Positions 1-64,000 of a DNA stretch of 64,000 nt are shown piece after piece. The stretch covers positions 1 through 64,000 of the forward strand of contig NZ_JACNME010000009.1 of assembly GCF_014270065.1 (NCBI RefSeq), given 5' to 3'. Source of the stretch: Quadrisphaera sp. RL12-1S (GTDB lineage: Bacteria; Actinomycetota; Actinomycetes; Actinomycetales; Quadrisphaeraceae). The notes under the pieces were generated by a model. That model was not told the origin of the DNA and did no database searches. It saw only the letters and a program-made list of their open reading frames with translations. A program made the translations under genes and the position numbers. Each line of letters begins with the position of its first letter. Position 1 is the first letter of the stretch.

Positions 1-1008
1 CGCGCGTTCGGGGCCGCCGCGCGCGACGCCGTGGCCGCGCGGGCCGGGCTGCGGCTGCCCGCCCCGGCCACGCCCGCGAGCGCCGTGCCGGCCGGGGTGT
101 CGAACGGGGTGGAGGGCACCACGCCGTACCTGACGCCCAACACCGACTTCTACCGCATCGACACCGCCCTCACGGTGCCCGCGATCGACCCGTCCACGTG
201 GTCGCTGCGGGTGCACGGGATGGTGGAGCAGGAGGTGGAGATCTCCTTCGAGGAGCTCCTGGGCATGCCCCTGACCGAGGAGCGCGTCACCCTGACGTGC
301 GTCTCCAACGAGGTGGGCGGCGGGCTGGCGGGCAACGCCACGTGGCTGGGCGTGCCGGTGGCCGAGGTGCTCGGCCGGGCGCGGCCGCGGTCCGGCGCGG
401 ACATGGTGCTCTCGAGCAGCAGCGACGGGTTCAGCGCCTCCACGCCGCTGGGCGCGCTCACCGACCCCTCGCGGGGGGCGCTGCTGGCGGTGGGCATGAA
501 CGGCGAGCCGCTGCCGCTGGAGCACGGCTTCCCCGTGCGGATGGTGGTGCCGGGCCTGTACGGCTACGTCTCCGCCACCAAGTGGGTGGTGGACCTGGAG
601 GTCACGCGGTTCGCGGACGCCACCGCGTACTGGACCACGCGCGGCTGGTCCGCGCAGGGACCGATCAAGACGGCGTCCCGGATCGACGTGCCGAAGGGCT
701 TCGCCCAGGTGCCGCGGGGCACCGTGGCCGTGGGCGGGGTGGCGTGGGCGCAGACCCGCGGCATCGCCGCCGTGCAGGTGCAGGTGGACGACGGCCCGTG
801 GCAGGAGGCGAAGCTCGCCGCGGAGGACGGCCTGGACACCTGGCGGCAGTGGTCGTACGCGTGGGACACCTCCTCGGTCAGCTCCGGTCCGCACACGCTG
901 CGGGTACGGGCGACCGACGGCACGGGCGCGGTGCAGACGGGCGAGCGGGCCGAGCCGGCCCCCGACGGCGCCACCGGCTGGCACTCGGTGTCGGTCACCG
1001 TGCAGTAG
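1..1008 (+). CDS. Molybdopterin-dependent oxidoreductase, sulfite oxidase type (5' end outside window)
   Basis: The reading frame is open from base 1, so the N-terminus lies to the left and only about 335 C-terminal residues are visible. The segment holds the oxidoreductase molybdopterin domain (TPYLTPNTDFYRID onward), including TLTCVSNEVGG whose Cys (bases 298-300) is the expected molybdenum ligand. The last ~110 residues look like the Ig-like dimerisation domain (Mo-co_dimer) of this family. In actinobacteria such proteins often carry an N-terminal membrane region, which would be in the missing part. It probably uses a periplasmic substrate that cannot be named from sequence. The next gene is a fasciclin lipoprotein, a neighbour often seen beside this enzyme, with a strong terminator between them. 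Confidence 0.85.
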   Translation, partial: RAFGAAARDAVAARAGLRLPAPATPASAVPAGVSNGVEGTTPYLTPNTDFYRIDTALTVPAIDPSTWSLRVHGMVEQEVEISFEELLGMPLTEERVTLTCVSNEVGGGLAGNATWLGVPVAEVLGRARPRSGADMVLSSSSDGFSASTPLGALTDPSRGALLAVGMNGEPLPLEHGFPVRMVVPGLYGYVSATKWVVDLEVTRFADATAYWTTRGWSAQGPIKTASRIDVPKGFAQVPRGTVAVGGVAWAQTRGIAAVQVQVDDGPWQEAKLAAEDGLDTWRQWSYAWDTSSVSSGPHTLRVRATDGTGAVQTGERAEPAPDGATGWHSVSVTVQ

Positions 1009-1107
1009 CGGGCAGCAGCGGGCCTCAGCACCAGTCCCCGCGGCGGGCGGCTCCGAACCCCTGCCAGACGACGCCCCAGACGACTCACCCGACGACGCCG
1101 ACCACCA

Positions 1108-1150
1108 CGAGGCCCCGGCCACCCGCACCGCGCGGGAGGCCGGGGCCTCG
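1108..1150. terminator. Intrinsic terminator-like hairpin
   Basis: A perfect 13-bp stem (arms 1108-1120 and 1138-1150, CGAGGCCCCGGCC and its complement) encloses a 17-nt loop and is followed by TTGCG. It lies 100 bp after the molybdoenzyme stop and before the fasciclin gene, so it probably ends the upstream transcript. Confidence 0.7.
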
Positions 1151-1277
1151 TTGCGCCGATCGGGCGTTGGACAACTCGTGACCCGATCGTGACCCATCCC
1201 TGCGGCGAGCGGCTGCGAACCCCCGGTGTCAGCAAGCCCGAGCCGCCGACCGGTGGCCCGACACGGAGGTAGAACCC

Positions 1278-1976
1278 ATGAAGCGCTCCCTCACCACCGC
1301 CTTCTCCGTCTCCGCCAGCGCCCTGCTCGTGGTCGGCCTGGCCGCGTGCGGCGGCGGCTCGACGAGCGCCGGCGGCGGGATGTCGTCCTCGAGCTCGATG
1401 TCGCCGTCGGACTCCATGACCTCCTCGGCCGCCCCCTCGGACTCCATGAGCTCCTCGGCCACGGCCAGCGACGCCGCCATGTCCGGCCCGGTGGGCCCCG
1501 GCTGCGCGAGCTACGCCGCGATGGTGCCGAGCGGCGCCGGCTCGGTCTCGGGCATGGCGACCGCCCCCGTGGCCACCGCCGCCAGCAACAACCCGCTGCT
1601 CACCACCCTCGTCTCGGCGGTGTCCGGCAAGCTCAACCCCAGCGTCAACCTGGTGGACACGCTGAACGGCGGCCAGTTCACCGTCTTCGCCCCGGTGGAC
1701 GACGCCTTCAAGAAGGTCGACGCGACCACCCTGGAGAAGCTGAAGACCGACCCGGCGCTGCTGCAGAAGGTCCTCACCTACCACGTGGTGTCCGGCCAGC
1801 TCAGCCCCCAGCAGGTCATCGGCATGCAGAAGACCGTCGAGGGCCAGACCGTCGACGTGACCGGCACCGCCGACAACCTCAAGGTCAACGGCGCCCAGGT
1901 CATCTGCGGCGGCGTGAAGACCGCCAACGCCACCGTGTACCTCATCGACGGCGTGCTGACCCCGCCGGCCAGCTGA
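1278..1976 (+). CDS. Fasciclin-domain lipoprotein
   Basis: A secreted, lipid-anchored protein of 232 residues. The N-terminus is a lipoprotein signal peptide with lipobox LAAC (Cys24). Residues ~28-65 form a Ser/Met/Ala linker with repeated SDSM-type units, and residues ~95-230 are one FAS1 domain ([13 protein letters not shown] and [10 protein letters not shown] are typical). FAS1 domains mediate adhesion or protein contacts, and the mycobacterial MPT83/MPT70 proteins are of this type. The ATG is preceded by GGAGG at about 1265. The upstream molybdoenzyme may act in the same envelope compartment; a functional link is inference. Confidence 0.9.
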
Positions 1977-2004
1977 CCCGCCCGGCCGTCCGCGGCTGAC
2001 GTCC

Positions 2005-2034
2005 GGCCCCGCCACCCGCCCGGGTGGCGGGGCC
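2005..2034. terminator. Intrinsic terminator after fasciclin gene
   Basis: An almost loop-free inverted repeat (GGCCCCGCCACCCG at 2005-2018 and its complement at 2021-2034) starts 29 bp after the fasciclin stop codon. Confidence 0.75.
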
Positions 2035-2088
2035 GTCGTCGTCCCGCCGCCCGAGCGGGTGGCGGCGCGCGTGGGGCAGGCTGGGGCC

Positions 2089-3057
2089 GTGGACGCCGCG
2101 GCCCAGGTGGTGGAGATCGCGGGGCGCCGCGTGCGGCTCACGCACCTCGACCGGGAGCTGTGGCCCGGCGGTCCCGGCCGGCGGGCCACCACCAAGGCCG
2201 ACCTGGTCAGCTACCTGCTGGACGTGGCGCCGGCGCTCCTGCCGCAGCTGGCCGACCGGCCCGTGACGCGGGTGCGCTGGCCGCAGGGGGTGGGCGGCCC
2301 GCGCTTCTTCGAGAAGAACGTCCCCTCCGGCACGCCGCGGTGGGTGCGCACGGTGGACCTGGAGGGCACCGGTGGCGGGCGCTGGGGCTCGTCATCGGCG
2401 CAGGACGACGACGGCGGCGGCCCGGTCACGCACCCGCTGGTGGACGACGAGGCCGGCCTGGTGTGGCTGGCCAACCTGTCGGCGCTGGAGCTGCACACCC
2501 CGCAGTGGCGCCTCGACGGCTCGGGCGCCGGCAGCGGGCGGCGGGATCCGGACCGCCTCGTCGTGGACCTCGACCCCGGGCCCGGCACCGGTCTGGCGGA
2601 GTGCTCCGAGCTGGCGGTGCTGGTGGCGGAGCGGCTGGCCGACGACGGGCTGGTCGCCGTCCCCGTCACCTCCGGCAGCACGGGGATGCAGCTGTACGCG
2701 CCGATCAGCGGTGAGCAGGACGCCGCCGTCGTCTCCGCCTACGCCAGGCGGCTCGCCGAGGGCCTCGCGAAGGACCACGCGTGGGTGACCGCCGTGATGG
2801 CCAAGGACGTGCGGCGCGGCAAGGTGCTCATCGACTGGAGCCAGAACAACGGCGCCAAGACCACCATCACGCCGTGGTCGCCGCGGGGACGGGACCACCC
2901 GCAGGCGGCGGTGCCGCGCAGCTGGGACGAGCTGGGCGACGACCTGTTCCAGCTGACGCTGTCCGAGGCCGCCGAGCGGTTCGCCGCGGACGGCGACCCG
3001 TTGGCCGGCGTCCTCACCCCCGGCGCCCCGCCCGGCCCGCGCCTGCCCGAGCGCTGA
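2089..3057 (+). CDS. Stand-alone LigD-type polymerase domain (NHEJ DNA polymerase/primase)
   Basis: A 322-residue protein that is entirely the archaeo-eukaryotic-primase-like polymerase domain found at one end of bacterial LigD. Family marks are LTHLDRELWP near the start, FFEKNVPSGTPRWVRT, LVVDLDPGPG (metal-binding aspartates), PVTSGSTGMQLYAPI and VLIDWSQNNGAKTTITPWS. It would fill gaps with ribo- or deoxyribonucleotides at breaks held by Ku. No ligase or nuclease domain is fused, and no ku gene lies in the window. Three in-frame GTG codons (2059, 2071, 2089) are possible starts; 2089 fits the family N-terminus best, but none has a clear ribosome site. Confidence 0.85.
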   Translation: MDAAAQVVEIAGRRVRLTHLDRELWPGGPGRRATTKADLVSYLLDVAPALLPQLADRPVTRVRWPQGVGGPRFFEKNVPSGTPRWVRTVDLEGTGGGRWGSSSAQDDDGGGPVTHPLVDDEAGLVWLANLSALELHTPQWRLDGSGAGSGRRDPDRLVVDLDPGPGTGLAECSELAVLVAERLADDGLVAVPVTSGSTGMQLYAPISGEQDAAVVSAYARRLAEGLAKDHAWVTAVMAKDVRRGKVLIDWSQNNGAKTTITPWSPRGRDHPQAAVPRSWDELGDDLFQLTLSEAAERFAADGDPLAGVLTPGAPPGPRLPER

Positions 3058-3081
3058 CGCCCGCCTCTGCGCGGGAGGGGC

Positions 3082-5043
3082 TCAGCGGCCGACGGCGTAG
3101 CCCTGGGCGCCGCGGGGGTTGGCTGCGGCGCGGACCCAGCCTCCGTCCAGGGCCACCGCGGACAGCCGTCCCAGCGACCACCCGTCCACCACCTGCGCGT
3201 CCCACCCGCGCCGGCGCAGCCGCTCGGCGAGGCCGTCGCCGAACCTGCCCTCCAGCAGCAGCCGGCCCGGCGCCGCCTGCCGCGGCCAGAACGAGCTGGG
3301 CGCGGTCTCGGTGTGGAAGGTCGGGGCGTCCACGGCGGCCTGCAGCGCGGTCTCGACAGGCTCCTTCCCCGCGCGGGCCCGCTCGGCGGCGTGCACGACC
3401 CGCAGCACGAACGGCACCTGCCAGGCGTCCTGCTGGTCGCCGCCGGGGGTGCCGAGCGCCATCCACGGCTCGTCGTCGCGCAGCAGCAGCGTCGGGGACA
3501 GGGTGGTGCGGGGACGGCGCCCCGGGCGCAGCGTCGAGCCGAGCGCGGAGCCCCACCGCGCCGCGGCCGACCGCGAGCGCGGAGACCCGCCACCGGTCAC
3601 ACCGGCGGTGCCGGGTCCGGCGGGCAGCCAGCACATCTGCCCGCGCGTGCCGAGCGCGAACCCCAGCTCGGGGACCACCGGGGAGCTCTGCAGCCACCCG
3701 CCGCTGGGGGTGGCGGAGACGAGGTTGCCCCAGCGGTCGGCCACGTCGACGTGGACGGTGTCGCCGCGGCCCAGCTCCTCGCGCCGGTCGACGGTGGGCT
3801 CGCCGACCGCGGCGCCCGCGCCGGAAGCGTCCACGCGCGGTGGCGCGGGCAGCTGCGGCAGCCGCCGGGAGGTCCCGCCGGGCCACCCGGGCTGCAGCTC
3901 GCCGTCCGCGCGCTCACCGAGCAGCGCGCGCCGGGAGGCCGTGTACGCCGGGTCGAGCAGCTCGGCGACGGCGGGCACGTCCACGCCGTCCTCCTCGGCG
4001 CCGACCGGGTCGCCGTACCAGGCCTCGCGGTCGGCGCTGGCCAGGTCGAAGGCGGCGGCGCAGGCGTGGACCCAGGCGTCGTCGTCCTCGGAGAGCGGGT
4101 CGGGCGGGCCGTCCGCGCCGAGCTGGCCGTCCAGCAGCGCGAGGGTCTGCAGGAGCACCGGCCCCTGGCCCCAGGTGCCGGTCTTGACGACCTGCACCCC
4201 GCGGTACTCCCCCAGCGCAGGCTCCTCGACGGTCGCCTCCCACCCCGCCAGGTCGGAGCCGCGCAGCAGCCCGGGGTGCACGGCGCCGGTGGCGTCGCGC
4301 CAGCTGGTCGTCGAGAAGAACGCCTCGACGGCGTCGGCCACCTCCCCGCGGTACCAGTGCTCGCGGGCGGCCTCGTACTGCGCGTCCCGGTCGGAGCCGG
4401 CGGCCTCCGCGGCGGCCAGCACCCGGTCGTAGGTGTCGGCCAGGGCCGTCAGGCGCAGCCGGGACCAGGGCCGCGGGGCGCGGGCTCCGCCGTCGTCCCC
4501 GGTGAGGTAGGTGGCGGCCGAGGTGCTCCACGCGCCCGGGCCATCGGTGAACAGCGGCGTCACCGACTCCAGGGTCGCGGCGACGCGCGGCAGCACGGGC
4601 GCGCCGTGGCGGGCGTAGCCGATGGCGGGCTCGAGCACGTCCCGCAGCCGCCACGTGCCCCACCGCTGCAGCAGGACCGTCCAGGCGCCGAACGCGCCGG
4701 GGACCGTCGCGGGGAGCAGCCCGGAGCCCGGGACGGCGGTCAGCCCCAGGTCGGCGAACGCCTGCGGCGTCGCGGCGGCGGGGAGGGCGCCCTGGCCGCA
4801 CACCACGTGCGCGCCGCCGTCGGCGCCGCCCGCAGCGGACCACAGCACCACCGGCATGTCGCCGCCCGGCCCGTTGAGGTGCGGCTCCACCACCTGCAGC
4901 ACGAACCCGGCGGCCGCGGCGGCGTCGAAGGCGTTGCCGCCGCGCTCCAGCACCCCCATCCCGACCTGGCTGGCCAGCCAGTGGGTCGAGGCGACGGCGC
5001 CGAAGGTGCCGGTGATCTCGGGACGGGTGGTGGTGAGGGGCAC
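3082..5043 (-). CDS. ggt: Gamma-glutamyltransferase family protein
   Basis: A 653-residue Ntn-hydrolase precursor of the gamma-glutamyltransferase family, which cleaves gamma-glutamyl bonds of glutathione-like thiols and self-processes into two subunits. N-terminal marks are STHWLASQVGMGVLERGGNAFDAA and VEPHLNGPGGDMPVVLW. The cleavage site is GDTVHVDVADRWGNLVSA: Thr near residue 429 fits the catalytic Thr, although the usual Thr-Thr-His reads Thr-Val-His. I see no signal peptide, so a cytoplasmic location is possible. A GTG at 5061 is an alternative start; 5043 has a better-placed purine-rich stretch. The gene is co-directional with the HNH gene 33 bp upstream. Confidence 0.85.
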   Translation of the reverse strand: MPLTTTRPEITGTFGAVASTHWLASQVGMGVLERGGNAFDAAAAAGFVLQVVEPHLNGPGGDMPVVLWSAAGGADGGAHVVCGQGALPAAATPQAFADLGLTAVPGSGLLPATVPGAFGAWTVLLQRWGTWRLRDVLEPAIGYARHGAPVLPRVAATLESVTPLFTDGPGAWSTSAATYLTGDDGGARAPRPWSRLRLTALADTYDRVLAAAEAAGSDRDAQYEAAREHWYRGEVADAVEAFFSTTSWRDATGAVHPGLLRGSDLAGWEATVEEPALGEYRGVQVVKTGTWGQGPVLLQTLALLDGQLGADGPPDPLSEDDDAWVHACAAAFDLASADREAWYGDPVGAEEDGVDVPAVAELLDPAYTASRRALLGERADGELQPGWPGGTSRRLPQLPAPPRVDASGAGAAVGEPTVDRREELGRGDTVHVDVADRWGNLVSATPSGGWLQSSPVVPELGFALGTRGQMCWLPAGPGTAGVTGGGSPRSRSAAARWGSALGSTLRPGRRPRTTLSPTLLLRDDEPWMALGTPGGDQQDAWQVPFVLRVVHAAERARAGKEPVETALQAAVDAPTFHTETAPSSFWPRQAAPGRLLLEGRFGDGLAERLRRRGWDAQVVDGWSLGRLSAVALDGGWVRAAANPRGAQGYAVGR

Positions 5044-5076
5044 GCCCCCACTCTCACCCACCCCGCACGGCGACGC

Positions 5077-5577
5077 TCAGGCGGCGTCGAGCTCCGGCAG
5101 GTACCCGCCCCACAGGGGGCTGCGGTGCTCGCTGCCTCGCAGCAGCCACGCGGCGCCGTGCGGGGCGCGCAGGCGCACGCGCAGCTGCCAGCCCATCTCC
5201 TCCGGCGTCCGGTCGCCCTTGACGCCGTTGCAGCGCAGGCAGCACGCCACGAGGTTCTCCCAGGTGTCGCGGCCGCCCCGGCTGCGCGGGAGCACGTGGT
5301 CGACGGTGGTCGCGGGGCGGCTGCAGTACGCGCAGCGGTGGCCGTCGCGGCGCAGCACGCCTCGCCGCGAGACGGGCACGGCCCGCCCGAACGGCACCCG
5401 CACGTACCGGTTGAGCACGATGACGGCGGGCCGGGGCAGCGTCGCCCGCGTCGAGGCGACGGGCACCTCGTCGGCGACGACGACGTTCGCCTTGCCGGCC
5501 AGCACCAGCACCAGCGCCCGCCGCAGCGGGACCACCGCCAGCGGCTCGTAGCCGGCGTTGAGCACCAGGGTCCTCAC
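5077..5577 (-). CDS. HNH endonuclease
   Basis: A 166-residue protein beginning TLVLNAGYEPLAVVPLRRAL, typical of the small actinobacterial HNH proteins. The C-terminal half holds the zinc/HNH core: CAYC, VDHVLPRSRGG, WENLVACCLRCN. The His-Asn-His set and the two Cys pairs are intact, so nuclease activity is plausible, but the biological substrate of this widespread family is not established. The GTG start is preceded by AGGGGG about 8 bp upstream. The frame stays open upstream to 5862, but that extension is low-complexity Gln/Arg/Pro sequence spanning a hairpin and is not taken as coding. Confidence 0.85.
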   Translation of the reverse strand: MRTLVLNAGYEPLAVVPLRRALVLVLAGKANVVVADEVPVASTRATLPRPAVIVLNRYVRVPFGRAVPVSRRGVLRRDGHRCAYCSRPATTVDHVLPRSRGGRDTWENLVACCLRCNGVKGDRTPEEMGWQLRVRLRAPHGAAWLLRGSEHRSPLWGGYLPELDAA

Positions 5578-6011
5578 GGTGCCACCCCCTCGTCGTGGTT
5601 CGTCAGCGGGCTCGTGGAGGTCGGGGACGCGACGGCGCGTCATGGGAAGGGCCGGTCGAGGGGCCCCGGAACGAGAACAGGCGCCGTCCCGCGAGGGACG
5701 GCGCCTGGTGTCAGGGCGGTGTGGCTGGCCGGGCTGCTGGCGCGGCGCGCGCTGCTGCGCGCGGCACTGCACCTGCTGGCCCCAGCGCTGCTGCCGGGGA
5801 CGGGCTGGCCGTGGTGGTGCCGGCTGGGATGGTGGAGGCGCTGCCTGCAGGCGAGCCCGCACGGCGCAGGGCGGTGCAGGACGCTCAGGCCTGCGAGCGC
5901 CCCGCTCAGCGGATGTGGCGGCACCACGGGTAGGACTCTACGTCGCCCGGGTGCCCGGCAGCCCGCGCTTCACCCGTTGTTCTCGTCACGGGCTGGTCAC
6001 GGGCTGGTCGC
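5578..6011. other. 434-bp intergenic region with hairpin
   Basis: No convincing gene is seen between the HNH gene and the NlpC/P60 gene. Open frames exist on both strands but give low-complexity translations. Visible structure: a perfect 13-bp hairpin at 5678-5707 (separate entry) and a tandem 11-bp repeat, GTCACGGGCTG-type, near 5985-6011 just after the NlpC/P60 stop. A small RNA on the minus strand ending at the hairpin is possible. Confidence 0.5.
5678..5707 (-). terminator. Strong GCGA-loop hairpin, probable terminator
   Basis: The arms CAGGCGCCGTCCC (5678-5690) and complement (5695-5707) enclose a 4-base loop. Read on the minus strand the stem is followed by TTCTCGTT, so it fits termination of a transcript coming from the NlpC/P60 side, ahead of the HNH gene. 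Confidence 0.65.
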
Positions 6012-6896
6012 TCAGGCGACGCGGGTGAAGATGACCGAGGAGGACCAGACGTCGTGCACGTCGATGGTCTTGCCGGTGCGCGGGGCGTCGATCATCTTCC
6101 CGCCGCCGAGGTAGATCCCGTTGTGGTACACCCCGCCCTTGCCGGTGAAGGAGATGATGTCGCCGGCCTTGGCGTCGGAGGCGGACACGCGGGTGCCGGC
6201 GCTGGCTTGCTGCGCGGCGGTGCGGGGCAGGTCCTTGCCGACCTGGGCGTAGACGTAGCGGACGAAGCCGGAGCAGTCGAAGCCGGCGGGGGTGGTGCCG
6301 CCGAAGCGGTACTTGATGCCGGTGTAGCGCTTGGCGATGTCGATCACCGAGGCGCCGGACGCGGTCGCGCCGGGCGCCGGCGCGGCGGTGCCGTCGTCGC
6401 TGGGCTCCGGGGGGCCGGCGTCGACGTTGGGGTCGTCGGCGGTGGAGTCGGTGCTGGCGACGCGGCTGGCGTCGCGGGCGTCCTTGGCGGCCTGGAACCG
6501 GTCCGCGGCGCGGGAGGCGCGCTGGGCGACGGCGGCGCGCTCACCGGCGGTGACCTGCGCGTCGTGCTGGTACTGGGCGGCGTCGACGGTGGTGAGCGAG
6601 GTGAGCGCGAAGCTCACCTGCGCCTGCGCGGGGGCCTTCACCGAGGAGGCTCCGGCGACGGCGGTGGAGCTCTGCGTGGCGGGCGAGGAGTCCTGCGGGG
6701 CGTCGGTGGGCGCGGCGATGGCCGGCATGCCCATGGTCACGAGCAGCCCGCCGCTGACGGCGATGACGGCGGAGCGGCGGCCGACGGTGGTGGCGTTGGT
6801 CGCGACGGCGCCGCCGATCACGGTCAGCGGGGTGCGCGTCCTGACGGGACGGCGGTGACGTGCTGCGGTCCGGCTGCTCGCGGACATCTCGACCAC
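6012..6896 (-). CDS. NlpC/P60 (C40) cell-wall hydrolase
   Basis: A 294-residue secreted peptidase expected to cut D-gamma-glutamyl-diaminopimelate bonds in peptidoglycan stem peptides. A long basic N-region precedes a hydrophobic stretch at ~43-60 (signal sequence or anchor). A helical Ala-rich part covers ~80-150, a Pro/Asp-rich linker ~150-180, and the NlpC/P60 domain ~180-294. Catalytic residues are visible: Cys in FDCSGFVRYVY, His in VYHNGIYLG and a further polar residue after it. The GTG at 6896 is chosen because GGAGAG lies 5 bases upstream; an ATG at 6887 is in frame. A c-di-AMP riboswitch ends right at this ribosome site. Confidence 0.9.
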   Translation of the reverse strand: MVEMSASSRTAARHRRPVRTRTPLTVIGGAVATNATTVGRRSAVIAVSGGLLVTMGMPAIAAPTDAPQDSSPATQSSTAVAGASSVKAPAQAQVSFALTSLTTVDAAQYQHDAQVTAGERAAVAQRASRAADRFQAAKDARDASRVASTDSTADDPNVDAGPPEPSDDGTAAPAPGATASGASVIDIAKRYTGIKYRFGGTTPAGFDCSGFVRYVYAQVGKDLPRTAAQQASAGTRVSASDAKAGDIISFTGKGGVYHNGIYLGGGKMIDAPRTGKTIDVHDVWSSSVIFTRVA

Positions 6897-6907
6897 TCGG
6901 CCTCTCC

Positions 6908-7075
6908 GTCGCCTGCGGGGTGAGCTGTCGGGTTCGGGCGAGAGGTCTGCGCCCGGCGCGCACCACCCGGGGTCACCGGGCGGGGTGCGCTCTCAACCCC
7001 GAGGAGCTCCCGCTTGGAGGAGCCCCGTGGTGCGTGGGTCCCCCGCCCCTGCCAGCGGTGTCCGCCTGACCGCGC
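6908..7075 (-). promoter_or_regulatory. Cyclic di-AMP (ydaO-yuaA) riboswitch
   Basis: On the minus strand the leader of the NlpC/P60 gene contains, about 6910-6940, the near-invariant 3' block of this class: CCCGAACCCGACAGCT followed by CACCCCGCAGGCG. Upstream are GGGGGACCCACG (around 7040) and GAGCTCCTCGGGGTTGAG, which fit the 5' core. The class is known to control peptidoglycan hydrolases and rpf genes in actinobacteria, usually as an off switch when c-di-AMP is high. The 3' end abuts the GGAGAG ribosome site, so control of initiation or read-through are both possible. A TACTGT hexamer (7136-7141, minus) could be the -10 box. The 5' boundary is approximate. Confidence 0.85.
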
Positions 7076-7197
7076 CCGGTGGCAGGGCTCAGCGCCCGGT
7101 GCGGACCTCGTGAGGTGTCTCTCGAGGCAGGACTGACAGTAGTGACGCGTGACTCTGCGTCCCGGGAACTCAGGAACGTGGCTAAACGTGACCTGGG

Positions 7198-7875
7198 TCA
7201 CACACCGGTGACGAAGACGTGGACGGCCACGTCGTCGGGCAGCACCTCACCCGGCTCGCCCACCAGCACGCCGCCGGACACCCGCTGCACGCGCACCGAG
7301 CCGCCGGGGCGCAGGCCCAGCGCGGACAGCCGGTGCATGGCGCCGGTGTCGGCCTGCGCGGGCTCGCCGACCCGGCGGACCTGCACGTCGACGGGGGCGG
7401 CACCGGCGGCCGCCACGAGCGTGCGCAGACCGTCGAGGGTGTCGGGGACGTCCACCCCGCCGATCTCGGCCAGCCCCGGGATGGGGTTGCCGTACGGGTC
7501 CTCCGTGGGCGCCTCGAGCAGGTCGAGCAGGCGGCGCTCGACGCGCTCGCTCATGACGTGCTCCCACCGGCAGGCCTCGTCGTGGACGTACTCCCACTCC
7601 AGGCCGATGACGTCGATGAGCAGGCGCTCGGCCAGGCGGTGCTTGCGCATCACCTGCGTGGCGCGCTCGCGGCCCAGCGCCGTGAACTCCAGGTGCCGGT
7701 CACCGCTGACCACCACGAGCCCGTCGCGCTCCATGCGCGCCACCGTCTGGGAGACGGTGGGGCCGCTCTGCTGCAGGCGCTGGGCGATCCGCGCGCGCAG
7801 CGGGACGGTGCCCTCCTCCTCCAGCTCGAAGATGGTCTTGAGGTACATCTCGGTGGTGTCGATGAGGTCGCTCAC
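7198..7875 (-). CDS. ideR: IdeR/DtxR-family metal-dependent repressor
   Basis: A 225-residue regulator that senses Fe2+ (or Mn2+) and represses iron-uptake genes. The first ~70 residues are the winged helix with family signature LIDTTEMYLKTIFELEEEG and the recognition helix in SGPTVSQTVARMERDGL. The dimerisation and metal-binding domain follows (HRLAERLLIDVIGL, WEHVMSERVERRL, with Cys, Glu and His ligands), and an SH3-like C-terminal domain makes up the rest, as in full-length IdeR. The GTG at 7875 gives the family N-terminus and has AAGGGG 8 bases upstream; the GTG at 7884 does not. It lies 36 bp after prpC on the same strand and could share that transcript. Confidence 0.93.
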   Translation of the reverse strand: MSDLIDTTEMYLKTIFELEEEGTVPLRARIAQRLQQSGPTVSQTVARMERDGLVVVSGDRHLEFTALGRERATQVMRKHRLAERLLIDVIGLEWEYVHDEACRWEHVMSERVERRLLDLLEAPTEDPYGNPIPGLAEIGGVDVPDTLDGLRTLVAAAGAAPVDVQVRRVGEPAQADTGAMHRLSALGLRPGGSVRVQRVSGGVLVGEPGEVLPDDVAVHVFVTGV

Positions 7876-7911
7876 GCCGCCCACCCCTTCCGTGCCGGTC
7901 CTCCCGGCAGC

Positions 7912-9054
7912 CTAGTTGCCGGTGATCGTGCGCCGGTCGGGACCGGTGTACGCCGACAGCGGGCGGATCAGGGCGTTGGCCTCCACCTGCTCGCGCACGT
8001 GCGCGGTCCACCCGAGCACCCGGGCCATGACGAACAGCGGCGTGAACACCTCGGTGTCGAAGCCCATGAGCGCGTACGCCGGCCCGCTGGGGTAGTCGAG
8101 GTTCGGGCGGATGCCCGTGGCCTCGGCCATCGCGGTCTCGATCGCGGCGTACAGCTCGGCGAGGTCGGCCCGGCCCTCCCGCTCGACCAGGACGTCGAGC
8201 GCGGCCTTCATGGTGGGCACGCGGGAGTCGCCGGTCTTGTAGACGCGGTGCCCGAAGCCCATCACCTTGCGCTTCTCCGCCCGCGCTGCCGCCACCCACT
8301 CGGCCGCCCGGTCGGCGGTGCCCACCTCGGCGAGCACGCCCATGACGGCCTCGTTCGCGCCGCCGTGCAGGGGGCCCTTGAGCGCGCCGACGGCCGCGGT
8401 GATCGCGGAGTGGTAGTCGGCGAGCGTGCTCGTCACCACCCTTGCCGTGAAGGTCGAGGCGTTGAAGGAGTGCTCGGCGTAGAGCACCATCGACACCTCG
8501 AAGGCGCGCACGACCTCCGGTGCCGCCTCCTCGCCGAAGGTCGCCTGCAGGAACGCCGCGCACCAGCCGAGGTCGGTGCGCAGCGGCAGCGGCTCCAGGC
8601 CGCGGCGGCGCCTCTGGATGCGCGCCACCACCGCCGGCAGCTGCGCGAACAGCTGCAGGGCCCGGGCGAGGTCGTCCTCGCGGGTGCGCTCCTCCGGCGC
8701 CAGGGTCGGCCAGGTGGCGCCGATGGCGCTGACCGCGGTGCGCACGAGGTCCATCGGGTGCGCGTCGGCCGGCAGGGCGTCGAGGACGGCGACGACGGCG
8801 TCGGGCAGCGCCCGCTGCGCCCGCTCGGCGCGCTCGAAGGCCACCAGCTGGTCGGTGGTGGGCAGCTCGCCGTACCAGAGCAGGTGGGCGACCTCCTCGA
8901 GGCTGCAGCGGGCGGCCAGGTCCTGCACCGGGTAGCCGCGGTAGAGCAGCTCGGAGGGTCCCCCCTGCTCGTCAGTCGGTGCCGTCACCGAGGACACCTG
9001 GGTGGTGTCGACGACGACGCCGGCCAGGCCCCGCTTGATCTCCTGCTCGCTCAC
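7912..9054 (-). CDS. prpC: 2-methylcitrate synthase (citrate synthase family)
   Basis: A 380-residue citrate-synthase fold enzyme. Its position after prpD and prpB identifies it as the condensing enzyme for propionyl-CoA and oxaloacetate. Active-site regions are visible: EHSFNASTFTARV, LKGPLHGGANEAV (substrate His), KVMGFGHRVYKTGDSR (second His) and the late Asp in the C-terminal third. The start GTG overlaps the prpB stop by four bases (GTGA), indicating translational coupling. Promiscuity toward acetyl-CoA is common in the family, so some citrate synthase activity cannot be excluded. Confidence 0.93.
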   Translation of the reverse strand: MSEQEIKRGLAGVVVDTTQVSSVTAPTDEQGGPSELLYRGYPVQDLAARCSLEEVAHLLWYGELPTTDQLVAFERAERAQRALPDAVVAVLDALPADAHPMDLVRTAVSAIGATWPTLAPEERTREDDLARALQLFAQLPAVVARIQRRRRGLEPLPLRTDLGWCAAFLQATFGEEAAPEVVRAFEVSMVLYAEHSFNASTFTARVVTSTLADYHSAITAAVGALKGPLHGGANEAVMGVLAEVGTADRAAEWVAAARAEKRKVMGFGHRVYKTGDSRVPTMKAALDVLVEREGRADLAELYAAIETAMAEATGIRPNLDYPSGPAYALMGFDTEVFTPLFVMARVLGWTAHVREQVEANALIRPLSAYTGPDRRTITGN

Positions 9055-9971
9055 GCCTGCACGCCCTTCTCGCCGTCCGGGACCTCGAAGGTGAACACGT
9101 CGGCGTCGAAGTCGGAGTAGCCGGCGTAGTCGATGAGCTCGTAGAGCCGTGCGCGCGTCAGCATCGACGGCACCTCCCCCTGCAGGGTCCCGGTGGTCGC
9201 GAGCGCGTCCAGCGCCCGCTCGACGGCGCCCATCGCCGTCCGCAGCAGGCTGACGGGGTGGAGCGCGATCCGCACGCCGACGTCGGCCAGCTGGGAGTGC
9301 GTGAACAGCGGCGCCTTGCCGAACTCGGTGATGTTCGCCAGCACGGGCACGTCCACCGCGGCGATGACGCGCTCGTAGTCGGCCAGGGACGCCATCGCCT
9401 CGGGGAACACGGCGTCCGCGCCGGCGTCCACGTAGGCCTTCAGCCTGTCGACGGCGGCGTCCAGGCCCTCCACCGCGCGGGCGTCGGAGCGGGCCATGAC
9501 CAGCAGGTCGGGGTCGCGCCGGGCCCGCACGGCCGCGGCGATGCGCTGGGCGGCCACGTCCCGGCTGACCACCTGCTTGCCGTCGAGGTGGCCGCAGCGC
9601 TTGGGGTTGACCTGGTCCTCCAGGTGCAGCCCGGCCACCCCGGCGTCCTCCAGCACCTGCACGGTGCGGGCGACGTTCATGGGCTCCCCGAAGCCGGTGT
9701 CGGCGTCGACGAGCACCGGCAGGTCGGTGGTGCGGGCCACCTGCGCGGCGCGCTCGGCCACCTCCGTCAGCGTGGTGAGGCCGATGTCGGGCAGGCCCAG
9801 CTCCGCGGAGACCACGGCGCCGGAGACGTAGACGCCCTCGAAGCCCTTGCCCGCCACGAGGGAGGTGGACAGCGGCGTGAACGCCCCGACGAACCGCTGG
9901 AGGTCCCCGCTGGCCAGCCCCGCGCGCAGGGCCTGCCGCTTGCTCGACGCCGTCTGCGGAGCGTGCAGCAT
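9051..9971 (-). CDS. prpB: 2-methylisocitrate lyase
   Basis: A 306-residue TIM-barrel lyase of the isocitrate lyase/PEP mutase family that splits 2-methylisocitrate into pyruvate and succinate. Key segments are VYVSGAVVSAELGLPDIGL, LVDADTGFGEPMNVARTV (metal-site aspartates), HLEDQVNPKRCGHLDGK (the catalytic Lys-Arg-Cys-Gly-His motif) and DAVFPEAM. The ATG shares its A with the prpD stop (TGATG), and the prpC start overlaps its end, so the three genes form one tightly coupled operon. The frame continues open far upstream antisense-like through prpD, but that is not coding. Confidence 0.95.
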   Translation of the reverse strand: MLHAPQTASSKRQALRAGLASGDLQRFVGAFTPLSTSLVAGKGFEGVYVSGAVVSAELGLPDIGLTTLTEVAERAAQVARTTDLPVLVDADTGFGEPMNVARTVQVLEDAGVAGLHLEDQVNPKRCGHLDGKQVVSRDVAAQRIAAAVRARRDPDLLVMARSDARAVEGLDAAVDRLKAYVDAGADAVFPEAMASLADYERVIAAVDVPVLANITEFGKAPLFTHSQLADVGVRIALHPVSLLRTAMGAVERALDALATTGTLQGEVPSMLTRARLYELIDYAGYSDFDADVFTFEVPDGEKGVQA

Positions 9972-11527
9972 CAGAAGATCCCCCCGGCGGGCGTGGCGGT
10001 GCGAGCCCGCACGGTCAGCCCCGAGAGCTCGCCGGGCTCCAGCTCGGGCAGGCGCTGGGCGACGTCGAGGAAGCGCTCCACCTCGTCGTCGTCGAGCACG
10101 CCCTCGGCGAGGGTGCGGAACTTGGCCACGTAGTCGGCGCGGGCGAACGGCCGGGCGCCCGCGGGGTGGGCGTCGGCGACGGCGATCTCCTCGACCACCC
10201 GGCTGCCGTCGACCAGCTCGGCCTCCAGGCGGCCGCCGAAGGCCCGCTTCAGGGGGTCGGGGTCGTGGTAGCGGCGGGTCCACTCCGGGTCCTCCACCGT
10301 GGTGACCTTCCGCCACAGGTCGACGGTGTCCGGGCGGCCAGCGCGCTCGGGGGTGTAGCTGCGCTCGTGGTGCCAGCCGCCGTCCTGCAGGGCCACCGCC
10401 ACGATGTACGGGATCGAGTGGTCGAGGGTCTCCCGCGAGGCCGTCGGGTCGTACTTCTGGGGGTCGTTCGCCCCGGACCCGATGACGTGGTGGGTGTGGT
10501 GGCTGGTGTGCAGCACGATCGAGCTCACCTGCGACGGGTCGCGCAGCGCGGGGTGCTGCGCGCCGAGGCGGCGGGCGAGGTCGATCCAGGCCTGCGCCTG
10601 GTACTCCGCGGAGTGCTCCTTGGTGTAGCTGTCGAGGATCCCGCGCCGCTGCTCCCCCGGCTCGGGGAGCGGCACCTCGTAGACGTGGCCGAACCCGGAG
10701 AGCAGGCGCGCGATGACGCCGTCCTCCCCCTCGTAGATGGGGGTGGGGCTGGTCTGCCCGCGCACCGCCCTGTCGACGGCCTCGACGGCGGCCTTGCCGG
10801 CGAACGCCGGGGCGTGGGCCTTCCAGGTGCTGATCTCGCCCTTGCGCGACTGCCGCGTGGCGGTGGTGGTGTGCAGCGCCTGGCCGATGGCGTGGAAGAC
10901 CTGCAGAGGCGGCAGGCGCAGCAGCGCGCCCAGCCCCGCGGCGGCCGAGGGGCCCAGGTGGGCGACGTGGTCGATCTTGTGCTCGTGCAGGCAGATGCCG
11001 CGCACGAGGTCGATCTGCACCTCGTAGGCGGTGACCAGCGCCCGCACCACGTCCGCGCCGGTGACCCCGCCGAAGGGCCCCTGGCTCGCGGCCAGGTGCT
11101 GGGCGACGGCGACGACGGGCGGGATGTTGTCGCCCGGGTGGGAGTAGTCGGCGGCGAGGAAGGTGTCGTGGAAGTCCAGCTCGCGCACCGCCACGCCGTT
11201 GGCCCACGCCGCCCACTCCGGGCCGTAGCGGCCGGGCGCGCCGTGGACCGTGGAGCCGGTGCCCTGGCTGGGCGCGGCCCCGGACGTTGGGTGGGCCATC
11301 GCCTGCGCGCGGGCGGCGACGACGGGAGCGCGGCTCAGCGAGGCGGTGGCCACGGCGGCGTCGTCGATGACGCGGTTGACGACCATGTCGACGACGTCGC
11401 TGTCGATGGAGTCGAGGCTCCCGCCGCGTGCCGTGTCCGCGGCGAGCTGGGCCAGCTTCCACGCCAGCTGCTCCTCGCGCGGCAGGTTCTCGTCGCTGCG
11501 GTGGGCTCGGACCTGGTGGGTCTGCAC
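9971..11527 (-). CDS. prpD: 2-methylcitrate dehydratase, MmgE/PrpD family
   Basis: A 518-residue protein of the MmgE/PrpD family, which converts 2-methylcitrate to the cis-aconitate analogue in the methylcitrate cycle. Typical segments are [40 protein letters not shown] and the long C-terminal domain with [18 protein letters not shown]. It opens the prpD-prpB-prpC operon. The GTG at 11527 lacks a clear ribosome site but sits 6 bases after TAGCGT, so a leaderless transcript is plausible. No PrpR-type regulator is adjacent. The photolyase gene runs the other way from 11592. Confidence 0.93.
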
Positions 11528-11591
11528 GCCGTCACGCTAATCCGGGGCCGCTGCGGTGGCCGAGGCGCTCCCCGTGCGCGACGCTCCCCGC

Positions 11592-12971
11592 GTGACCTCC
11601 ACCGTGCTCTGGCTGCGCCGCGACCTGCGCCTGCGCGACCACCCGGCGCTGCTCGCGGCGGCGCAGGAGGCGGGCGGCTCCGGCGTCCTGCCGCTCTTCG
11701 TGCTCGACCCCGCCCTGCTCGGCCCGGCCGGACCCACGCGCACCGCGTGGCTGTTCCGGTCGCTGCGGGCCTGGTCGGCCAGCGCCGACGGCGCCCTGGT
11801 GGTGCGGTCCGGGAAGCCCGAGGATGTCGTCCGCCAGGTCGCCCGCGAGGTGGGCGCGGAGCGCGTCCACGTCACCGCCGACGCCGGCCCCTACGGCCGC
11901 GCCCGCGACGAGCGCGTCGAGGCCGCGCTCGAGACCGACGGCGTGGGGCTGGTCCGCACCGGCACGCCCTACGCCATCGGCCCCGGCACGGTGGTGAAGG
12001 GCGACGGCACCCCCTTCCAGGTGTTCACCCCGTTCTCCAAGGCGTGGACGGCCCACGGCCACCCCGAGCCCGCGGCCTCCCCGCCCAGCGACCTGCGGTG
12101 GGTGCGCCGCGTGGAGGGCGAGGACGTCCCGGACGACCCCGACCTGGGTGACCTCACCCTCCCCGACGTGGGCGAGGAGGCCGCGATGCGCCGCTGGGAG
12201 GCGTTCGCCGACCGCCTGGACGCCTACGACACCGACCGCGAGCGCCCCGACCGAGACGGGACCTCCCAGCTGTCCGCGCACCTCAAGTACGGCGAGGTGC
12301 ACCCGCGGACGCTGCTCGCCGAGCTCGCGGCGAGCCCCCACGGGTCGACGAAGGGCGGGCAGACGTTCCGCACCGAGCTCATCTGGCGGGAGTTCTACGC
12401 CGACGTGCTCTGGCACCGGCCCGACTCGGCCCGCGAGTACTACCGGCCGCAGCTGGCGGGCATGCGCTTCGACTCCCCCGCGCGCGGTGACGGGAAGGCG
12501 CACCTGGAGGCCTGGGAGGAGGGGCGCACCGGCTTCCCGTTCGTCGACGCCGGCATGCGTCAGCTGCGCACCGAGGGCTGGGTGCACAACCGGGTGCGCA
12601 TGGTGGTGGCCAGCTTCCTGGTCAAGGACCTGCACCTGGAGTGGCAGCACGGCGCGCGGTACTTCATGCGGTGGCTGCGCGACGGCGACCTCTCCTCCAA
12701 CAACCACGGCTGGCAGTGGACCGCCGGGTCCGGCACGGACGCGGCGCCGTTCTTCCGGGTGTTCAACCCGGTCAGCCAGGGCGAGAAGTTCGACCCGGAC
12801 GGCGAGTACGTGCGCCGCTACGTGCCCGAGCTGCGCCACCTGGCCGGGAAGGCGGCCCACTCCCCGTGGGACCACGCCGGCGGGTACGACCACGGCTACC
12901 CGCAGCGGATCGTCGACCACAAGGCCGAGCGCGAGGAGGCGCTGGCCCGCTACGCGGCGGTGCGCTCCTGA
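11592..12971 (+). CDS. phr: Deoxyribodipyrimidine photolyase (cryptochrome/photolyase family)
   Basis: A 459-residue FAD enzyme that repairs UV pyrimidine dimers with blue light. The N-terminal Rossmann domain begins TVLWLRRDLRLRDHPAL. The C-terminal FAD domain shows LSAHLKYGEVHPRTLL, IWREFYADVLWHRP, PFVDAGMRQLRTEGWVHNR, MVVASFLVKDLHLEW and the FAD-binding NNHGWQWTAGSGTDAAP. The length is usual for a class I CPD photolyase. A GTG at 11556 is an alternative start; 11592 places the conserved strand directly at the N-terminus. A short inverted repeat (TGACGG...CCGTCA, ~12970-12993) spans the stop codon and may separate it from the convergent gene. Confidence 0.93.
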   Translation: MTSTVLWLRRDLRLRDHPALLAAAQEAGGSGVLPLFVLDPALLGPAGPTRTAWLFRSLRAWSASADGALVVRSGKPEDVVRQVAREVGAERVHVTADAGPYGRARDERVEAALETDGVGLVRTGTPYAIGPGTVVKGDGTPFQVFTPFSKAWTAHGHPEPAASPPSDLRWVRRVEGEDVPDDPDLGDLTLPDVGEEAAMRRWEAFADRLDAYDTDRERPDRDGTSQLSAHLKYGEVHPRTLLAELAASPHGSTKGGQTFRTELIWREFYADVLWHRPDSAREYYRPQLAGMRFDSPARGDGKAHLEAWEEGRTGFPFVDAGMRQLRTEGWVHNRVRMVVASFLVKDLHLEWQHGARYFMRWLRDGDLSSNNHGWQWTAGSGTDAAPFFRVFNPVSQGEKFDPDGEYVRRYVPELRHLAGKAAHSPWDHAGGYDHGYPQRIVDHKAEREEALARYAAVRS

Positions 12972-12989
12972 CGGGTGCCCCGCGGGCCG

Positions 12990-14333
12990 TCAGCGGGCCA
13001 GGCGCTGCCGGTCCCGGGGCATGCGCACGCCCTCCAGCTCGACCTGGCGGAACTCCTCGCGCACGTGCTCGACGTGGTGGCGGCGCTCGTCGTCCCGGGC
13101 GCACCGGGCCACCGACGCGAGCCCGTCGAGCAGGGCGCAGGTGACGCGCACGTCGGCACCGGCGTACCCGGTCAGCTCGAGGTAGGGCTCGAGGTAGTCC
13201 TCGAAGGTGGGCAGGCGAGCGGTGACGCTCACCTGTCCGCGCGCGACCGTGGTGGAGGGCGGCAGGTCGCGCGCGGCGATGTCCTCCAGCAGCGCCCTGA
13301 GGTAGCCGAGGCAGGTGATCGCCGTGCTGGGGTCGTTGATGCCCGAGGAGAGGGCCCGCAGCGTGATGTCCACCAGCTGCCGCACCCCGAAGGCGGGGTC
13401 GGCGCGCAGCTCGCGCTCGCGCGCCACGACGACGGCTGCGCGCACGGCGGCCGTCGCCCGGTCGTCCGGGGCACCGCCGGGGCCCTCCACCCGGGCGAGG
13501 ACGGTGGTGGGGGTGACGAACTCCCCCGGGGCGGCGAGGTAGGTCACCCGCAGCGCTCGCCCACCGGGCCCACCGGGCCCGCCGGGCCTGTCGAGCCGGT
13601 CGAGCAGCTCGTCGAGGTCGACACCGCGCACGTACCCGGTGCGGGTGGACCTCACCTCGCCGCCCCCGGTCAGGGGTCCGGGCCCGGCCGCTGCCCCGGG
13701 CTCGGCGTGCGGGTCGGCGCCGTGGAGGCCGGCCACCGCCGCCGCAGTGGTGCGGGCGATCCGGGCCGCCATCGTGGAGACCTGGATGGTCTGCGACATG
13801 GCGTGGATGAAGACGACCAGCAGGACCATCCCGACCACCGTCAGCAGGATGGACAGCAGCACGCCCAGCGAGGGCACGAAGGGGTCGTTCTCGTCGGCCG
13901 GTGCCCGCACCGTCACGAGCACGACCAGGCAGTACAGGAAGATCGCGATGAAGCTGCCCAGCACCACCTGCGACAGCCGGGACGACAGGAAGCCGCGCAC
14001 GGTGCGCGGCGTGTACTGGTTGGAGAGCAGCTGCAGGGTGACGATCGTCAGTGACGACGTGAGGCTCGCGATGGTGATGAACGAGCCGGAGATCGACCCC
14101 AGGATGGTCCGGGCCGAGTCGGGGCTGATGTAGAGGGTCGGGAAGACCCCGGCCTCCCCGTGCGCCTTGTCCACCGCCACCACCGCCACCGCGAGCACCG
14201 GTCCTGTCAGCGAGACGAGGCTCGTGAGGAACCAGAAGCCCGAGACGAGGTCGGGGGTGGTCCGCAGCCTGGCCCGGCGCAGCCGCTTCACCAGGGCGCC
14301 GCCGCCCGCCACCGTTCCCGAGCGTGTGATCAC
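12990..14333 (-). CDS. DUF2254 membrane protein
   Basis: A 447-residue protein of the DUF2254 family. Four hydrophobic segments are visible in the first ~200 residues (FWFLTSLVSLTGPVLAVAVV; ISGSFITIASLTSSLTIVTL; VVLGSFIAIFLYCLVVLVTV; LGVLLSILLTVVGMVLLVVF), with the family motif LQLLSNQYTPRTVRGFLSSR. The C-terminal ~240 residues are soluble and contain a Gly/Pro tract (RPGGPGGPGGR). Function is unknown; a membrane-organising or ion-handling role has been guessed for the family. It lies 9 bp after the HD-domain gene, so the two are probably co-translated. The GTG start lacks a clear ribosome site, and a GTG at 14291 is possible. Confidence 0.8.
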   Translation of the reverse strand: MITRSGTVAGGGALVKRLRRARLRTTPDLVSGFWFLTSLVSLTGPVLAVAVVAVDKAHGEAGVFPTLYISPDSARTILGSISGSFITIASLTSSLTIVTLQLLSNQYTPRTVRGFLSSRLSQVVLGSFIAIFLYCLVVLVTVRAPADENDPFVPSLGVLLSILLTVVGMVLLVVFIHAMSQTIQVSTMAARIARTTAAAVAGLHGADPHAEPGAAAGPGPLTGGGEVRSTRTGYVRGVDLDELLDRLDRPGGPGGPGGRALRVTYLAAPGEFVTPTTVLARVEGPGGAPDDRATAAVRAAVVVARERELRADPAFGVRQLVDITLRALSSGINDPSTAITCLGYLRALLEDIAARDLPPSTTVARGQVSVTARLPTFEDYLEPYLELTGYAGADVRVTCALLDGLASVARCARDDERRHHVEHVREEFRQVELEGVRMPRDRQRLAR

Positions 14334-14342
14334 GGCGGGAAA

Positions 14343-15116
14343 CTAGGGCAGCTCCGGCCTCTCTGCCCGCTGGGCGCCGGCGCCCAGCAGCTGCTCGAGC
14401 CCCTCCTCGATGCCGCGCAGGTCGGTGAGCAGCTGCTCGAGGGAGTCCTCGGGCAGCGGCCGCACCCGGGCGAGCTCGGCACGGACCGGGCCCAGCAGCG
14501 GCGCGTACTTGGCGGCCAGGCGGCGCACCTGCTCGGGGTGCTCGCTCGCGTGGTGGTGCAGCGAGCCGGCGTTGTCGTAGAGGTCGCTGGTCTTCACCAG
14601 CAGCGCGGCGGCGTCACCCCGCACGGCCTCCAGCACGTGCTCGCGGTAGGCGCGCCGGCGCGCCTCCGGGTCCGCGGGCCGCGGGCCGGGCGGGTTGCTC
14701 ACCGCCTCGACCACCGCCGCCACGCGCGCCCCGAAGGCCGGGGCGATGACGTCGCGCAGCGCGCTCGCCGTGGCCGGCAGGCCCGCCACCTCCAGCAGGG
14801 CCGGGGCGGCGTCCTCGACGACGTCGTGCAGCACCGCCGCCACCAGCACGTCGACGTCTCTGACGCCCCAGCGGTGCAGCCTCAGCGCCCCGCGCAGGGG
14901 GTGGGTGACGTAGCTGTCGCGCGGGAGGGGGCCGCGGCGGCCGCGGGTGGCGTCCCGGTGGGCGTAGGCGGCGAGCTCCACCGCTCTGCGGACCGCTCCC
15001 GCGGCGTCGAGGGGCTCGGCGGCGCGCAGCAGCGCCGCGGTGAGCAGCGCACCCTCCATCTCCTTCAGCGGCAGCTCGGCCAGCACGGCGCCGAGCCGGT
15101 CGTCGAGGTCTGCCAC
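14343..15116 (-). CDS. HD-domain phosphohydrolase, SpoT/MESH1-like
   Basis: A 257-residue protein with a metal-dependent HD domain: HPLRGALRLHRWGV, AAVLHDVVEDA (the His-Asp pair followed by Glu-Asp) and VKTSDLYDNAGSL. The arrangement resembles the (p)ppGpp-hydrolase half of RelA/SpoT proteins, so hydrolysis of alarmone or another nucleotide is likely, but no synthetase, TGS or ACT domain is present and the substrate is inferred only. It precedes the DUF2254 gene by 9 bp and starts 10 bp after the MFS stop, placing all three on one strand as a probable operon. Confidence 0.75.
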   Translation of the reverse strand: MADLDDRLGAVLAELPLKEMEGALLTAALLRAAEPLDAAGAVRRAVELAAYAHRDATRGRRGPLPRDSYVTHPLRGALRLHRWGVRDVDVLVAAVLHDVVEDAAPALLEVAGLPATASALRDVIAPAFGARVAAVVEAVSNPPGPRPADPEARRRAYREHVLEAVRGDAAALLVKTSDLYDNAGSLHHHASEHPEQVRRLAAKYAPLLGPVRAELARVRPLPEDSLEQLLTDLRGIEEGLEQLLGAGAQRAERPELP

Positions 15117-15126
15117 GCCCCGGACG

Positions 15127-16431
15127 CTACGGGACGGGGTCGCGCGCGTCGTAGCGCAGGAAGCCCCGCTGCCAGGCCATGAGGACGACGACGGCGAGCA
15201 CGCACGCCACGCCGCCGACCACCGCCGCGAGCGCCTCCCCGAGGGCGTCCGCGTCGGCTCCAGCCACGAGGTCGCCGAGGCGGGGACCGCCGGCCACCAC
15301 CACGATGAACACGCCCTGGAGGCGCCCGCGGGCCCAGTCGGGCGCGGCGGACTGCAGCACGGTCTGGCGGAACACCGAGCTGACGGCGTCGGCGGCGCCG
15401 GCCGCGGCCAGGGCGGCGCACGCCCCCCACAGGTGCCACGACGTCCAGGGCACGGCTGTGGTGGTGACGGATCCCGCCGCCCCCGAGGACGAGGGCGCGG
15501 CGAGCAGCAGCACCAGGCCGAAGGCCACGATCGCGGCGCCCCACGCCGCCACCGACACCGCGATGGCCACCCCGTGGCGGTGGACGCGGCCCAGCGGACC
15601 CGAGACGAGGCTGGCGAGGACGGACCCGACGGCCACGGACGAGGCGAGCACGCCGGCCGTCGTCGCCCCGCCCCCGATGAGCACGGCGCCGACGGCGGGG
15701 AACAGGGCGCGCGGCTGGCTGAGCACCATCGCGCAGATGTCCAGCAGGAACGTCATGCGGACGTTGCGCCAGCCCTTGAGCAGGCGCAGGCCCTCCAGCA
15801 CGCTGGCCAGGCCCGCCCGGCGCGCCCCGCCGACCGGGGGCAGGGGCGGGAGGCTGAGCACGGTGGCCAGCGCCACGAGGAGGGTGACCACGTCGATCGT
15901 GTAGGCGGGCCCGAAGCCGACCGAGCCGACCAGCAGGCCGCCCACCAGGGGGCCGACCGTGACGCCGAGGTTCATCGACAGCGTGCCGAGGGCGTTGGCG
16001 GCGGGCAGCTGCTCCGCGGGCACGAGCATGGGGATGATCGCGGTGCGCGCCGGGGAGTTCACCGCGAACGCCGCGCTCTGCAGCGCCACCAGCCCGAGCA
16101 GCAGGCCGACGGAGCCGACGTCCAGCCACGCCTGGCCCGCGATGAGCACCGAGGCGATCAGCAGCGCCCCCGAGGAGAGCACCACCACGCGGCGGCGGTC
16201 GTGCGCGTCGACCAGTGCGCCGCCGTACAGGCCCAGCACCACGAGGGGCACGAAGGACACCAGGCCCACCAGGCCGACGGCGAAGGACGAGCCGGTGAGG
16301 TCGTAGACCTGCAGCGCGACGGCGGTGACGCCGAGCTGGCTGCCGACGCCGGCGAGGGTGAGCCCGACCCACAGGCGCCGGTACTCCGGGGAGGAGCGCA
16401 GCGGGGCCGTGTCGAGGAGCAGCGCGGACAT
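15127..16431 (-). CDS. MFS transporter, EntS-like exporter type
   Basis: A 434-residue major facilitator protein with about 12 hydrophobic segments. The N-terminal half has LRSSPEYRRLWVGLTLAGVGSQLGVTAVALQVYDLT and the loop GALVDAHDRRRVVV, both typical of the enterobactin-exporter (EntS) subgroup. It probably exports a small molecule such as a siderophore or drug; no biosynthetic cluster is nearby to name it. The ATG at 16431 matches the usual N-terminus; a GTG at 16455 would add 8 residues, including Pro and Trp, and has no ribosome site. The leader contains an unusual inverted-repeat element (16564-16631). Confidence 0.85.
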   Translation of the reverse strand: MSALLLDTAPLRSSPEYRRLWVGLTLAGVGSQLGVTAVALQVYDLTGSSFAVGLVGLVSFVPLVVLGLYGGALVDAHDRRRVVVLSSGALLIASVLIAGQAWLDVGSVGLLLGLVALQSAAFAVNSPARTAIIPMLVPAEQLPAANALGTLSMNLGVTVGPLVGGLLVGSVGFGPAYTIDVVTLLVALATVLSLPPLPPVGGARRAGLASVLEGLRLLKGWRNVRMTFLLDICAMVLSQPRALFPAVGAVLIGGGATTAGVLASSVAVGSVLASLVSGPLGRVHRHGVAIAVSVAAWGAAIVAFGLVLLLAAPSSSGAAGSVTTTAVPWTSWHLWGACAALAAAGAADAVSSVFRQTVLQSAAPDWARGRLQGVFIVVVAGGPRLGDLVAGADADALGEALAAVVGGVACVLAVVVLMAWQRGFLRYDARDPVP

Positions 16432-16563
16432 CGGTGTCCATGGTGCCCCAGGCACCTGTCAGAGGCGTCCCCGTCGCCTCCCAGGGCGTGGAAGAGCCCG
16501 CGGGCTCCCCTCCGACCTGGAGGGGGCGTCGCGCTGGACGAGGGCGCGACTCCCGCGGGCTCC

Positions 16564-16631
16564 GGTGACTGCCTGGGACTAGCAGGCCGTCCGGGTGGCT
16601 CACGCTGCCTGACGGCTAGCGGGCAGTCACC
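16564..16631. other. Structured inverted-repeat element in a 323-bp divergent intergenic region
   Basis: Bases 16432-16754 separate two divergent genes and hold no gene. GGTGACTGCC (16564-16573) pairs perfectly with 16622-16631, and inside it CTAGC plus CCGTC (16579-16591, with a small bulge) can pair with GACGGCTAG (16611-16619). The result would be a two-stage stem with a ~20-base apical loop. On the minus strand it lies 130 bases ahead of the MFS gene, as expected for a leader regulatory RNA, but I do not recognise its class. The same spacer has a 14-bp palindrome GAGCCCGCGGGCTC (16494-16507), partly repeated at 16553. Confidence 0.5.
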
Positions 16632-16754
16632 TCACGCGTCCGAAGAACAACCACTTCTCGGATCACCTCCTCTCCCGTGTGCCTCCACGCTACGTCCGGT
16701 TCCGCGGAGCGTCGAGGGTTTTTCCGCGCCGGGTTCGTCGGCCACGATGGCGGG

Positions 16755-17513
16755 GTGAGCGACGCCGCCCCCGCCTCCCCCGCCGCGCTGCCGGGCCTCC
16801 CCGAGGACTTCGACAGGGTGCTGTGCGTGGTCGCCCACCCCGACGACGTCGAGTACGGCACCGCGGCGGCCGTGGCCCGCTGGACGGCGGCGGGCAAGCA
16901 GGTGGTCTACGCCATGGCGACCTCCGGCGAGGCCGGCATCGACACCGTCCCCCCGGCCAAGGCCGGGCCGCTGCGCGAGGCCGAGGAGCTGGCGAGCGCC
17001 GGCGCCGTGGGCGTGCGCGAGGTGGAGTTCTTCCACCACCGCGACGGCCGCCTCACCGAGAGCCTCGACCTGCGCAGCGACATCGCCCGCGCGATCCGCC
17101 AGCACCGCCCGCACCTCGTCGTCACCACCAACCACCACGACACCTGGGGCCCGGGCACGTGGAACTCCGCCGACCACCGGGCCCTGGGCCGCACGGTGCT
17201 CGACGCCGTCGCCGACGCCGCCAACCGCTGGATCTTCCCCGAGCTCGGGCACGAGGGCTTCGCCCCGTGGAAGGGCGTGCGCCGCGTCGTCGTCGCGAAC
17301 AGCACCTCCCCCACGCACGTCGTCGACATCACCGACACGGTGGAGGCCGGGATCGCGGCGCTGGCGCTGCACGAGGAGTACTTCCGCGCGCTCGACCCGG
17401 ACGTCCCGGTGCGCCGGCAGGCCGAGAAGGTCTACGAGCAGGTGGTGCGCCGCGACGCCCCGGGCTGGGAAGGTCGCTCCGTGCTGGCCGTGGAGCTCGC
17501 CCTCACCCTCTGA
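16755..17513 (+). CDS. PIG-L family deacetylase
   Basis: A 252-residue zinc-dependent N-deacetylase of the PIG-L/LmbE family, to which MshB and Mca of mycothiol metabolism belong. The zinc motif AHPDDVEYG is at residues 28-34 (His28, Asp31), the third ligand His is in SADHRALG, and TNHHDTWGPGTWNSADH matches the family. Candidate substrates are sugar-N-acetyl conjugates; the sequence does not decide between them and I see no mycothiol genes adjacent. The GTG at 16755 is chosen over upstream in-frame codons because the family fold begins ~20 residues later. It converges on pdxH with 1 bp between stop codons. Confidence 0.85.
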   Translation: MSDAAPASPAALPGLPEDFDRVLCVVAHPDDVEYGTAAAVARWTAAGKQVVYAMATSGEAGIDTVPPAKAGPLREAEELASAGAVGVREVEFFHHRDGRLTESLDLRSDIARAIRQHRPHLVVTTNHHDTWGPGTWNSADHRALGRTVLDAVADAANRWIFPELGHEGFAPWKGVRRVVVANSTSPTHVVDITDTVEAGIAALALHEEYFRALDPDVPVRRQAEKVYEQVVRRDAPGWEGRSVLAVELALTL

Positions 17514-17514
17514 C

Positions 17515-18189
17515 TCAGGGCTGGCGGCGGACGACGCGCCAGGCAGAGGCGTCGTCCAGGGGCGCCGGCTCCCCGGTCACCGAGAGGTAGACCAGCCGGT
17601 CGTGCAGGCGCGAGCGCCGGCCCACCCACAGCTCCACCTCCACCGGCCGCACGAGGAACCCGCCCCACCCGTCGGGCAGCGGCACCGGGTCGGGCTCGGG
17701 GAAGCGGGCGGCCGCCTCCTCGTAGGCGCGCGCCAGCTCCTCCCGCGAGGCCACCGGCGCGCTCTGCTGGGAGGCGTGGGCGCCCAGCTGCGACCCGCGC
17801 GGGCGGGAGGCGAAGTAGGCGGCGCTCTCCTCGCGGCTGACCTGCTCGACGTCCCCGCGCACGCGCACCTGCCGCTGCTGCGGGTGCCAGGGCAGCACCA
17901 GCGCCGCGTGCGGGGCGGCGGCCAGCTGCCGGGCCTTGGCGGAGCCGAGGTTGGTGTAGAAGACCAAGCCCCGCTCGTCGGCGCCCTTGAGCAGCACCGT
18001 GCGCGCGTCGGGCAGGCCGCCGGCGTCCACCGTGGCGAGCACCACGGCGTTCGGCTCGCTGATGCGCGGGTCGGCGGCGGCGGCGTCCCACCAGCGGTGG
18101 AACTGCTCCAGCGGCGCGGGGGCGAGGTCGGCGGCGTCCAGGCCCTCGTCGGAGTAGTCCACGCGGTGCTCCGCCAGCTCGCTGTTCAC
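17515..18189 (-). CDS. pdxH: Pyridoxamine 5'-phosphate oxidase
   Basis: A 224-residue FMN enzyme that makes pyridoxal 5'-phosphate from the pyridoxine or pyridoxamine phosphate. Typical motifs are AVVLATVDAGGLPDARTVLLKG, LVFYTNLGSAKARQL, HPQQRQVRVRG, SRPRGSQLGAHASQQS and the C-terminal WVGRRSRLHDR. It lies head to head with serC, whose product needs pyridoxal phosphate, with only 34 bp between the start codons, so their promoters must overlap the opposing genes. The GTG at 18189 has GGAG ~9 bases upstream; GTG at 18204 is a weaker alternative. Confidence 0.93.
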   Translation of the reverse strand: MNSELAEHRVDYSDEGLDAADLAPAPLEQFHRWWDAAAADPRISEPNAVVLATVDAGGLPDARTVLLKGADERGLVFYTNLGSAKARQLAAAPHAALVLPWHPQQRQVRVRGDVEQVSREESAAYFASRPRGSQLGAHASQQSAPVASREELARAYEEAAARFPEPDPVPLPDGWGGFLVRPVEVELWVGRRSRLHDRLVYLSVTGEPAPLDDASAWRVVRRQP

Positions 18190-18223
18190 GTCCGTGCTCT
18201 CCACACGGTGCAGGATGCACGCC

Positions 18224-19393
18224 GTGACCTCCTCCGACACGTCCAGCTCACGTGCCGCTGCGGCGGGTGTACCCACCATCACCGTGCCGCCGTCGCTGCT
18301 GCCCCGCGACGGCCGTTTCGGCTCCGGACCGTCCAAGGTCCGTGACGACCAGGTGGCCGCCATCGCCGGGGTCGGCCGCACCGTGCTGGGCACGTCGCAC
18401 CGCCAGCTGCCCGTGCGCTCGCTGGTCGCCCGGACCCGAGCAGGCATGACCGACCTGTTCTCCCTGCCCGAGGGCTACGAGGTGGTGCTCGGCAACGGCG
18501 GCTCCACCACCTTCTGGGACGTCGCCACCACGTGCCTGGTCCGCGAGCGCGCGCAGCACCTGGTGCTGGGGGCGTTCAGCGAGAAGTTCGCGAGGGCGAC
18601 GGCGGCCGCGCCGTTCCTGGAGGCGCCCGACGTGCGCCGCTCGGAGCCGTTCAGCGCGCCCACCGCGGAGGCCGAGCCGGGCGTGGACGCCTACGCCTAC
18701 CCCCACAACGAGACCTCCACCGGCGTGGTGCTGCCGGTGGTCCGTCCCCGCGGTCTGACGGACGACGACGACGCGCTGGTGCTCGTCGACGCGACGTCCG
18801 CGGCCGGCGGGGTGCCGGTGGACGTCGCGGCAGCCGACGCGTACTACTTCGCGCCGCAGAAGTCGTTCGGGTCCGACGGCGGGCTGTGGCTCGCGCTGCT
18901 CTCCCCCGCGGCGCTCGCGCGGGCCGAGGAGCTGCAGCCGGGCCGCTGGGTGCCGGGCTCGCTCGACCTGCTCGCCGCGCTGGCGGAGAGCCGCCGCGAG
19001 CAGACGGTCAACACGCCCGCGGTGGCGACGCTGCTCATGCTCGCCGAGCAGGTGGAGTGGATGCTCGACAGGGGTGGCCTGGAGTGGGCGGCGGCGCGGT
19101 CGGCGGAGTCCGCCTCGCGGCTGTACGAGTGGGCCGAGGCCAGCCAGTACGCGCGCCCTGCGGTGCGGGACCGCACGCTGCGCTCACCGGTGGTCGGCAC
19201 CATCGACCTCGACCCGTCGGTCGACGCCGCCGCCGTCCGCGCGGTGCTGCGCGCGAACGGCGTGGTGGACGTGGAGCCGTACCGCGGGCTGGGCGGCAAC
19301 CAGCTGCGCGTGGGCATGTTCCCCGCCGTCGACCCGCACGACGTCTCCGCGCTGACCGCCTGCGTCGACCACGTGGTGGAAGCCCTCTCCTGA
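18224..19393 (+). CDS. serC: Phosphoserine aminotransferase
   Basis: A 389-residue class V aminotransferase for the second step of serine synthesis (3-phosphohydroxypyruvate to phosphoserine). The actinobacterial form is recognised by PRDGRFGSGPSKVR, LGTSHRQLPVRSLV, LGNGGSTTFWD and YYFAPQKSFGSDGG with the PLP lysine near residue 213. A GTG at 18224 with AGGA 8 bases upstream is preferred; ATG at 18215 is also in frame. It pairs divergently with pdxH, which supplies its cofactor. Confidence 0.93.
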   Translation: MTSSDTSSSRAAAAGVPTITVPPSLLPRDGRFGSGPSKVRDDQVAAIAGVGRTVLGTSHRQLPVRSLVARTRAGMTDLFSLPEGYEVVLGNGGSTTFWDVATTCLVRERAQHLVLGAFSEKFARATAAAPFLEAPDVRRSEPFSAPTAEAEPGVDAYAYPHNETSTGVVLPVVRPRGLTDDDDALVLVDATSAAGGVPVDVAAADAYYFAPQKSFGSDGGLWLALLSPAALARAEELQPGRWVPGSLDLLAALAESRREQTVNTPAVATLLMLAEQVEWMLDRGGLEWAAARSAESASRLYEWAEASQYARPAVRDRTLRSPVVGTIDLDPSVDAAAVRAVLRANGVVDVEPYRGLGGNQLRVGMFPAVDPHDVSALTACVDHVVEALS

Positions 19394-19398
19394 CCCGC

Positions 19399-19442
19399 CC
19401 GAGGAGTGGGGCGTCACCCGGCGAGGTGGCCCCACTCCTCGG
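19399..19442. terminator. Bidirectional terminator hairpin overlapping an ABC gene end
   Basis: The arms 19399-19411 and 19430-19442 (CCGAGGAGTGGGG and its complement) form a perfect 13-bp stem. The loop holds the stop codon of the convergent ABC transporter gene, so the 3' arm is coding. It sits 6 bp after the serC stop and can serve both transcripts. Confidence 0.7.
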
Positions 19443-22400
19443 ACAGCTCCGCCCAGGGCCCGGTGGCCGCCACCTCGCCGTCCTCGAGGACGACGACGAC
19501 GTCGGCCAGCGCGAGGGCGCTGCGCTTGGCGCTGCAGCCCACCACGGTGGCGCCCCGCTCGCGCAGCGCCGACCACAGCTCCAGCTCGGTCTTGGCGTCC
19601 AGCGCGGAGGAGACGTCGTCGGCGACGACGAGCTCGGCCTCGGTGGCCAGCGCCCGCGCGAGCGCGAGCCGCTGCACCTGCCCGCCGGACAGCCGCACGC
19701 CGCGGTGACCGACCAGCGCGCCGGTGCCCCCGGCCTCGCGGACGTCGCGGTCGAGCCGGGCGTCGCGGAGGGCGCTGCCCAGGCTCACCGAGCCCCTGTC
19801 GTGCCCGAGGGTGACGTTGTCGGTGAAGGTGCCCGAGAGCACCCGCGGGACCTGCGCGACGTGCGCGACCTGGCCGGGGCGCAGGAACAGCTGCGGGTCG
19901 CCGACCTCGATGTCGTTCCAGCGGATGGCGCCCTCGTGGTCGACCAGGCCGACCAGCGCCGACAGCAGGCTGGACTTGCCCGAGCCCACCCGGCCGACCA
20001 GCAGCACCAGCGACCCGGCCGCCACCGACAGCGACACGTCGCGCACGCCGACGGTGCCGTCGTCGTGGACCGCGGTGACGCCCTCGAGCTGCAGCCGCCG
20101 CAGCGCCACCCGGCCGGCGGGCTCGGGCGCGGGGGCCGCTCCCGTGACGAGGTCCACCGACGGCGGCAGCACCACGAGGTCCGCGCGCCCCGACAGCTCG
20201 CTGGCGGCGCGCAGCCAGGTCCGGGCGATGGGCATCTCCACCACCGCGGCGCCCGCCACGATGCCGAACCACCCGAAGCCCGAGACGGCCGTCGAGACCG
20301 CCAGCGCGGTGCCCAGGCCCCACACCCCGGTGAGGAACAGCACCCAGGCGGTGACCACGCCGACCTGCACGAGCACGCCGGGGACGCCCTCGAGGAGGCT
20401 GCGGATGCGCTGCTCGCGCACGCTGGCCTCGACGCGGCGCGCGTCGACCACCTGCAGGTGCCCCTGGACGGCGGGGACGGCCGCGGCCAGCTTGACCGTG
20501 CGGACGGCCTCGAGGGTGCTCACCAGCTCCTTGCCGAAGCGGGCGCGCTCGTCGCCGGCCGCCCGCCCGGCGCGGCCGGCGGCGGGGGCTCCCGCGGCGG
20601 CGGTCAGCGCCGACAGCGCCAGCACCCCGCCGGCGACCAGCGACGCCGTGGGGCTGGCGTTGAACAGGCCGGTGGCGAGCACCGCGGCCGCGCCGATGAA
20701 GACGTCGACCCAGCGGTCCACGTAGATGATGAGGCGGTCGCTGTCGAGGGCGCGCGCGGCCACCTCGCCGGGGGGCGTGCGGCGCAGGCGGCGCTGCTCG
20801 GTCTGGCCGCGCAGCACCGCCAGGCGCAGCCGCAGCGTGGCCGCCGACCACCACATCGGGTAGACGCGGAAGGCGAGCGCGATGCCCACGGGGGTGAGCA
20901 GCAGGCAGGTGGCCGCGAGCACGGCGAGCGCCCACGGCCGCCCGCCGGACCCCAGCGCCACCACCAGCTGCCCCCAGGCCCACCCGGTGAGCGCGCCGTA
21001 GGCGCCGAGCATCGTGACGGCCAGGAAGGCGAAGGTGCCGACCAGGCCCCACTGCGGGTGCACCACGAGCAGCTTCGCCACGTGCCGCGCCAGGCTCGGG
21101 CGGGGAGCCGGAGGCACCGGGCGCGGGTCGCGGCGCTCGCGCCGGGTCACGAGCGCGGACGACGCCGCCGCGGGAGCCAGGAGCACGGCCGTCGCGGAGC
21201 CGCTGACGCCGGCCGCGCTCGTCGTCGTCGCCGGCTCCGTGCCGCGGGGGCGCTCGGTGCCGGAGGCCACGAGGAGGTCGCGGAACGGCCCGATCGTGGT
21301 GGCCAGCGCAGCGCGGGGTCCGTGCTGCACGAGGCGGCCGGAGTCGAGCACGGCCACCGCGTCGCACCAGCGGGTGGTGGATAGGCGGTGGGCGATGACC
21401 ACACCGGTGCGTCCGGCGAGCAGGCGCTGGGAGGCGCGGGTGACCAGCTGCTCGGTCTGGGGGTCCATGCGGGCGGTGGCCTCGTCGAGGACGACGACGC
21501 GCACGTCGCGCACGAGCAGGCGGGCGAAGGCGACCAGCTGCTCCTCCCCCGCGCTCAGCGTGGCGCCGGAGGCGCCCAGGCGGGTGTCGAGCCCGTCCGG
21601 CAGGGAGGCGACCCACTCGCTGATGCCGAGGTCGGCCAGGGCGCGCTCCACGCGCTCGCGCGGGACGGGGGCGAAGAGGGTGATGTTGTCCGCGAGCGTG
21701 GCCGCGAGCACCTCGGTGCGCTGGGTGACCACGCCGACGGCGCGGCGCAGCGAGCCGAGCTCGGTGGCCACGACGTCCTGGCCGGAGACCAGCACGGTGC
21801 CCGGCGGCGGCTCCACGGCGCGGGAGAGCAGCTTGGCGAAGGTCGACTTGCCCGCGCCGCTGCGCCCGACCACCGCGCACGACGTGCCGGCGGGCACCAC
21901 GAGCGAGTCGATCGCCAGGGTGAAGCCCTCGCCGTAGGTGAAGCGCAGGCCGCGCACCTCCACGCCGTCGCGCACCGGGTCGCCGGTCGCGGCGGGCACG
22001 GGCGCGCCGTCGGCGGGCTCGCGCTCGGCGGCCATGAGCGAGCGGATGCGGGTCAGCGCCCCCAGGCCCTCCTGCACCTCGGGCAGGTGGTTGGCCACCT
22101 CCCCGAGGCGGCCCACGAACGTGGTGACGAGCAGCCACTGCGTGATGAGCAGCGGGAGCCCCAGCTGGCCGCCGGTGACCAGCCACACGCCCGCGAGGGC
22201 GAGGGCGGCGAGCAGCGCGTGCAGCACGAGGCCGGTGCGCAGGCCGACGGCGGTGGCGGCGCGGCAGGTGCGGGCGCAGCGGCGCAGGACCTCCGCCGAG
22301 CGCGCGGAGAACTGGGCGAGCACGTGCGCCTGGCCCAGGGAGGTGCGGACGTCGTCGCGGCCGGCGACGGACTCCTCCAGCTGGGTGGCGGAGTCCGACC

Positions 22401-22944
22401 AGGCGAGCTCCTCCTCGGTCTTGCGCGCGGCGACCACCGGGGTGAGCTTGTGCACCCACGCGTACGCCAGCGCCGCGACCAGCGGGAACGCGAACCACGC
22501 GGGCCAGAACGTCAGCCCCGCGACCACCCAGGCGAGCACGGAGCGCAGCAGCGCGCGGCCCAGCTGCCAGCCGGTCTGGCGGACCAGCTGGGCGAGCTGG
22601 CGGGTGTCGTCGTCGACCCTGTCGAGCAGCTCGCCGACGCCCTGGGACTCCAGGGCGGTCAGCGGCTGGCGCAGGGCGGCGTCGAGCAGGTCCGAGCGCA
22701 GCTGGCCCTCGGCGCGGCCGACGACGGTGGAGAAGCCCGTGCGGCCGACCATGTCGAGCACGGCGGAGCCGACGAGCAGCACGGCGAGCAGCGCCACCGC
22801 GGGGGTGGTGGGGCCGTCGGCGAGGGACCCGGCGACCACCGTGCCGATCGTCTCGGCCACCGCGGCGAGCACGGCGAGCGCCAGGGCGACGGTGCTGCCC
22901 CAGCCGGACAGGCGGCGCCACGTCAGCGGCGCGTGCTCGCGCAC
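19414..22944 (-). CDS. Fused double ABC transporter (TMD-NBD-TMD-NBD)
   Basis: A single 1176-residue chain carries two complete half-transporters, as in export-type heterodimers fused head to tail. TMD1 covers ~20-300. NBD1 has Walker A GRSGAGKST near 360, signature LSAGEEQ near 460, Walker B VVVLDEATARMD and switch AHRLST. An Ala/Thr/Pro-rich linker (~570-650) leads to TMD2 (~680-900). NBD2 has Walker A GRVGSGKSS near 984 and signature LSGGQVQ near 1083, but its Walker B ends VVADDVSSALD (Asp in place of the catalytic Glu) and the switch His is replaced (VVGCSAKRSAL). One ATP site thus looks degenerate. The start GTG has GGAGG 7 bases upstream. The substrate is unknown. Confidence 0.9.
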   Translation of the reverse strand: MREHAPLTWRRLSGWGSTVALALAVLAAVAETIGTVVAGSLADGPTTPAVALLAVLLVGSAVLDMVGRTGFSTVVGRAEGQLRSDLLDAALRQPLTALESQGVGELLDRVDDDTRQLAQLVRQTGWQLGRALLRSVLAWVVAGLTFWPAWFAFPLVAALAYAWVHKLTPVVAARKTEEELAWSDSATQLEESVAGRDDVRTSLGQAHVLAQFSARSAEVLRRCARTCRAATAVGLRTGLVLHALLAALALAGVWLVTGGQLGLPLLITQWLLVTTFVGRLGEVANHLPEVQEGLGALTRIRSLMAAEREPADGAPVPAATGDPVRDGVEVRGLRFTYGEGFTLAIDSLVVPAGTSCAVVGRSGAGKSTFAKLLSRAVEPPPGTVLVSGQDVVATELGSLRRAVGVVTQRTEVLAATLADNITLFAPVPRERVERALADLGISEWVASLPDGLDTRLGASGATLSAGEEQLVAFARLLVRDVRVVVLDEATARMDPQTEQLVTRASQRLLAGRTGVVIAHRLSTTRWCDAVAVLDSGRLVQHGPRAALATTIGPFRDLLVASGTERPRGTEPATTTSAAGVSGSATAVLLAPAAASSALVTRRERRDPRPVPPAPRPSLARHVAKLLVVHPQWGLVGTFAFLAVTMLGAYGALTGWAWGQLVVALGSGGRPWALAVLAATCLLLTPVGIALAFRVYPMWWSAATLRLRLAVLRGQTEQRRLRRTPPGEVAARALDSDRLIIYVDRWVDVFIGAAAVLATGLFNASPTASLVAGGVLALSALTAAAGAPAAGRAGRAAGDERARFGKELVSTLEAVRTVKLAAAVPAVQGHLQVVDARRVEASVREQRIRSLLEGVPGVLVQVGVVTAWVLFLTGVWGLGTALAVSTAVSGFGWFGIVAGAAVVEMPIARTWLRAASELSGRADLVVLPPSVDLVTGAAPAPEPAGRVALRRLQLEGVTAVHDDGTVGVRDVSLSVAAGSLVLLVGRVGSGKSSLLSALVGLVDHEGAIRWNDIEVGDPQLFLRPGQVAHVAQVPRVLSGTFTDNVTLGHDRGSVSLGSALRDARLDRDVREAGGTGALVGHRGVRLSGGQVQRLALARALATEAELVVADDVSSALDAKTELELWSALRERGATVVGCSAKRSALALADVVVVLEDGEVAATGPWAELSEEWGHLAG

Positions 22945-23041
22945 GGGAGGACCTCCAGGAGGCGGGGGGCGGGGACGGCTCCGGTGGAGGGGCCGCTGTG
23001 ACGCTACAACCGCCCTCCGACAGCCCGCCTCTGCTTTTCCC

Positions 23042-24271
23042 TCAGGGGGCCAGGCGGTCGGCGATGACGGGGCGCACGCTCCAGGACGCCGCCAGCTCCT
23101 CCAGCTCGCGCTGGGCGGCCTCGCGCGCCGCGGGCGGCTCGGGCCGGGCGGGGCGCACCGCGCGCAGCAGGGCGTTGCGCGGGGTGTGCCTGCTGTCGAC
23201 GAACTCCACCACGTCGGTGCGGTACCCGTGCGCGCGCAGCGCGGCGGCGCGCAGCGAGTCGGTGAGCACGTCGGCGAAGCGCTCCCGCAGGATCGGGGAG
23301 GACACCAGCGCGTCCTGCGCCGCGGGCAGGGACGAGGACGCCGTGCCCGCGCCGGCCGCCACCAGCTGGCGCTGCACGTCGCGGTGGCAGCAGGGCGCGG
23401 CGAGCACCACCGGGGACCCCCAGGCGACGGCGCGGGCGAGGGCGTCGTCGGTGGCGGTGTCGCAGGCGTGCAGGGCCAGCACGACGTCGGGAGGACCGCC
23501 CAGCAGGGGCGTCGGGTCGGCGTCGGCGATGGTGCCGGCGGTGAAGGTGAGCCCGTCGACGCCCGCAGCGGCGGCGCGCTCGGTGGAGCGCTGCACGAGG
23601 TCGGCGCGCAGCTCGACGCCCACGGTGCGGGCGCCGGCGGGCCGGCCGGCGAGCCAGCGCTGCGCGGCGAGGGTGAGGTAGGCGTTGCCGCACCCGAGGT
23701 CGACCACGCGCAGCGGCCTGTCGGAGGCCAGGTCGTCGGGGAGGGCCGCCGACAGCTGGCGCAGGAAGGCGTCGACCTGGCGGCGCTTGTCGCCGCCGGC
23801 GCCCAGCACCGCGAAGAGCGGGTCGTCGGGGTCGAGCAGGTGCTGCTTGGCGCGGTCGTTGGCGAGCGCCCCCGCCGCACCAGCGGTGGGCCCGGCAGCA
23901 GCGGCGGCGCTGCGACCGACGGTCGCCAGGCCCTTCTTGGTGACCTGCACCTGCACCGCGCCGGCGGCCGTCTCGGCGTGCCAGGTGGCGAAGGGCAGCG
24001 CCAGCAGCGCGTCGAGGGCAGCGTCGTCGGCGGGTCCGAGGGGGGCCTGGACGCGCAGGTTGCGGGTGCGCACCACCGGGCCGGTGCGCTCGGTGACCTG
24101 GGCGTGCCGCGCGCCGCGCAGCAGCACCGGGCGCACCTCGACGCGCTCCGGCGCGTCCTGGGGGACCTCGACGCCGCGCCGCCGGCCCGCGGCGGTGGCC
24201 CGCACGAACCCCTCGTCGAGGAGCGCGGCGCGCAGGGCGCCCGTGGCTTCGGCCAGCTCGACCAGCGCCAT
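23042..24271 (-). CDS. Class I SAM-dependent methyltransferase
   Basis: A 409-residue protein with an N-terminal domain of ~150 residues of unclear identity and a Rossmann methyltransferase domain. SAM-binding motif I is VVDLGCGNAYLTLAAQRWL, followed by VGVELRADLVQRS, the acidic strand DVVLALHACDTATDDAL and APCCHRDVQ, which resemble RNA-directed or METTL25-like methyltransferases. The substrate cannot be read from sequence. The ATG shares its A with the stop codon of the MFS gene (TGATG), so it is translated from the marR-MFS transcript. A 97-bp gap separates it from the ABC gene. Confidence 0.8.
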   Translation of the reverse strand: MALVELAEATGALRAALLDEGFVRATAAGRRRGVEVPQDAPERVEVRPVLLRGARHAQVTERTGPVVRTRNLRVQAPLGPADDAALDALLALPFATWHAETAAGAVQVQVTKKGLATVGRSAAAAAGPTAGAAGALANDRAKQHLLDPDDPLFAVLGAGGDKRRQVDAFLRQLSAALPDDLASDRPLRVVDLGCGNAYLTLAAQRWLAGRPAGARTVGVELRADLVQRSTERAAAAGVDGLTFTAGTIADADPTPLLGGPPDVVLALHACDTATDDALARAVAWGSPVVLAAPCCHRDVQRQLVAAGAGTASSSLPAAQDALVSSPILRERFADVLTDSLRAAALRAHGYRTDVVEFVDSRHTPRNALLRAVRPARPEPPAAREAAQRELEELAASWSVRPVIADRLAP

Positions 24272-25599
24272 CAGGCGGCCTCGCGCAGACCCGCGGGCAC
24301 CGGCTCCTGCGCCGAGCCGACCTCGACCAGCAGGTGGGGCCGCTCGTGCAGCCGGTAGCTCACGTGCAGCTCCTGGCGGCGGGAGACGACCAGGACGACG
24401 ACGGCGGCGGCCACCAGCGCGGCGATCCCGCCGACGGCGATGGACCAGCGCGGCCCGGCCACCTCGCCGACCCACCCGACCAGGGGCGCCCCCAGGGGCG
24501 TGGTGCCGGCGAAGACGGCCATGTAGAGGGCCATGACGCGGCCGCGCAGCTCCGGCGGGGTGGTCATCTGGACGGTGGCGTTGGCGGCGGTCATGAGGGT
24601 CAGCGCCGACAGGCCCACGGGGATCAGGGCGACGGCGAAGGTCCAGTAGCCGGGCATCACGGAGGCGATGATGGCGAAGACGCCGAACGCGGTCGCCGCG
24701 CCCACCACCAGGCGCAGCCGCGGCTTCTCGCGGCGGGCGGCCAGCAGCGCGCCGGTGAGCGACCCGATCGCCATGATCGAGCCGAGGAGGCCGTAGCTGC
24801 TCGCCCCCAGCCCGAACTCGACCCGGGCCATGAGCGCGGTGGTCATCTGGAAGTTCATGCCGAACGAACCGACCAGGCCCACCACCAGCAGGATGAGCAC
24901 GATGTCCGGCCGGCTGCGCACGTAGGCCAGGCCCTCGCGGGTGGCCCCGCGCCCCCGCTTGCGGCGGGGAGCGGGTACGAGCTCGCTGCGGCGCATGAGC
25001 ATGAGCGAGCCGAACGTGGCGGCGAAGGTGGCGGCGTTGATGAGGAAGACCCACCCGGTGCCCACCGCGGCGATGAGCAGGCCGGCGACGGCGGGGCCGA
25101 TGAGCCGGGCCCCGTTGAAGGAGGCGCTGTTGAGGCCCACGGCGTTGGCCAGCATGGCCGGAGGGACCAGCGAGGTGACGAACGTCTGGCGCACCGGGGC
25201 GTCGAAGGCGCTGGTGACGCCCAGCAGGCCGGCGAGCACGTACACCTGCCACAGCTGGGGGTCGCCGAGCACCACGAGCAGGCCCAGCAGCAGCGCCCAG
25301 GTACCCATGAGCGCCTGCGTCACCGCGAGCACCGCGCGCTGGGGGAACCTGTCGGCCACGGCGCCGGTCAGCGGGCCCAGCACGAGCTGCGGGCCGAACT
25401 GCAGCGCCGTGGTGATGCCGACGGCCACGGCGCTGTTGTTCGTCAGCTGCGTGAGCACCAGCCAGTCCTGGGCGACGCGCTGCATCCACGTGCCGACGTT
25501 CGACACGATGGCGCCACCGGCCCAGATCCGGTAGTTGCGGACGGTCAGCGAGCGGAACGTCGGCGCGAGGGCCCGGCCGGTGCTGGTGAGGACTGTCAT
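24271..25599 (-). CDS. MFS transporter (drug-efflux-like)
   Basis: A 442-residue major facilitator protein with ~12 membrane segments, of the subgroup starting RSLTVRNYRIWAGGAIVSNVGTWMQRVAQDWLVL. The A-motif loop is GAVADRFPQRAVL, and a basic central loop (PAPRRKRGRGATREGLAYVRSRP) divides the halves. It overlaps the MarR gene upstream (ATGA), the usual layout of a self-regulated efflux pump. The exported compound is unknown. Confidence 0.88.
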   Translation of the reverse strand: MTVLTSTGRALAPTFRSLTVRNYRIWAGGAIVSNVGTWMQRVAQDWLVLTQLTNNSAVAVGITTALQFGPQLVLGPLTGAVADRFPQRAVLAVTQALMGTWALLLGLLVVLGDPQLWQVYVLAGLLGVTSAFDAPVRQTFVTSLVPPAMLANAVGLNSASFNGARLIGPAVAGLLIAAVGTGWVFLINAATFAATFGSLMLMRRSELVPAPRRKRGRGATREGLAYVRSRPDIVLILLVVGLVGSFGMNFQMTTALMARVEFGLGASSYGLLGSIMAIGSLTGALLAARREKPRLRLVVGAATAFGVFAIIASVMPGYWTFAVALIPVGLSALTLMTAANATVQMTTPPELRGRVMALYMAVFAGTTPLGAPLVGWVGEVAGPRWSIAVGGIAALVAAAVVVLVVSRRQELHVSYRLHERPHLLVEVGSAQEPVPAGLREAA

Positions 25600-26078
25600 C
25601 GGGTGGCGATCTCCTGCAGGAGTGCGGCGGCGCGGGCGAGGACGGCGCGGTCGTCGGCGCTCAGGGCGGCGAGCTGCTCAGCGAGCCAGGCGTCGCGCTG
25701 GCGGCGCGTCTCGTGGACGTGGCGGGTGCCCGCCTCGGTGAGGACGACGAGCAGCTGGCGCCCGTCGTCGGGGTGCGGGGTGCGGCGGGCCAGGCCCGCC
25801 TCCTCCAGCGCGGTGACCGTGCGCGTCATGGACGGCGGCTGCACGTTCTCGTGGTCGGCCAGGGCCCGCAGCGACTGCGGGCCGCGGCGGTCCAGCCCGG
25901 CGAGCACCGAGTACTGGGCGTCGGTGATGTCGGTGCTGCTGCGCTCGCGGCGCAGGCGGCGGGCCAGGCGCATGGCGCCCACGCGCAGCTCGGCGGCCAG
26001 CGGGGCGGGCCGGCACCGGGTGGGGGCCACCCGCTGCTCGGGAGCGGCTGCCGGGGTCACGTGATGAGCATAGGTCAT
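25596..26078 (-). CDS. MarR-family transcriptional regulator
   Basis: A 160-residue winged-helix repressor with the MarR core: TDAQYSVLAGLDRRGPQSLRALADHENVQPPSMTRTVTALEEAGLARRTPHPDDGRQ, the last part being the wing. It probably represses itself and the MFS gene it overlaps. An imperfect inverted repeat (26077-26091) covers the proposed start codon. If transcription starts inside it, the GTG at 26060 would be the true start; both are in frame and neither has a good ribosome site. Confidence 0.88.
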   Translation of the reverse strand: MTYAHHVTPAAAPEQRVAPTRCRPAPLAAELRVGAMRLARRLRRERSSTDITDAQYSVLAGLDRRGPQSLRALADHENVQPPSMTRTVTALEEAGLARRTPHPDDGRQLLVVLTEAGTRHVHETRRQRDAWLAEQLAALSADDRAVLARAAALLQEIATR

Positions 26079-26091
26079 TACTGTTGCTAAT
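26077..26091. promoter_or_regulatory. Candidate MarR operator
   Basis: ATTACTGTTGCTAAT is an inverted repeat with one mismatch per half (ATTA-N7-TAAT), a length and AT-richness typical of MarR sites and striking in this GC-rich setting. It overlaps the start region of the marR-like gene. Assignment is inference. Confidence 0.45.
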
Positions 26092-26120
26092 GGTAGCCCG
26101 AGGAAACCTGTTCCCGGCGG

Positions 26121-26429
26121 CTACTCCCGGGCGGGCCTGGCGGCCGCCACGAACGGCGCCAGGGCGGCCCGCAGCTGCTCCCGGTGCTCTCGCGACAGGT
26201 CGACCTCGTACCGCTGCCCCCGCAGGGAGAAGGCGACGGTCGCCACGTCGTCGGTGGAGCCGTCGATGCTGTCCGCGAAGGAGAGCTCGCCCTGGGGCCC
26301 CGCCAGCACCGGCCGGGGCGCCACCGCCTCCACCCGCGCCACCGCACCGGTGTGGCAGGCGCACGCGCACGCGGCGAACCGGCACCCTCCGTGATCGCTG
26401 GAGAAGCACCAGCTGGACCTGCCGCTCAC
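26121..26429 (-). CDS. Small protein with Lsr2-type dimerisation domain and Cys-rich N-terminus
   Basis: A 102-residue protein. Residues ~50-95 (FADSIDGSTDDVATVAF, then LRGQRYEVDLSREHREQL) match the N-terminal dimerisation domain of the nucleoid protein Lsr2, including the acidic start and the YEVDLS strand. The Lsr2 DNA-binding C-terminal domain (Arg-Gly-Arg hook) is absent. The first ~30 residues carry Cys8, Cys16, Cys21, Cys23, Cys25 with His13 and His26, a possible metal site. Such a protein could pair with Lsr2 and blunt its DNA bridging, or bind metal; both are inference. The start is GTG with weak GGAG upstream. Confidence 0.7.
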   Translation of the reverse strand: MSGRSSWCFSSDHGGCRFAACACACHTGAVARVEAVAPRPVLAGPQGELSFADSIDGSTDDVATVAFSLRGQRYEVDLSREHREQLRAALAPFVAAARPARE

Positions 26430-26479
26430 CCGCTCCGCACGCTCCTCACGCTTCTCACGTCCGCACCTACCCTGGTCGG

Positions 26480-26719
26480 GTGCGGTTCTACCTCAGGCGG
26501 GAGGAGCGACGGCCCGCGCCCTCCGCCCCTCCCGCGGACGACCGCCGCCCCTTCGGCGTCATCACCGCCGGCTGGCTCGTGCTCCTCGTGGTCGCGGTCC
26601 TCGCGCACGGCTGGCTGAGCAGCACCGGCCGCACCTGGTGGCTGTGGACGTGCGCGGCCGGTGCGGCGCTCGGCGTCGCGGCCCTGGCGCGGGAGGGCCG
26701 CCGGCGGCAGCGCCGCTGA
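26480..26719 (+). CDS. DUF2530-like small membrane protein
   Basis: A 79-residue protein with a basic start, a Pro/Asp-rich segment, two membrane helices (FGVITAGWLVLLVVAVLAHG and TWWLWTCAAGAALGVAALA) and a basic tail, as in DUF2530. The motif WWLWTCAAG is typical of the family. Function is unknown. The GTG start sits 6 bases after TACCCT and has no ribosome site, so it is probably leaderless. Confidence 0.7.
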   Translation: MRFYLRREERRPAPSAPPADDRRPFGVITAGWLVLLVVAVLAHGWLSSTGRTWWLWTCAAGAALGVAALAREGRRRQRR

Positions 26720-26743
26720 CGCCCCCGTCCTGGCCGGAGGGGC

Positions 26744-28036
26744 TCAGCCCGTGGCCGAGGCCGACGGCGCGGGCGTCGGCGACCCGGTCGGCGCCGACGG
26801 GCTGACCGCGGGGGACGGCTCCGCCGAGCGCGACGCCGTCGCGGACGCCGTCGCCGACGGGGTGCCCGTCGGGGACGCGGTGACCGAGGGCGAGGCGCCG
26901 CCGTCGTCCCCGCCGTCGTCCCCGTCCTGGCCACCGGCGCCCTGCTGCGGCGCGGACGGGAGGGTGCCCGCGGCGCAGTCGCGGCCCAGCTGCGCCAGCT
27001 CGTCGGCACCGCGGGCGCCGCCGGTCTGGGCCGCGCCGGTGAGCAGCTGCGGCTTCCCGGACCTGATGGTGGCCGGGTGCCACTGGCTGCCCTGCACGCC
27101 GTCCCGGCCCACCTGCACGGTCAGCACGCCGGTCTGGGTGCCCAGGGTGTTGCCGGGCTGGGCGTAGAAGTGGAAGTTGCCGAGCCCGTACGCCACGAAC
27201 GCCGAGCCGACCTGCGCCGTGGGCTGCAGCACGTGGGCGTGGCTGCCCACCACCACCGCCGCGCCCGCCTCGGCGAGGTCGGCGGCCAGGGACCGCTGCC
27301 GCGCGGTGGGGCACTGCACCCGCTCGGTCCCCCAGTGGAGGACGACGACGACCACGCGTCCCGCCTGCGCCTCGCTCCTGACGTCCCGGAGGAGCCGGTC
27401 GCTGTCCTTGGTGGAGGCCAGGCCGGGTCTGGTCGACGTCGCCGTCCAGGCGGTCTGCAGCGAGGAGTCGAGCACGTCGGTGGCGGCGATGACGGAGACG
27501 GGCACGCCCTGCGGCTCCAGGCGCAGCGGCCGGAACGCCTCGTCGACGTCGTCGCCGGCGCCCAGCACCGGCAGGCCGGCGGCGCGACCGGCCTCGAGGG
27601 TGTCCTGCAGGCCGGTGGTGCCGTAGTCCATGCCGTGGTTGTTGGCCACGCTGACGGCGTCCACCCCGGCGGCCTCCAGCGCGGCCACCGCCCGCGGCGG
27701 GGCCCGGAAGGTGAACTGCTTGTCCGCCCGCGTCCCGCCCCGGGTGACGGCGGTCTCGAGGTTCACCACCGCCAGGTCCGCCTGCGCGAGCACGTCGAAG
27801 GCGCTGCCGAGGTCGGTGGTGGACGACGACGAGCCCTCGAAGTGCACGTCCCCGGCGAAGGCCAGCACCGCCGTCCCGGGGGTGTGCACCACGCCGTCCG
27901 CGCCCGTGGTCGCGGCGCCGGCCGACGTCGGCGCCGGGTCCGGGTCGGCCCCGGTCGGGCTGCACCCCGACACCGCGAGGACCCCGGCCAGGGCGCCGGC
28001 CAGGGCGAGCGCCACCGGGCGCGGTCGGCGGGTCAC
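26744..28036 (-). CDS. CapA-family lipoprotein (metallophosphatase fold)
   Basis: A 430-residue surface lipoprotein with signal peptide and lipobox VSGC (Cys25). The central domain is the CapA/PgsA metallophosphatase-like fold: LAFAGDVHFEG, DLAVVNLETAV, VSVANNHGMDYG, HWGTERVQCPT and VVVGSHAHVLQPT are all present, so the metal site looks intact. The last ~70 residues are a Ser/Pro/Thr/Ala tail, perhaps wall-spanning. CapA is known from poly-gamma-glutamate capsule export, but no capB/capC lies here, so the role is open. The start GTG overlaps the stop of the sacsin-like gene by four bases. Confidence 0.88.
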   Translation of the reverse strand: MTRRPRPVALALAGALAGVLAVSGCSPTGADPDPAPTSAGAATTGADGVVHTPGTAVLAFAGDVHFEGSSSSTTDLGSAFDVLAQADLAVVNLETAVTRGGTRADKQFTFRAPPRAVAALEAAGVDAVSVANNHGMDYGTTGLQDTLEAGRAAGLPVLGAGDDVDEAFRPLRLEPQGVPVSVIAATDVLDSSLQTAWTATSTRPGLASTKDSDRLLRDVRSEAQAGRVVVVVLHWGTERVQCPTARQRSLAADLAEAGAAVVVGSHAHVLQPTAQVGSAFVAYGLGNFHFYAQPGNTLGTQTGVLTVQVGRDGVQGSQWHPATIRSGKPQLLTGAAQTGGARGADELAQLGRDCAAGTLPSAPQQGAGGQDGDDGGDDGGASPSVTASPTGTPSATASATASRSAEPSPAVSPSAPTGSPTPAPSASATG

Positions 28037-31000
28037 GGCCGCGCCCCGGCGGCGTCCTCGAGCAGCGCGGCGGCCGCCCGGCCCGGCGCGGCGAGCAGCT
28101 CCGCCACCAGCGCCCGCGACTCCCACCGGCCCGCCGCGAGCGCGAGGCCCCGGGCCAGGCCGTCGGGGGTGGTGGCCCGGACGTCGGCGTCCTCGCCGCG
28201 CCCGGTGACCCACCACGCCACGGGGGCGCCGTCCACGGTGAGCGCGTCGTGCTCGGTCCAGCGGCGCGGGCAGCCGGGCAGCGCGGCGCGCACCCGCGGC
28301 GGCACGTCGGCCGTCGAGCTGCGCCCCACGGGGTCCACTCTGCCTGCTGCGAGCTCGCTGCACAGGGGGACGTCCAGCACGTCCGCCAGAGCGGGGACGA
28401 GCCCGGCGCCCGCCACCAGCCGGGCGCCCAGGTCGGTGCGCTGCGACCAGCAGGGGTCGTCCACCACCACCGCCCGCTCGGCGGGGACCGCGACGACGGC
28501 TCCACCGGCGTCCAGCGCGAGCACGTGCGTGGGCGGTGCCAGGGCGGTGACCAGGGCGGGGTCGTCCGCGGCGGCCCGGCCCAGGGCCCGCCACAGCGGC
28601 AGCAGGGCGGTGATGTCCAGCGGTGGCGCCTGCCCCCGCTCGGCGAGGTCGGCGAGGTCGGCGGCGCCGTCGAGGACGCGCTGCCAGCCCCGCGCGTCGA
28701 GGTCGGCGGCGTCCGCGACCAGGCCCAGGGCCCGTCCCAGCGCGGCGTCCGCGCCCCGCGCCCAGGCCGGTGCGGGCGGCAGCACGGCCGCGAGCCCGGG
28801 GGCGCAGCCGGGTCCCGCGCAGCCGGCCAGGCCCAGCTCGGAGCGCAGCCAGCCGGCGCTCGGCGGCGCGAGGTCGAGCGCGGTGCCGTCCGGGCGCACC
28901 ACCCGCACCGGGTCGAGCACGGCGGCGCGCAGCGCGGGGACGGTGGCCAGGTGGTCCAGGAGCGCCCCCTCGGCGCCCTCGCGCAGGAGGTCGAGGTCGC
29001 GCACCAGCACCACGTCGGTGGCGGTGGCGCCGTCGCCGGCGCGCGCCAGGACCTCCTCGAGCCACTCGTGGCCGCCGGCCGCGTCGAGCAGCGCTGTCGG
29101 CGGGTCGTGGGGGTCGACCTCGCCGAGCACCAGCAGGGCCAGCGAGCCCGCCACACCGGCCGCGGCGAGCACGGGGGCGCCCCAGCGCTCCAGGAGGTCC
29201 GGGTGGGCGGGGGCCACCTCGTCGGGGTCGAGCAGGTCGGCCGCGGGAGAGCCGGGCAGCACCAGGCCCGCGGCGGGCAGCACCTCCCCGGTGCTCGCGG
29301 GCAGCGGCAGCTCGGTGAGCGCGGGCAGGTCGCCGGGCGCCAGCCCCTGCTCGGCCACCGCGCGGGCGACCAGCGCCAGCAGGTGGTCCACCCGCTCGTC
29401 GTCGTCGGCGAGGTCCTCGACCAGCGCGGCCACCTCGGGGGCGGCCAGCAGCTCGCGGGCCCCCGCCGGCTGCGCGCCCAGCGCGGTGAGCAGCCGGACG
29501 GCGGCGGGCTCGGCGGCCACCACCGGGTGCGCGAGCCGCAGACCGGCGTCGGCGAGGTCGGCGAGCGCCGGGGTCTGCCCGCCGGTGGCCAGCAGCACGC
29601 CGCGGGGGGAGGCGGCGGTGCGCCCGTCCGCCAGCGGGACCCGCAGCACGGCCAGCTGCTCGCGGGCGGCCGGGTCGAGCGCGGCGGGTGCCAGCGCGGC
29701 GGCGGCCGCGCACCACGCGGCGGGCTCCGGGGGCAGCACCTCGGCCACCTCCGCCAGGCCCACCCGGCGCACCCCCAGCACCTCCAGGGCGGCGCGGGCG
29801 CGGCGCGGGGCCGCGACCAGGCCCGCGACCAGGGGCGCCAGCGCCGCCAGCGCCGTCGGGTCGTCGGCGAGCGGTCCGTCGTCCAGGGCCTGCGCCCGGT
29901 CGGGGCGCAGCGGTCCCCCCGCCTCGACCGGCAGCAGCACCGGCGCACCCGCCAGCGCGTCCACCGCCGCATGGCGCACCGCGGCGTCCACCCACCCCGC
30001 GGCCAGGCCCACGGGCACGGCCTCGAGCACGTCCTCCCCGGCGAGCGCCCGCTCCTGGAGCAGCGCGGCATAGGCCGCCCCGGCCTCGCGGAGCGCGCGG
30101 TGGGCGGCGGGACCGTCGGGCACGCGGCGCCGGCCGGCGTCGAGGGGCAGGTCGGCCACGAGCACGGCGGGCAGGTCCAGCGGCTCGTCGGTGGGGGTGG
30201 GCGCCAGCAGCACCCCGGGCAGCCGCACCTCCCGCTCGCCACCGCCGCGGGGCCGGGCCCACGCCACCGACCAGCCGGTGCGCTGGGCGCGCTCGCGCTC
30301 CTCCGCGCCCAGCCCGGCCAGCTCGCAGGCCTCGAAGGACCCGCGGCGCCCGACCCGGTGCCAGCGCAGGTCGACGTCGCGCAGCACGCGGGGCGCGCGT
30401 CCGGGCAGCTGCACCGCCACCTCGGCCAGCGCCGGCAGGGCGAGCAGGAGGAGGTCGTCCACGGCCTCCAGCGCCGCCTCGGCCGCCGCGACCGTCCCGC
30501 GGTCCCGCAGGACGACGACGGCGGCGGTGTCGCAGCCCTCCGCCTCCAGCAGCGCGCGCACGTCGCCGGGGGCGTCCACGGCGAACGGCAGCCGCAGCAC
30601 CGGCACGGGCCCGCCCGCGGGCAGGCCCGCGGCGGCGCGCGCGAGGTCGGCGCTGAAGCGGACCCCGTGGGTCCGCGAGGTCCACGTGACGTCGTCACCG
30701 AGCGCCAGCAGGGAGGCGGCGCCCACCCCGAACCGCCCGGTCAGCCCGGTCGGCCCGGCGCCGGCGCGCTTGGCGGAGGCCCGCAGCGCGGCCAGCGCGC
30801 GCACGCCGTCGGCGTCCAGCGGTGCGCCGGTGTTCAGCGCGAGCAGCCGGGGGCGCGCGTCGTCGTCCTCGAGGCGCAGGACGAGCCGCCCGGGCCGGCC
30901 GGCGCGCGCGGCGGCGTCGGCGGCGTTCTGGGCCAGCTCCACCACCGCGCGGTCGCGGTAGGAGCCGAGGACCAGGTCCTCCTCGGCGTTGGCGTCCTCG

Positions 31001-31107
31001 CGGAGCCGGTCCGGCCAGGCCGCCCACGCGTCGAGGACGGCGCGGCGCAGCGCCGCCGCGCCGAACGGGTCGGACCCGTCAGCGGGGAGGTCAGACGGGG
31101 TCGACAC
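28033..31107 (-). CDS. Sacsin-like ATPase (Hsp90-type GHKL domain)
   Basis: A 1024-residue protein. The N-terminal ~200 residues are a GHKL ATP-binding domain like that of sacsin: VVELAQNAADAA at 55-66 (Asn61 as metal-binding Asn), LNTGAPLDADG at 91-101, ASLRAS-type lid segment near 110 and GRFGVGAASLLAL at 124-136. The remaining ~800 residues are Ala/Leu/Val/Asp-rich without a domain I recognise. Sacsin-type domains are thought to act in chaperoning. The gene overlaps DUF3027 upstream by 17 bp and the CapA gene downstream by 4 bp. The association with DUF3027 recurs in actinobacteria; the function is unestablished. Confidence 0.82.
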   Translation of the reverse strand: MSTPSDLPADGSDPFGAAALRRAVLDAWAAWPDRLREDANAEEDLVLGSYRDRAVVELAQNAADAAARAGRPGRLVLRLEDDDARPRLLALNTGAPLDADGVRALAALRASAKRAGAGPTGLTGRFGVGAASLLALGDDVTWTSRTHGVRFSADLARAAAGLPAGGPVPVLRLPFAVDAPGDVRALLEAEGCDTAAVVVLRDRGTVAAAEAALEAVDDLLLLALPALAEVAVQLPGRAPRVLRDVDLRWHRVGRRGSFEACELAGLGAEERERAQRTGWSVAWARPRGGGEREVRLPGVLLAPTPTDEPLDLPAVLVADLPLDAGRRRVPDGPAAHRALREAGAAYAALLQERALAGEDVLEAVPVGLAAGWVDAAVRHAAVDALAGAPVLLPVEAGGPLRPDRAQALDDGPLADDPTALAALAPLVAGLVAAPRRARAALEVLGVRRVGLAEVAEVLPPEPAAWCAAAAALAPAALDPAAREQLAVLRVPLADGRTAASPRGVLLATGGQTPALADLADAGLRLAHPVVAAEPAAVRLLTALGAQPAGARELLAAPEVAALVEDLADDDERVDHLLALVARAVAEQGLAPGDLPALTELPLPASTGEVLPAAGLVLPGSPAADLLDPDEVAPAHPDLLERWGAPVLAAAGVAGSLALLVLGEVDPHDPPTALLDAAGGHEWLEEVLARAGDGATATDVVLVRDLDLLREGAEGALLDHLATVPALRAAVLDPVRVVRPDGTALDLAPPSAGWLRSELGLAGCAGPGCAPGLAAVLPPAPAWARGADAALGRALGLVADAADLDARGWQRVLDGAADLADLAERGQAPPLDITALLPLWRALGRAAADDPALVTALAPPTHVLALDAGGAVVAVPAERAVVVDDPCWSQRTDLGARLVAGAGLVPALADVLDVPLCSELAAGRVDPVGRSSTADVPPRVRAALPGCPRRWTEHDALTVDGAPVAWWVTGRGEDADVRATTPDGLARGLALAAGRWESRALVAELLAAPGRAAAALLEDAAGARP

Positions 31108-31891
31108 CGCGCTCGTCGAGCACCAGCGAGCCGCGCGGCTCCGGCTCGAGCACCTGGTCGGTCTCGCTGTGGGCGCCGCAGCCGTGGTCGACCGAGACCA
31201 CCTGCCCGTCCGAGGGCGACCACTCGTTGGCGCAGACGCCGAACACCGTGCTCAGCGGACCGGCCAGGCGCAGGTAGAAGCCGCAGGAGGCGCACGGCGC
31301 CGCCGCCGCCCGGGCCTGCTCGGCGGTGGGTCCGTGGGAGCCGGTGTACCAGCGGGTGGCGGCGTCGTCGCGCCCCTCGGCGGAGAGCACGCGGGCACGG
31401 CCGAGCCCCAGCTCCCACAGGGCGACGCGGTCGGCCTCGTCCTGGTCGGCCTCGCCGTCACCGCCGTCCGGGCGGGTGCCGGGCACGGCCGTGTAGCCGG
31501 GCTCCAGGCGGGGGTCGTCGACGATGCGGGGCAGCACGTCGTGCGGACCCACGTCCCCGGGGCGCAGCCGCTCGTCCCACGGCAGCCAGGCCGGGGCCAG
31601 CACCGCGCCGGTCTCGGGCAGCAGCGACACCTCGCTGACCGTGGCCGTCTTGGCGCGCGAGGCCCGGGCCACCACCACGGTCCAGGCCCAGTCGCGGTAG
31701 CCGGGGTCGGTGGAGGCGAAGCGGTGCACCACCACGCGGTCGCCCTCCGGCACCGCGCCGAGGTGCTCGCCGACGGTGGCGGGACCGCCGGAGGTCTCCC
31801 GGGAGACGTCCTCGGCGGCCCCGCGGGCCAGGTCGACGGCGGCCGCGGCGACGGCGTCCAGCACGGGGCGTCGGGTGCGCGTGGCGGGCAC
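31091..31891 (-). CDS. DUF3027 protein
   Basis: A 266-residue protein of the DUF3027 family, an actinobacterial family of unknown role. Visible marks are RFASTDPGYRDWAWTVVVARASRAK, LLPETGAVLAPAWLPWDERLRPGD and a late Cys-containing block CASCGFYLRLAGPLSTVFGVC followed by VSVDHGCGAHSE, which could bind zinc through Cys and His. It overlaps the sacsin-like ATPase gene by 17 bp and lies 43 bp downstream of the cold-shock gene, so the set looks like one operon. Confidence 0.85.
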   Translation of the reverse strand: MPATRTRRPVLDAVAAAAVDLARGAAEDVSRETSGGPATVGEHLGAVPEGDRVVVHRFASTDPGYRDWAWTVVVARASRAKTATVSEVSLLPETGAVLAPAWLPWDERLRPGDVGPHDVLPRIVDDPRLEPGYTAVPGTRPDGGDGEADQDEADRVALWELGLGRARVLSAEGRDDAATRWYTGSHGPTAEQARAAAAPCASCGFYLRLAGPLSTVFGVCANEWSPSDGQVVSVDHGCGAHSETDQVLEPEPRGSLVLDERGVDPV

Positions 31892-31934
31892 GGGTCCTCC
31901 AGTCGGGCGAGCGGTCGGGCGGCCTGGCGGCCGG

Positions 31935-32318
31935 TCAGGCGTCGAGGTCGTCGGCGACCTTGCGCAGCACCGCCGCCACCTTGCCGGTGCTGGCGCGGTC
32001 GGGGTAGCGGCCGCGCCGCAGCTGGCCGGACAGGCCCTCGAGCACCTTGATGAGGTCCTCCACGATGCCGACCATGTCCTCGGCGGGCTTGCGCTGGGCC
32101 GCGGCCACGGAGTGCGCGGGCTCGAGCACCTTGACCGACAGCGCCTGCTTGCCGCGGCGGCCGTCGGCCACCCCGAACTCCAGGCGGGCGCCCTGCTTGA
32201 CGGTCGCGGTGCCGGCGGGCAGCGCGGAGGCGTGGAGGAAGACCTCCTCGCCGTCGTCGGTGGCGAGGAAGCCGAAGCCGCGCTCGGCGTCGAACCACTT
32301 GACCTTGCCAGTGGGCAC
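31935..32318 (-). CDS. Cold-shock-domain protein with C-terminal extension
   Basis: A 127-residue protein. Residues 1-66 are a cold-shock domain (GKVKWFDAERGFGFLATD with RNP1, EVFLHASAL with RNP2) that binds single-stranded RNA or DNA. Residues ~67-127 are an added helical segment (DMVGIVEDLIKVLEGLSGQL, ASTGKVAAVLRKVADDLDA) absent from the ~67-residue CspA form. The start ATG lies behind a GC-rich leader, and an upstream divergent gene starts at 32433. It may head the operon with DUF3027, the sacsin-like ATPase and CapA. Confidence 0.88.
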   Translation of the reverse strand: MPTGKVKWFDAERGFGFLATDDGEEVFLHASALPAGTATVKQGARLEFGVADGRRGKQALSVKVLEPAHSVAAAQRKPAEDMVGIVEDLIKVLEGLSGQLRRGRYPDRASTGKVAAVLRKVADDLDA

Positions 32319-32432
32319 GGTGGGACCTCAGGACTCTCGTGTCGGTGGGTGGGGGCCTGGTGAGCGTCTCTGCGGCCCGGGCAGCAAGCCTACCGGGGCG
32401 GGTCAACGCCGTTCCCCGCGTACGGTGTTCCG

Positions 32433-34817
32433 GTGCCGGCCCCCCGCTCCCTGGCCGATGACCTGCGCTCCCGCGACGACGACGCGCTCACCGACCTCCT
32501 GCTGAGCCGCCCCGACCTCGCCGCCCCGGTCCCCGGTGACACCGCCTCGCTGGCGGCGCGCGCGAGCACGCGCGTGAGCACCCAGCGCGCCGTCGACAGG
32601 CTCACCACCCCGCAGCTGCAGGTGCTCGAGGCGCTCGTGGCGCTGGCGGGCGCCGCCGCCGAGCCGGTGGGGCTGCCGGCCCTGGTCCGGGCCTGCGCCG
32701 CGCCCCGGGCGCGGGTGCTCCCCCCGCTGCGCCGGCTGCGCGCCCTGGCGCTGGTGTGGGGCCCCGACGCCGCGCTGCGGCCGGTCCGCACCGCCGCCGA
32801 CGTGCTCGGCCCGACCCCGGCCGGTCTGGGCGCCACCCTGCGGGAGGCCCTGGGCACCCGTTCCCCCGAGCGCGTCCGCGAGCTCGCCGAGGACCTGGGC
32901 CTGCCCAGCGCGGGCGACCCCGTGGCCGACCTCGACGCGGTGGGCGCGCTGCTGTCGGACCCGGAGCGGCTGCGCGCGCTGCTCGAGACCGCCCCGGCCG
33001 CCTCCCGCGACCTGCTCGACCGGCTCACGTGGGGCCCGCCGACGGGCGCCGTGGCGGGCGCCGACCGCTCCGTGCGCACCGCCGAGGCGGCCACGCCGCT
33101 GGAGTGGCTGCTGGCGCGCGGGCTGCTGGCCGCCGCCGGGCCCGGCCACGTGGTGCTGCCCCGCGAGGTGGCCGTGGCGCTGCGCGGCGGGGCCGTGCTC
33201 GCCGGGCTGGACGACGAGCCGCCGCCGCTGACCCCGCCGCCGTCGACCGGCGCCGCGCGGCGCCCCTCGCTGGTGGACGGCGCCGCGGCCGGGCAGGCCG
33301 CGGAGGCGGTGCGGCTGGTGGAGTCGCTGCTCACCGCCTGGAGCGCCGCGCCGCCGCCGGTGCTGCGCGCGGGCGGGCTGGGCGTGCGCGAGCTGAAGCG
33401 CCTCGCCGACCGCCTCGAGGTGGACGGCGAGCAGGCCGCGTTCTGGGCCGAGCTGGCCCGCGCCGCCGGCCTGGTCGGCGACGACGGCGAGGCCGACGCC
33501 GCCTGGGCGCCCACGCCGGCCTCCGACGAGTGGCTGGAGCTGGGCGTGCCGCAGCGCTGGGCCGCGCTGGCCGGCGCCTGGCTGCGCACCTCCCGCGTCC
33601 CGGGCCTGGTGGGCGAGAAGGACGCGCGCGGCGCCGCCCGCACCACCCTGTCCGACGACCTCGACCGGACCACCGCCGCCCCCGTGCGCCGCGCGGTGCT
33701 GGAGGCCCTGGCCTCGCTCGAGCCGGGCACCGGCGCGAGCGAGGCGGCGCTGCTGGAGCGGGTGCGCTGGCAGGCGCCCCGGCGGGCCGGGGCGCTGGCA
33801 CCGCGCCTGGTGGCGTGGGCGCTGCGGGAGGGCGCGTGGCTGGGCGCGCTCGCCCTGGGCGCCGCGGCCGAGCACGGCCGGGCGCTGCTCGACGGCGACC
33901 CCGCCGGCGTCCTCGCGCGCCACCTGCCCGAGCCCGTCGAGCAGGTGCTGCTGCAGGCGGACCTCACCGCCGTCGCGCCCGGTCCCCTCGTGCGGCCGGT
34001 GGCGCTGGAGCTGGCGCTCGTGGCCGACGTCGACTCCCGCGGCGGCGCCACCGTCTACCGGTTCACGGCCTCCTCCGTGCGCCGCGCGATGGACGTGGGC
34101 CGCTCGGGCGACGACGTGCTGGCGTTCCTGCGCGGCGCCTCCGCCACCCCGGTGCCGCAGGCGCTGGAGGTGCTCGTGCGCGACGTCGCCCGCCGCCACG
34201 GGCGGCTGCGGGTGGGCGTGGCGTCCTCCTACCTGCGCAGCGACGACGAGGCCGCGCTCGCGGAGGTCCTCACCGCCCGCGCCGCCGCGCCGCTGCGGCT
34301 GCGCCGGCTCGCGCCGACGGTCGCCGCGGCCCAGGCGGACCCCGCCACGGTGCTGGAGGTCCTGCGCTCCCTGGGGCTGGCGCCGGCGGTGGAGGGCGGC
34401 GACGGCGACGTCGTCCTGCACGCCCCCAGCGCCCGGCGCACCCCGCCGCGCCAGGTGCCCCGCCCCGTGACGGGAGACCCGCCGGCCCCGACCCCGGGGC
34501 AGGTGGCCGGGGTGGTCGCGGGCCTGCGCTCGGGCGACACCGAGGCGGTCCGCCGCGCCGCGGCCGAGGCCGACGGGCGCGGCGGTCCGCCGGCGCTCAC
34601 CGCCACCGACCCGGCGTCCGCGCTGGCGGCGCTGCGCGACGCCGCGAGCGCCGGGCGCGCCGTGTGGGTGGGCACCTCCGACGCGGCCGGGCGCCTCGTG
34701 GTGCGCCAGCTGTCCCCGGTGGCCGTGGACGGCGGTCTGGTCACGGCGCTGGACGCGGAGTCCGGGCAGGTGCGGACCATGTCGGTGCACCGGATCAGCG
34801 GCGTCGCCCTGGCCTGA
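32433..34817 (+). CDS. Helicase-associated (Helicase_C_3-type) protein
   Basis: A 794-residue protein without Walker motifs, of the family annotated as helicase C-terminal/XPB-Ssl2-like domain in actinobacteria. The N-terminus (LADDLRSRDDDALTDLLLSRPDL, QLQVLEALVALAG) has winged-helix-like segments. The C-terminal ~250 residues, DLTAVAPGPLVRPVALELAL and YRFTASSVRRAMDVGRSGDDVL, match Helicase_C_3, and the end resembles a WYL-like strand set. The XPB helicase itself is encoded 760 bp downstream, so joint action in nucleotide excision repair or transcription-coupled events is an inference from proximity. The GTG sits 6 bases after TACGGT; a leaderless start is likely. Confidence 0.8.
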   Translation: MPAPRSLADDLRSRDDDALTDLLLSRPDLAAPVPGDTASLAARASTRVSTQRAVDRLTTPQLQVLEALVALAGAAAEPVGLPALVRACAAPRARVLPPLRRLRALALVWGPDAALRPVRTAADVLGPTPAGLGATLREALGTRSPERVRELAEDLGLPSAGDPVADLDAVGALLSDPERLRALLETAPAASRDLLDRLTWGPPTGAVAGADRSVRTAEAATPLEWLLARGLLAAAGPGHVVLPREVAVALRGGAVLAGLDDEPPPLTPPPSTGAARRPSLVDGAAAGQAAEAVRLVESLLTAWSAAPPPVLRAGGLGVRELKRLADRLEVDGEQAAFWAELARAAGLVGDDGEADAAWAPTPASDEWLELGVPQRWAALAGAWLRTSRVPGLVGEKDARGAARTTLSDDLDRTTAAPVRRAVLEALASLEPGTGASEAALLERVRWQAPRRAGALAPRLVAWALREGAWLGALALGAAAEHGRALLDGDPAGVLARHLPEPVEQVLLQADLTAVAPGPLVRPVALELALVADVDSRGGATVYRFTASSVRRAMDVGRSGDDVLAFLRGASATPVPQALEVLVRDVARRHGRLRVGVASSYLRSDDEAALAEVLTARAAAPLRLRRLAPTVAAAQADPATVLEVLRSLGLAPAVEGGDGDVVLHAPSARRTPPRQVPRPVTGDPPAPTPGQVAGVVAGLRSGDTEAVRRAAAEADGRGGPPALTATDPASALAALRDAASAGRAVWVGTSDAAGRLVVRQLSPVAVDGGLVTALDAESGQVRTMSVHRISGVALA

Positions 34818-34949
34818 CCGCTCGAGGGCCGTCGATCCTGCTCAGGCGAACGGTCCGGGGAGACGAGACTGACCACCGGCCGCGCAGCACGCTGCGCGAC
34901 GCGTCCGCGACTAGCGTGGGAGGACTGCTCTGCCTCGGGAAGGACGCAC

Positions 34950-35522
34950 GTGACCCAGGACCCGCACCACTCGTCGTGGGACGCCCCCGCGGGCGAGCAG
35001 CCGGTCAAGCCGTCGGTGCACGATCGCGACACCGGCGGGTGGGCCCGACCGAGCTGGCCCGCGCAGCAGCAGCCCGCTCCCCCGCAGCCCGATGGCCCGC
35101 TCGCCGCCTACCCGCCGCCGCCCGGGTACGGGCCCTCCGGCTACGGCCCCCCGCCCGGGTACGGCCAGGCGCCCCAGGGCCACGGCTACACGGGCGTGCC
35201 CGCCTCGGCGGCTCCGCGGGGCCAGGCGCCCACCAGCGCGATCGTGCTCGTCGTCCTGTCCGGCCTGCTGACGCTGGCCCTGTCCTGGACCGTCGTCGGC
35301 CTGGTGATGTACGTGATCCCGACGGTCCTGTCGGTGGTCGCACTGGCCCGCAGCGGGAGCGACCCGTCAGGTGCGCGCAGGCTCACGCGGACCGGGTGGA
35401 TCGTCTTCGGGGTGATGACCGTGGTGCTGGGACTGCTCGTCGTCGTGGGCGGTGTCCTGCTGGCCCGCTACGGCTTCAGCGAGGGCGGGGGCTCCGGCGG
35501 AGCCGGCGGGGTGTCGGTGTGA
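34950..35522 (+). CDS. DUF4190-like membrane protein with Pro/Gly/Tyr-rich N-terminus
   Basis: A 190-residue protein. Residues 1-90 are disordered, with Pro-Gly-Tyr repeats (GYGPSGYGPPPGYGQAPQG). Two membrane segments follow (IVLVVLSGLLTLALSWTVVG and WIVFGVMTVVLGLLVVVGG) around a polar loop SGSDPSGARRLTR, the layout of DUF4190-type proteins. The tail is Gly-rich. Function is unknown. The start GTG has GGAAGGA upstream. It sits between the two helicase-related genes, but no functional tie is evident. Confidence 0.75.
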   Translation: MTQDPHHSSWDAPAGEQPVKPSVHDRDTGGWARPSWPAQQQPAPPQPDGPLAAYPPPPGYGPSGYGPPPGYGQAPQGHGYTGVPASAAPRGQAPTSAIVLVVLSGLLTLALSWTVVGLVMYVIPTVLSVVALARSGSDPSGARRLTRTGWIVFGVMTVVLGLLVVVGGVLLARYGFSEGGGSGGAGGVSV

Positions 35523-35577
35523 CCTCCCCGACCTGCGGCGCGGGAAGCATCCCGGCCGGGACGGCGTTGGGCCTGCG

Positions 35578-37239
35578 GTGACCGACGGCCCCCTCATCGT
35601 CCAGAGCGACAAGACGCTGCTGCTCGAGGTCGACCACCCCACCTCGGCCGCCGCCCGCAAGGCCATCGCGCCGTTCGCGGAGCTGGAGCGCGCCCCCGAG
35701 CACGTCCACACCTACCGGATCACCCCGCTGGGCCTGTGGAACGCGCGCGCCGCGGGCCACGACGCCGAGCAGGTGGTCGACGCCCTCATCGAGCACTCCC
35801 GCTACCCGGTGCCGCACGCCCTGCTCGTCGACGTCGCCGAGACGATGGACAGGTACGGCCGCCTGCGCCTGGAGAAGGACGGCGACCGCCTCGTCCTGCA
35901 CACCACCGACGTGCCGGTGCTGGAGGAGGTGCTGCGCTCCAAGAAGGTGTCCCCGCTGGTGGGCGAGCGGCTCGACCGCGAGTCGGTGCTGGTGCACCCC
36001 TCCGAGCGCGGCAACCTCAAGCAGGTGCTGCTCAAGCTCGGCTGGCCCGCGGAGGACCTCGCCGGCTACGTCGACGGCGAGGCGCACCCCATCGACCTGG
36101 CCGAGGACGGCTGGCACGTCCGCCCCTACCAGCAGCAGGCGGTGGACGGCTTCTGGGACGGCGGCTCCGGCGTCGTCGTCCTGCCCTGCGGGGCCGGCAA
36201 GACGATCGTCGGCGCCGGCGCGATGGCCAAGGCGAAGGCCACCACGCTCATCCTCGTCACCAACACCGTCAGCGCGCGGCAGTGGCGCGAGGAGCTGCTG
36301 CGCCGCACCTCGCTGACGGAGGAGGAGATCGGCGAGTACACGGGCTCCAAGAAGGAGGTCCGTCCGGTCACCATCGCCACCTACCAGGTGCTGACCACCA
36401 AGCGGAAGGGCGTCTACCCGCACCTGGAGCTGCTCGACGCCCGCGACTGGGGCCTGGTCGTCTACGACGAGGTGCACCTGCTGCCCGCGCCGATCTTCCG
36501 GATGACCGCGGACCTGCAGGCCCGCCGCCGCCTGGGCCTGACGGCCACGCTGGTGCGCGAGGACGGCCGCGAGGGCGAGGTGTTCTCCCTCATCGGGCCC
36601 AAGCGCTTCGACGCGCCGTGGAAGGACATCGAGGCGCAGGGCTGGATCGCGCCCGCGGACTGCGTGGAGGTCCGGGTGACGCTGCCCGACGGCGAGCGGC
36701 TGGCCTACGCCACCGCGGAGCCGGAGGAGAAGTACCGGCTGTGCGCGACGTCGTCGTCCAAGACCCGGGTGGTGGAGCAGCTGCTGCGCCAGCACCCGGG
36801 CGAGCAGACGCTGGTCATCGGCCAGTACCTCGACCAGCTCGCGGAGATCGGCGACCGCCTGGACGCGCCCGTCATCACCGGCGAGACGTCGGTGGCCGAG
36901 CGCCAGCGCCTGTTCCAGGCGTTCCGCACCGGGGAGATCCACGTGCTGGTGGTCTCCAAGGTGGCCAACTTCTCCATCGACCTGCCGGAGGCGGCGCTGG
37001 CGGTGCAGGTGTCGGGCTCGTTCGGGTCGCGCCAGGAGGAGGCCCAGCGCCTGGGCCGCCTGCTGCGCCCCAAGGCCGACGGTCGCACGGCGCGCTTCTA
37101 CACCGTGGTGGCGCGCGACACGGTGGACGCCGACTTCGCCGCCCACCGCCAGCGGTTCCTGGCCGAGCAGGGGTACGCGTACTCCATCGTGGACGCCGAC
37201 GACCTGCCCCGGACCGGCACCACCCCCGCCGGCGCCTGA
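35578..37239 (+). CDS. XPB-type DNA repair helicase
   Basis: A 553-residue superfamily 2 helicase resembling bacterial XPB/Rad25. The N-terminal ~180 residues hold the damage-recognition-like domain (LIVQSDKTLLLEVDHPT, FAELERAPEHVHTYRIT). The motor has VLPCGAGKT (Walker A, ~204), VVYDEVHLLPAPIFR (motif II, DEVH), the RED loop in TATLVREDGREGEVF, and LGRLLRPKADGRTARFYTVVARDTVDADFA (motif VI region). It unwinds DNA 3'-5' and in related bacteria pairs with a Bax1-type nuclease, none of which is seen here. The start GTG at 35578 gives the family N-terminus; the ribosome site is weak. Confidence 0.93.
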   Translation: MTDGPLIVQSDKTLLLEVDHPTSAAARKAIAPFAELERAPEHVHTYRITPLGLWNARAAGHDAEQVVDALIEHSRYPVPHALLVDVAETMDRYGRLRLEKDGDRLVLHTTDVPVLEEVLRSKKVSPLVGERLDRESVLVHPSERGNLKQVLLKLGWPAEDLAGYVDGEAHPIDLAEDGWHVRPYQQQAVDGFWDGGSGVVVLPCGAGKTIVGAGAMAKAKATTLILVTNTVSARQWREELLRRTSLTEEEIGEYTGSKKEVRPVTIATYQVLTTKRKGVYPHLELLDARDWGLVVYDEVHLLPAPIFRMTADLQARRRLGLTATLVREDGREGEVFSLIGPKRFDAPWKDIEAQGWIAPADCVEVRVTLPDGERLAYATAEPEEKYRLCATSSSKTRVVEQLLRQHPGEQTLVIGQYLDQLAEIGDRLDAPVITGETSVAERQRLFQAFRTGEIHVLVVSKVANFSIDLPEAALAVQVSGSFGSRQEEAQRLGRLLRPKADGRTARFYTVVARDTVDADFAAHRQRFLAEQGYAYSIVDADDLPRTGTTPAGA

Positions 37240-37291
37240 GCGCTGCGCGCGACGCGTGATCGGAACGCCCACCGGTGGGTAGGGGCGACCC

Positions 37292-39178
37292 GTGACGCAG
37301 ACCCGCCCCCAGCAGAGCACCGGCCAGTGGGCCGACGTCCCCGAGCCGACGACGGTCGGCGAGCACCTGGTCGAGCGCCTCGCCCGCTGGGGGGTGCGCC
37401 GCTACTACGGCTACCCCGGTGACGGGGTCGGCGGCGTCATGGCCGGGGTCAGCCGCGCGCGGTGCGCGGGTGCCGCGCAGCTGGTGCAGGTCCGCCACGA
37501 GGAGACCGCGGCCTTCGCCGCCGTCGCCGACGTCAAGTACGGCGGCTCTCCGATCGGCGCCTGCGTCGTCACGGGCGGCCCGGGTGCCGTCCACGCGCTC
37601 AACGGCCTGTACGACGCCAAGCTCGACCGCGTGCCCGTGGTGGCGCTGGTCGGCCAGACCGCCACCCCGGCGCTGGGCACGAGCTTCTACCAGGAGGTGG
37701 ACGCGAAGGCCCTCTACGAGGACGTCGCCGACTACGTCATCCAGCTCTCCTCCGCCGACCAGGTCATCCACGCCGTCGACCAGGCCTGCCGGACGGCCCT
37801 GGCGCACCGCACGGTCTGCGCGGTCATCGTGCCGAGCGACCTGGGCAGCGCCGACGCGGTCCTCGAGACGCCGAACGCCCACGGCTACAGCCACACCTCG
37901 AGCGTCCCCAGCACGGACCCGGGCGCTCCGCCGGCCGCGGCGCTGCGCGAGGCGGCCGCCGTCCTCAACGCGGGCGAGCGGGTGGCGGTCCTCGCCGGGG
38001 TGGGCGCGGCCGGCGCCACCGCCGAGCTCACCGCCGTCGCGGACGCCCTCGGCGCGGGCGTGGCCAAGGCCCTGCTCGGCAAGCACGTCCTCGACGACCG
38101 CCTGCCGTGGGTCACCGGCGCCATCGGCCTGCTCGGCACCCGCGCGTCGTACGAGCTCATGCAGCACTGCGACACGCTGCTCGTGGTCGGCTCGACCATG
38201 CCGTACGGCGAGTACTACCCGCCGCCGGGCCAGGCCCGCAGCGTGCAGGTCGACCTCGACGGCGCGAAGTGCGGCCTGCGCACCCCCACCGAGGTCAACC
38301 TCGTCGGCGACGCCGCCGAGACCCTCGCCGCGCTGCTGCCGCTGCTGCACCCGCGCGGCGACAGCGCCTGGCGCGACCGCATCGCCACCTGGAAGGCCGA
38401 CGACGACGCGGTGCGCGACGCGCGCTGCGAGGCCGCGGCGGACCCCGTGAACCCCGAGGCCGCGGTGCGCGGCCTGCAGGCGCACCTGCCCGACGACGCG
38501 CTGCTGGCCGTCGACTGCGGCACCGCCACCGCCTGGTACGCCCGCGACGTCGACCTGCGCCCCGGCCAGTTCGGGTCGCTGTCCGGCCTGCTGCTGAGCA
38601 TGGGCGGGGCGCTGCCGTACGCGCTGGCCGCGAAGACCGCCCACCCGCACCGGCCCGTCATCGCGCTGGTGGGTGACGGCGCGATGCAGATGAACGGCGT
38701 CAACGAGCTCATCACCGTCGCTCGCGAGTGGCGCAGCTGGGAGGACCCGCGCCTGGCGGTCCTCGTCCTCAACAACCGCGACCTCAGCTTCGAGACGTGG
38801 GAGGTGCGGGCCGAGCTCGGCGAGGTGCCGGACCCGGCTTCGCAGTCGCTGCCGGACGTGCCCTACGCGCAGTGGGCGCAGCTGCTGGGCCTGGCCGGCA
38901 CCCGGGTGGAGCGCCCGGAGGACGTCGACGCCGCGTGGGCGGCGGCGCTGGCCGCGGACCGGCCGTTCGTCATCGACGCCGTGGTCGACCCGTCCACGCC
39001 GATCATCCCGCCGCACGTCTCCACCGAGCAGGCGCTGCAGACCGTGAAGAGCGGGCTGCGGAGCGCGCTGCACGGGGACGAGCAGGTCCCCGGCCTGGTG
39101 AGGCAGGGTCTGCGGCAGGTCGTGGCCCCGGTGCTGTCAGCGGTGCGGCACCGCGCGGGCGGCCGGTCGGAGGACTGA
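37292..39178 (+). CDS. ThDP-dependent enzyme, pyruvate oxidase/acetolactate synthase type
   Basis: A 628-residue thiamine-diphosphate enzyme. The N-terminal PYR domain has GVRRYYGYPGDGVGGVM and RHEETAAFAA (catalytic Glu70). The middle domain has VAVLAGVGAAGATAEL and the PP domain has GDGAMQMNGVNELITVA to LNNRDLSFETWEVR, the metal and ThDP motif. The N-terminal phrasing is closest to the PoxB-like thiamine-requiring enzymes of actinobacteria, so decarboxylation of pyruvate to acetate is a candidate, but FAD dependence cannot be judged. The GTG has GGTAGGGG about 7 bases upstream. Confidence 0.82.
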   Translation: MTQTRPQQSTGQWADVPEPTTVGEHLVERLARWGVRRYYGYPGDGVGGVMAGVSRARCAGAAQLVQVRHEETAAFAAVADVKYGGSPIGACVVTGGPGAVHALNGLYDAKLDRVPVVALVGQTATPALGTSFYQEVDAKALYEDVADYVIQLSSADQVIHAVDQACRTALAHRTVCAVIVPSDLGSADAVLETPNAHGYSHTSSVPSTDPGAPPAAALREAAAVLNAGERVAVLAGVGAAGATAELTAVADALGAGVAKALLGKHVLDDRLPWVTGAIGLLGTRASYELMQHCDTLLVVGSTMPYGEYYPPPGQARSVQVDLDGAKCGLRTPTEVNLVGDAAETLAALLPLLHPRGDSAWRDRIATWKADDDAVRDARCEAAADPVNPEAAVRGLQAHLPDDALLAVDCGTATAWYARDVDLRPGQFGSLSGLLLSMGGALPYALAAKTAHPHRPVIALVGDGAMQMNGVNELITVAREWRSWEDPRLAVLVLNNRDLSFETWEVRAELGEVPDPASQSLPDVPYAQWAQLLGLAGTRVERPEDVDAAWAAALAADRPFVIDAVVDPSTPIIPPHVSTEQALQTVKSGLRSALHGDEQVPGLVRQGLRQVVAPVLSAVRHRAGGRSED

Positions 39179-39281
39179 CGCAGCTTCCAGCGGCCTCCCA
39201 GGTAGCGTCCACGGTGCGTGCAGCACGTTCGTGTTGTCTCCTACGAGTACCGCCTCACCCACTCCTGACGGAGAGATGACC

Positions 39282-40769
39282 ATGAGCCACGACACCCAGT
39301 CCACCGGTTCCGGGACCCCGAACGGTCAGACGCCGTCCTGGGCTCCCCCCGGCGAGGGGTGGGTGGGCAGCGGGCACACCGGGCCGCAGCAGGCGCGCGA
39401 CCCGTACCGCTCCGCACCGACCGCCCCGCAGCCCACCTGGCAGGACGGCCAGCACGCGCAGGGCGGTCACCAGTTCGGCGGCCACGGCTCGGGCGACCAC
39501 AGCGCGTGGTACGGGACGCCCGCGGCAGACCCGGCCGGCGGTGGCGGCCACAGCACGACCACCCCCACCCGCGAGCGCCGCGGCCCCGGCTGGGCCGGCG
39601 TGGTGGCCATCGCCGCCGTGGCGGCGCTCATCGGCGGCAGCGCCGCCTTCGCGGGGGCCCGGCTGACGGACCAGACCGCGGCGCCGGCCTCGGCCTCCAG
39701 CTCGATCGGCGGCTCCGGGGGCGGCACGGCGGACAACGGCGGCTCCGCCGCGCAGGCCGTTCCGCTGGACCAGGCCGTCAACTGGAGCCAGGTGGCCGAG
39801 AGGGTCGAGCCCAGCGTGGTGACCATCCAGGTCTCCAACGGCCAGACCGGCGGCGAGGGCACCGGCATCATCCTCGACAAGGAGGGCCACGTGGTGACGA
39901 ACAACCACGTGGCCACCGCTGCCGGCACCGGCGGCGAGATCCGGATCATCCTGTCGAACGGCGCCATCTACCAGGGCAAGATCACGGGTACCGACCCGTC
40001 CACCGACCTGGCCGTCATCCAGATCCAGAACCCGCCGAGCGACCTCCAGCCGGCCGTCTTCGGCGACTCCAGCAAGGTGGTCGTCGGGCAGAACGTCATG
40101 GCCATCGGCAACCCGCTGGGCCTGCAGGACACGGTGACCACGGGCATCATCTCGGCCACGGACCGTCCGACCACCACGCAGGCCAGCGAGCAGCAGCAGC
40201 AGCAGCCTGACCCGTTCGGCTTCAACCAGCAGCAGCAACAGCCCGACACCACCGTGTACACCAACGCTCTGCAGACCGATGCCGCCATCAACCCCGGCAA
40301 CTCCGGTGGCCCGCTGGTCGACGCGAGCGGTCAGGTGATCGGCGTGAACTCCTCGATCGCCTCCCTGTCCGACGGGTCGGGCCAGGCCGGCAGCATCGGC
40401 CTGGGCTTCGCGATCCCCGGCAACGAGGTCAGCCGGGTGGCCAAGGAGCTCATCCAGAACGGCAAGGCGGAGCACGCCCGGCTCGGCATCGAGCTGACCG
40501 GTGACGGCGGCACCGCCACCGCTAGCGGGACGACGCGCCAGGCAGCCATCGTCGCCAACGTCACCTCTGGCAGCGCTGCGGCGTCCGCAGGCCTCCAGAA
40601 GGGCGATGCCATCACCGCCGTCGACGGCACGCCGGTGACCAGCTCGGAGTCTCTGATCGCCCAGATCCACTCGCGCGCCCCCGGCGACACCGTGACGCTG
40701 CAGGTGGTCCGCAACGGCCAGCAGCAGGACGTCCAGGTGAAGCTGGGCACCGCCACCGGCAGCGACTGA
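39282..40769 (+). CDS. HtrA/DegP-like trypsin-type protease with PDZ domain and polyglutamine loop
   Basis: A 495-residue membrane-anchored protease for envelope quality control. A long polar N-terminus (~1-100, Gly/Gln/Pro-rich) precedes one membrane helix (~104-126). The catalytic triad is His209 (VVTNNHVAT), Asp242 (STDLAVIQI) and Ser341 (NPGNSGGPL). A PDZ domain spans ~395-490. Two glutamine runs, 304-308 and 316-320, occur in a loop between Asp242 and Ser341 where related proteases have shorter Ser/Thr loops. The ATG at 39282 has GGAGAG 6 bases upstream; the ATG at 39276 is too close to it. A 19-bp terminator follows. Confidence 0.93.
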   Translation: MSHDTQSTGSGTPNGQTPSWAPPGEGWVGSGHTGPQQARDPYRSAPTAPQPTWQDGQHAQGGHQFGGHGSGDHSAWYGTPAADPAGGGGHSTTTPTRERRGPGWAGVVAIAAVAALIGGSAAFAGARLTDQTAAPASASSSIGGSGGGTADNGGSAAQAVPLDQAVNWSQVAERVEPSVVTIQVSNGQTGGEGTGIILDKEGHVVTNNHVATAAGTGGEIRIILSNGAIYQGKITGTDPSTDLAVIQIQNPPSDLQPAVFGDSSKVVVGQNVMAIGNPLGLQDTVTTGIISATDRPTTTQASEQQQQQPDPFGFNQQQQQPDTTVYTNALQTDAAINPGNSGGPLVDASGQVIGVNSSIASLSDGSGQAGSIGLGFAIPGNEVSRVAKELIQNGKAEHARLGIELTGDGGTATASGTTRQAAIVANVTSGSAAASAGLQKGDAITAVDGTPVTSSESLIAQIHSRAPGDTVTLQVVRNGQQQDVQVKLGTATGSD

Positions 40770-40785
40770 CGCGGCACGCGCCGGA

Positions 40786-40829
40786 CGCTGAGAGGCCCGC
40801 ACCCACTCGAGGGTGCGGGCCTCTCAGCG
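40786..40829. terminator. Strong bidirectional terminator
   Basis: A perfect 19-bp stem (40786-40804 with 40811-40829) and 6-base loop ACTCGA, followed by TTCTC, lie between the convergent HtrA and GH3 genes. It likely ends both transcripts. Confidence 0.85.
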
Positions 40830-40844
40830 TTCTCGGGGGCGGTC

Positions 40845-43196
40845 TCAGACGGCCGGCTCGCGCTCCACCAGCACCGTGCGGCGGTCCGCGGTCGTCACCG
40901 GGTGCACCCCGCCCACCAGCTCGACGTCGGCGGTGAGCTCCACGTGCTCGGCGTCCGGGCCGATGCGCAGCTGCACCGCGCCCGGCTCCACCACGCGCAC
41001 GCCGCGGCGGTCCGTCAGCGCCAGGCGGCGGGTGGGCACGTCGAAGAGCACGCGCACCGACTGCCCCGGCTCGAGCTCCACGCGGGCGTGCGCCAGCAGC
41101 TGCGTCACGGGCCGCGTCACGGAGGCGACGGGGTCGTGTCCGTAGAGCTGGACGACGTCGGCGCCGGCCCGCTCGCCGGTGTTCCTCACCACCACAGACG
41201 CCACGACCGACCCGCCCGTGGGCACCTCGGCGGACTCCACCTGCAGGTCCGAGCGCTCGAAGCTGGTGAACGACAGGCCGTGGCCGAAGGGCAGCACCGG
41301 CTCGGTGGCGATGTTCGACACCGACGACGCCCCGCCGAGGATCGGGTGCAGGTAGGAGTACGGCTGCGCGCCGACCGAGCGCGGCAGCGTCACGGGCAGG
41401 TGCCCCGAGGGGTTGACCCTCCCCGACAGCACCCCGGCGATCGCGCCGGCGCCCTCCTGGCCGGGGAAGAACGCCTGCACCACCGCGGAGCACCGCTCCA
41501 GCGCGCTGGCCACCGCGTAGGGCCGGCCGGTGAGCAGGACGAGCACGACCGGCGTCCCGGGCTCCACACCGTCGAGCACCGCGTCGAGCAGCTGCTGCTG
41601 CACGCCGGGCAGGTCGAGGGACTCCGCGTCGCAGCCCTCCCCGCTGGTCCCGCGCCCGAACAGCCCCGCCCGGTCTCCGAGGACGACGACGACGGCGTCC
41701 GCGCTGCGAGCCGCCTCGACGGCCTCGGCGAACCCGGAGGTGTCCGCACCCTCCACGTCACAGCCGCGGGCGTGGACGACCTCCGCGCCGTCGAGCTCGC
41801 CGCGCAGGGCCTCGAGCACGGGCGGCACCGTGAGGCGCATCGGCGTACCGGGGTGCTGGGCCAGCACGTGGTTGGCGAAGGAGTAGCACCCGAACAGCGC
41901 GGACGGGTCGTCGGCGTTGGGCCCGACCACCGCGATGCGCTTCGCCGTCGTCCCCGTCCCACCGCCCCCCAGCGGCAGGGCGCCGTCGTTGGACAGCAGC
42001 ACCACGGACTCCTCGGCCAGCCGCCGCGCGAGGTCGCGGTGGGCGGGCGGGTCGAGGTCGATGGAGTCCAGGTCGACGGACGGGTCGTAGCCGGGGTCGA
42101 GCAGCCCGAGGGCCGCCTTCTGGGTCAGCACGCGGCGCAGCGCCCGGTCCACCAGGGGCTCCGGGAGGGTGGTCGAGAGGTAGGCGACGCCCGTGGGCAG
42201 CTCCACGTCGATGCCGGCCTCGAGGGCCTGCGCGCCGGCGTCGGCGACGTCGGCGGCCACCCCGTGCAGCGTCTGCAGGAACGCCACGGAGAAGTAGTCC
42301 GCCACCACGGTGCCCGCGAAGCCCCACCGCTCGCGCAGCAGCTCGGTGAGCAGCGAGGCGTCGGCGGCCACGGGCACGCCGTCGACCTCCGCGTAGCTGT
42401 TCATCACCGAGCCGACGCCGCCGTCGAGGACGGCCATCTCGAAGGGCACCAGCAGCACGTCGGCCAGCTCGCGGGGGCCGGCGTGCACGGGCGCGAGGTT
42501 GCGGCCCGCGCGGCTGTTCGAGTACCCGACGAAGTGCTTGAGGGTGGCGACGACGCCGGCGGACTGGACCCCCCGCACGTACGCCGTCGCCACCTCGCCC
42601 ACCAGGTGGGGGTCCTCGCTGATGCACTCCTCGACGCGCCCCCAGCGCGCGTCGCGGACCACGTCGAGGACCGGCGCCAGACCCTGGTGGACGCCGAGGG
42701 AGCGCATGGAGCCGCCGATGGCGGCTCCGACCTGCTCCACGAGCTCTTCGTCGAAGCTGGCGCCCCAGGACAGGGGGGCCGGGAACGTGGTGGCGCCCCA
42801 CGCGGCGAGGCCGGTGAGGCACTCCTCGTGGACGAGCGCCGGGACGCCGTGGCGGGAGCGCTCGACCAGCCAGCGCTGCTTGTCCACCAGCCCGCGGGCG
42901 CCCTCGACGGCGTCGACGGGCGTGGTGCCGAAGACGCGCGTGAGCTGCCCGAGGCCGGCCACCGCGTAGCCCTCGAGGGAGTCGGGCGCGTCCCCCTGCA
43001 TGGCGTCGGCCATGGGGGCGACGTCGCCACCCTCCCCCGTGCCGCCGCGGCCCTCCCACAGCCCCACCAGCTGGTAGAGCTTCTCCTGGAGCGTCATGGC
43101 GGCGACGAGCTCCTCGACGCGCGCCGCGCGCTCGGCGCTCAGCGGCGTCGACGGGTCGACGTCGGCGACCGGACGGGCAGGAAGGTCGGTGCTCAC
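40845..43196 (-). CDS. Glycoside hydrolase family 3 (beta-glucosidase/beta-xylosidase)
   Basis: A 783-residue GH3 enzyme with all three usual parts. The N-terminal barrel includes GLAPVLDVVRDARWGRVEECISEDP, LKHFVGYSNSRAGRN and the nucleophile Asp in TVVADYFSVAF (~300). The second alpha/beta domain follows (IAVVGPNADDPSALFGCYSF), and a C-terminal fibronectin-like domain ends the chain. No signal peptide is seen, so it acts on imported oligosaccharides in the cytoplasm. It lies 97 bp after the Gfo/Idh gene of the ABC operon, and proximity to xylA/xylB favours a xyloside substrate. The GTG start has GGAG 8 bases upstream. Confidence 0.9.
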   Translation of the reverse strand: MSTDLPARPVADVDPSTPLSAERAARVEELVAAMTLQEKLYQLVGLWEGRGGTGEGGDVAPMADAMQGDAPDSLEGYAVAGLGQLTRVFGTTPVDAVEGARGLVDKQRWLVERSRHGVPALVHEECLTGLAAWGATTFPAPLSWGASFDEELVEQVGAAIGGSMRSLGVHQGLAPVLDVVRDARWGRVEECISEDPHLVGEVATAYVRGVQSAGVVATLKHFVGYSNSRAGRNLAPVHAGPRELADVLLVPFEMAVLDGGVGSVMNSYAEVDGVPVAADASLLTELLRERWGFAGTVVADYFSVAFLQTLHGVAADVADAGAQALEAGIDVELPTGVAYLSTTLPEPLVDRALRRVLTQKAALGLLDPGYDPSVDLDSIDLDPPAHRDLARRLAEESVVLLSNDGALPLGGGGTGTTAKRIAVVGPNADDPSALFGCYSFANHVLAQHPGTPMRLTVPPVLEALRGELDGAEVVHARGCDVEGADTSGFAEAVEAARSADAVVVVLGDRAGLFGRGTSGEGCDAESLDLPGVQQQLLDAVLDGVEPGTPVVLVLLTGRPYAVASALERCSAVVQAFFPGQEGAGAIAGVLSGRVNPSGHLPVTLPRSVGAQPYSYLHPILGGASSVSNIATEPVLPFGHGLSFTSFERSDLQVESAEVPTGGSVVASVVVRNTGERAGADVVQLYGHDPVASVTRPVTQLLAHARVELEPGQSVRVLFDVPTRRLALTDRRGVRVVEPGAVQLRIGPDAEHVELTADVELVGGVHPVTTADRRTVLVEREPAV

Positions 43197-43215
43197 GATC
43201 AGATCTCCAAGCTCC

Positions 43216-43278
43216 CCGTGATCATGGACGTCCCGAGCACTTTCCCGCTGGCGGTGTGCACAACGCCCATGATCACGG
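43216..43278. repeat. Pair of 12-bp inverted repeats ahead of the GH3 gene
   Basis: CCGTGATCATGG (43216-43227) and its exact complement CCATGATCACGG (43267-43278) lie 39 bp apart in the 96-bp gap between the Gfo/Idh and GH3 genes. Each copy is itself nearly palindromic around TGATCA. They could form a hairpin or be two operator copies 51 bp apart (about five helical turns). A half-match to the GAAAGTTTC operator (reverse strand, ~43237-43246) lies between them. Confidence 0.5.
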
Positions 43279-43292
43279 TGGGGTGGGGGGTG

Positions 43293-44432
43293 TCAGGCGG
43301 CGGCGGTCTGCGCGGTCAGGTCCACCAGTCCGGCCACGGGCTCGGGGCGCTCGCACGTGCTGGTGACGTCCACGGGGGTCCCGCCGGCGGCGGCCGAGCC
43401 GAGCACCTGCTCCATGACGTCGAGCACGTGCAGCGCCACCTCGCCGGACGCGCGGTGCGCGGCGCCGGCCGAGATCGCCAGGCCGAGGTCGGCGAGGCCC
43501 TCGCCGCGGCCGGCACCGACGTACCCGGCGCTGGGCTCGAGCTCCTTCCACTGCGCCCGGCCCCACGCGTCCGTCCCGGCGACGTCAGGGCTGCAGATCT
43601 CCACCGAGCCCTCGAAGTGGTTGGGGTCCGGCACGGACAGCGAGCCCTGCGGTCCGTGGACCTCCAGGCGCGGCGCCCGCGAGCCCCACACGTCGAAGCT
43701 CATCACCACGGTGGTGAGCGCGCCGTCGCGGTGCTGCAGCAGCCCGGTGACGTGGCTGGGCGTGGTGACGGGGAACTCCAGGCCCGCCTTGGGGCCGGTG
43801 GCCACGGTGCGGCTCGAGCGCGGCGCGGACGCCAGCCCGGTCACGCGCACCACCGGCCCGAGCAGGTGCACCAGCGAGGTCATGTAGTACGGGCCCATGT
43901 CGAGCAGCGGGCCGCCGCCGGGCGCGTAGTAGAACTCCGGCGAGGGGTGCCACAGCTCGTGGCCGGGGGCCACGAACGTCGCCGTGGCGGCGTGCGGGGT
44001 GCCGATGAGGCCGGCCTCGACGGCGGCGCGCGCCGTCTGCACGCCGGTGCCGAGCACCGTGTCGGGCGCGCAGCCGACGCGCACGCCGGCGGCGGCGGCG
44101 GCCTCGAGGACGGCGCGGCCCTCCGCCGTCGTCGCCGCCAGCGGCTTCTCGCCGTAGACGTGCTTGCCCGCGGCGATCGCGGCCAGCGCCACCTCGGCGT
44201 GCGCCGCCGGGATGGTGAGGTTGAGGACGACGTCGACGTCGTCGGCCTCCAGGAGCTGCTGCAGCGGCAGGGCGCGAGCCCCGTCGTGCTCGGCGGCCAG
44301 CGCCTCCGCGCGGCCGGTGTCGAGGTCGGCGACGGCCGTCAGCCGGACCTGGGGCAGGCGCGCCAGGCTGAGGCTGTACTGCTCGCTGATCTTGCCGGCG
44401 CCGACGACGCCGACGCGCAGGGGCTCACTCAT
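43293..44432 (-). CDS. Gfo/Idh/MocA-family oxidoreductase
   Basis: A 379-residue NAD(P)-dependent sugar oxidoreductase. The Rossmann domain begins LRVGVVGAGKISEQYSLSLAR, with the conserved GKHVYGEKPLA (catalytic Lys), and the C-terminal sheet domain includes GPLLDMGPYYMTSLVHLLG. Substrates in the family are sugars or inositols. Its ATG overlaps the ThuA stop (ATGA), so both are made from the ABC-importer operon. ThuA with Gfo/Idh suggests oxidation of the imported sugar or glycoside, for example at C3; this is inference from family knowledge. Confidence 0.88.
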   Translation of the reverse strand: MSEPLRVGVVGAGKISEQYSLSLARLPQVRLTAVADLDTGRAEALAAEHDGARALPLQQLLEADDVDVVLNLTIPAAHAEVALAAIAAGKHVYGEKPLAATTAEGRAVLEAAAAAGVRVGCAPDTVLGTGVQTARAAVEAGLIGTPHAATATFVAPGHELWHPSPEFYYAPGGGPLLDMGPYYMTSLVHLLGPVVRVTGLASAPRSSRTVATGPKAGLEFPVTTPSHVTGLLQHRDGALTTVVMSFDVWGSRAPRLEVHGPQGSLSVPDPNHFEGSVEICSPDVAGTDAWGRAQWKELEPSAGYVGAGRGEGLADLGLAISAGAAHRASGEVALHVLDVMEQVLGSAAAGGTPVDVTSTCERPEPVAGLVDLTAQTAAA

Positions 44433-45151
44433 CGGGTCTCCTCCAGCGAGCGGCCGGCCCACAGCAGGCCCCTCTCCACGATCGTGCGGACGTTCGGGTC
44501 CTGCAGGACCTCGACGCGGTGGCCGGGCGTGGCCACGAAGACGCGGCCCTCGCCCCAGGAGCGGGTCCACACCGCCGGGCAGGTGACCGGCCGGTGCCAC
44601 GGCTCCCAGTCTCGGGTGTCCGTGGTGGTGGTGGCCAGGACGTCGTTGAGGTCGTCCGAGAGGATCCAGTACTGCTCGGTGACGAGGTCGAAGTCCCCCA
44701 GCCCCGCGGTGATCGGGTGCTCCCGCCCCGCCGGCGTCAGCTCGACGCGGTGGGGGACGTAGTTGTCCTCCATCTCGCCCCGCCTCTCGTGGGGCGGGTG
44801 CAGCGCGGCGTGCGTGGCGAACTGCCCGCCCACCAGCTGCAGGTAGTCCGAGCTGTTGCGGAAGGAGTCGGCGATGCCGCCGTGCCACCCCGCGAAGCCG
44901 GTGCCCGCCGCGACGGCGGCCATGAGCCCCTTCAGCGCCTCGGGCTCGATGGTCGACATGGTGATGCTCTGCACCACGAGGTCGAGGCCGGCCATGTAGT
45001 CGGCCTCGGCGTAGGCGGCCGGGCCCTCCTCCACGCGGACGTCGAACCCGGCGTCGCGCAGGAAGGGGATGAACAGCTCGGTGGCCTCGACGGGCTGGTG
45101 CCCGTCCCAGCCGCCGCGGGTGACGAGGGCGCGCTTGTTCTCAGCAGACAC
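44429..45151 (-). CDS. ThuA-domain protein
   Basis: A 240-residue protein of the ThuA family (glutamine-amidotransferase-like fold). Typical marks are ALVTRGGWDGHQPVEATE, AGTGFAGWHGGIADSFRNSSDY, LVGGQFATHAALHP and HPITAGLGDFDLVTEQYW. The class is linked to trehalose and other disaccharide utilisation, and its members have been tied to 3-keto-sugar metabolism in some bacteria. It lies 12 bp after the second permease gene and overlaps the Gfo/Idh gene, so it probably acts on the transported sugar. Confidence 0.85.
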   Translation of the reverse strand: MSAENKRALVTRGGWDGHQPVEATELFIPFLRDAGFDVRVEEGPAAYAEADYMAGLDLVVQSITMSTIEPEALKGLMAAVAAGTGFAGWHGGIADSFRNSSDYLQLVGGQFATHAALHPPHERRGEMEDNYVPHRVELTPAGREHPITAGLGDFDLVTEQYWILSDDLNDVLATTTTDTRDWEPWHRPVTCPAVWTRSWGEGRVFVATPGHRVEVLQDPNVRTIVERGLLWAGRSLEETR

Positions 45152-45163
45152 GAGGTGCGGGAC

Positions 45164-46099
45164 TCACTTTCCGAAGCCGGCGGTGAGGCCGGACACGAGC
45201 TGGCGGCGGCCCACGATGTAGAAGGCCAGGATCGGCAGGGTCGACAGGACCACGGCCGCCAGGACGGCGGGCACATTGACGGAGTACTGGCCCTGGAAGC
45301 TCCACAGCGCCAGGGGCAGCACGCGCAGGTCCTGGCTCTGGGTCAGCACCAGCGGCAGCAGGAAGCCGTTCCACACCTGCAGGCCGGTGTAGATGGACAC
45401 CGTGGCGACGGCCGGGCGCGTCAGCGGGAACGCGAGGCGCCAGGCGGTGCCCCACTCGCTGGTGCCGTCCAGGCGCATCGACTCGAACAGCTCGTTCGGG
45501 ACGTCGCGGATGAAGTTGCTCAGCACCAGCACGGCGAGCGGGATCGAGAAGGCGATGCTCGGCAGGATCAGCGCGGTCAGGGAGTCGTACAGCGACAGCC
45601 GGATGATCATCAGGTAGACCGGGATGATCGTCGCCTGCAGCGGGATCGCCAGGCCCATGAGCAGGAACCCGTTGGTGAAGCGCAGGAAGCGCCCCGAGCC
45701 GCGGACGATGGCGAACGCCGCCATGAAGGAGATGAGCACGGCGGGGACGACGGTCCCCAGCGTGACGATGACGCTGTTGAAGAAGTACCTGACGAAGTCG
45801 TTCTCGAGGACCAGCTGGTAGGCGCTGAACGTCGGGTTGGTGGACGGCAGCAGCGGGTTGGTCGTGAAGTACTCGTTCGAGGGCTTCAGGCTGGTGATGA
45901 CCACCCAGTAGATCGGCACGATGATGACGGCGAGCCAGACCCACCCGAAGACGCCCGCCATCCAGTTGGGGCGGCTGGCCCGCTGACCGCGGCCGGGCTG
46001 GGCGACCTGGCGGCCGGGGCCACCGGGGGCGGTCGGGGTGGTGCTGGGGTCCCCTGCCAGGGCGGGGGTCGGCGCGGAGCCGGCGCTGAGGTCCGTCAC
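45164..46099 (-). CDS. Carbohydrate ABC transporter permease (MalG type)
   Basis: A 311-residue inner-membrane permease with an unstructured Pro/Gly-rich N-terminus of ~45 residues and six membrane helices. The EAA loop contacting the ATPase is FESMRLDGTSEWGTAWRLAFPL. LKPSNEYF and the end VSGLTAGFGK match the CUT1 family for oligosaccharides. No ATPase gene is in the operon; CUT1 systems of actinobacteria often share a single MsiK-type ATPase encoded elsewhere. The start GTG follows the first permease stop by one base. Confidence 0.92.
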   Translation of the reverse strand: MTDLSAGSAPTPALAGDPSTTPTAPGGPGRQVAQPGRGQRASRPNWMAGVFGWVWLAVIIVPIYWVVITSLKPSNEYFTTNPLLPSTNPTFSAYQLVLENDFVRYFFNSVIVTLGTVVPAVLISFMAAFAIVRGSGRFLRFTNGFLLMGLAIPLQATIIPVYLMIIRLSLYDSLTALILPSIAFSIPLAVLVLSNFIRDVPNELFESMRLDGTSEWGTAWRLAFPLTRPAVATVSIYTGLQVWNGFLLPLVLTQSQDLRVLPLALWSFQGQYSVNVPAVLAAVVLSTLPILAFYIVGRRQLVSGLTAGFGK

Positions 46100-46100
46100 G

Positions 46101-47042
46101 TCACATGCCTTCCATCTGGCTGCTGGTCTTGTCCTTGCCGCCCAGTCGCTGCAGGAGCTGGGCCAGGCCCAGGCCGATGAGCACGATGAGCACGGCGATG
46201 ACGCTGGCCGGGCCCATCTGGTTGGCGCGGAAGCCGCGCAGGTACATGTCCAGGGCCAGCACGCGGGTCGCGTCTCCGGGGCCGCCGCCGGTCAGGACGA
46301 AGATGAGGTCGAAGGCGGTCATCGAGCCGACCACCATGAGGGTGGAGGAGGTGATGACCGTGTACTTCAGCTGGGGCAGCGTGATCGAGAAGAACTGCCG
46401 CACCGTGCCGGCGCCGTCGATGCTGGCCGCCTCGTACATCGTGGTGGGGATCTGCCGCACGCCGCCCTGGTAGATGAGGGAGTGGAACGGCACGTACATC
46501 CAGCTGAGCACGAAGATGACCACGAAGAGCACGAGGGTGGGGCTGCCCAGCCAGTTCTGCACCAGCCACGGGATGCCCAGGCTCGCGGCCAGGCCGAAGT
46601 TCGGGTCGAGCAGCGCCTTGTAGGCGATGGAGATGGCCGCCGCGCTCATGAGCAGCGGGAGGAAGTACAGCACCGCGAGGAAGGCCCGGTACTTCTGCGT
46701 GCCGGCGGTGAAGACGCCCAGCAGCAGGGCCAGCGGCGTCTGCACCAGCCAGCTGAAGATCATGATGCCGAAGGTCAGGCCGAGCGCCTTCCACATCACC
46801 GGGTCGGCCAGCACCGAGGTCCAGTTGCCGACGCCCAGCCAGCTGATGGCACCGATGCCGTCCCACTGGGTGAAGCTCAGCACGAGGACGCCCACGAGCG
46901 GGACGCCGCCGAAGAAGGCGAAGAACAGCAGCGCCGGCAGCGCCATCCACGCCACGGAGCCGGTCTTGACGCTGCGGTGCTCGGGGGGACTGGTCGGGGC
47001 TGCCGTGGCGGGTGCTCGCGTCGTCGCCGCTGAGACGCTCAT
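46101..47042 (-). CDS. Carbohydrate ABC transporter permease (MalF type)
   Basis: A 313-residue permease with six helices and EAA loop YEAASIDGAGTVRQFFSITLPQL, followed by FVLTGGGPGDATRVL, which is diagnostic for CUT1 MalF-type subunits. It partners with the MalG-type permease encoded immediately downstream. It is separated from the binding-protein gene by a 75-bp gap with a strong hairpin, which may lower permease expression relative to the binding protein. Confidence 0.92.
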   Translation of the reverse strand: MSVSAATTRAPATAAPTSPPEHRSVKTGSVAWMALPALLFFAFFGGVPLVGVLVLSFTQWDGIGAISWLGVGNWTSVLADPVMWKALGLTFGIMIFSWLVQTPLALLLGVFTAGTQKYRAFLAVLYFLPLLMSAAAISIAYKALLDPNFGLAASLGIPWLVQNWLGSPTLVLFVVIFVLSWMYVPFHSLIYQGGVRQIPTTMYEAASIDGAGTVRQFFSITLPQLKYTVITSSTLMVVGSMTAFDLIFVLTGGGPGDATRVLALDMYLRGFRANQMGPASVIAVLIVLIGLGLAQLLQRLGGKDKTSSQMEGM

Positions 47043-47079
47043 GGGTGCTGTCCTCTCCTCACGTGCGGGGCCTGACGAC

Positions 47080-47111
47080 GTCGGGGGCGGCCGCGGACGG
47101 CCGCCCCCGAC
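47080..47111 (-). terminator. Intercistronic hairpin after the binding-protein gene
   Basis: A perfect 14-bp stem (47080-47093 with 47098-47111) with loop CGGA lies 6 bp after the binding-protein stop. No T-tract follows, so partial termination or protection of the upstream message, giving excess binding protein, is the likely role. Confidence 0.6.
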
Positions 47112-47117
47112 GGGTGG

Positions 47118-48482
47118 TCACTTGCCGAGCGTCGCGTTCATGTTCGTCGCGAACTGCTCCGGCGTGATCGACAGGCTGAAGAGCTGGTCGATGTTGGACA
47201 GCAGCGCCTCGGCGGTGGCCGGGGAGAGCGCCTGGTCCCAGGACTGCTGGAAGACCGGGGCGTTCTTGGTGAGGTTGTAGGCGTACTCCAGGAAGTCCTT
47301 GTCCTTGGAGGCGGCGAACTTGTCCGCCGCGGAGGCGGCGATGCAGACCTGGCCGCTGTCGATGAACTTCTGGATGACCTCCTCGCTCATGATGCCCTTG
47401 GCGAAGAAGTCCTTGGCGACCTTCTGGGCCTCCTCGGAGGCCTTGGAGGAGATCGAGGTGTACTGCCCGGGGTTGCCGCAGGTGTCCTTCGGGTCGCCCT
47501 TGCCGCCGGAGACGGTCGGGAAGTCGAACCAGCCGAGGTTGCCCCCGGGGACGAAGTCGCCGCCGTCGTTCTTCATGCCGGCGTAGGTCCACGAGCCGTG
47601 CAGCATCATGGCCGTCTTGTCGGTGTACATGAGCGCCTGGTCGGCGTTGCTGTCGGCGGTGATGGACTCGAAGCCCTTGATGAAGCCGCCGGCCTTGACC
47701 AGGTCCTGCACCATCGTCAGCGCCTTGATGGCGTCCGCGTTGGACCAGGCGTTGGCCTCGCCCTTGAAGATGGCGTTGAAGACGTCCGGGCCGCCGACCC
47801 GGTCGAAGAGGTACTCGAGCCACATCATCGACGTCCAGCGGGACTGCCCCGCGAGGGCGATGGGCGCGATGCCGGCGGCGTTGAGGGTCTTGACCAGCGA
47901 GAGCAGCTCGTCCCAGGTCTTCGGCGGAGCGGAGATGCCGGCCTTCGAGAAGACGCGCTTGTTGTAGTAGAAGATGATCGGCGAGGCGTTCTCGTTCGGG
48001 TAGGCGTAGATCTTGCCGTCGATCGTGGCCGGGCCGTACGAGGCCGGCAGCACGGCGTTCTTGACGTCCGGGTTCTGGCTGAGCCAGTCCGTGAGGTCGA
48101 TGACCTGGCCGGCGGCCGCGTAGCTGGCGAGCGTGCCGCCACCCCAGCCGTAGATCATGGTCGGGGCCTGGCCGGCGCCGATGGCCGTCTTGATCTTCGT
48201 CTTGTAGGCGTCGTTCTGGAAGAACGTGATGTCGATGGTCTCCTGGGCGTTGGAGGAGTTCCACGACTTGATGTTGTCCTTGCGGATGGTCTCGTTCGGG
48301 TCTCCCGAGAGGTACCACCACGAGGCCTTGCCGCCACCACCGCCACCGCCGCCGGAGCCGCCGGTGGTGCCGGGACCGGAGGTCCCGCACGCGGAGAGGG
48401 CCGCGCCGGCGAGGGGCGCCATGGCCAGCAGGGAGAGGAAGCCGCGGCGAGAGGTGCCGCTGGCCGTCGAAGAAGCGTCCAC
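47118..48482 (-). CDS. Extracellular sugar-binding lipoprotein (ABC importer)
   Basis: A 454-residue family 1 solute-binding protein. The N-terminus carries a twin-arginine motif (SRRGFLSLLA, Arg12-Arg13) and lipobox LSAC (Cys32), so export by Tat with lipid anchoring is likely. A Gly-rich spacer precedes WWYLSGDPNETIRKDNIKSW and the ligand-binding lobes. It delivers an oligosaccharide to the two permeases. The GTG has GGAG 5-6 bases upstream. A near-consensus promoter (48577-48605) and a GAAAGTTTC operator (48545-48553) precede it; the frame is open upstream but only the start after the promoter is transcribed. Confidence 0.92.
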   Translation of the reverse strand: MDASSTASGTSRRGFLSLLAMAPLAGAALSACGTSGPGTTGGSGGGGGGGGKASWWYLSGDPNETIRKDNIKSWNSSNAQETIDITFFQNDAYKTKIKTAIGAGQAPTMIYGWGGGTLASYAAAGQVIDLTDWLSQNPDVKNAVLPASYGPATIDGKIYAYPNENASPIIFYYNKRVFSKAGISAPPKTWDELLSLVKTLNAAGIAPIALAGQSRWTSMMWLEYLFDRVGGPDVFNAIFKGEANAWSNADAIKALTMVQDLVKAGGFIKGFESITADSNADQALMYTDKTAMMLHGSWTYAGMKNDGGDFVPGGNLGWFDFPTVSGGKGDPKDTCGNPGQYTSISSKASEEAQKVAKDFFAKGIMSEEVIQKFIDSGQVCIAASAADKFAASKDKDFLEYAYNLTKNAPVFQQSWDQALSPATAEALLSNIDQLFSLSITPEQFATNMNATLGK

Positions 48483-48544
48483 GTGAACTCCGTCGTTCGA
48501 GCCGCGTCGGCGCGGCGCACCAGTGGTGGTCAGCCGCAACGATC

Positions 48545-48553
48545 GAAAGTTTC
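48545..48553. promoter_or_regulatory. Operator for the divergent LacI-type regulator (importer side)
   Basis: GAAAGTTTC, within CGAAAGTTTCCG, lies about 20 bases downstream of the expected transcription start of the importer operon, and GCAACG/CGTTGC arms flank it (48536-48563). The same core recurs at 48773-48785. The pattern resembles CGAA-N-TTCG sites described for Streptomyces BxlR (xylobiose regulator), as I recall; this is a resemblance only. Confidence 0.65.
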
Positions 48554-48576
48554 CGACCGTTGCGCTTGCCTGCTGG

Positions 48577-48605
48577 ACAGTAGGAGGCTCCAGCGGGGCC
48601 GTCAA
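48577..48605 (-). promoter_or_regulatory. Sigma-70-type promoter of the sugar importer operon
   Basis: On the minus strand TTGACG (48600-48605) and TACTGT (48577-48582) are separated by exactly 17 bases. Transcription would start near 48570, ~90 bases ahead of the binding-protein start, with the GAAAGTTTC operator just inside the transcript, suiting roadblock repression. Confidence 0.7.
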
Positions 48606-48772
48606 GCGAATCCGACCACGTGACAGGTGTTCCGCAGGTCACGATTCCGTCACACTGATCGACAGCGTGATCGATGATCTCAGCGTGAGACGCCACGACG
48701 GCGCGTCACCATCCCGCCTCCTCGACCACGTCAGGCGTGCCCCGTGCACCCCGCACCACCCCTACCGGAACT

Positions 48773-48785
48773 CCGAAAGTTTCGG
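48773..48785. promoter_or_regulatory. Operator for the LacI-type regulator (regulator side)
   Basis: CCGAAAGTTTCGG is a perfect 13-bp palindrome around one central base, 43 bp ahead of the regulator's ATG. With the copy at 48545 it suggests autorepression plus control of the divergent importer operon, possibly through looping over ~230 bp. Confidence 0.7.
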
Positions 48786-48828
48786 CTACCATCCGGCGAC
48801 ACCACCGACCCACCGACGGGAGCGGTCC

Positions 48829-49884
48829 ATGACCAGCACCACCGGCCGCATCACCATCGCCGACGTCGCTCGGCAGGCCGGGGTCTCGGTGCCGACGGTC
48901 TCGAAGGTCCTCAACGGCCGCGACGACGTGGCCGCCGACACCCGCGACCTCGTGAGCGGCGTCATCGCCAGCTCCGGGTACCGCCCGCGCCGGCGCCAGC
49001 GCGAGCACCGCCCCGACTCCCTGCTCGTCGAGCTGGTCATCACCGACCTGGCCAGCGCCTACGCCCTGGAGGTGCTGGCCGGTGCCGAGGGCGGAGCGTC
49101 CCGCGCCGGCGCCGGGCTCGTGGTGAACGCCGCGCACGACCACGAGGGCGGCGACAGGTCGTGGCTGAGCGCGCTGCGGGCGCGGCGCCCCTCCGGCGTC
49201 GTCCTGGTCATCAACCGCTTCGGCGGCGGCAGCGCGGAGGACGTCGCCAGCCTGGGCGCCCCCGTCGTCCTGCTCGACCCGGCGGGCAGCTCCGACCCGT
49301 CGCTGCCCACCGTCGGCGCCACGAACTTCGCCGGCGGGGTGACCGCCACCGAGCACCTGCTCAGCCTCGGGCACCGGCGCATCGGCACCATCACGGGGGT
49401 GCCGTTCCTGCTGTGCAGCCAGGAGCGGCTCGAGGGCTTCCGCGCCGCCATGGCGCGCGCGGGCGTACCCGTGGACGAGGCGCTGGTGCACCAGGGCGAC
49501 TTCACCGCGGCCGGTGGCCAGCGGGCGGCGCGGGCCCTGCTGGACCACCCCGACCCGCCGACGGCCGTCTTCGCCGGGTCGGACCTCATGGCCAGCGGCG
49601 TCTACCAGGAGGCGCGGCGGCGCGGGCTCCACGTCCCCGACGACCTGTCCGTGGTCGGCTTCGACGACGTCTCGATGTGCCAGTACATGTCACCGCCGCT
49701 GACCACCGTGCGCCAGCCGCTGGGCGAGATGGCCGCGGAGTCGGTGCGGATGGTCCTGGAGGAGGTGCGGGCCCGCCGGTCCGGCCCCGCGCCGCGGCCC
49801 CGGACCGGTGCGGCGGCGCCCCACCTGCAGCTGGCGACCCGCCTGGTGGTGCGGGAGAGCACCGCTCCCCCGCACCACCGCTGA
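48829..49884 (+). CDS. LacI-family repressor of the sugar importer operon
   Basis: A 351-residue regulator. The helix-turn-helix and hinge are ITIADVARQAGVSVPTVSKVLNGRDDVAADTR. The periplasmic-binding-like core has LLVELVITDLASAYALEVLAGAE, GVTATEHLLSLGHRRIGTITG and DLSVVGFDDVSMCQYMSPPLTTVRQP. It is divergent from the importer operon and flanked by matching operators, so it most likely binds an imported sugar and releases both promoters. The ATG has GGGAG 6 bases upstream. BxlR-type xylobiose sensing is possible given the operator and nearby xylose genes. Confidence 0.9.
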   Translation: MTSTTGRITIADVARQAGVSVPTVSKVLNGRDDVAADTRDLVSGVIASSGYRPRRRQREHRPDSLLVELVITDLASAYALEVLAGAEGGASRAGAGLVVNAAHDHEGGDRSWLSALRARRPSGVVLVINRFGGGSAEDVASLGAPVVLLDPAGSSDPSLPTVGATNFAGGVTATEHLLSLGHRRIGTITGVPFLLCSQERLEGFRAAMARAGVPVDEALVHQGDFTAAGGQRAARALLDHPDPPTAVFAGSDLMASGVYQEARRRGLHVPDDLSVVGFDDVSMCQYMSPPLTTVRQPLGEMAAESVRMVLEEVRARRSGPAPRPRTGAAAPHLQLATRLVVRESTAPPHHR

Positions 49885-49900
49885 CGGGCCCCCCGGGGGG

Positions 49901-51085
49901 TCAGGCGGAGGTCGGCGTCCAGGCGCTGCCCTCGCCGGAGCTGCGCTCGAGGGCGTCCAGCACGCGCTGCACCTGCAGGCCCTCGGCGAACGACGGCGAG
50001 GGCTGGCGCCCGGCGGCGATGTCGCCGACGAGGTCCACCACCTGGTGGGTGAAGGTGTGCTCGTAGCCGATGATGTGCCCGGCCGGCCACCAGCCGGCCA
50101 TCCACGGGTGCTCCGGCTCCGTGACGAGGACGCGCTTGAAGCCCTGGCGGTCAGCGCCCTCGCGGGCGTCGTAGACGTTGAGGACGTTCATGTCTTCGAG
50201 GTCGAAGACGATCGCGCCGTCGGAGCCGTAGACCTCCAGGTGCAGCCCGTTCTTGCGACCGGTGGCGAAGCGCGAGGCCTCCAGCGAGACCAGGGCGCCC
50301 TCGGTGGTGCGGGCCATCGCCATGGCGGCGTCGTCCACGGTGACCTTCCCGACCTCGTCGCCGGCACCTCCGCTCGAGCTGGCCGACAGGCCGCGCCCGC
50401 CGGACAGCGGGCGCTCGGTGACGAACGTGTGCATGAGGCCGCTGACCTGGGCGATCTGCGTGCCCAGCACGTGCTGCACCAGGTCGATGGCGTGGGCACC
50501 GATGTCGCCCAGCGCACCGGACCCGGCGAGCTTCTTGTCCAGCCGCCACGTCATGGGCGCGCTGGCGTCGGACAGCCAGTCCTGCAGGTAGGAGGCGCGC
50601 ACCTGCCGCACCTGGCCCACGGCGCCCTCGGCCACGAGCTGCTTGGCGAACGCGACGGCGGGCACGCGGCGGTAGCTGAACCCGACCATGGCCTTCGCAC
50701 CGGAGGCGGCGGCCTTCTCGGCGGCGGCGTTCATGGCCTCGGCCTCGGCGAGGGTGTTGCCCAGGGGCTTCTCGCAGAGCACGTGCTTGCCGGCCTCCAG
50801 GGCCGCGATGGCGACCTCGGCGTGCGCGTCACCGGGGGCGACGACGTCCACCAGGTCGACGTCGTCGCGGGCGATGACCTCCCGCCAGTCCGTGGCTGAG
50901 CCCTCCCAGCCGAACTTCGCCGCGGCGGCCGCGGCGCGGCCGGCGTCGCGGCCGACCACCACCGAGCGCCGGACCTCCAGCGGCAGGTCGAAGAAGTGCG
51001 GTGCCACCCGCCACGCCTGGCTGTGGGCGGCTCCCATGAAGCCGTGCCCGACCATCGCGACCCGCAGCGCGCCTGTCTGTGCCAT
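49901..51085 (-). CDS. Gfo/Idh/MocA-family oxidoreductase (second copy)
   Basis: A 394-residue NAD(P)-dependent oxidoreductase clearly distinct from the one in the importer operon. It has LRVAMVGHGFMGAAHSQAWR, the catalytic GKHVLCEKPLGNTLAEAE, GSGALGDIGAHAIDLVQHVLG and a C-terminal sheet domain. The wording resembles actinobacterial enzymes for myo-inositol or sugar oxidation, but the substrate is not determined. GAGGAG lies about 6 bases before the ATG. A 14-bp palindrome (51117-51130) stands just upstream. It is a single-gene unit converging with the LacI-type gene. Confidence 0.88.
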   Translation of the reverse strand: MAQTGALRVAMVGHGFMGAAHSQAWRVAPHFFDLPLEVRRSVVVGRDAGRAAAAAAKFGWEGSATDWREVIARDDVDLVDVVAPGDAHAEVAIAALEAGKHVLCEKPLGNTLAEAEAMNAAAEKAAASGAKAMVGFSYRRVPAVAFAKQLVAEGAVGQVRQVRASYLQDWLSDASAPMTWRLDKKLAGSGALGDIGAHAIDLVQHVLGTQIAQVSGLMHTFVTERPLSGGRGLSASSSGGAGDEVGKVTVDDAAMAMARTTEGALVSLEASRFATGRKNGLHLEVYGSDGAIVFDLEDMNVLNVYDAREGADRQGFKRVLVTEPEHPWMAGWWPAGHIIGYEHTFTHQVVDLVGDIAAGRQPSPSFAEGLQVQRVLDALERSSGEGSAWTPTSA

Positions 51086-51116
51086 GACTGCTCCTCAGTG
51101 AGCTCGGTTCGTGCCG

Positions 51117-51130
51117 TCGATTCGCATCGA
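51117..51130. promoter_or_regulatory. Palindromic candidate operator
   Basis: TCGATTCGCATCGA (TCGAT-N4-ATCGA) lies in the 70-bp gap between the ROK regulator end and the second Gfo/Idh start, 31 bp ahead of the latter. It differs from the GAAAGTTTC sites, implying another regulator. Confidence 0.4.
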
Positions 51131-51155
51131 TGGGTGTGGACGGTAGCGAACGCCC

Positions 51156-52394
51156 TCAGCCGAGCAGCGCCGCCGGGGCGTCGAGCACGCGCTGCAGCAC
51201 GAGCGCCGCCGCGCCCATGACGGCGGCGTCGGCACCGGTGGTGGACACCCTCACGGGCACCCCCAGCAGCCGCGCGCGCAGCACGCGCTCGCCCAGCTCG
51301 CGCTCCAGCGGCGCCGCCAGCCAGGGCGCGAGCGGCGCGCAGGTGCCGCCGAGCACCACCGCGTCGACGTCGAGGAGGTTCACCGCACCGGCCAGGGCCA
51401 CCCCGAGCGCGCGGCCGGCCTCCTCGAGCGCGCCCAGGGCCGCCGGCGCCCCGGCCTCGGCCGCGCGCCGCAGGGCGTCCGCCCCCGTGCCGTCACCGGC
51501 CAGGCCGGCGCGCCGCAGCAGCGCCTCCTGCCCGGCGTACGCCTCCAGGCAGCCGCGGGCGCCGCAGCCGCAGCGGGGTCCGGCGGGGTCCACCGTGACG
51601 TGCCCGAGCTCACCGCTCCAGCCGCGCTCGCCGCGCAGCGGCCGCCCGTCCAGCACCACCCCGGCACCGATGCCGACCTCCCCCGTGACCAGCACGAACG
51701 ACGTCCCGCCCAGGGAGCCGTCGAGAGCGTCGCCGGGGTGCCACAGCTCCGCCACCGCGGCCAGCGCCGCCTCGTTGTCGACGGCGAGCGGCAGTCCCGC
51801 CAGGCCCGGGTGCGCCCCCAGCAGCGCGAGCACGTCGACGTCGCGCCAGCCCAGGTTGGGCGCCAGGCGCAGCCGCCCGGCGGCGGAGTCCACCAGACCG
51901 GGCAGCGCCCAGGCCCCGCCCACCACCTCCAGCCCCTGCGCCCGCGCCTGCGCGAGCGCGGCGCCCGCCAGCTCGGCGGAGGCGGCGAGCACCCGCTCGG
52001 GAGCGCCGGTGCGGTCCACGGAGCCCCGCGCCACCCGTGCGCGGACGGCGCCGGTGAGGTCCCGCACGCAGGCGACCACGTGGCTGGCGCCCAGCTCCAC
52101 GCCGAGCGCGGCGACGCGCCCGCCCGAGAGGCGCAGCCCGTTCGCGGGCCGGCCGGCGCCGGTGCGCGGCGGCGGCGGGAGCTCCTCCAGCAGCCCGGCG
52201 GCGAGCAGCACGTCGACCAGGGCCGAGACCGTGCCGCGCGCCAGGCCGGTCGCGGCGGCGAGGGCCGCGCGGGAGGGCGCGGCGTCGTCGTCGGCACCGC
52301 CAGCGGCGGCGACGCGCGCCAGGAGGGTGGCGAGGTTGCGGTCGCGCAGGTCGCGCTGGCGCGCCGGCTCGCGCACCGGCTCGACGGGGGGCAC
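51156..52394 (-). CDS. ROK-family transcriptional regulator (XylR-like)
   Basis: A 412-residue repressor of the ROK family. Residues ~10-75 hold the winged helix (LRDRNLATLLARVAA, SRAALAAATGLARGTVSALVDVLLAAGLL). The sugar-kinase-like domain follows, with GVELGASHVVACVRDLTG, the zinc-site cluster CGCGARGCLEAYAG and GGTCAPLAPWL. Position divergent from xylA suggests a xylose-responsive regulator. The GTG at 52394 with GGGAG 9 bases upstream is preferred; ATG at 52421 would overlap the xylA -10 box. An inverted repeat (52424-52438) is its likely site. Confidence 0.85.
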   Translation of the reverse strand: MPPVEPVREPARQRDLRDRNLATLLARVAAAGGADDDAAPSRAALAAATGLARGTVSALVDVLLAAGLLEELPPPPRTGAGRPANGLRLSGGRVAALGVELGASHVVACVRDLTGAVRARVARGSVDRTGAPERVLAASAELAGAALAQARAQGLEVVGGAWALPGLVDSAAGRLRLAPNLGWRDVDVLALLGAHPGLAGLPLAVDNEAALAAVAELWHPGDALDGSLGGTSFVLVTGEVGIGAGVVLDGRPLRGERGWSGELGHVTVDPAGPRCGCGARGCLEAYAGQEALLRRAGLAGDGTGADALRRAAEAGAPAALGALEEAGRALGVALAGAVNLLDVDAVVLGGTCAPLAPWLAAPLERELGERVLRARLLGVPVRVSTTGADAAVMGAAALVLQRVLDAPAALLG

Positions 52395-52397
52395 CCG

Positions 52398-52426
52398 TTG
52401 ACACTCCCACGGCGAGCACATAAGTT
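52398..52426 (+). promoter_or_regulatory. Promoter of xylA
   Basis: TTGACA (52398-52403, perfect -35) and TAAGTT (52421-52426) are 17 bases apart. The expected transcription start near 52433 leaves a ~38-base leader with GAGGAG before the xylA GTG. Confidence 0.7.
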
Positions 52427-52438
52427 CAATCACAGAAC
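52424..52438. promoter_or_regulatory. Candidate ROK/XylR operator over the xylA start site
   Basis: GTTC-N7-GAAC (15 bp, AT-rich flanks) overlaps the -10 box and start site of the xylA promoter and lies just upstream of the ROK gene. Occupancy would block xylA transcription. Confidence 0.55.
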
Positions 52439-52470
52439 AAATACCGACCTCGACGCAGAGGAGCACCACC

Positions 52471-53688
52471 GTGGCCGCCCCGATCTCAGCTCAGCACCTC
52501 ACGCCCACCCCCGAGGACAAGTTCTCCTTCGGCCTCTGGACCGTCGGGTGGGCCGCCGCCGACCCGTTCGGCGCCGCCACCCGCCCCGACGTCGACGTCA
52601 TCGACGCCGCCCGCCGCCTGGCCGACCTCGGCGCCTACGGCATCACCTTCCACGACGACGACGTCGTCCCCTTCGAGGTGGGCCACAAGGACCCGGCCGG
52701 GCGCGACGAGATCCTCGGCCGCCTCAAGAAGGTCGTCTCCGACACCGGCCTCGCCGTGCCGATGGTGACCACCAACCTCTTCAGCCACCCGGTGTTCAAG
52801 GAGGGCGCGTTCACGGCGAACGACCGCGACGTCCGCCGCTTCGCGCTGCGCAAGGCCTTCCGCCAGCTGCAGCTCGGCGCCGAGCTCGGCGCGCAGACGT
52901 TCGTCATGTGGGGCGGCCGCGAAGGCGCCGAGGTCGACGGCGCCAAGGACATCAAGGCCGCGCTGGACCGCTACGCCGAGGCCGTCAACCTGCTGACGAC
53001 GTACATCACCGAGCAGGGCCTCGACATGCGCATCGCCATCGAGCCCAAGCCGAACGAGCCCCGCGGCGACATCCTGCTGCCCACGGTCGGCCACGCCATC
53101 GCCTTCTCCTACACCCTCGAGCACCCGCACCTCGTGGGCGTGAACCCCGAGGTCGGGCACGAGCAGATGTCCAACCTCAACTTCACCGCCGGCATCGCGC
53201 AGGCGCTCGCCGCCGGCAAGCTGTTCCACATCGACCTCAACGGCCAGCACGGCCCCAAGTTCGACCAGGACCTCGTCTTCGGCCACGGCGACCTGCTCTC
53301 CGCCTTCTGGACCGTCGACCTCCTCGAGAACGGCTTCCCGGGCGGCGGGCCCACCTACTCGGGCCCGAAGCACTTCGACTACAAGCCCAACCGCACCGAG
53401 GACTTCGACGGCATCTGGGCCTCGGCCGCGGCCAACATGCGCACCTACCTGCTGCTCAAGGAGCGTGCGCTGGCCTTCCGCGCCGACCCGGAGGTCCAGG
53501 CCGCGCTGCAGACCGCCAGCGTCACCGAGCTGGCCGTCCCCACCCTCTCGCCGGGTGAGTCGCTGGCCGACATCGTCGCCGACCGCTCCGCGTTCGAGGA
53601 CTTCGACGCGGACGCCAAGGGCAAGCGCGGCTACGGCATCGGCAACCTCGACCAGCTGGCCATCGAGCACCTCATGGGCGCCCGCTGA
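52471..53688 (+). CDS. xylA: Xylose isomerase
   Basis: A 405-residue class I xylose isomerase of the actinobacterial type, converting D-xylose to D-xylulose (and glucose to fructose). Metal and catalytic regions are visible: [12 protein letters not shown] (catalytic His and Asp pair), [29 protein letters not shown] (Glu and Lys), [40 protein letters not shown] and [13 protein letters not shown]. The length matches the Streptomyces enzymes. A consensus promoter with an overlapping inverted repeat and a divergent ROK gene precede it, and a strong terminator follows. Its partner xylB lies ~4 kb downstream, across a lactate module. Confidence 0.97.
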
Positions 53689-53697
53689 CCCACCGCT

Positions 53698-53755
53698 GAC
53701 GGCTGAGGGCCGGTCGCCCGTGGTCACCACCACGGGCGGCCGGCCCTCAGCCGTC
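53698..53755. terminator. Long bidirectional terminator
   Basis: An inverted repeat of ~27 bp per arm with one mismatch (GACGGCTGAGGGCCGG...CCGGCCCTCAGCCGTC outside, CGCCCGTGGT/ACCACGGGCG inside) and loop CACC fills the gap between the convergent xylA and lldD stop codons. Confidence 0.85.
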
Positions 53756-53759
53756 CGCC

Positions 53760-55022
53760 TCAGACCCGCAGCGCGTCCCGCTCCAGGGCGCGCGGCGCGA
53801 GCCGCTGCAGCTGCGTCACGTGCTGCGGGCCGAGCTCGGCGAGCTCGGAGACCTGCAGCAGACGCATGGTGCGCTCCACCTGCTCGCGCAGGATGGCGAT
53901 GGCGCGGTCGACGCCGGGGCGCCCGCCGGCCATGAGGCCGTACAGGTAGGCGCGGCCGATGAGGGTGAACTTCGCCCCCAGGGCGATCGACGCGACGACG
54001 TCGGCACCGTCCATGATCCCGGTGTCGACCATGACCTCGGTGTCGGCGCCCACCTCGCGCACCACCTCGGGGAGCAGGTGGAACGGCACCGGGGCCCGGT
54101 CGAGCTGGCGGCCGCCGTGGTTGGACAGCACGATCCCGTCGACGCCGAGGTCGGCGAGGCGCTTGGAGTCCTCGAGGTTCTGCACGCCCTTGACCACGAG
54201 CTTGCCCGGCCACATCGAGCGGATCACGGCGAGGTCGTCGTAGGAGATCGACGGGTCCATCGCGGAGTTCAGCAGCTCCCCCACGGTGCCGCCGGTGGCC
54301 GACAGGGAGGCGAACTCCAGCTTGGGGGTGGTGAGGAAGTCGTACCACCACCACGGGCGCGTCGCGGTGTTGAGGACCGTGCCCAGGCTGAGCTGCGGGG
54401 GGATGGAGAAGCCGTTGCGCTTGTCGCGCAGGCGGGCCCCGGCCACCGGGGTGTCCACGGTGAAGAACAGGGTGTCGAAGCCGGCCTTCGCGGCGCGCTC
54501 GACCAGCCCGTAGGAGATCTCCCGCTGGCGCATGACGTAGAGCTGGAACCAGTTGCGCCCGTGCGGGTTGGCGGCCTTCACGCCCTCGATGGAGGTGGTG
54601 CCGAGGGTGGACAGCGTGAAGGGGATGCCGGCCGCCCCCGCGGCGCCGGCGCCGGCCGTCTCGCCCTCGGTCTGCATGAGGCGCGTGAAGCCGGTGGGGG
54701 CGATGCCGAACGGCAGCGCGGACGGGCCGCCGAGCACCGTGCAGGACGTGTCCGCGCGGGTGGCGTCCCGCAGGATGCTGGGGTGGAACTCGACGTCGAG
54801 GAACGCCTGGCGGGCCCGCTGCATCGAGATCTCGCCGTCGGCGGCGCCGTCGGTGTAGTCGAAGGCCGCGGCGGGCGTGCGGCGCTTGGCGATGGCGCGC
54901 AGGTCGTGGATGGTGAGCGCGCTCTCCAGCCGGCGCCTGCGCCCGTCGAGGGTCGGCTTCTTGAACTTCACGAGTTCGAGCAGCTCGCGGGGCTTGGGGG
55001 CCTGGCGCTGGACGACGGACAC
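53760..55022 (-). CDS. lldD: FMN-dependent L-lactate dehydrogenase
   Basis: A 420-residue alpha-hydroxy-acid oxidase family enzyme that oxidises L-lactate to pyruvate and passes electrons to the membrane pool. FMN and active-site regions are present: [64 protein letters not shown] (Arg), KLVVKGVQ and [12 protein letters not shown] (active-site His). Membership among glycolate or mandelate oxidases is ruled less likely by the neighbouring lactate permease and FadR-type regulator. The GTG start has AGAGG about 8 bases upstream. Confidence 0.92.
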
Positions 55023-55075
55023 GGGGGTCACCTCTCTGGTGGTGCGGAGACGGGTGGGCAGGTCCGGCGGCGGGG

Positions 55076-56773
55076 TCACGGGAGCATCCAGGAGAGCACG
55101 CTCGACTGCAGGCCGACCAGCAGGCAGAGGGCGAGCAGCATGCCGAGGCTCCACCAGACGACGCGGCGCAGGATCTCGGACTCGCGGCCCACCAGCCCCA
55201 CCGCGGTGGCGGCGATGGCCAGGTTCTGCGGGCTGATCATCTTGCCGACGACGCCGCCGGAGGTGTTGGCAGCCACCAGCAGGGTCGGGTCGAGGCCGAT
55301 GCGCTCGGCGGCGCTCTGCTGGAGGGTGGCGAACAGGGCGTTGGCGCTGGTGTCCGAGCCGGTCACGGCGGTGCCGAGCCAGCCGAGCACCGGGGAGAGG
55401 AAGGCGAACGCGGCGCCGGTCCCGGCGATCCACGCACCGATGGTGAGGGTCTGGCCCGACTGGTTCATGACGTAGGCCAGCGCCAGCACCGAGCCGACGG
55501 TGAGCATCGAGAACCGCAGCTTCACCACCGTGTCCACCCACGCCCGCGCGACCTGGCCCAGCCCCAGGCCCTGCACGAGGCCCACGACGACGCCGCACCC
55601 CAGCAGCAGGGTGCCCGCGGAGGACAGCCACGGCAGCGTGTAGGTGGTGGAGGCGAGGGGTGCGCCCGCGGCGTTGAGCACGGCGCCGTCCAGGCCCGGC
55701 CAGGGGACCTTCACGTCGGTGCCGACGAGGGCCTCCTTCAGCGGCGTCCACAGCTTGGCCAGGGCGAAGACCACGACCACCAGGAGGTAGGGGAAGAGCG
55801 CGCTGACGACGACGCCCGGCGTCAGCCTCTGCGCACCGCCGGCCGCGGTGGTGGCGGTGGCCGCGCTCGCGGGGACGGCGGGGCCACCGGCCCCGGCGCC
55901 CACCAGCGCCTCCTCGCGCTGCCGGTCGAGCAGCAGCCGCTCGCGGGCCCGCTCGGTGCCGGTGGGGCGCCAGAAGCGCAGCAGCACCACCGCCGCGGCC
56001 ACCCCGACCAGCGAGGCGACGATGTCGGTGAGCTCCACGGACACGTAGGTGGCGGCCAGCCACTGGGCCACGCCGAAGGAGAGCCCGACCGCGACCGCCG
56101 CGGGCCACGTCTCGCGCAGGCCGCGCCGCCCGTCGGCGATGAGCACGAGCAGGGCGGGCACCACCATCGCGATCAGCGGGGTCTGGTGCCCGACCACGGC
56201 GCCGATCTCGTGGTAGTCGATGCCGGTGAGGTTGCCGGCGGTGACGATCGGGATGCCCACGGCGCCGAAGGCGACCGGAGCGGTGTTGGCCAGCAGGACG
56301 ACGACGGCGGCGCGCATCGGCGCGAACCCGACGGCCAGGAGCATCACGCCGGTGATGGCGACCGGGGCGCCGAAGCCCGCGAGCGCCTCGAGCAGGCCGC
56401 CGAAGCCGAAGGCGATGATGATCGCCTGGATGCGGGGGTCGTCGGAGACGGCGTCGATGACGCGGCGGAGCAGCTCGAAGCGGCCGCTGCGGACCGTCAG
56501 CTCGTACAGCCAGATGGCGTTGAGCACGATCCAGATGATGGGGAAGATCCCGAACGCGAACCCCTGGGTGGCCGACAGGCCGGCCAGGGGCGCGGGCATC
56601 CCGTAGGCGGCGACGGCGACCAGCACGGCCACCGCCAGGCCCGACAGCCCGGCCCAGTGCGCCTTCCAGCGCAGGACGCCGAGGGTCACGAAGACCGTGA
56701 CCAGGGGAAGGGCTGCCACGAGCGCTGACAGCCCGAGGCTGCCGAGCGGCGCGAGCTGCTGCGCGTACGTCAT
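55076..56773 (-). CDS. L-lactate permease (LctP family)
   Basis: A 565-residue membrane transporter with about 13-14 hydrophobic segments, of the LctP/LldP family for lactate (and glycolate) uptake with protons. Family marks are [74 protein letters not shown] and [21 protein letters not shown] polar Ala/Gly loop (~290-330) interrupts it. It is 53 bp upstream of lldD on the same strand. GGAG precedes the ATG. The leader contains a palindrome CGTTCGAACG (56784-56793) and an operator-like site. Confidence 0.92.
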
Positions 56774-56805
56774 GGGTGGACTCCGTTCGAACGTCGTCGT
56801 TCTAA

Positions 56806-56816
56806 TGGTCTGACCG
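56806..56816. promoter_or_regulatory. Candidate LldR/FadR-type operator
   Basis: TGGTCTGACCG fits the GntR/FadR-type pattern TNGTNNNACNA with one mismatch. A further ATGGTC...GACCAT inverted pair (56805-56810 and 56824-56829) surrounds it. It is placed between the divergent permease and regulator genes. Confidence 0.45.
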
Positions 56817-56855
56817 CTGAATGGACCATACTCTGCGCGGTCAGAGGGGTCAACC

Positions 56856-57620
56856 ATGCGTGCGGCTCGACCGACCACCTGCTATCAAGGGCGGATGTCC
56901 TCGGATTCCGCCGGACCCGACTGGAAGCCCCTGCGCCGGGCCAGCGCCCACGAGCTGGTCATCGAGGCGATCGAGGACCAGATCGAGGCCGGGGCGCTGC
57001 GGGTGGGAGACCCGCTGCCCCCGGAGCGCGAGCTCGCCGCCCGCCTCGGCGTCAGCCGCGCCGGCGTTCGCGAGGCCGTCCGGGTGCTCGAGAGCCAGGG
57101 GGTCCTGCGCTCGCGGCCCGGCGTCGACGGCGGCACCTTCGTCACCCCCGTCCCCCGCGAGGCGCTGACGCGCTTCCTGCGGCTGCACATCGCGCTGTCC
57201 AACTTCGCCCTCGAGGACGTCGTCGACGCGCGGGTGGTGCTCGAGCGCGCGAGCGCGGTGCGCGCCGCCGAGGCCCGCACCGAGGCGGGCATGGCCGCGA
57301 TGCGCGACGCGCTCGCCGCGATGGAGGCCCCCGGGGTCAGCCGGGAGGACTTCAACGCCGCTGACACGGCCTTCCACTCCGGCCTGGCCGAGGCCTCCGG
57401 CAGCGCCGTCTCCTCGGCGCTGACCGTCTCGATCCGCACGGCGATGCGCGGGCCGATCCTGGAGGCGATGCAGCGCAGCACCTCCTGGGAGGCCGTCTCG
57501 GCCCAGCTGCGCGCCGAGCACCGCGCCATCTACGACGCCGTGGCCGCGGGCGACGGCGAGACCGCCGCCGACCTCGTGGACCGCCACGTCCGCAGGGCCG
57601 CCGCCGACCTGCACCTGTGA
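56856..57620 (+). CDS. FadR-type GntR regulator (LldR-like)
   Basis: A 254-residue repressor. The winged helix is [20 protein letters not shown] and [21 protein letters not shown]. The all-helical FCD effector domain follows, with [34 protein letters not shown] (metal-site Asp/His) and [25 protein letters not shown]. Divergent placement from the lactate permease makes lactate the likely effector. The ATG at 56856 has GAGGGG 6 bases upstream; ATG at 56895 is in frame and would give the more usual N-terminus. The stop overlaps a GTG ahead of xylB. Confidence 0.88.
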
Positions 57621-57649
57621 TCGAGAGCACGGACGGCAGACTGGGCGCC

Positions 57650-59089
57650 ATGGCGAAGAAGCTGGTCGCGGGGATCGACACCTCGACGCAGTCCTGCAAG
57701 GTCGTGATCCGCGACGCGGAGTCCGGCGAGCTGGTCCGGAAGGGGCGCGCGTCCCACCCGGACGGCACGGAGGTCCACCCCCGCGAGTGGGAGCGCGCGC
57801 TGCGCGAGGCCGTCGACGCGGCAGGGGGCCTGGACGACGTCGACGCCGTGGGCGTCGGCGGCCAGCAGCACGGCATGGTCTGCCTCGACGAGCGCGGCGA
57901 GGTGGTCCGCCCGGCCCTGCTGTGGAACGACACGCGCTCGGCGCAGGCCGCCCGGGACCTCGTCTCCGAGCTGGGCGCGCAGGCCTGGGCGGACGCGGTC
58001 GGGCTGGTCCCGGTGGCGTCCTTCACCGGCACCAAGCTGCGCTGGCTGGCCGACGCCGAGCCGGAGAACGCCGACCGGACCGCCGCCGTCTGCCTCCCCC
58101 ACGACTGGCTGACGTGGCGCCTCGCCGGCGGCTTCGAGGCGGTCGGCCTGGAGGGCCTGTTCACCGACGCCGGTGACGCCTCCGGCACGGCGTACTTCTC
58201 CGCGGAGAGCGGGGAGTACCGCCGCGACCTGCTCGAGCTGGCCTTCCGCGGGCGCTCGCCGCTGCTCCCCCGCGTGGTCGGCCCGTCCGAGGCCGGCGGG
58301 GAGCTGTCCGCGGCCTGGGGCCGCGAGGGCGCGCTGCTGGCCCCCGGGACCGGCGACAACGCCGCCGCCGCGCTCGGCCTGGCGGCCCGCGAGGGCGACG
58401 TCGTCCTGTCCCTGGGCACGTCCGGGGTGGTGGGCGCGGTCACCGAGACCGCCGTGCACGACGCCTCCGGCACGATCGCCGGCTTCGCCGACGCCACGGG
58501 GCGCCACCTGCCGCTGGTCGTGACGCTCAACGCCGCGCAGGTGCTCGACGCCACCGCGAAGCTGCTCGGCGTCGACCACGCGGGCCTCGCCGAGCTCGCG
58601 CTCTCGGCCCCCGCGGGCGCCGACGGCCTCGTCCTCGTGCCCTACCTGCAGGGCGAGCGCACCCCCAACCGCCCCGAGGCGACCGGCGCGATGCACGGCC
58701 TCACCCTGAAGACCATGACGCCCGCCCACGTGGCGCGCGCCGCCGTGGAGGGCCTGCTGTGCGGCCTGGCCGACGGCATCGCCGCGCTCGAGGCGCAGGG
58801 GGTCTCCGTGCGCCGGGTGCTCATGGTCGGCGGTGGCGCCCGCTCGGCCGCGGTGCAGCAGCTGGCGCCGTCGGTGCTCGGCCGCCAGGTCGTCGTCCCC
58901 CAGCCCGGCGAGTACGTCGCCGACGGTGGGGCCCGCCAGGCGGCCTGGGTGCTCTCCGGCGCCGACGCCCCTCCGGAGTGGTCGCTCGCCCCGGCGCAGG
59001 TCTTCGACCTCGACGACGACGCGCGCGCGTCCGGTGAGCGGGTGCGCGCCCGCTACGCCGAGGTGCGGGACCTCACCGACGGGGTCTGA
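57650..59089 (+). CDS. xylB: Xylulokinase
   Basis: A 479-residue FGGY-family kinase that phosphorylates D-xylulose, completing entry of xylose into the pentose phosphate pathway. Marks are [68 protein letters not shown] (catalytic Asp), [30 protein letters not shown] and [16 protein letters not shown]. It follows the lactate regulator by 29 bp rather than xylA. A GTG at 57617 overlapping the regulator stop would add 11 residues; ATG at 57650 fits the family. Its 3' end overlaps the convergent MFS gene by 17 bp. Confidence 0.93.
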
Positions 59090-60449
59090 AGTCGGCGGGG
59101 GCGAACCGGCCCTCGCCCAGGTGCGACTCGATCGACTCCAGGCTCCGGCCCGTCAGCTCCGGCATCTTCTTCCACACGAAGAGCCACGCGGCCGCGTTGA
59201 AGGCGGCGTAGACGAGCATCGTCGGGCCGGGGCCGATCCCGTTGATGACGGACAGGGTGGTCAGCGTGATGACGAGGTTCGTCGTCCACAGCACCGCGGC
59301 CTGCGCCGACGTGCCCGCGGCGCGGACGGCCAGCGGGTAGACCTCCGAGCCCGTCAGCCAGCCCATGAGCTGCAGGCCCCCGGCGTTGAAGAGCATGAAG
59401 ACGACCAGGCAGGCGACGATGAACGGGATCGACCCGCGCACGTCGTCGCCGGAGACGATGAACACCACGCCCAGGGCCACCAGCGCGAGCGCCGCCCCGG
59501 GGACCATGACGAGCGTCAGGCGCCGTCGACCGACCCTGTCGACGATCGCCAGCCCGACCAGCATCATCACGAGGTAGGTCACGCCGAGGGCCACGCTGAC
59601 GTCCAGGGCGGCGGAGCGCGAGAAGCCGTTGTCGGTGAGGATCGTCGGCGCGTAGTAGATGATCATCTCGATCCCGGACAGCTGGGTGAAGAGGGCGATC
59701 CCGCAGCCGACGAGCAGCGCGGGGCGCACCCACGCCTGTCGCAGGCCGCTCCAGCCGCGGTGGCCGTCGCTCTCGGACTGCTCGTCGCGGACGTTGCCAA
59801 CGATCTCGTCCAGCTCCTCGCCCACGTCGCTGCCGGAGGGGCGCACGCGTTCCAGCACGCCGCGCGCGTCGTCCTCCCGGTCCTGCCCGACGAGCCAGCG
59901 GGGGCTCTCCGGCAGGCGCAGCACCAGGAGCAGGAGCACCGCGGCCGGCACGGCCGCGAGCCCGATCGACCAGCGCCAGCTGAGCGCCTGGCTCGCGCCC
60001 ACCAGGGTGGAGACGACGATGCCCACGCCGATGCCCACCTGGAACGTCAGCACCAGCCGGCCGCGCACGGCGGGCGGGGCCAGCTCTGCCACGAACATCG
60101 GAACGGTCTGCGTGGCACCCCCCACGGCGAAGCCCAGCACCACGCGAGCCGCGGCCAGGGTCCAGGCGTCGGGGGCCACCGAGCACAGCAGCGCGCCGAC
60201 CACGAAGACCGACCCGATGATGATCATCGTGACGTGCCGACCCCGCCGCTCCGACAGCCGCGAGCACACGAGAGCACCGACGACGGCCCCCAGGAGGATG
60301 CCGCCGGCGATCACCTGCTCCATCCCGTGCTCGATGCCGAACTCGTCGCTGATCTGCAGCAGCGCGCCGGAGATGATGCCGGTGTCGTAGCCGTAGAGCA
60401 GGGAGGCCAGCGCCGACACGGCGGCCGTCGCGACGATGGCCGGCGTCAT
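59073..60449 (-). CDS. Sugar-porter MFS transporter (XylE-like)
   Basis: A 458-residue major facilitator of the sugar-porter family with 12 helices. Signatures are [71 protein letters not shown] and [11 protein letters not shown]. Such proteins import pentoses or hexoses by proton symport; beside xylB a xylose importer is the natural guess. The ATG at 60449 has GGGGG ~7 bases upstream. The stop codons of this gene and xylB lie inside each other's coding sequence. Confidence 0.88.
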
Positions 60450-60589
60450 GGCCGACCCCCTGCTGGCCTGCACGTGCTCCCGCGTCCGCTCTGACACGCG
60501 CCCAGCAGACACCCGGCACCCTCCCAGCGCACGGCGATCTAGCACCGGACGTGCAGACAACTCCCAGGGTCGGCGTCCAGACTCCTCCC

Positions 60590-61318
60590 ATGACCAGCAC
60601 AGCCGCCGAGGCGCGCCTCCTCGTCGTCGACGACGAGCCCAACATCCGAGAGCTCCTGTCGACCTCGTTGCGCTTCGCCGGCTTCGAGGTCCACACGGCC
60701 GCGGACGGGCAGGAGGCGCTCAGCCAGGCCGAGCGCACCCGCCCCGACCTCGTGGTCCTCGACGTCATGCTCCCCGACCTCGACGGCTTCGCCGTGACCC
60801 GCCGCCTGCGCGAGCGCGGCCGCGACGTGCCCGTGCTGTTCCTCACCGCCAAGGACGACGTCGCCGACCGCGTCGCCGGCCTCACCGTGGGCGGCGACGA
60901 CTACGTCACCAAGCCGTTCAGCCTGGAGGAGGTCGTGGCGCGCATCCGCGCGGTGCTGCGGCGCACCGGCTCCGGTGCGGACCCGGCCGCGGGCCGCCTC
61001 GTCTTCGCCGACCTCGAGATGGACGAGGACAGCCACGAGGTCCACCGCGCCGGGCACGCCGTGGAGCTGTCCCCCACCGAGTTCAAGCTGCTGCGCTACC
61101 TCATGCTCAACCCCAACCGGGTGCTGTCGAAGACGCAGATCCTCGACCACGTGTGGCACTACGACTTCGGCGGCGAGGCGGGGATCGTGGAGTCCTACAT
61201 CTCCTACCTGCGCCGCAAGATCGACACCGGGACGGACGCCGACGGCAACGCCGTGCAGCCGCTGATCCACACCCGTCGCGGCGTGGGCTACGTGCTGCGC
61301 CTCCCCCCGGCCGCCTGA
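60590..61318 (+). CDS. OmpR/PhoB-family response regulator
   Basis: A 242-residue regulator. The receiver domain has LLVVDDEPNIRELL (Asp14, Asp15), the phosphorylated Asp58 in LVVLDVMLPDLDG, FLTAKDD and VTKPFSLEE. The winged-helix output domain (~145-240) has LSPTEFKLLRYLMLNPNRVL and SYISYLRRKID, ending RRGVGYVLR. It lies 17 bp ahead of the sensor kinase gene. The pair resembles the TcrA/MprA-type systems of actinobacteria; the signal is unknown. The start may be leaderless; ATG at 60590 fits the domain boundary. Confidence 0.92.
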   Translation: MTSTAAEARLLVVDDEPNIRELLSTSLRFAGFEVHTAADGQEALSQAERTRPDLVVLDVMLPDLDGFAVTRRLRERGRDVPVLFLTAKDDVADRVAGLTVGGDDYVTKPFSLEEVVARIRAVLRRTGSGADPAAGRLVFADLEMDEDSHEVHRAGHAVELSPTEFKLLRYLMLNPNRVLSKTQILDHVWHYDFGGEAGIVESYISYLRRKIDTGTDADGNAVQPLIHTRRGVGYVLRLPPAA

Positions 61319-61335
61319 TCCCCGACGGGAGCCCC

Positions 61336-62994
61336 GTGACGGACCGCGCGGTCGAGCAGGCCCCCCAGGACACGACGACGACGACGGACGCCGTCCCCCG
61401 GACTGCGCCGCGCGGGGTGCGGGGGGCGTACGGCACCGCCCGTGAGCGGGTGATGGAGCACGGGCACGCCCTCTCGCTGCGCGCCCGGCTCATCGCCGTG
61501 GTCACGGGCCTGCTGATCGTCGCGCTGCTGCTCACCGGCACCGTGACCCTGCTCGTGCTGCAGCGCGTGCTGCTCGCCCAGACCGACGAGCAGCTGCGCA
61601 CCGCTCTGACGACGGCGCCCGAGATCCTCGACGCCAACAGCGTGCCCCAGCAGGGGGGGCCGACCGACTACGTCGTGCAGGTCAGCGACAGCGACGGCAA
61701 CGTCCTGGGACTGTCACCGCGGCCGGCGGCAGGTGCACCACCGGCGAAGGTCACCCGGCTCGAGGGCATCACCAGCGCGTGGGTGGACGAGCACCGCAAC
61801 CGCGGGGTCACGATCAGGTCTGCGGACGGCGAGGAGTGGCGCGTCATCGCCGTCCCGCTGCGATCCACCTCCGGGGAGTCCGTCGCCGTGGCCCGGTCGC
61901 TCACACCGGTCGACCACACGCTCAAGGACGTCGCCGCGTACTTCGTGCTGGTCGGCGTCGTCGTCGTCGTCGCCTGCGTGGTGCTGGGCGCGTACGGCGT
62001 GCGCCGCGCCTTCCGGCCGCTGCGCGACGTCGAGGCCGTGGCGGCGGCGTTCGGCGGCGGTGACACGAGCCGCCGGGTGCCGGTGGTCGCACCCGGCACC
62101 GAGGTGGGCCGCCTGGGCGCCGCGATCAACGGCATGCTCGACGACATCGAGACCTCGCTCGCCGCGCGCGAGGCCTCCGAGGGTCGCATGCGCCGCTTCG
62201 TCGCCGACGCCAGCCACGAGCTGCGCACGCCGCTGTCGGCCATCCGCGGCTTCGCGGAGATGCACCGGATGGGCATCGTGCGCAAGGAGGCCGACGTCAC
62301 CACGGCCTTCAGCCGGATCGAGTCCGAGGCGACGCGCATGGGCGGCCTCGTGGAGGACCTCCTCGTCCTCGCCCGCCTCGACGAGCAGCGCCCGATGCGC
62401 CGCGACCCGGTGGACCTCTTCGCCATCGTCGCCGACGCGCGGCACGACGCGCGGGCCCTGGCCCCGGACCGCGCCATCGGCGTGACCGGGGTGGACGGTG
62501 CGCCGCCGCGGCCCGTGGTGGTGATCGGTGAGGAGGCCAAGCTGCGCCAGGTGCTGGCCAACCTCATCGGCAACGCCCTGCGGCACACCCCGGCGGGCAC
62601 GCCGGTGGAGCTGGGCGTGGGCCAGCGCGACGGGTGGGCGGTGTGGGCCGTCAGCGACCACGGCCCCGGCATCCCCCCGGAGGACGCCGCGCGCGTCTTC
62701 GAGAGGTTCTGGCGCGCCGACTCCTCGCGCCAGCGCGGCGCGGGCGGCGGCGCGGGGCTGGGCATGGCGATCGTCGCGGGCATCGTGCAGGCGCACGGCG
62801 GTGCGGTGCGGGTGGTGCAGACGCCGGGCGGTGGCGCGACCATCGAGGTGGCGCTCCCGCTGGCTGACGCTCCGCCCGCGGAGGACCAGCAGGACGACGA
62901 CGAGCCACCCACACCTGTGGACGGACCTGTGGACGACGGTGCTCTGTCCACAGGCGGCGCCTCGGACCAGCGCGCGCAGCCCGGCCTTCCCTAG
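61336..62994 (+). CDS. Sensor histidine kinase
   Basis: A 552-residue membrane kinase partnered with the preceding regulator. A cytoplasmic N-terminal stretch (~50 residues) leads to TM1 (~52-78), an extracytoplasmic sensor (~80-195), TM2 (~200-222, LVGVVVVVACVVLGAYGV) and a HAMP linker. The phosphoacceptor His294 is in DASHELRTPLSAI. The ATPase domain has the N box NLIGNALRH, G1 SDHGPGIP, F box RFWRAD and G2 GGGAGLGMAI. The tail (~510-552) is acidic and disordered. The GTG start has GGGAG 4 bases upstream. Confidence 0.92.
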   Translation: MTDRAVEQAPQDTTTTTDAVPRTAPRGVRGAYGTARERVMEHGHALSLRARLIAVVTGLLIVALLLTGTVTLLVLQRVLLAQTDEQLRTALTTAPEILDANSVPQQGGPTDYVVQVSDSDGNVLGLSPRPAAGAPPAKVTRLEGITSAWVDEHRNRGVTIRSADGEEWRVIAVPLRSTSGESVAVARSLTPVDHTLKDVAAYFVLVGVVVVVACVVLGAYGVRRAFRPLRDVEAVAAAFGGGDTSRRVPVVAPGTEVGRLGAAINGMLDDIETSLAAREASEGRMRRFVADASHELRTPLSAIRGFAEMHRMGIVRKEADVTTAFSRIESEATRMGGLVEDLLVLARLDEQRPMRRDPVDLFAIVADARHDARALAPDRAIGVTGVDGAPPRPVVVIGEEAKLRQVLANLIGNALRHTPAGTPVELGVGQRDGWAVWAVSDHGPGIPPEDAARVFERFWRADSSRQRGAGGGAGLGMAIVAGIVQAHGGAVRVVQTPGGGATIEVALPLADAPPAEDQQDDDEPPTPVDGPVDDGALSTGGASDQRAQPGLP

Positions 62995-63045
62995 CGTCGT
63001 GGCGTGCCCCGCAGCCCGCGGCGGCCACGAGCAGCGGAGGTCCCC

Positions 63046-63336
63046 ATGAGCAGGTTCCAGGTCGACAGCAGCGAGGTCCAGAGCGCCAGCGGTGCCGTCG
63101 CGGGGTCCGCGAGCGTCATCACCACCGAGGTCGACGCGATGATGCGCCACCTGCTGGACCTGCAGAGCAGCTGGCAGGGCGCGGCGTCCACCTCCTTCCA
63201 GGGCGTGGTCGCGCAGTGGCGCGCCACGCAGGAGCAGGTGCGGGCGTCGCTGGAGTCCATCGGGCAGGCCCTGGCGTCCACCGGCCGCACCTACGAGCAG
63301 GCCGAGGCCGACGCGGTGCGCGTCTTCAGCCGCTGA
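63046..63336 (+). CDS. WXG100-family protein (ESAT-6-like, type VII secretion substrate)
   Basis: A 96-residue helical hairpin protein with SSWQGAAS, the Trp43-x-Gly45 turn, and a C-terminal YEQAE (Tyr-x-x-x-acid) secretion signal. Such proteins are exported by ESX/type VII systems, usually as dimers. No partner gene, EccC ATPase or other ESX component is visible here, so it is an orphan in this window. GGAGG stands 4-5 bases before the ATG. Its stop region overlaps the 3' end of the XdhC-family gene by 11 bp. Confidence 0.9.
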   Translation: MSRFQVDSSEVQSASGAVAGSASVITTEVDAMMRHLLDLQSSWQGAASTSFQGVVAQWRATQEQVRASLESIGQALASTGRTYEQAEADAVRVFSR

Positions 63337-64000
63337 CGCGCAGCGGCCCGGTGCCGTCGCGCAGCAGGCCGCCGGTGCGCCCGTGGCGGACCGCCACCAG
63401 CTCGGCGGCGATGCTGAGCGCCATCTCCGCGGGGGTGCGCCCCCCGAGGTCCAGGCCGACGGGGTCGTGGAGGCGGGCGAGCTCGGCCTCCTCCACGCCG
63501 CGAGCCGCGAGGTCCGCGCGGCGGGCGGCGCAGGTCCTGCGGGAGCCCATCGCCCCCACGTAGCCCAGGTCGAGGCGCAGGGCCATCTCGAGCAGCGGCA
63601 GGTCGAACTTGGCGTCGTGGGTGAGCACCACGAGGGAGGTCGCCGGGCCCAGCTGGCCGGCCGCGGCCTGGGCCGCGAGCCACCGGTGCGGCCAGTCGAG
63701 CACCACCTCGTCGGCGGAGGGGACGCGGTGCTCGGTGGCGAAGGCCTCGCGCGCGTCCACCACCGTGGTCCGCATCCCCAGCAGCCGGGCCTGGGCTGCG
63801 AGGGCCTCGGCGGCGGTCCCGGCACCGGCCACCACGAGGTGCTCCGGCGGGCGGACCACCAGGTCCACCGCTCCCCCGCCGGGCAGCGGCAGGGCCACGT
63901 GCGCGGCGCGGCGGGCGTCACGCGCGGCCGCCAGCGCGTCCAGCCGGGCCGCCAGCTCGTCGTCGAGCGGCGTGATGAGCACGTCCAGGGCGCCGCCGCA
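63326..64000 (-). CDS. XdhC-family protein (5' end outside window)
   Basis: The frame is open to the right edge; 224 C-terminal residues are seen. It begins CGGALDVLITPLDDELAARL, which matches the N-terminal XdhC/CoxI domain, whose Cys start probably continues upstream. A Rossmann domain follows (LVVAGAGTAAEALAAQARLLG, VVLTHDAKFDLPLLEMAL, GYVGAMGSRRTCAARRADL). XdhC proteins insert and sulfurate the molybdenum cofactor of xanthine dehydrogenase-type enzymes, whose genes may lie beyond the edge. The end overlaps the WXG100 gene by 11 bp. Confidence 0.88.
   Translation of the reverse strand, partial: CGGALDVLITPLDDELAARLDALAAARDARRAAHVALPLPGGGAVDLVVRPPEHLVVAGAGTAAEALAAQARLLGMRTTVVDAREAFATEHRVPSADEVVLDWPHRWLAAQAAAGQLGPATSLVVLTHDAKFDLPLLEMALRLDLGYVGAMGSRRTCAARRADLAARGVEEAELARLHDPVGLDLGGRTPAEMALSIAAELVAVRHGRTGGLLRDGTGPLRVSG

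Follow-up and report, generated by a model that had tools for sequence, protein, structure and literature searches.

Across actinobacteria, acquired genes are kept silent by Lsr2, among them antibiotic clusters of Streptomyces. To counter Lsr2, either engineered antagonists such as truncated CgpS or competing regulators have been used so far. The Lsr2 dimers of M. tuberculosis join into chains via an N-terminal strand following the loss of three residues, with the Lys-4 and Asp-12 contacts of the free strand serving chain formation. When overexpressed, a truncated form of CgpS, a relative of Lsr2, acts in a dominant-negative manner, and the CGP3 prophage is induced (PMC7074111; PMC12239563). 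Among silencers acquired horizontally, a 2020 review names Lsr2 in its full-length form only (PMC7074111). A survey of phage Lsr2 proteins, in the text of which the words dimerisation and N-terminal are absent, makes no remark on dimerisation-only forms and raises H-NST as a possible parallel (PMC8612146).

Here, we characterize a small gene in a 64,000-nucleotide stretch of DNA from Quadrisphaera sp. RL12-1S (contig NZ_JACNME010000009.1, positions 1 to 64,000), hereafter the window. A preliminary description had proposed that its product is an Lsr2 dimerisation domain without a DNA-binding domain, preceded by a head rich in Cys and His (five and two, respectively, up to residue 26), and knew of no described system of this form. 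The last point needs correction, as databases contain dimerisation-only phage Lsr2 proteins, i.e. Efeko gp21 (68 aa), Nobel gp20 (69 aa) and Aaronocolus gp48 (72 aa), all of them headless, with an Arg/Lys-rich tail and annotated as Lsr2-like DNA bridging proteins. No description of a dimerisation-only Lsr2 as such was found in the literature, which was searched mostly outside subscription papers.

Results

The gene occupies positions 26121-26429 of the minus strand and encodes a 102-aa protein, MSGRSSWCFSSDHGGCRFAACACACHTGAVARVEAVAPRPVLAGPQGELSFADSIDGSTDDVATVAFSLRGQRYEVDLSREHREQLRAALAPFVAAARPARE, with a GTG start codon at 26429 and the stop codon at 26121-26123. It consists of a Cys/His head, a linker and an Lsr2 dimerisation domain. 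The GTG start is supported by the V/M-S-G-R/K-S beginning, which is conserved in three orthologues and a prophage relative. A likely ribosome-binding site, AGGAG, is located 12 nt before the GTG (26442-26446, minus strand), and the orthologues have AGGAG at 9-12 nt; a scan for a sigma-70-type promoter and a terminator gave none. Membership of a defence system was rejected, as a PADLOC search returned no match for the gene.

The Lsr2 dimerisation domain spans residues 46-102 (26124-26294, minus strand). In a Pfam search PF11774 matches residues 51-100 with an E-value of 2.8e-15, over the cut-off, and is the sole Pfam family matched, while the AT-hook-like C-terminal domain Lsr2_DNA-bd (PF23359) gave no match and the protein stops after residue 102. 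The head carries Cys 8, 16, 21, 23 and 25 together with His 13 and 26, all within the first 26 residues. Both parts of the proposed architecture are confirmed. The preliminary description had also suggested comparison with Lsr2 structures and a search for homologues retaining head and domain, and both bear it out. By sequence, the dimerisation domain of M. tuberculosis Lsr2 (PDB 4e1p/4e1r) matches residues 49-98, and 4e1p is the best Foldseek match of the AlphaFold2 model (probability 0.99, E 0.014, 43% identity), with poor overall superposition and with confident prediction only of the strand-strand-helix at residues 64-96 (pLDDT about 90; about 50 in the head). As for homologues, a comparison of the 13 family genomes shows the protein, complete with Cys-rich head and Lsr2 domain, in two other species of the genus (G009 and G012, the latter on contig JAKONK010000259.1 of a metagenome-assembled genome). 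In the PHROG search phrog_6509 matches with an E-value of 4.5e-14. The domain is acidic (calculated pI 5.0) and ends in ...AARPARE, without a basic tail. Two ordinary full-length Lsr2 genes are present elsewhere in the same genome and represent possible partners, to which the domain is approximately 40% identical.

The positions equivalent to the chain contacts of Lsr2 are Gln46, Ala52, Ser54 and Asp77 in the alignment to the 4e1p sequence, which is a comparison of residues only. At the Lys-4 position all three orthologues have Gln46, and at the Asp-12 position they have Ser, Gly and Ser54, the Asp being lost in each, with the equivalent of Asp-35 retained in the window protein as Asp77. In addition, approximately 45 residues precede the Lsr2 domain, and the N-terminus is extended in all three orthologues. 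Judged from the alignment, the window protein does not have a free N-terminal strand with the Lys-4 and Asp-12 contacts.

Between the three orthologues, SGRSSWCF, the residues D/H/G/C, the five Cys and the two His are invariant and the Lsr2 domain is well kept. The DNA-binding domain is absent from all three, and the linker (residues 27-45 in the window protein according to this alignment; 26295-26351, minus strand) varies in length from approximately 19 to 55 residues. Ratios of nonsynonymous to synonymous substitution were calculated by the Nei-Gojobori method, and the excess of silent changes was assessed with the Fisher test in two of the three species pairs. For the whole gene dN/dS is 0.30 between the window genome (G000) and G009, 0.375 for G009-G012 and 0.44 for G000-G012, with Fisher p-values of 2e-4 and 7e-5 in the two tested pairs. 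The head alone yields 0.21, 0.26 and 0.52 for the same pairs, respectively, based on small numbers, with p-values of 0.011 and 0.034 for the pairs with 0.21 and 0.26. Purifying selection thus acts on the codons of the head. That the head is untranslated or read out of frame was rejected on the evidence of this codon-level selection, the three orthologues and the prophage relative.

The gene has been gained singly at one site in two species. In G008 and G010, also of the genus, the divergent DUF2530 and marR genes adjoin directly with nothing between them, whereas G000 and G009 show these flanks in collinear order with the gene as an extra stretch of approximately 344 bp (26122-26465 in the window) between the two. 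The copy of G012 is found at another locus, between ordinary chromosomal genes, with marR on a different contig, and the gene neighbours differ between species. No integrase or repeats were detected at the gene ends and the G+C content equals that of the genome (76%), so the gene did not arrive recently. The marR regulator gene (PF01047; 25596-26078, minus strand) follows downstream; it is older than the insertion and possesses an upstream region of its own. Its end is overlapped by an MFS transporter gene (PF05977/PF07690; 24271-25599, minus strand), which is not part of the system, and the divergent neighbour encoding a small DUF2530 membrane protein (PF10745; 26480-26719, plus strand) provides context only. 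An operon partnership with marR and the MFS gene as the basis of function was rejected, because marR and DUF2530 adjoin without the gene in two species and the G012 locus is elsewhere. Separately, the DUF2530 match beside the G009 orthologue (G009:C18:41096-41329; L298) contains an in-frame TAG and may be broken or start later, and the window encodes a predicted 1024-aa protein at 28033-31107 (minus strand) without a Pfam match at E 0.001.

The head module itself, residues 7-26 (26352-26411, minus strand), reads W-C-x4-H-x2-C-x4-C-x-C-x-C-H. When the spacing of its Cys and His was turned into a DNA pattern and run against 297 genomes of the order, five matches resulted, four of which are fused to Lsr2, all in this one genus, compared to zero matches for a reversed control pattern; the head is more than a chance arrangement. 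Among 394 genomes of the class, the window genome was the sole convincing match to a Trp-anchored pattern, three others appearing to be chance. The head matches no Pfam, NCBIfam or PHROG family, on which ground a known zinc domain was rejected, and the motif string returned nothing from the literature. Zinc binding by the head is suggested by five Cys and two His at fixed spacing in a cytoplasmic protein, and redox control via the head is possible.

Viral relatives of the head are abundant. With all its Cys/His spacings and identities, and with the preceding Trp, it matches an unnamed module of approximately 20 residues, GWC-x4-H-x2-C-x4/8-C-x-C-x-C-H, that recurs very often among viral contigs (e.g. 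L063, L106, L147 and L172). Two module patterns were used on the viral contigs, one of which demanded the Trp, and at least 201 distinct motifs were present in the viral loci sampled, making the module far commoner than Lsr2. Among the module matches listed, about 110 are short free-standing ORFs, 50 are C-terminal tags and 32 are N-terminal heads, in rough proportions. Several candidate relatives were discarded: EGF and knottin Pfam matches of the free viral peptides are far below the cut-off and were taken as Cys composition, Koji gp43, with a weak match to the head, proved to be an unrelated protein of 270 aa, and the full-length Lsr2 proteins of phages Success and Syleon, which seemed to cover the head, have reading frames without it. 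A plasmid search produced only ordinary Lsr2 proteins among its named matches.

A full-length relative is located in a prophage of the sister species G010, which encodes a 154-aa protein, MSGKSGWCIEESHRSCRYFPCTCPCHKEHPVMARRIVLTDD..., with the head and both Lsr2 domains (PF11774 and PF23359). A tyrosine-integrase gene (PF00589) at the prophage edge ends 3 nt before the ATG of this protein, which lies beside phage tail-type genes. The start, the spacing and several non-Cys residues (SG-K/R-S-x-WC, CR-F/Y) agree between the prophage head and that of the window protein, and the two heads are therefore taken as homologous. The head joined to Lsr2 thus exists in a phage form with and a chromosomal form without the DNA-binding domain. 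Three more headed full-length Lsr2 proteins, GWCMTGHHGxCPV...CGCxCH, were detected with the looser Trp-anchored pattern on viral contigs L282, L189 and L182. Their start codons overlap the stop codon of a gene for a DUF2637 protein with an Lsr2 DNA-binding domain at its own end, and translation might in addition begin at an internal MAQ, yielding headless Lsr2 from these genes. The head is a portable module, not special to the window protein, that is also present on full-length phage Lsr2 with a DNA-binding domain, and for this reason the head alone cannot mark an antagonist. We also note a reverse split of the window protein in L172, L186 and L243, where a 40-aa head peptide is placed directly upstream of an 80-aa protein comprising only the Lsr2 DNA-binding domain.

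Discussion

Based on the domain content, the orthologues and the phage relatives, we propose, with a probability of about one half, that the window protein is a phage-derived, domesticated partner of Lsr2 that pairs with it, cannot hold DNA and so relaxes silencing. The direction of change that we infer as most likely, from the sequences, is that a phage-type headed Lsr2 lost its C-terminal domain after capture and was then kept by the host. The protein would pair with the two full-length Lsr2 proteins encoded in the genome, each heterodimer possessing one DNA-binding domain instead of two and hence being unable to bridge DNA. It would also cap Lsr2 chains, since its N-terminal strand, the part that links dimers, is changed and lies buried under the extension of about 45 residues. 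Overexpressed truncated CgpS reportedly acts in this way, through DNA-binding-deficient heterodimers and chain capping. Capping and non-bridging heterodimers together would relax the silencing of AT-rich foreign genes. The head, most likely by binding one zinc ion, may set the timing of this relief or recruit a further partner. By analogy with the truncated silencers, antagonism of Lsr2 is plausible and represents the best available reading.

The strongest alternative, possible if unlikely, is that the protein serves as an adapter rather than an antagonist, in which the head, a zinc module for binding DNA, RNA or another protein, does the work and is tethered to host Lsr2 filaments by the Lsr2 domain. 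This module also occurs fused to full-length phage Lsr2, adjoins the gene for a DNA-binding-domain-only Lsr2 in three viral loci (L172, L186 and L243), and tags many unrelated viral proteins, as a recruiting module would. However, the module has no known family or binding function, and the basic residues of the head are too few to suggest nucleic-acid binding. A more specific form of the proposed Lsr2 antagonism, in which a metal- or redox-sensitive head gates the pairing, such that zinc or oxidants lift silencing, and which would make the host-domesticated protein the first natural chromosomal anti-Lsr2 made from Lsr2, appears rather doubtful.

Less probable again is a homodimer that has ceased to interact with host Lsr2 and serves as a sensor or metal buffer. 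With only approximately 40% identity to the host proteins the domain might dimerise solely with itself, and its acidic, divergent character and the conserved Cys/His head are in agreement with such a role, but the sequence of the dimer-interface domain agrees well with that of Lsr2 (43% identity to 4e1p) and metal-related neighbours are absent. That the gene is a functionless, decaying remnant of a prophage lsr2 gene, as the absent C-terminal domain, the presence in three species only and the single-gene insertion might imply, is very improbable given the recurrence of this truncated version at two sites across three species, the invariance of all Cys and His, the frame kept through changes of linker length and the purifying selection.

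If the proposed pairing with Lsr2 is true, a natural dimerisation-only partner could be used directly to activate silent gene clusters, and would show phage-borne silencers turning into host regulators. The head furthermore draws attention to an unnamed Cys/His module, very common in viruses, the function of which is seemingly undescribed.

Comparison with known systems

H-NST resembles the window protein as a short silencer form consisting of the dimerisation part only, carried on acquired DNA. Its antagonism by heterodimer formation has been shown, whereas for the window protein we infer it, and H-NS and Lsr2 have unrelated folds, the window protein being without H-NS homology. The phage proteins of PHROG 6509, of 65-70 aa, share the Lsr2 dimerisation domain and the lack of a DNA-binding domain, but are headless, phage-borne and equipped with an Arg/Lys-rich tail, in contrast to the headed, chromosomal window protein without such a tail. 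Members of this type on viral contigs L169 (1492-1698), L287 (1001-1210) and L286 (2477-2695) are annotated as Lsr2-like DNA bridging proteins, and have an Arg-rich tail and no DNA-binding domain; for dimerisation-only phage proteins the annotation may be misleading. The headed full-length phage Lsr2 proteins, of the G010 prophage and of L282, L189 and L182, have the same head joined to an Lsr2 domain, which in the prophage reads M-S-G-K-S-G-W-C...C-x-C-x-C-H. With Lsr2 of M. tuberculosis and Streptomyces, and with CgpS, the window protein shares the homologous N-terminal dimerisation domain (PF11774; 4e1p), and differs from them by lacking PF23359, by the additional N-terminal head and linker and by the changed chain-linking residues. 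In domain content, it is a natural equivalent of truncated CgpS.
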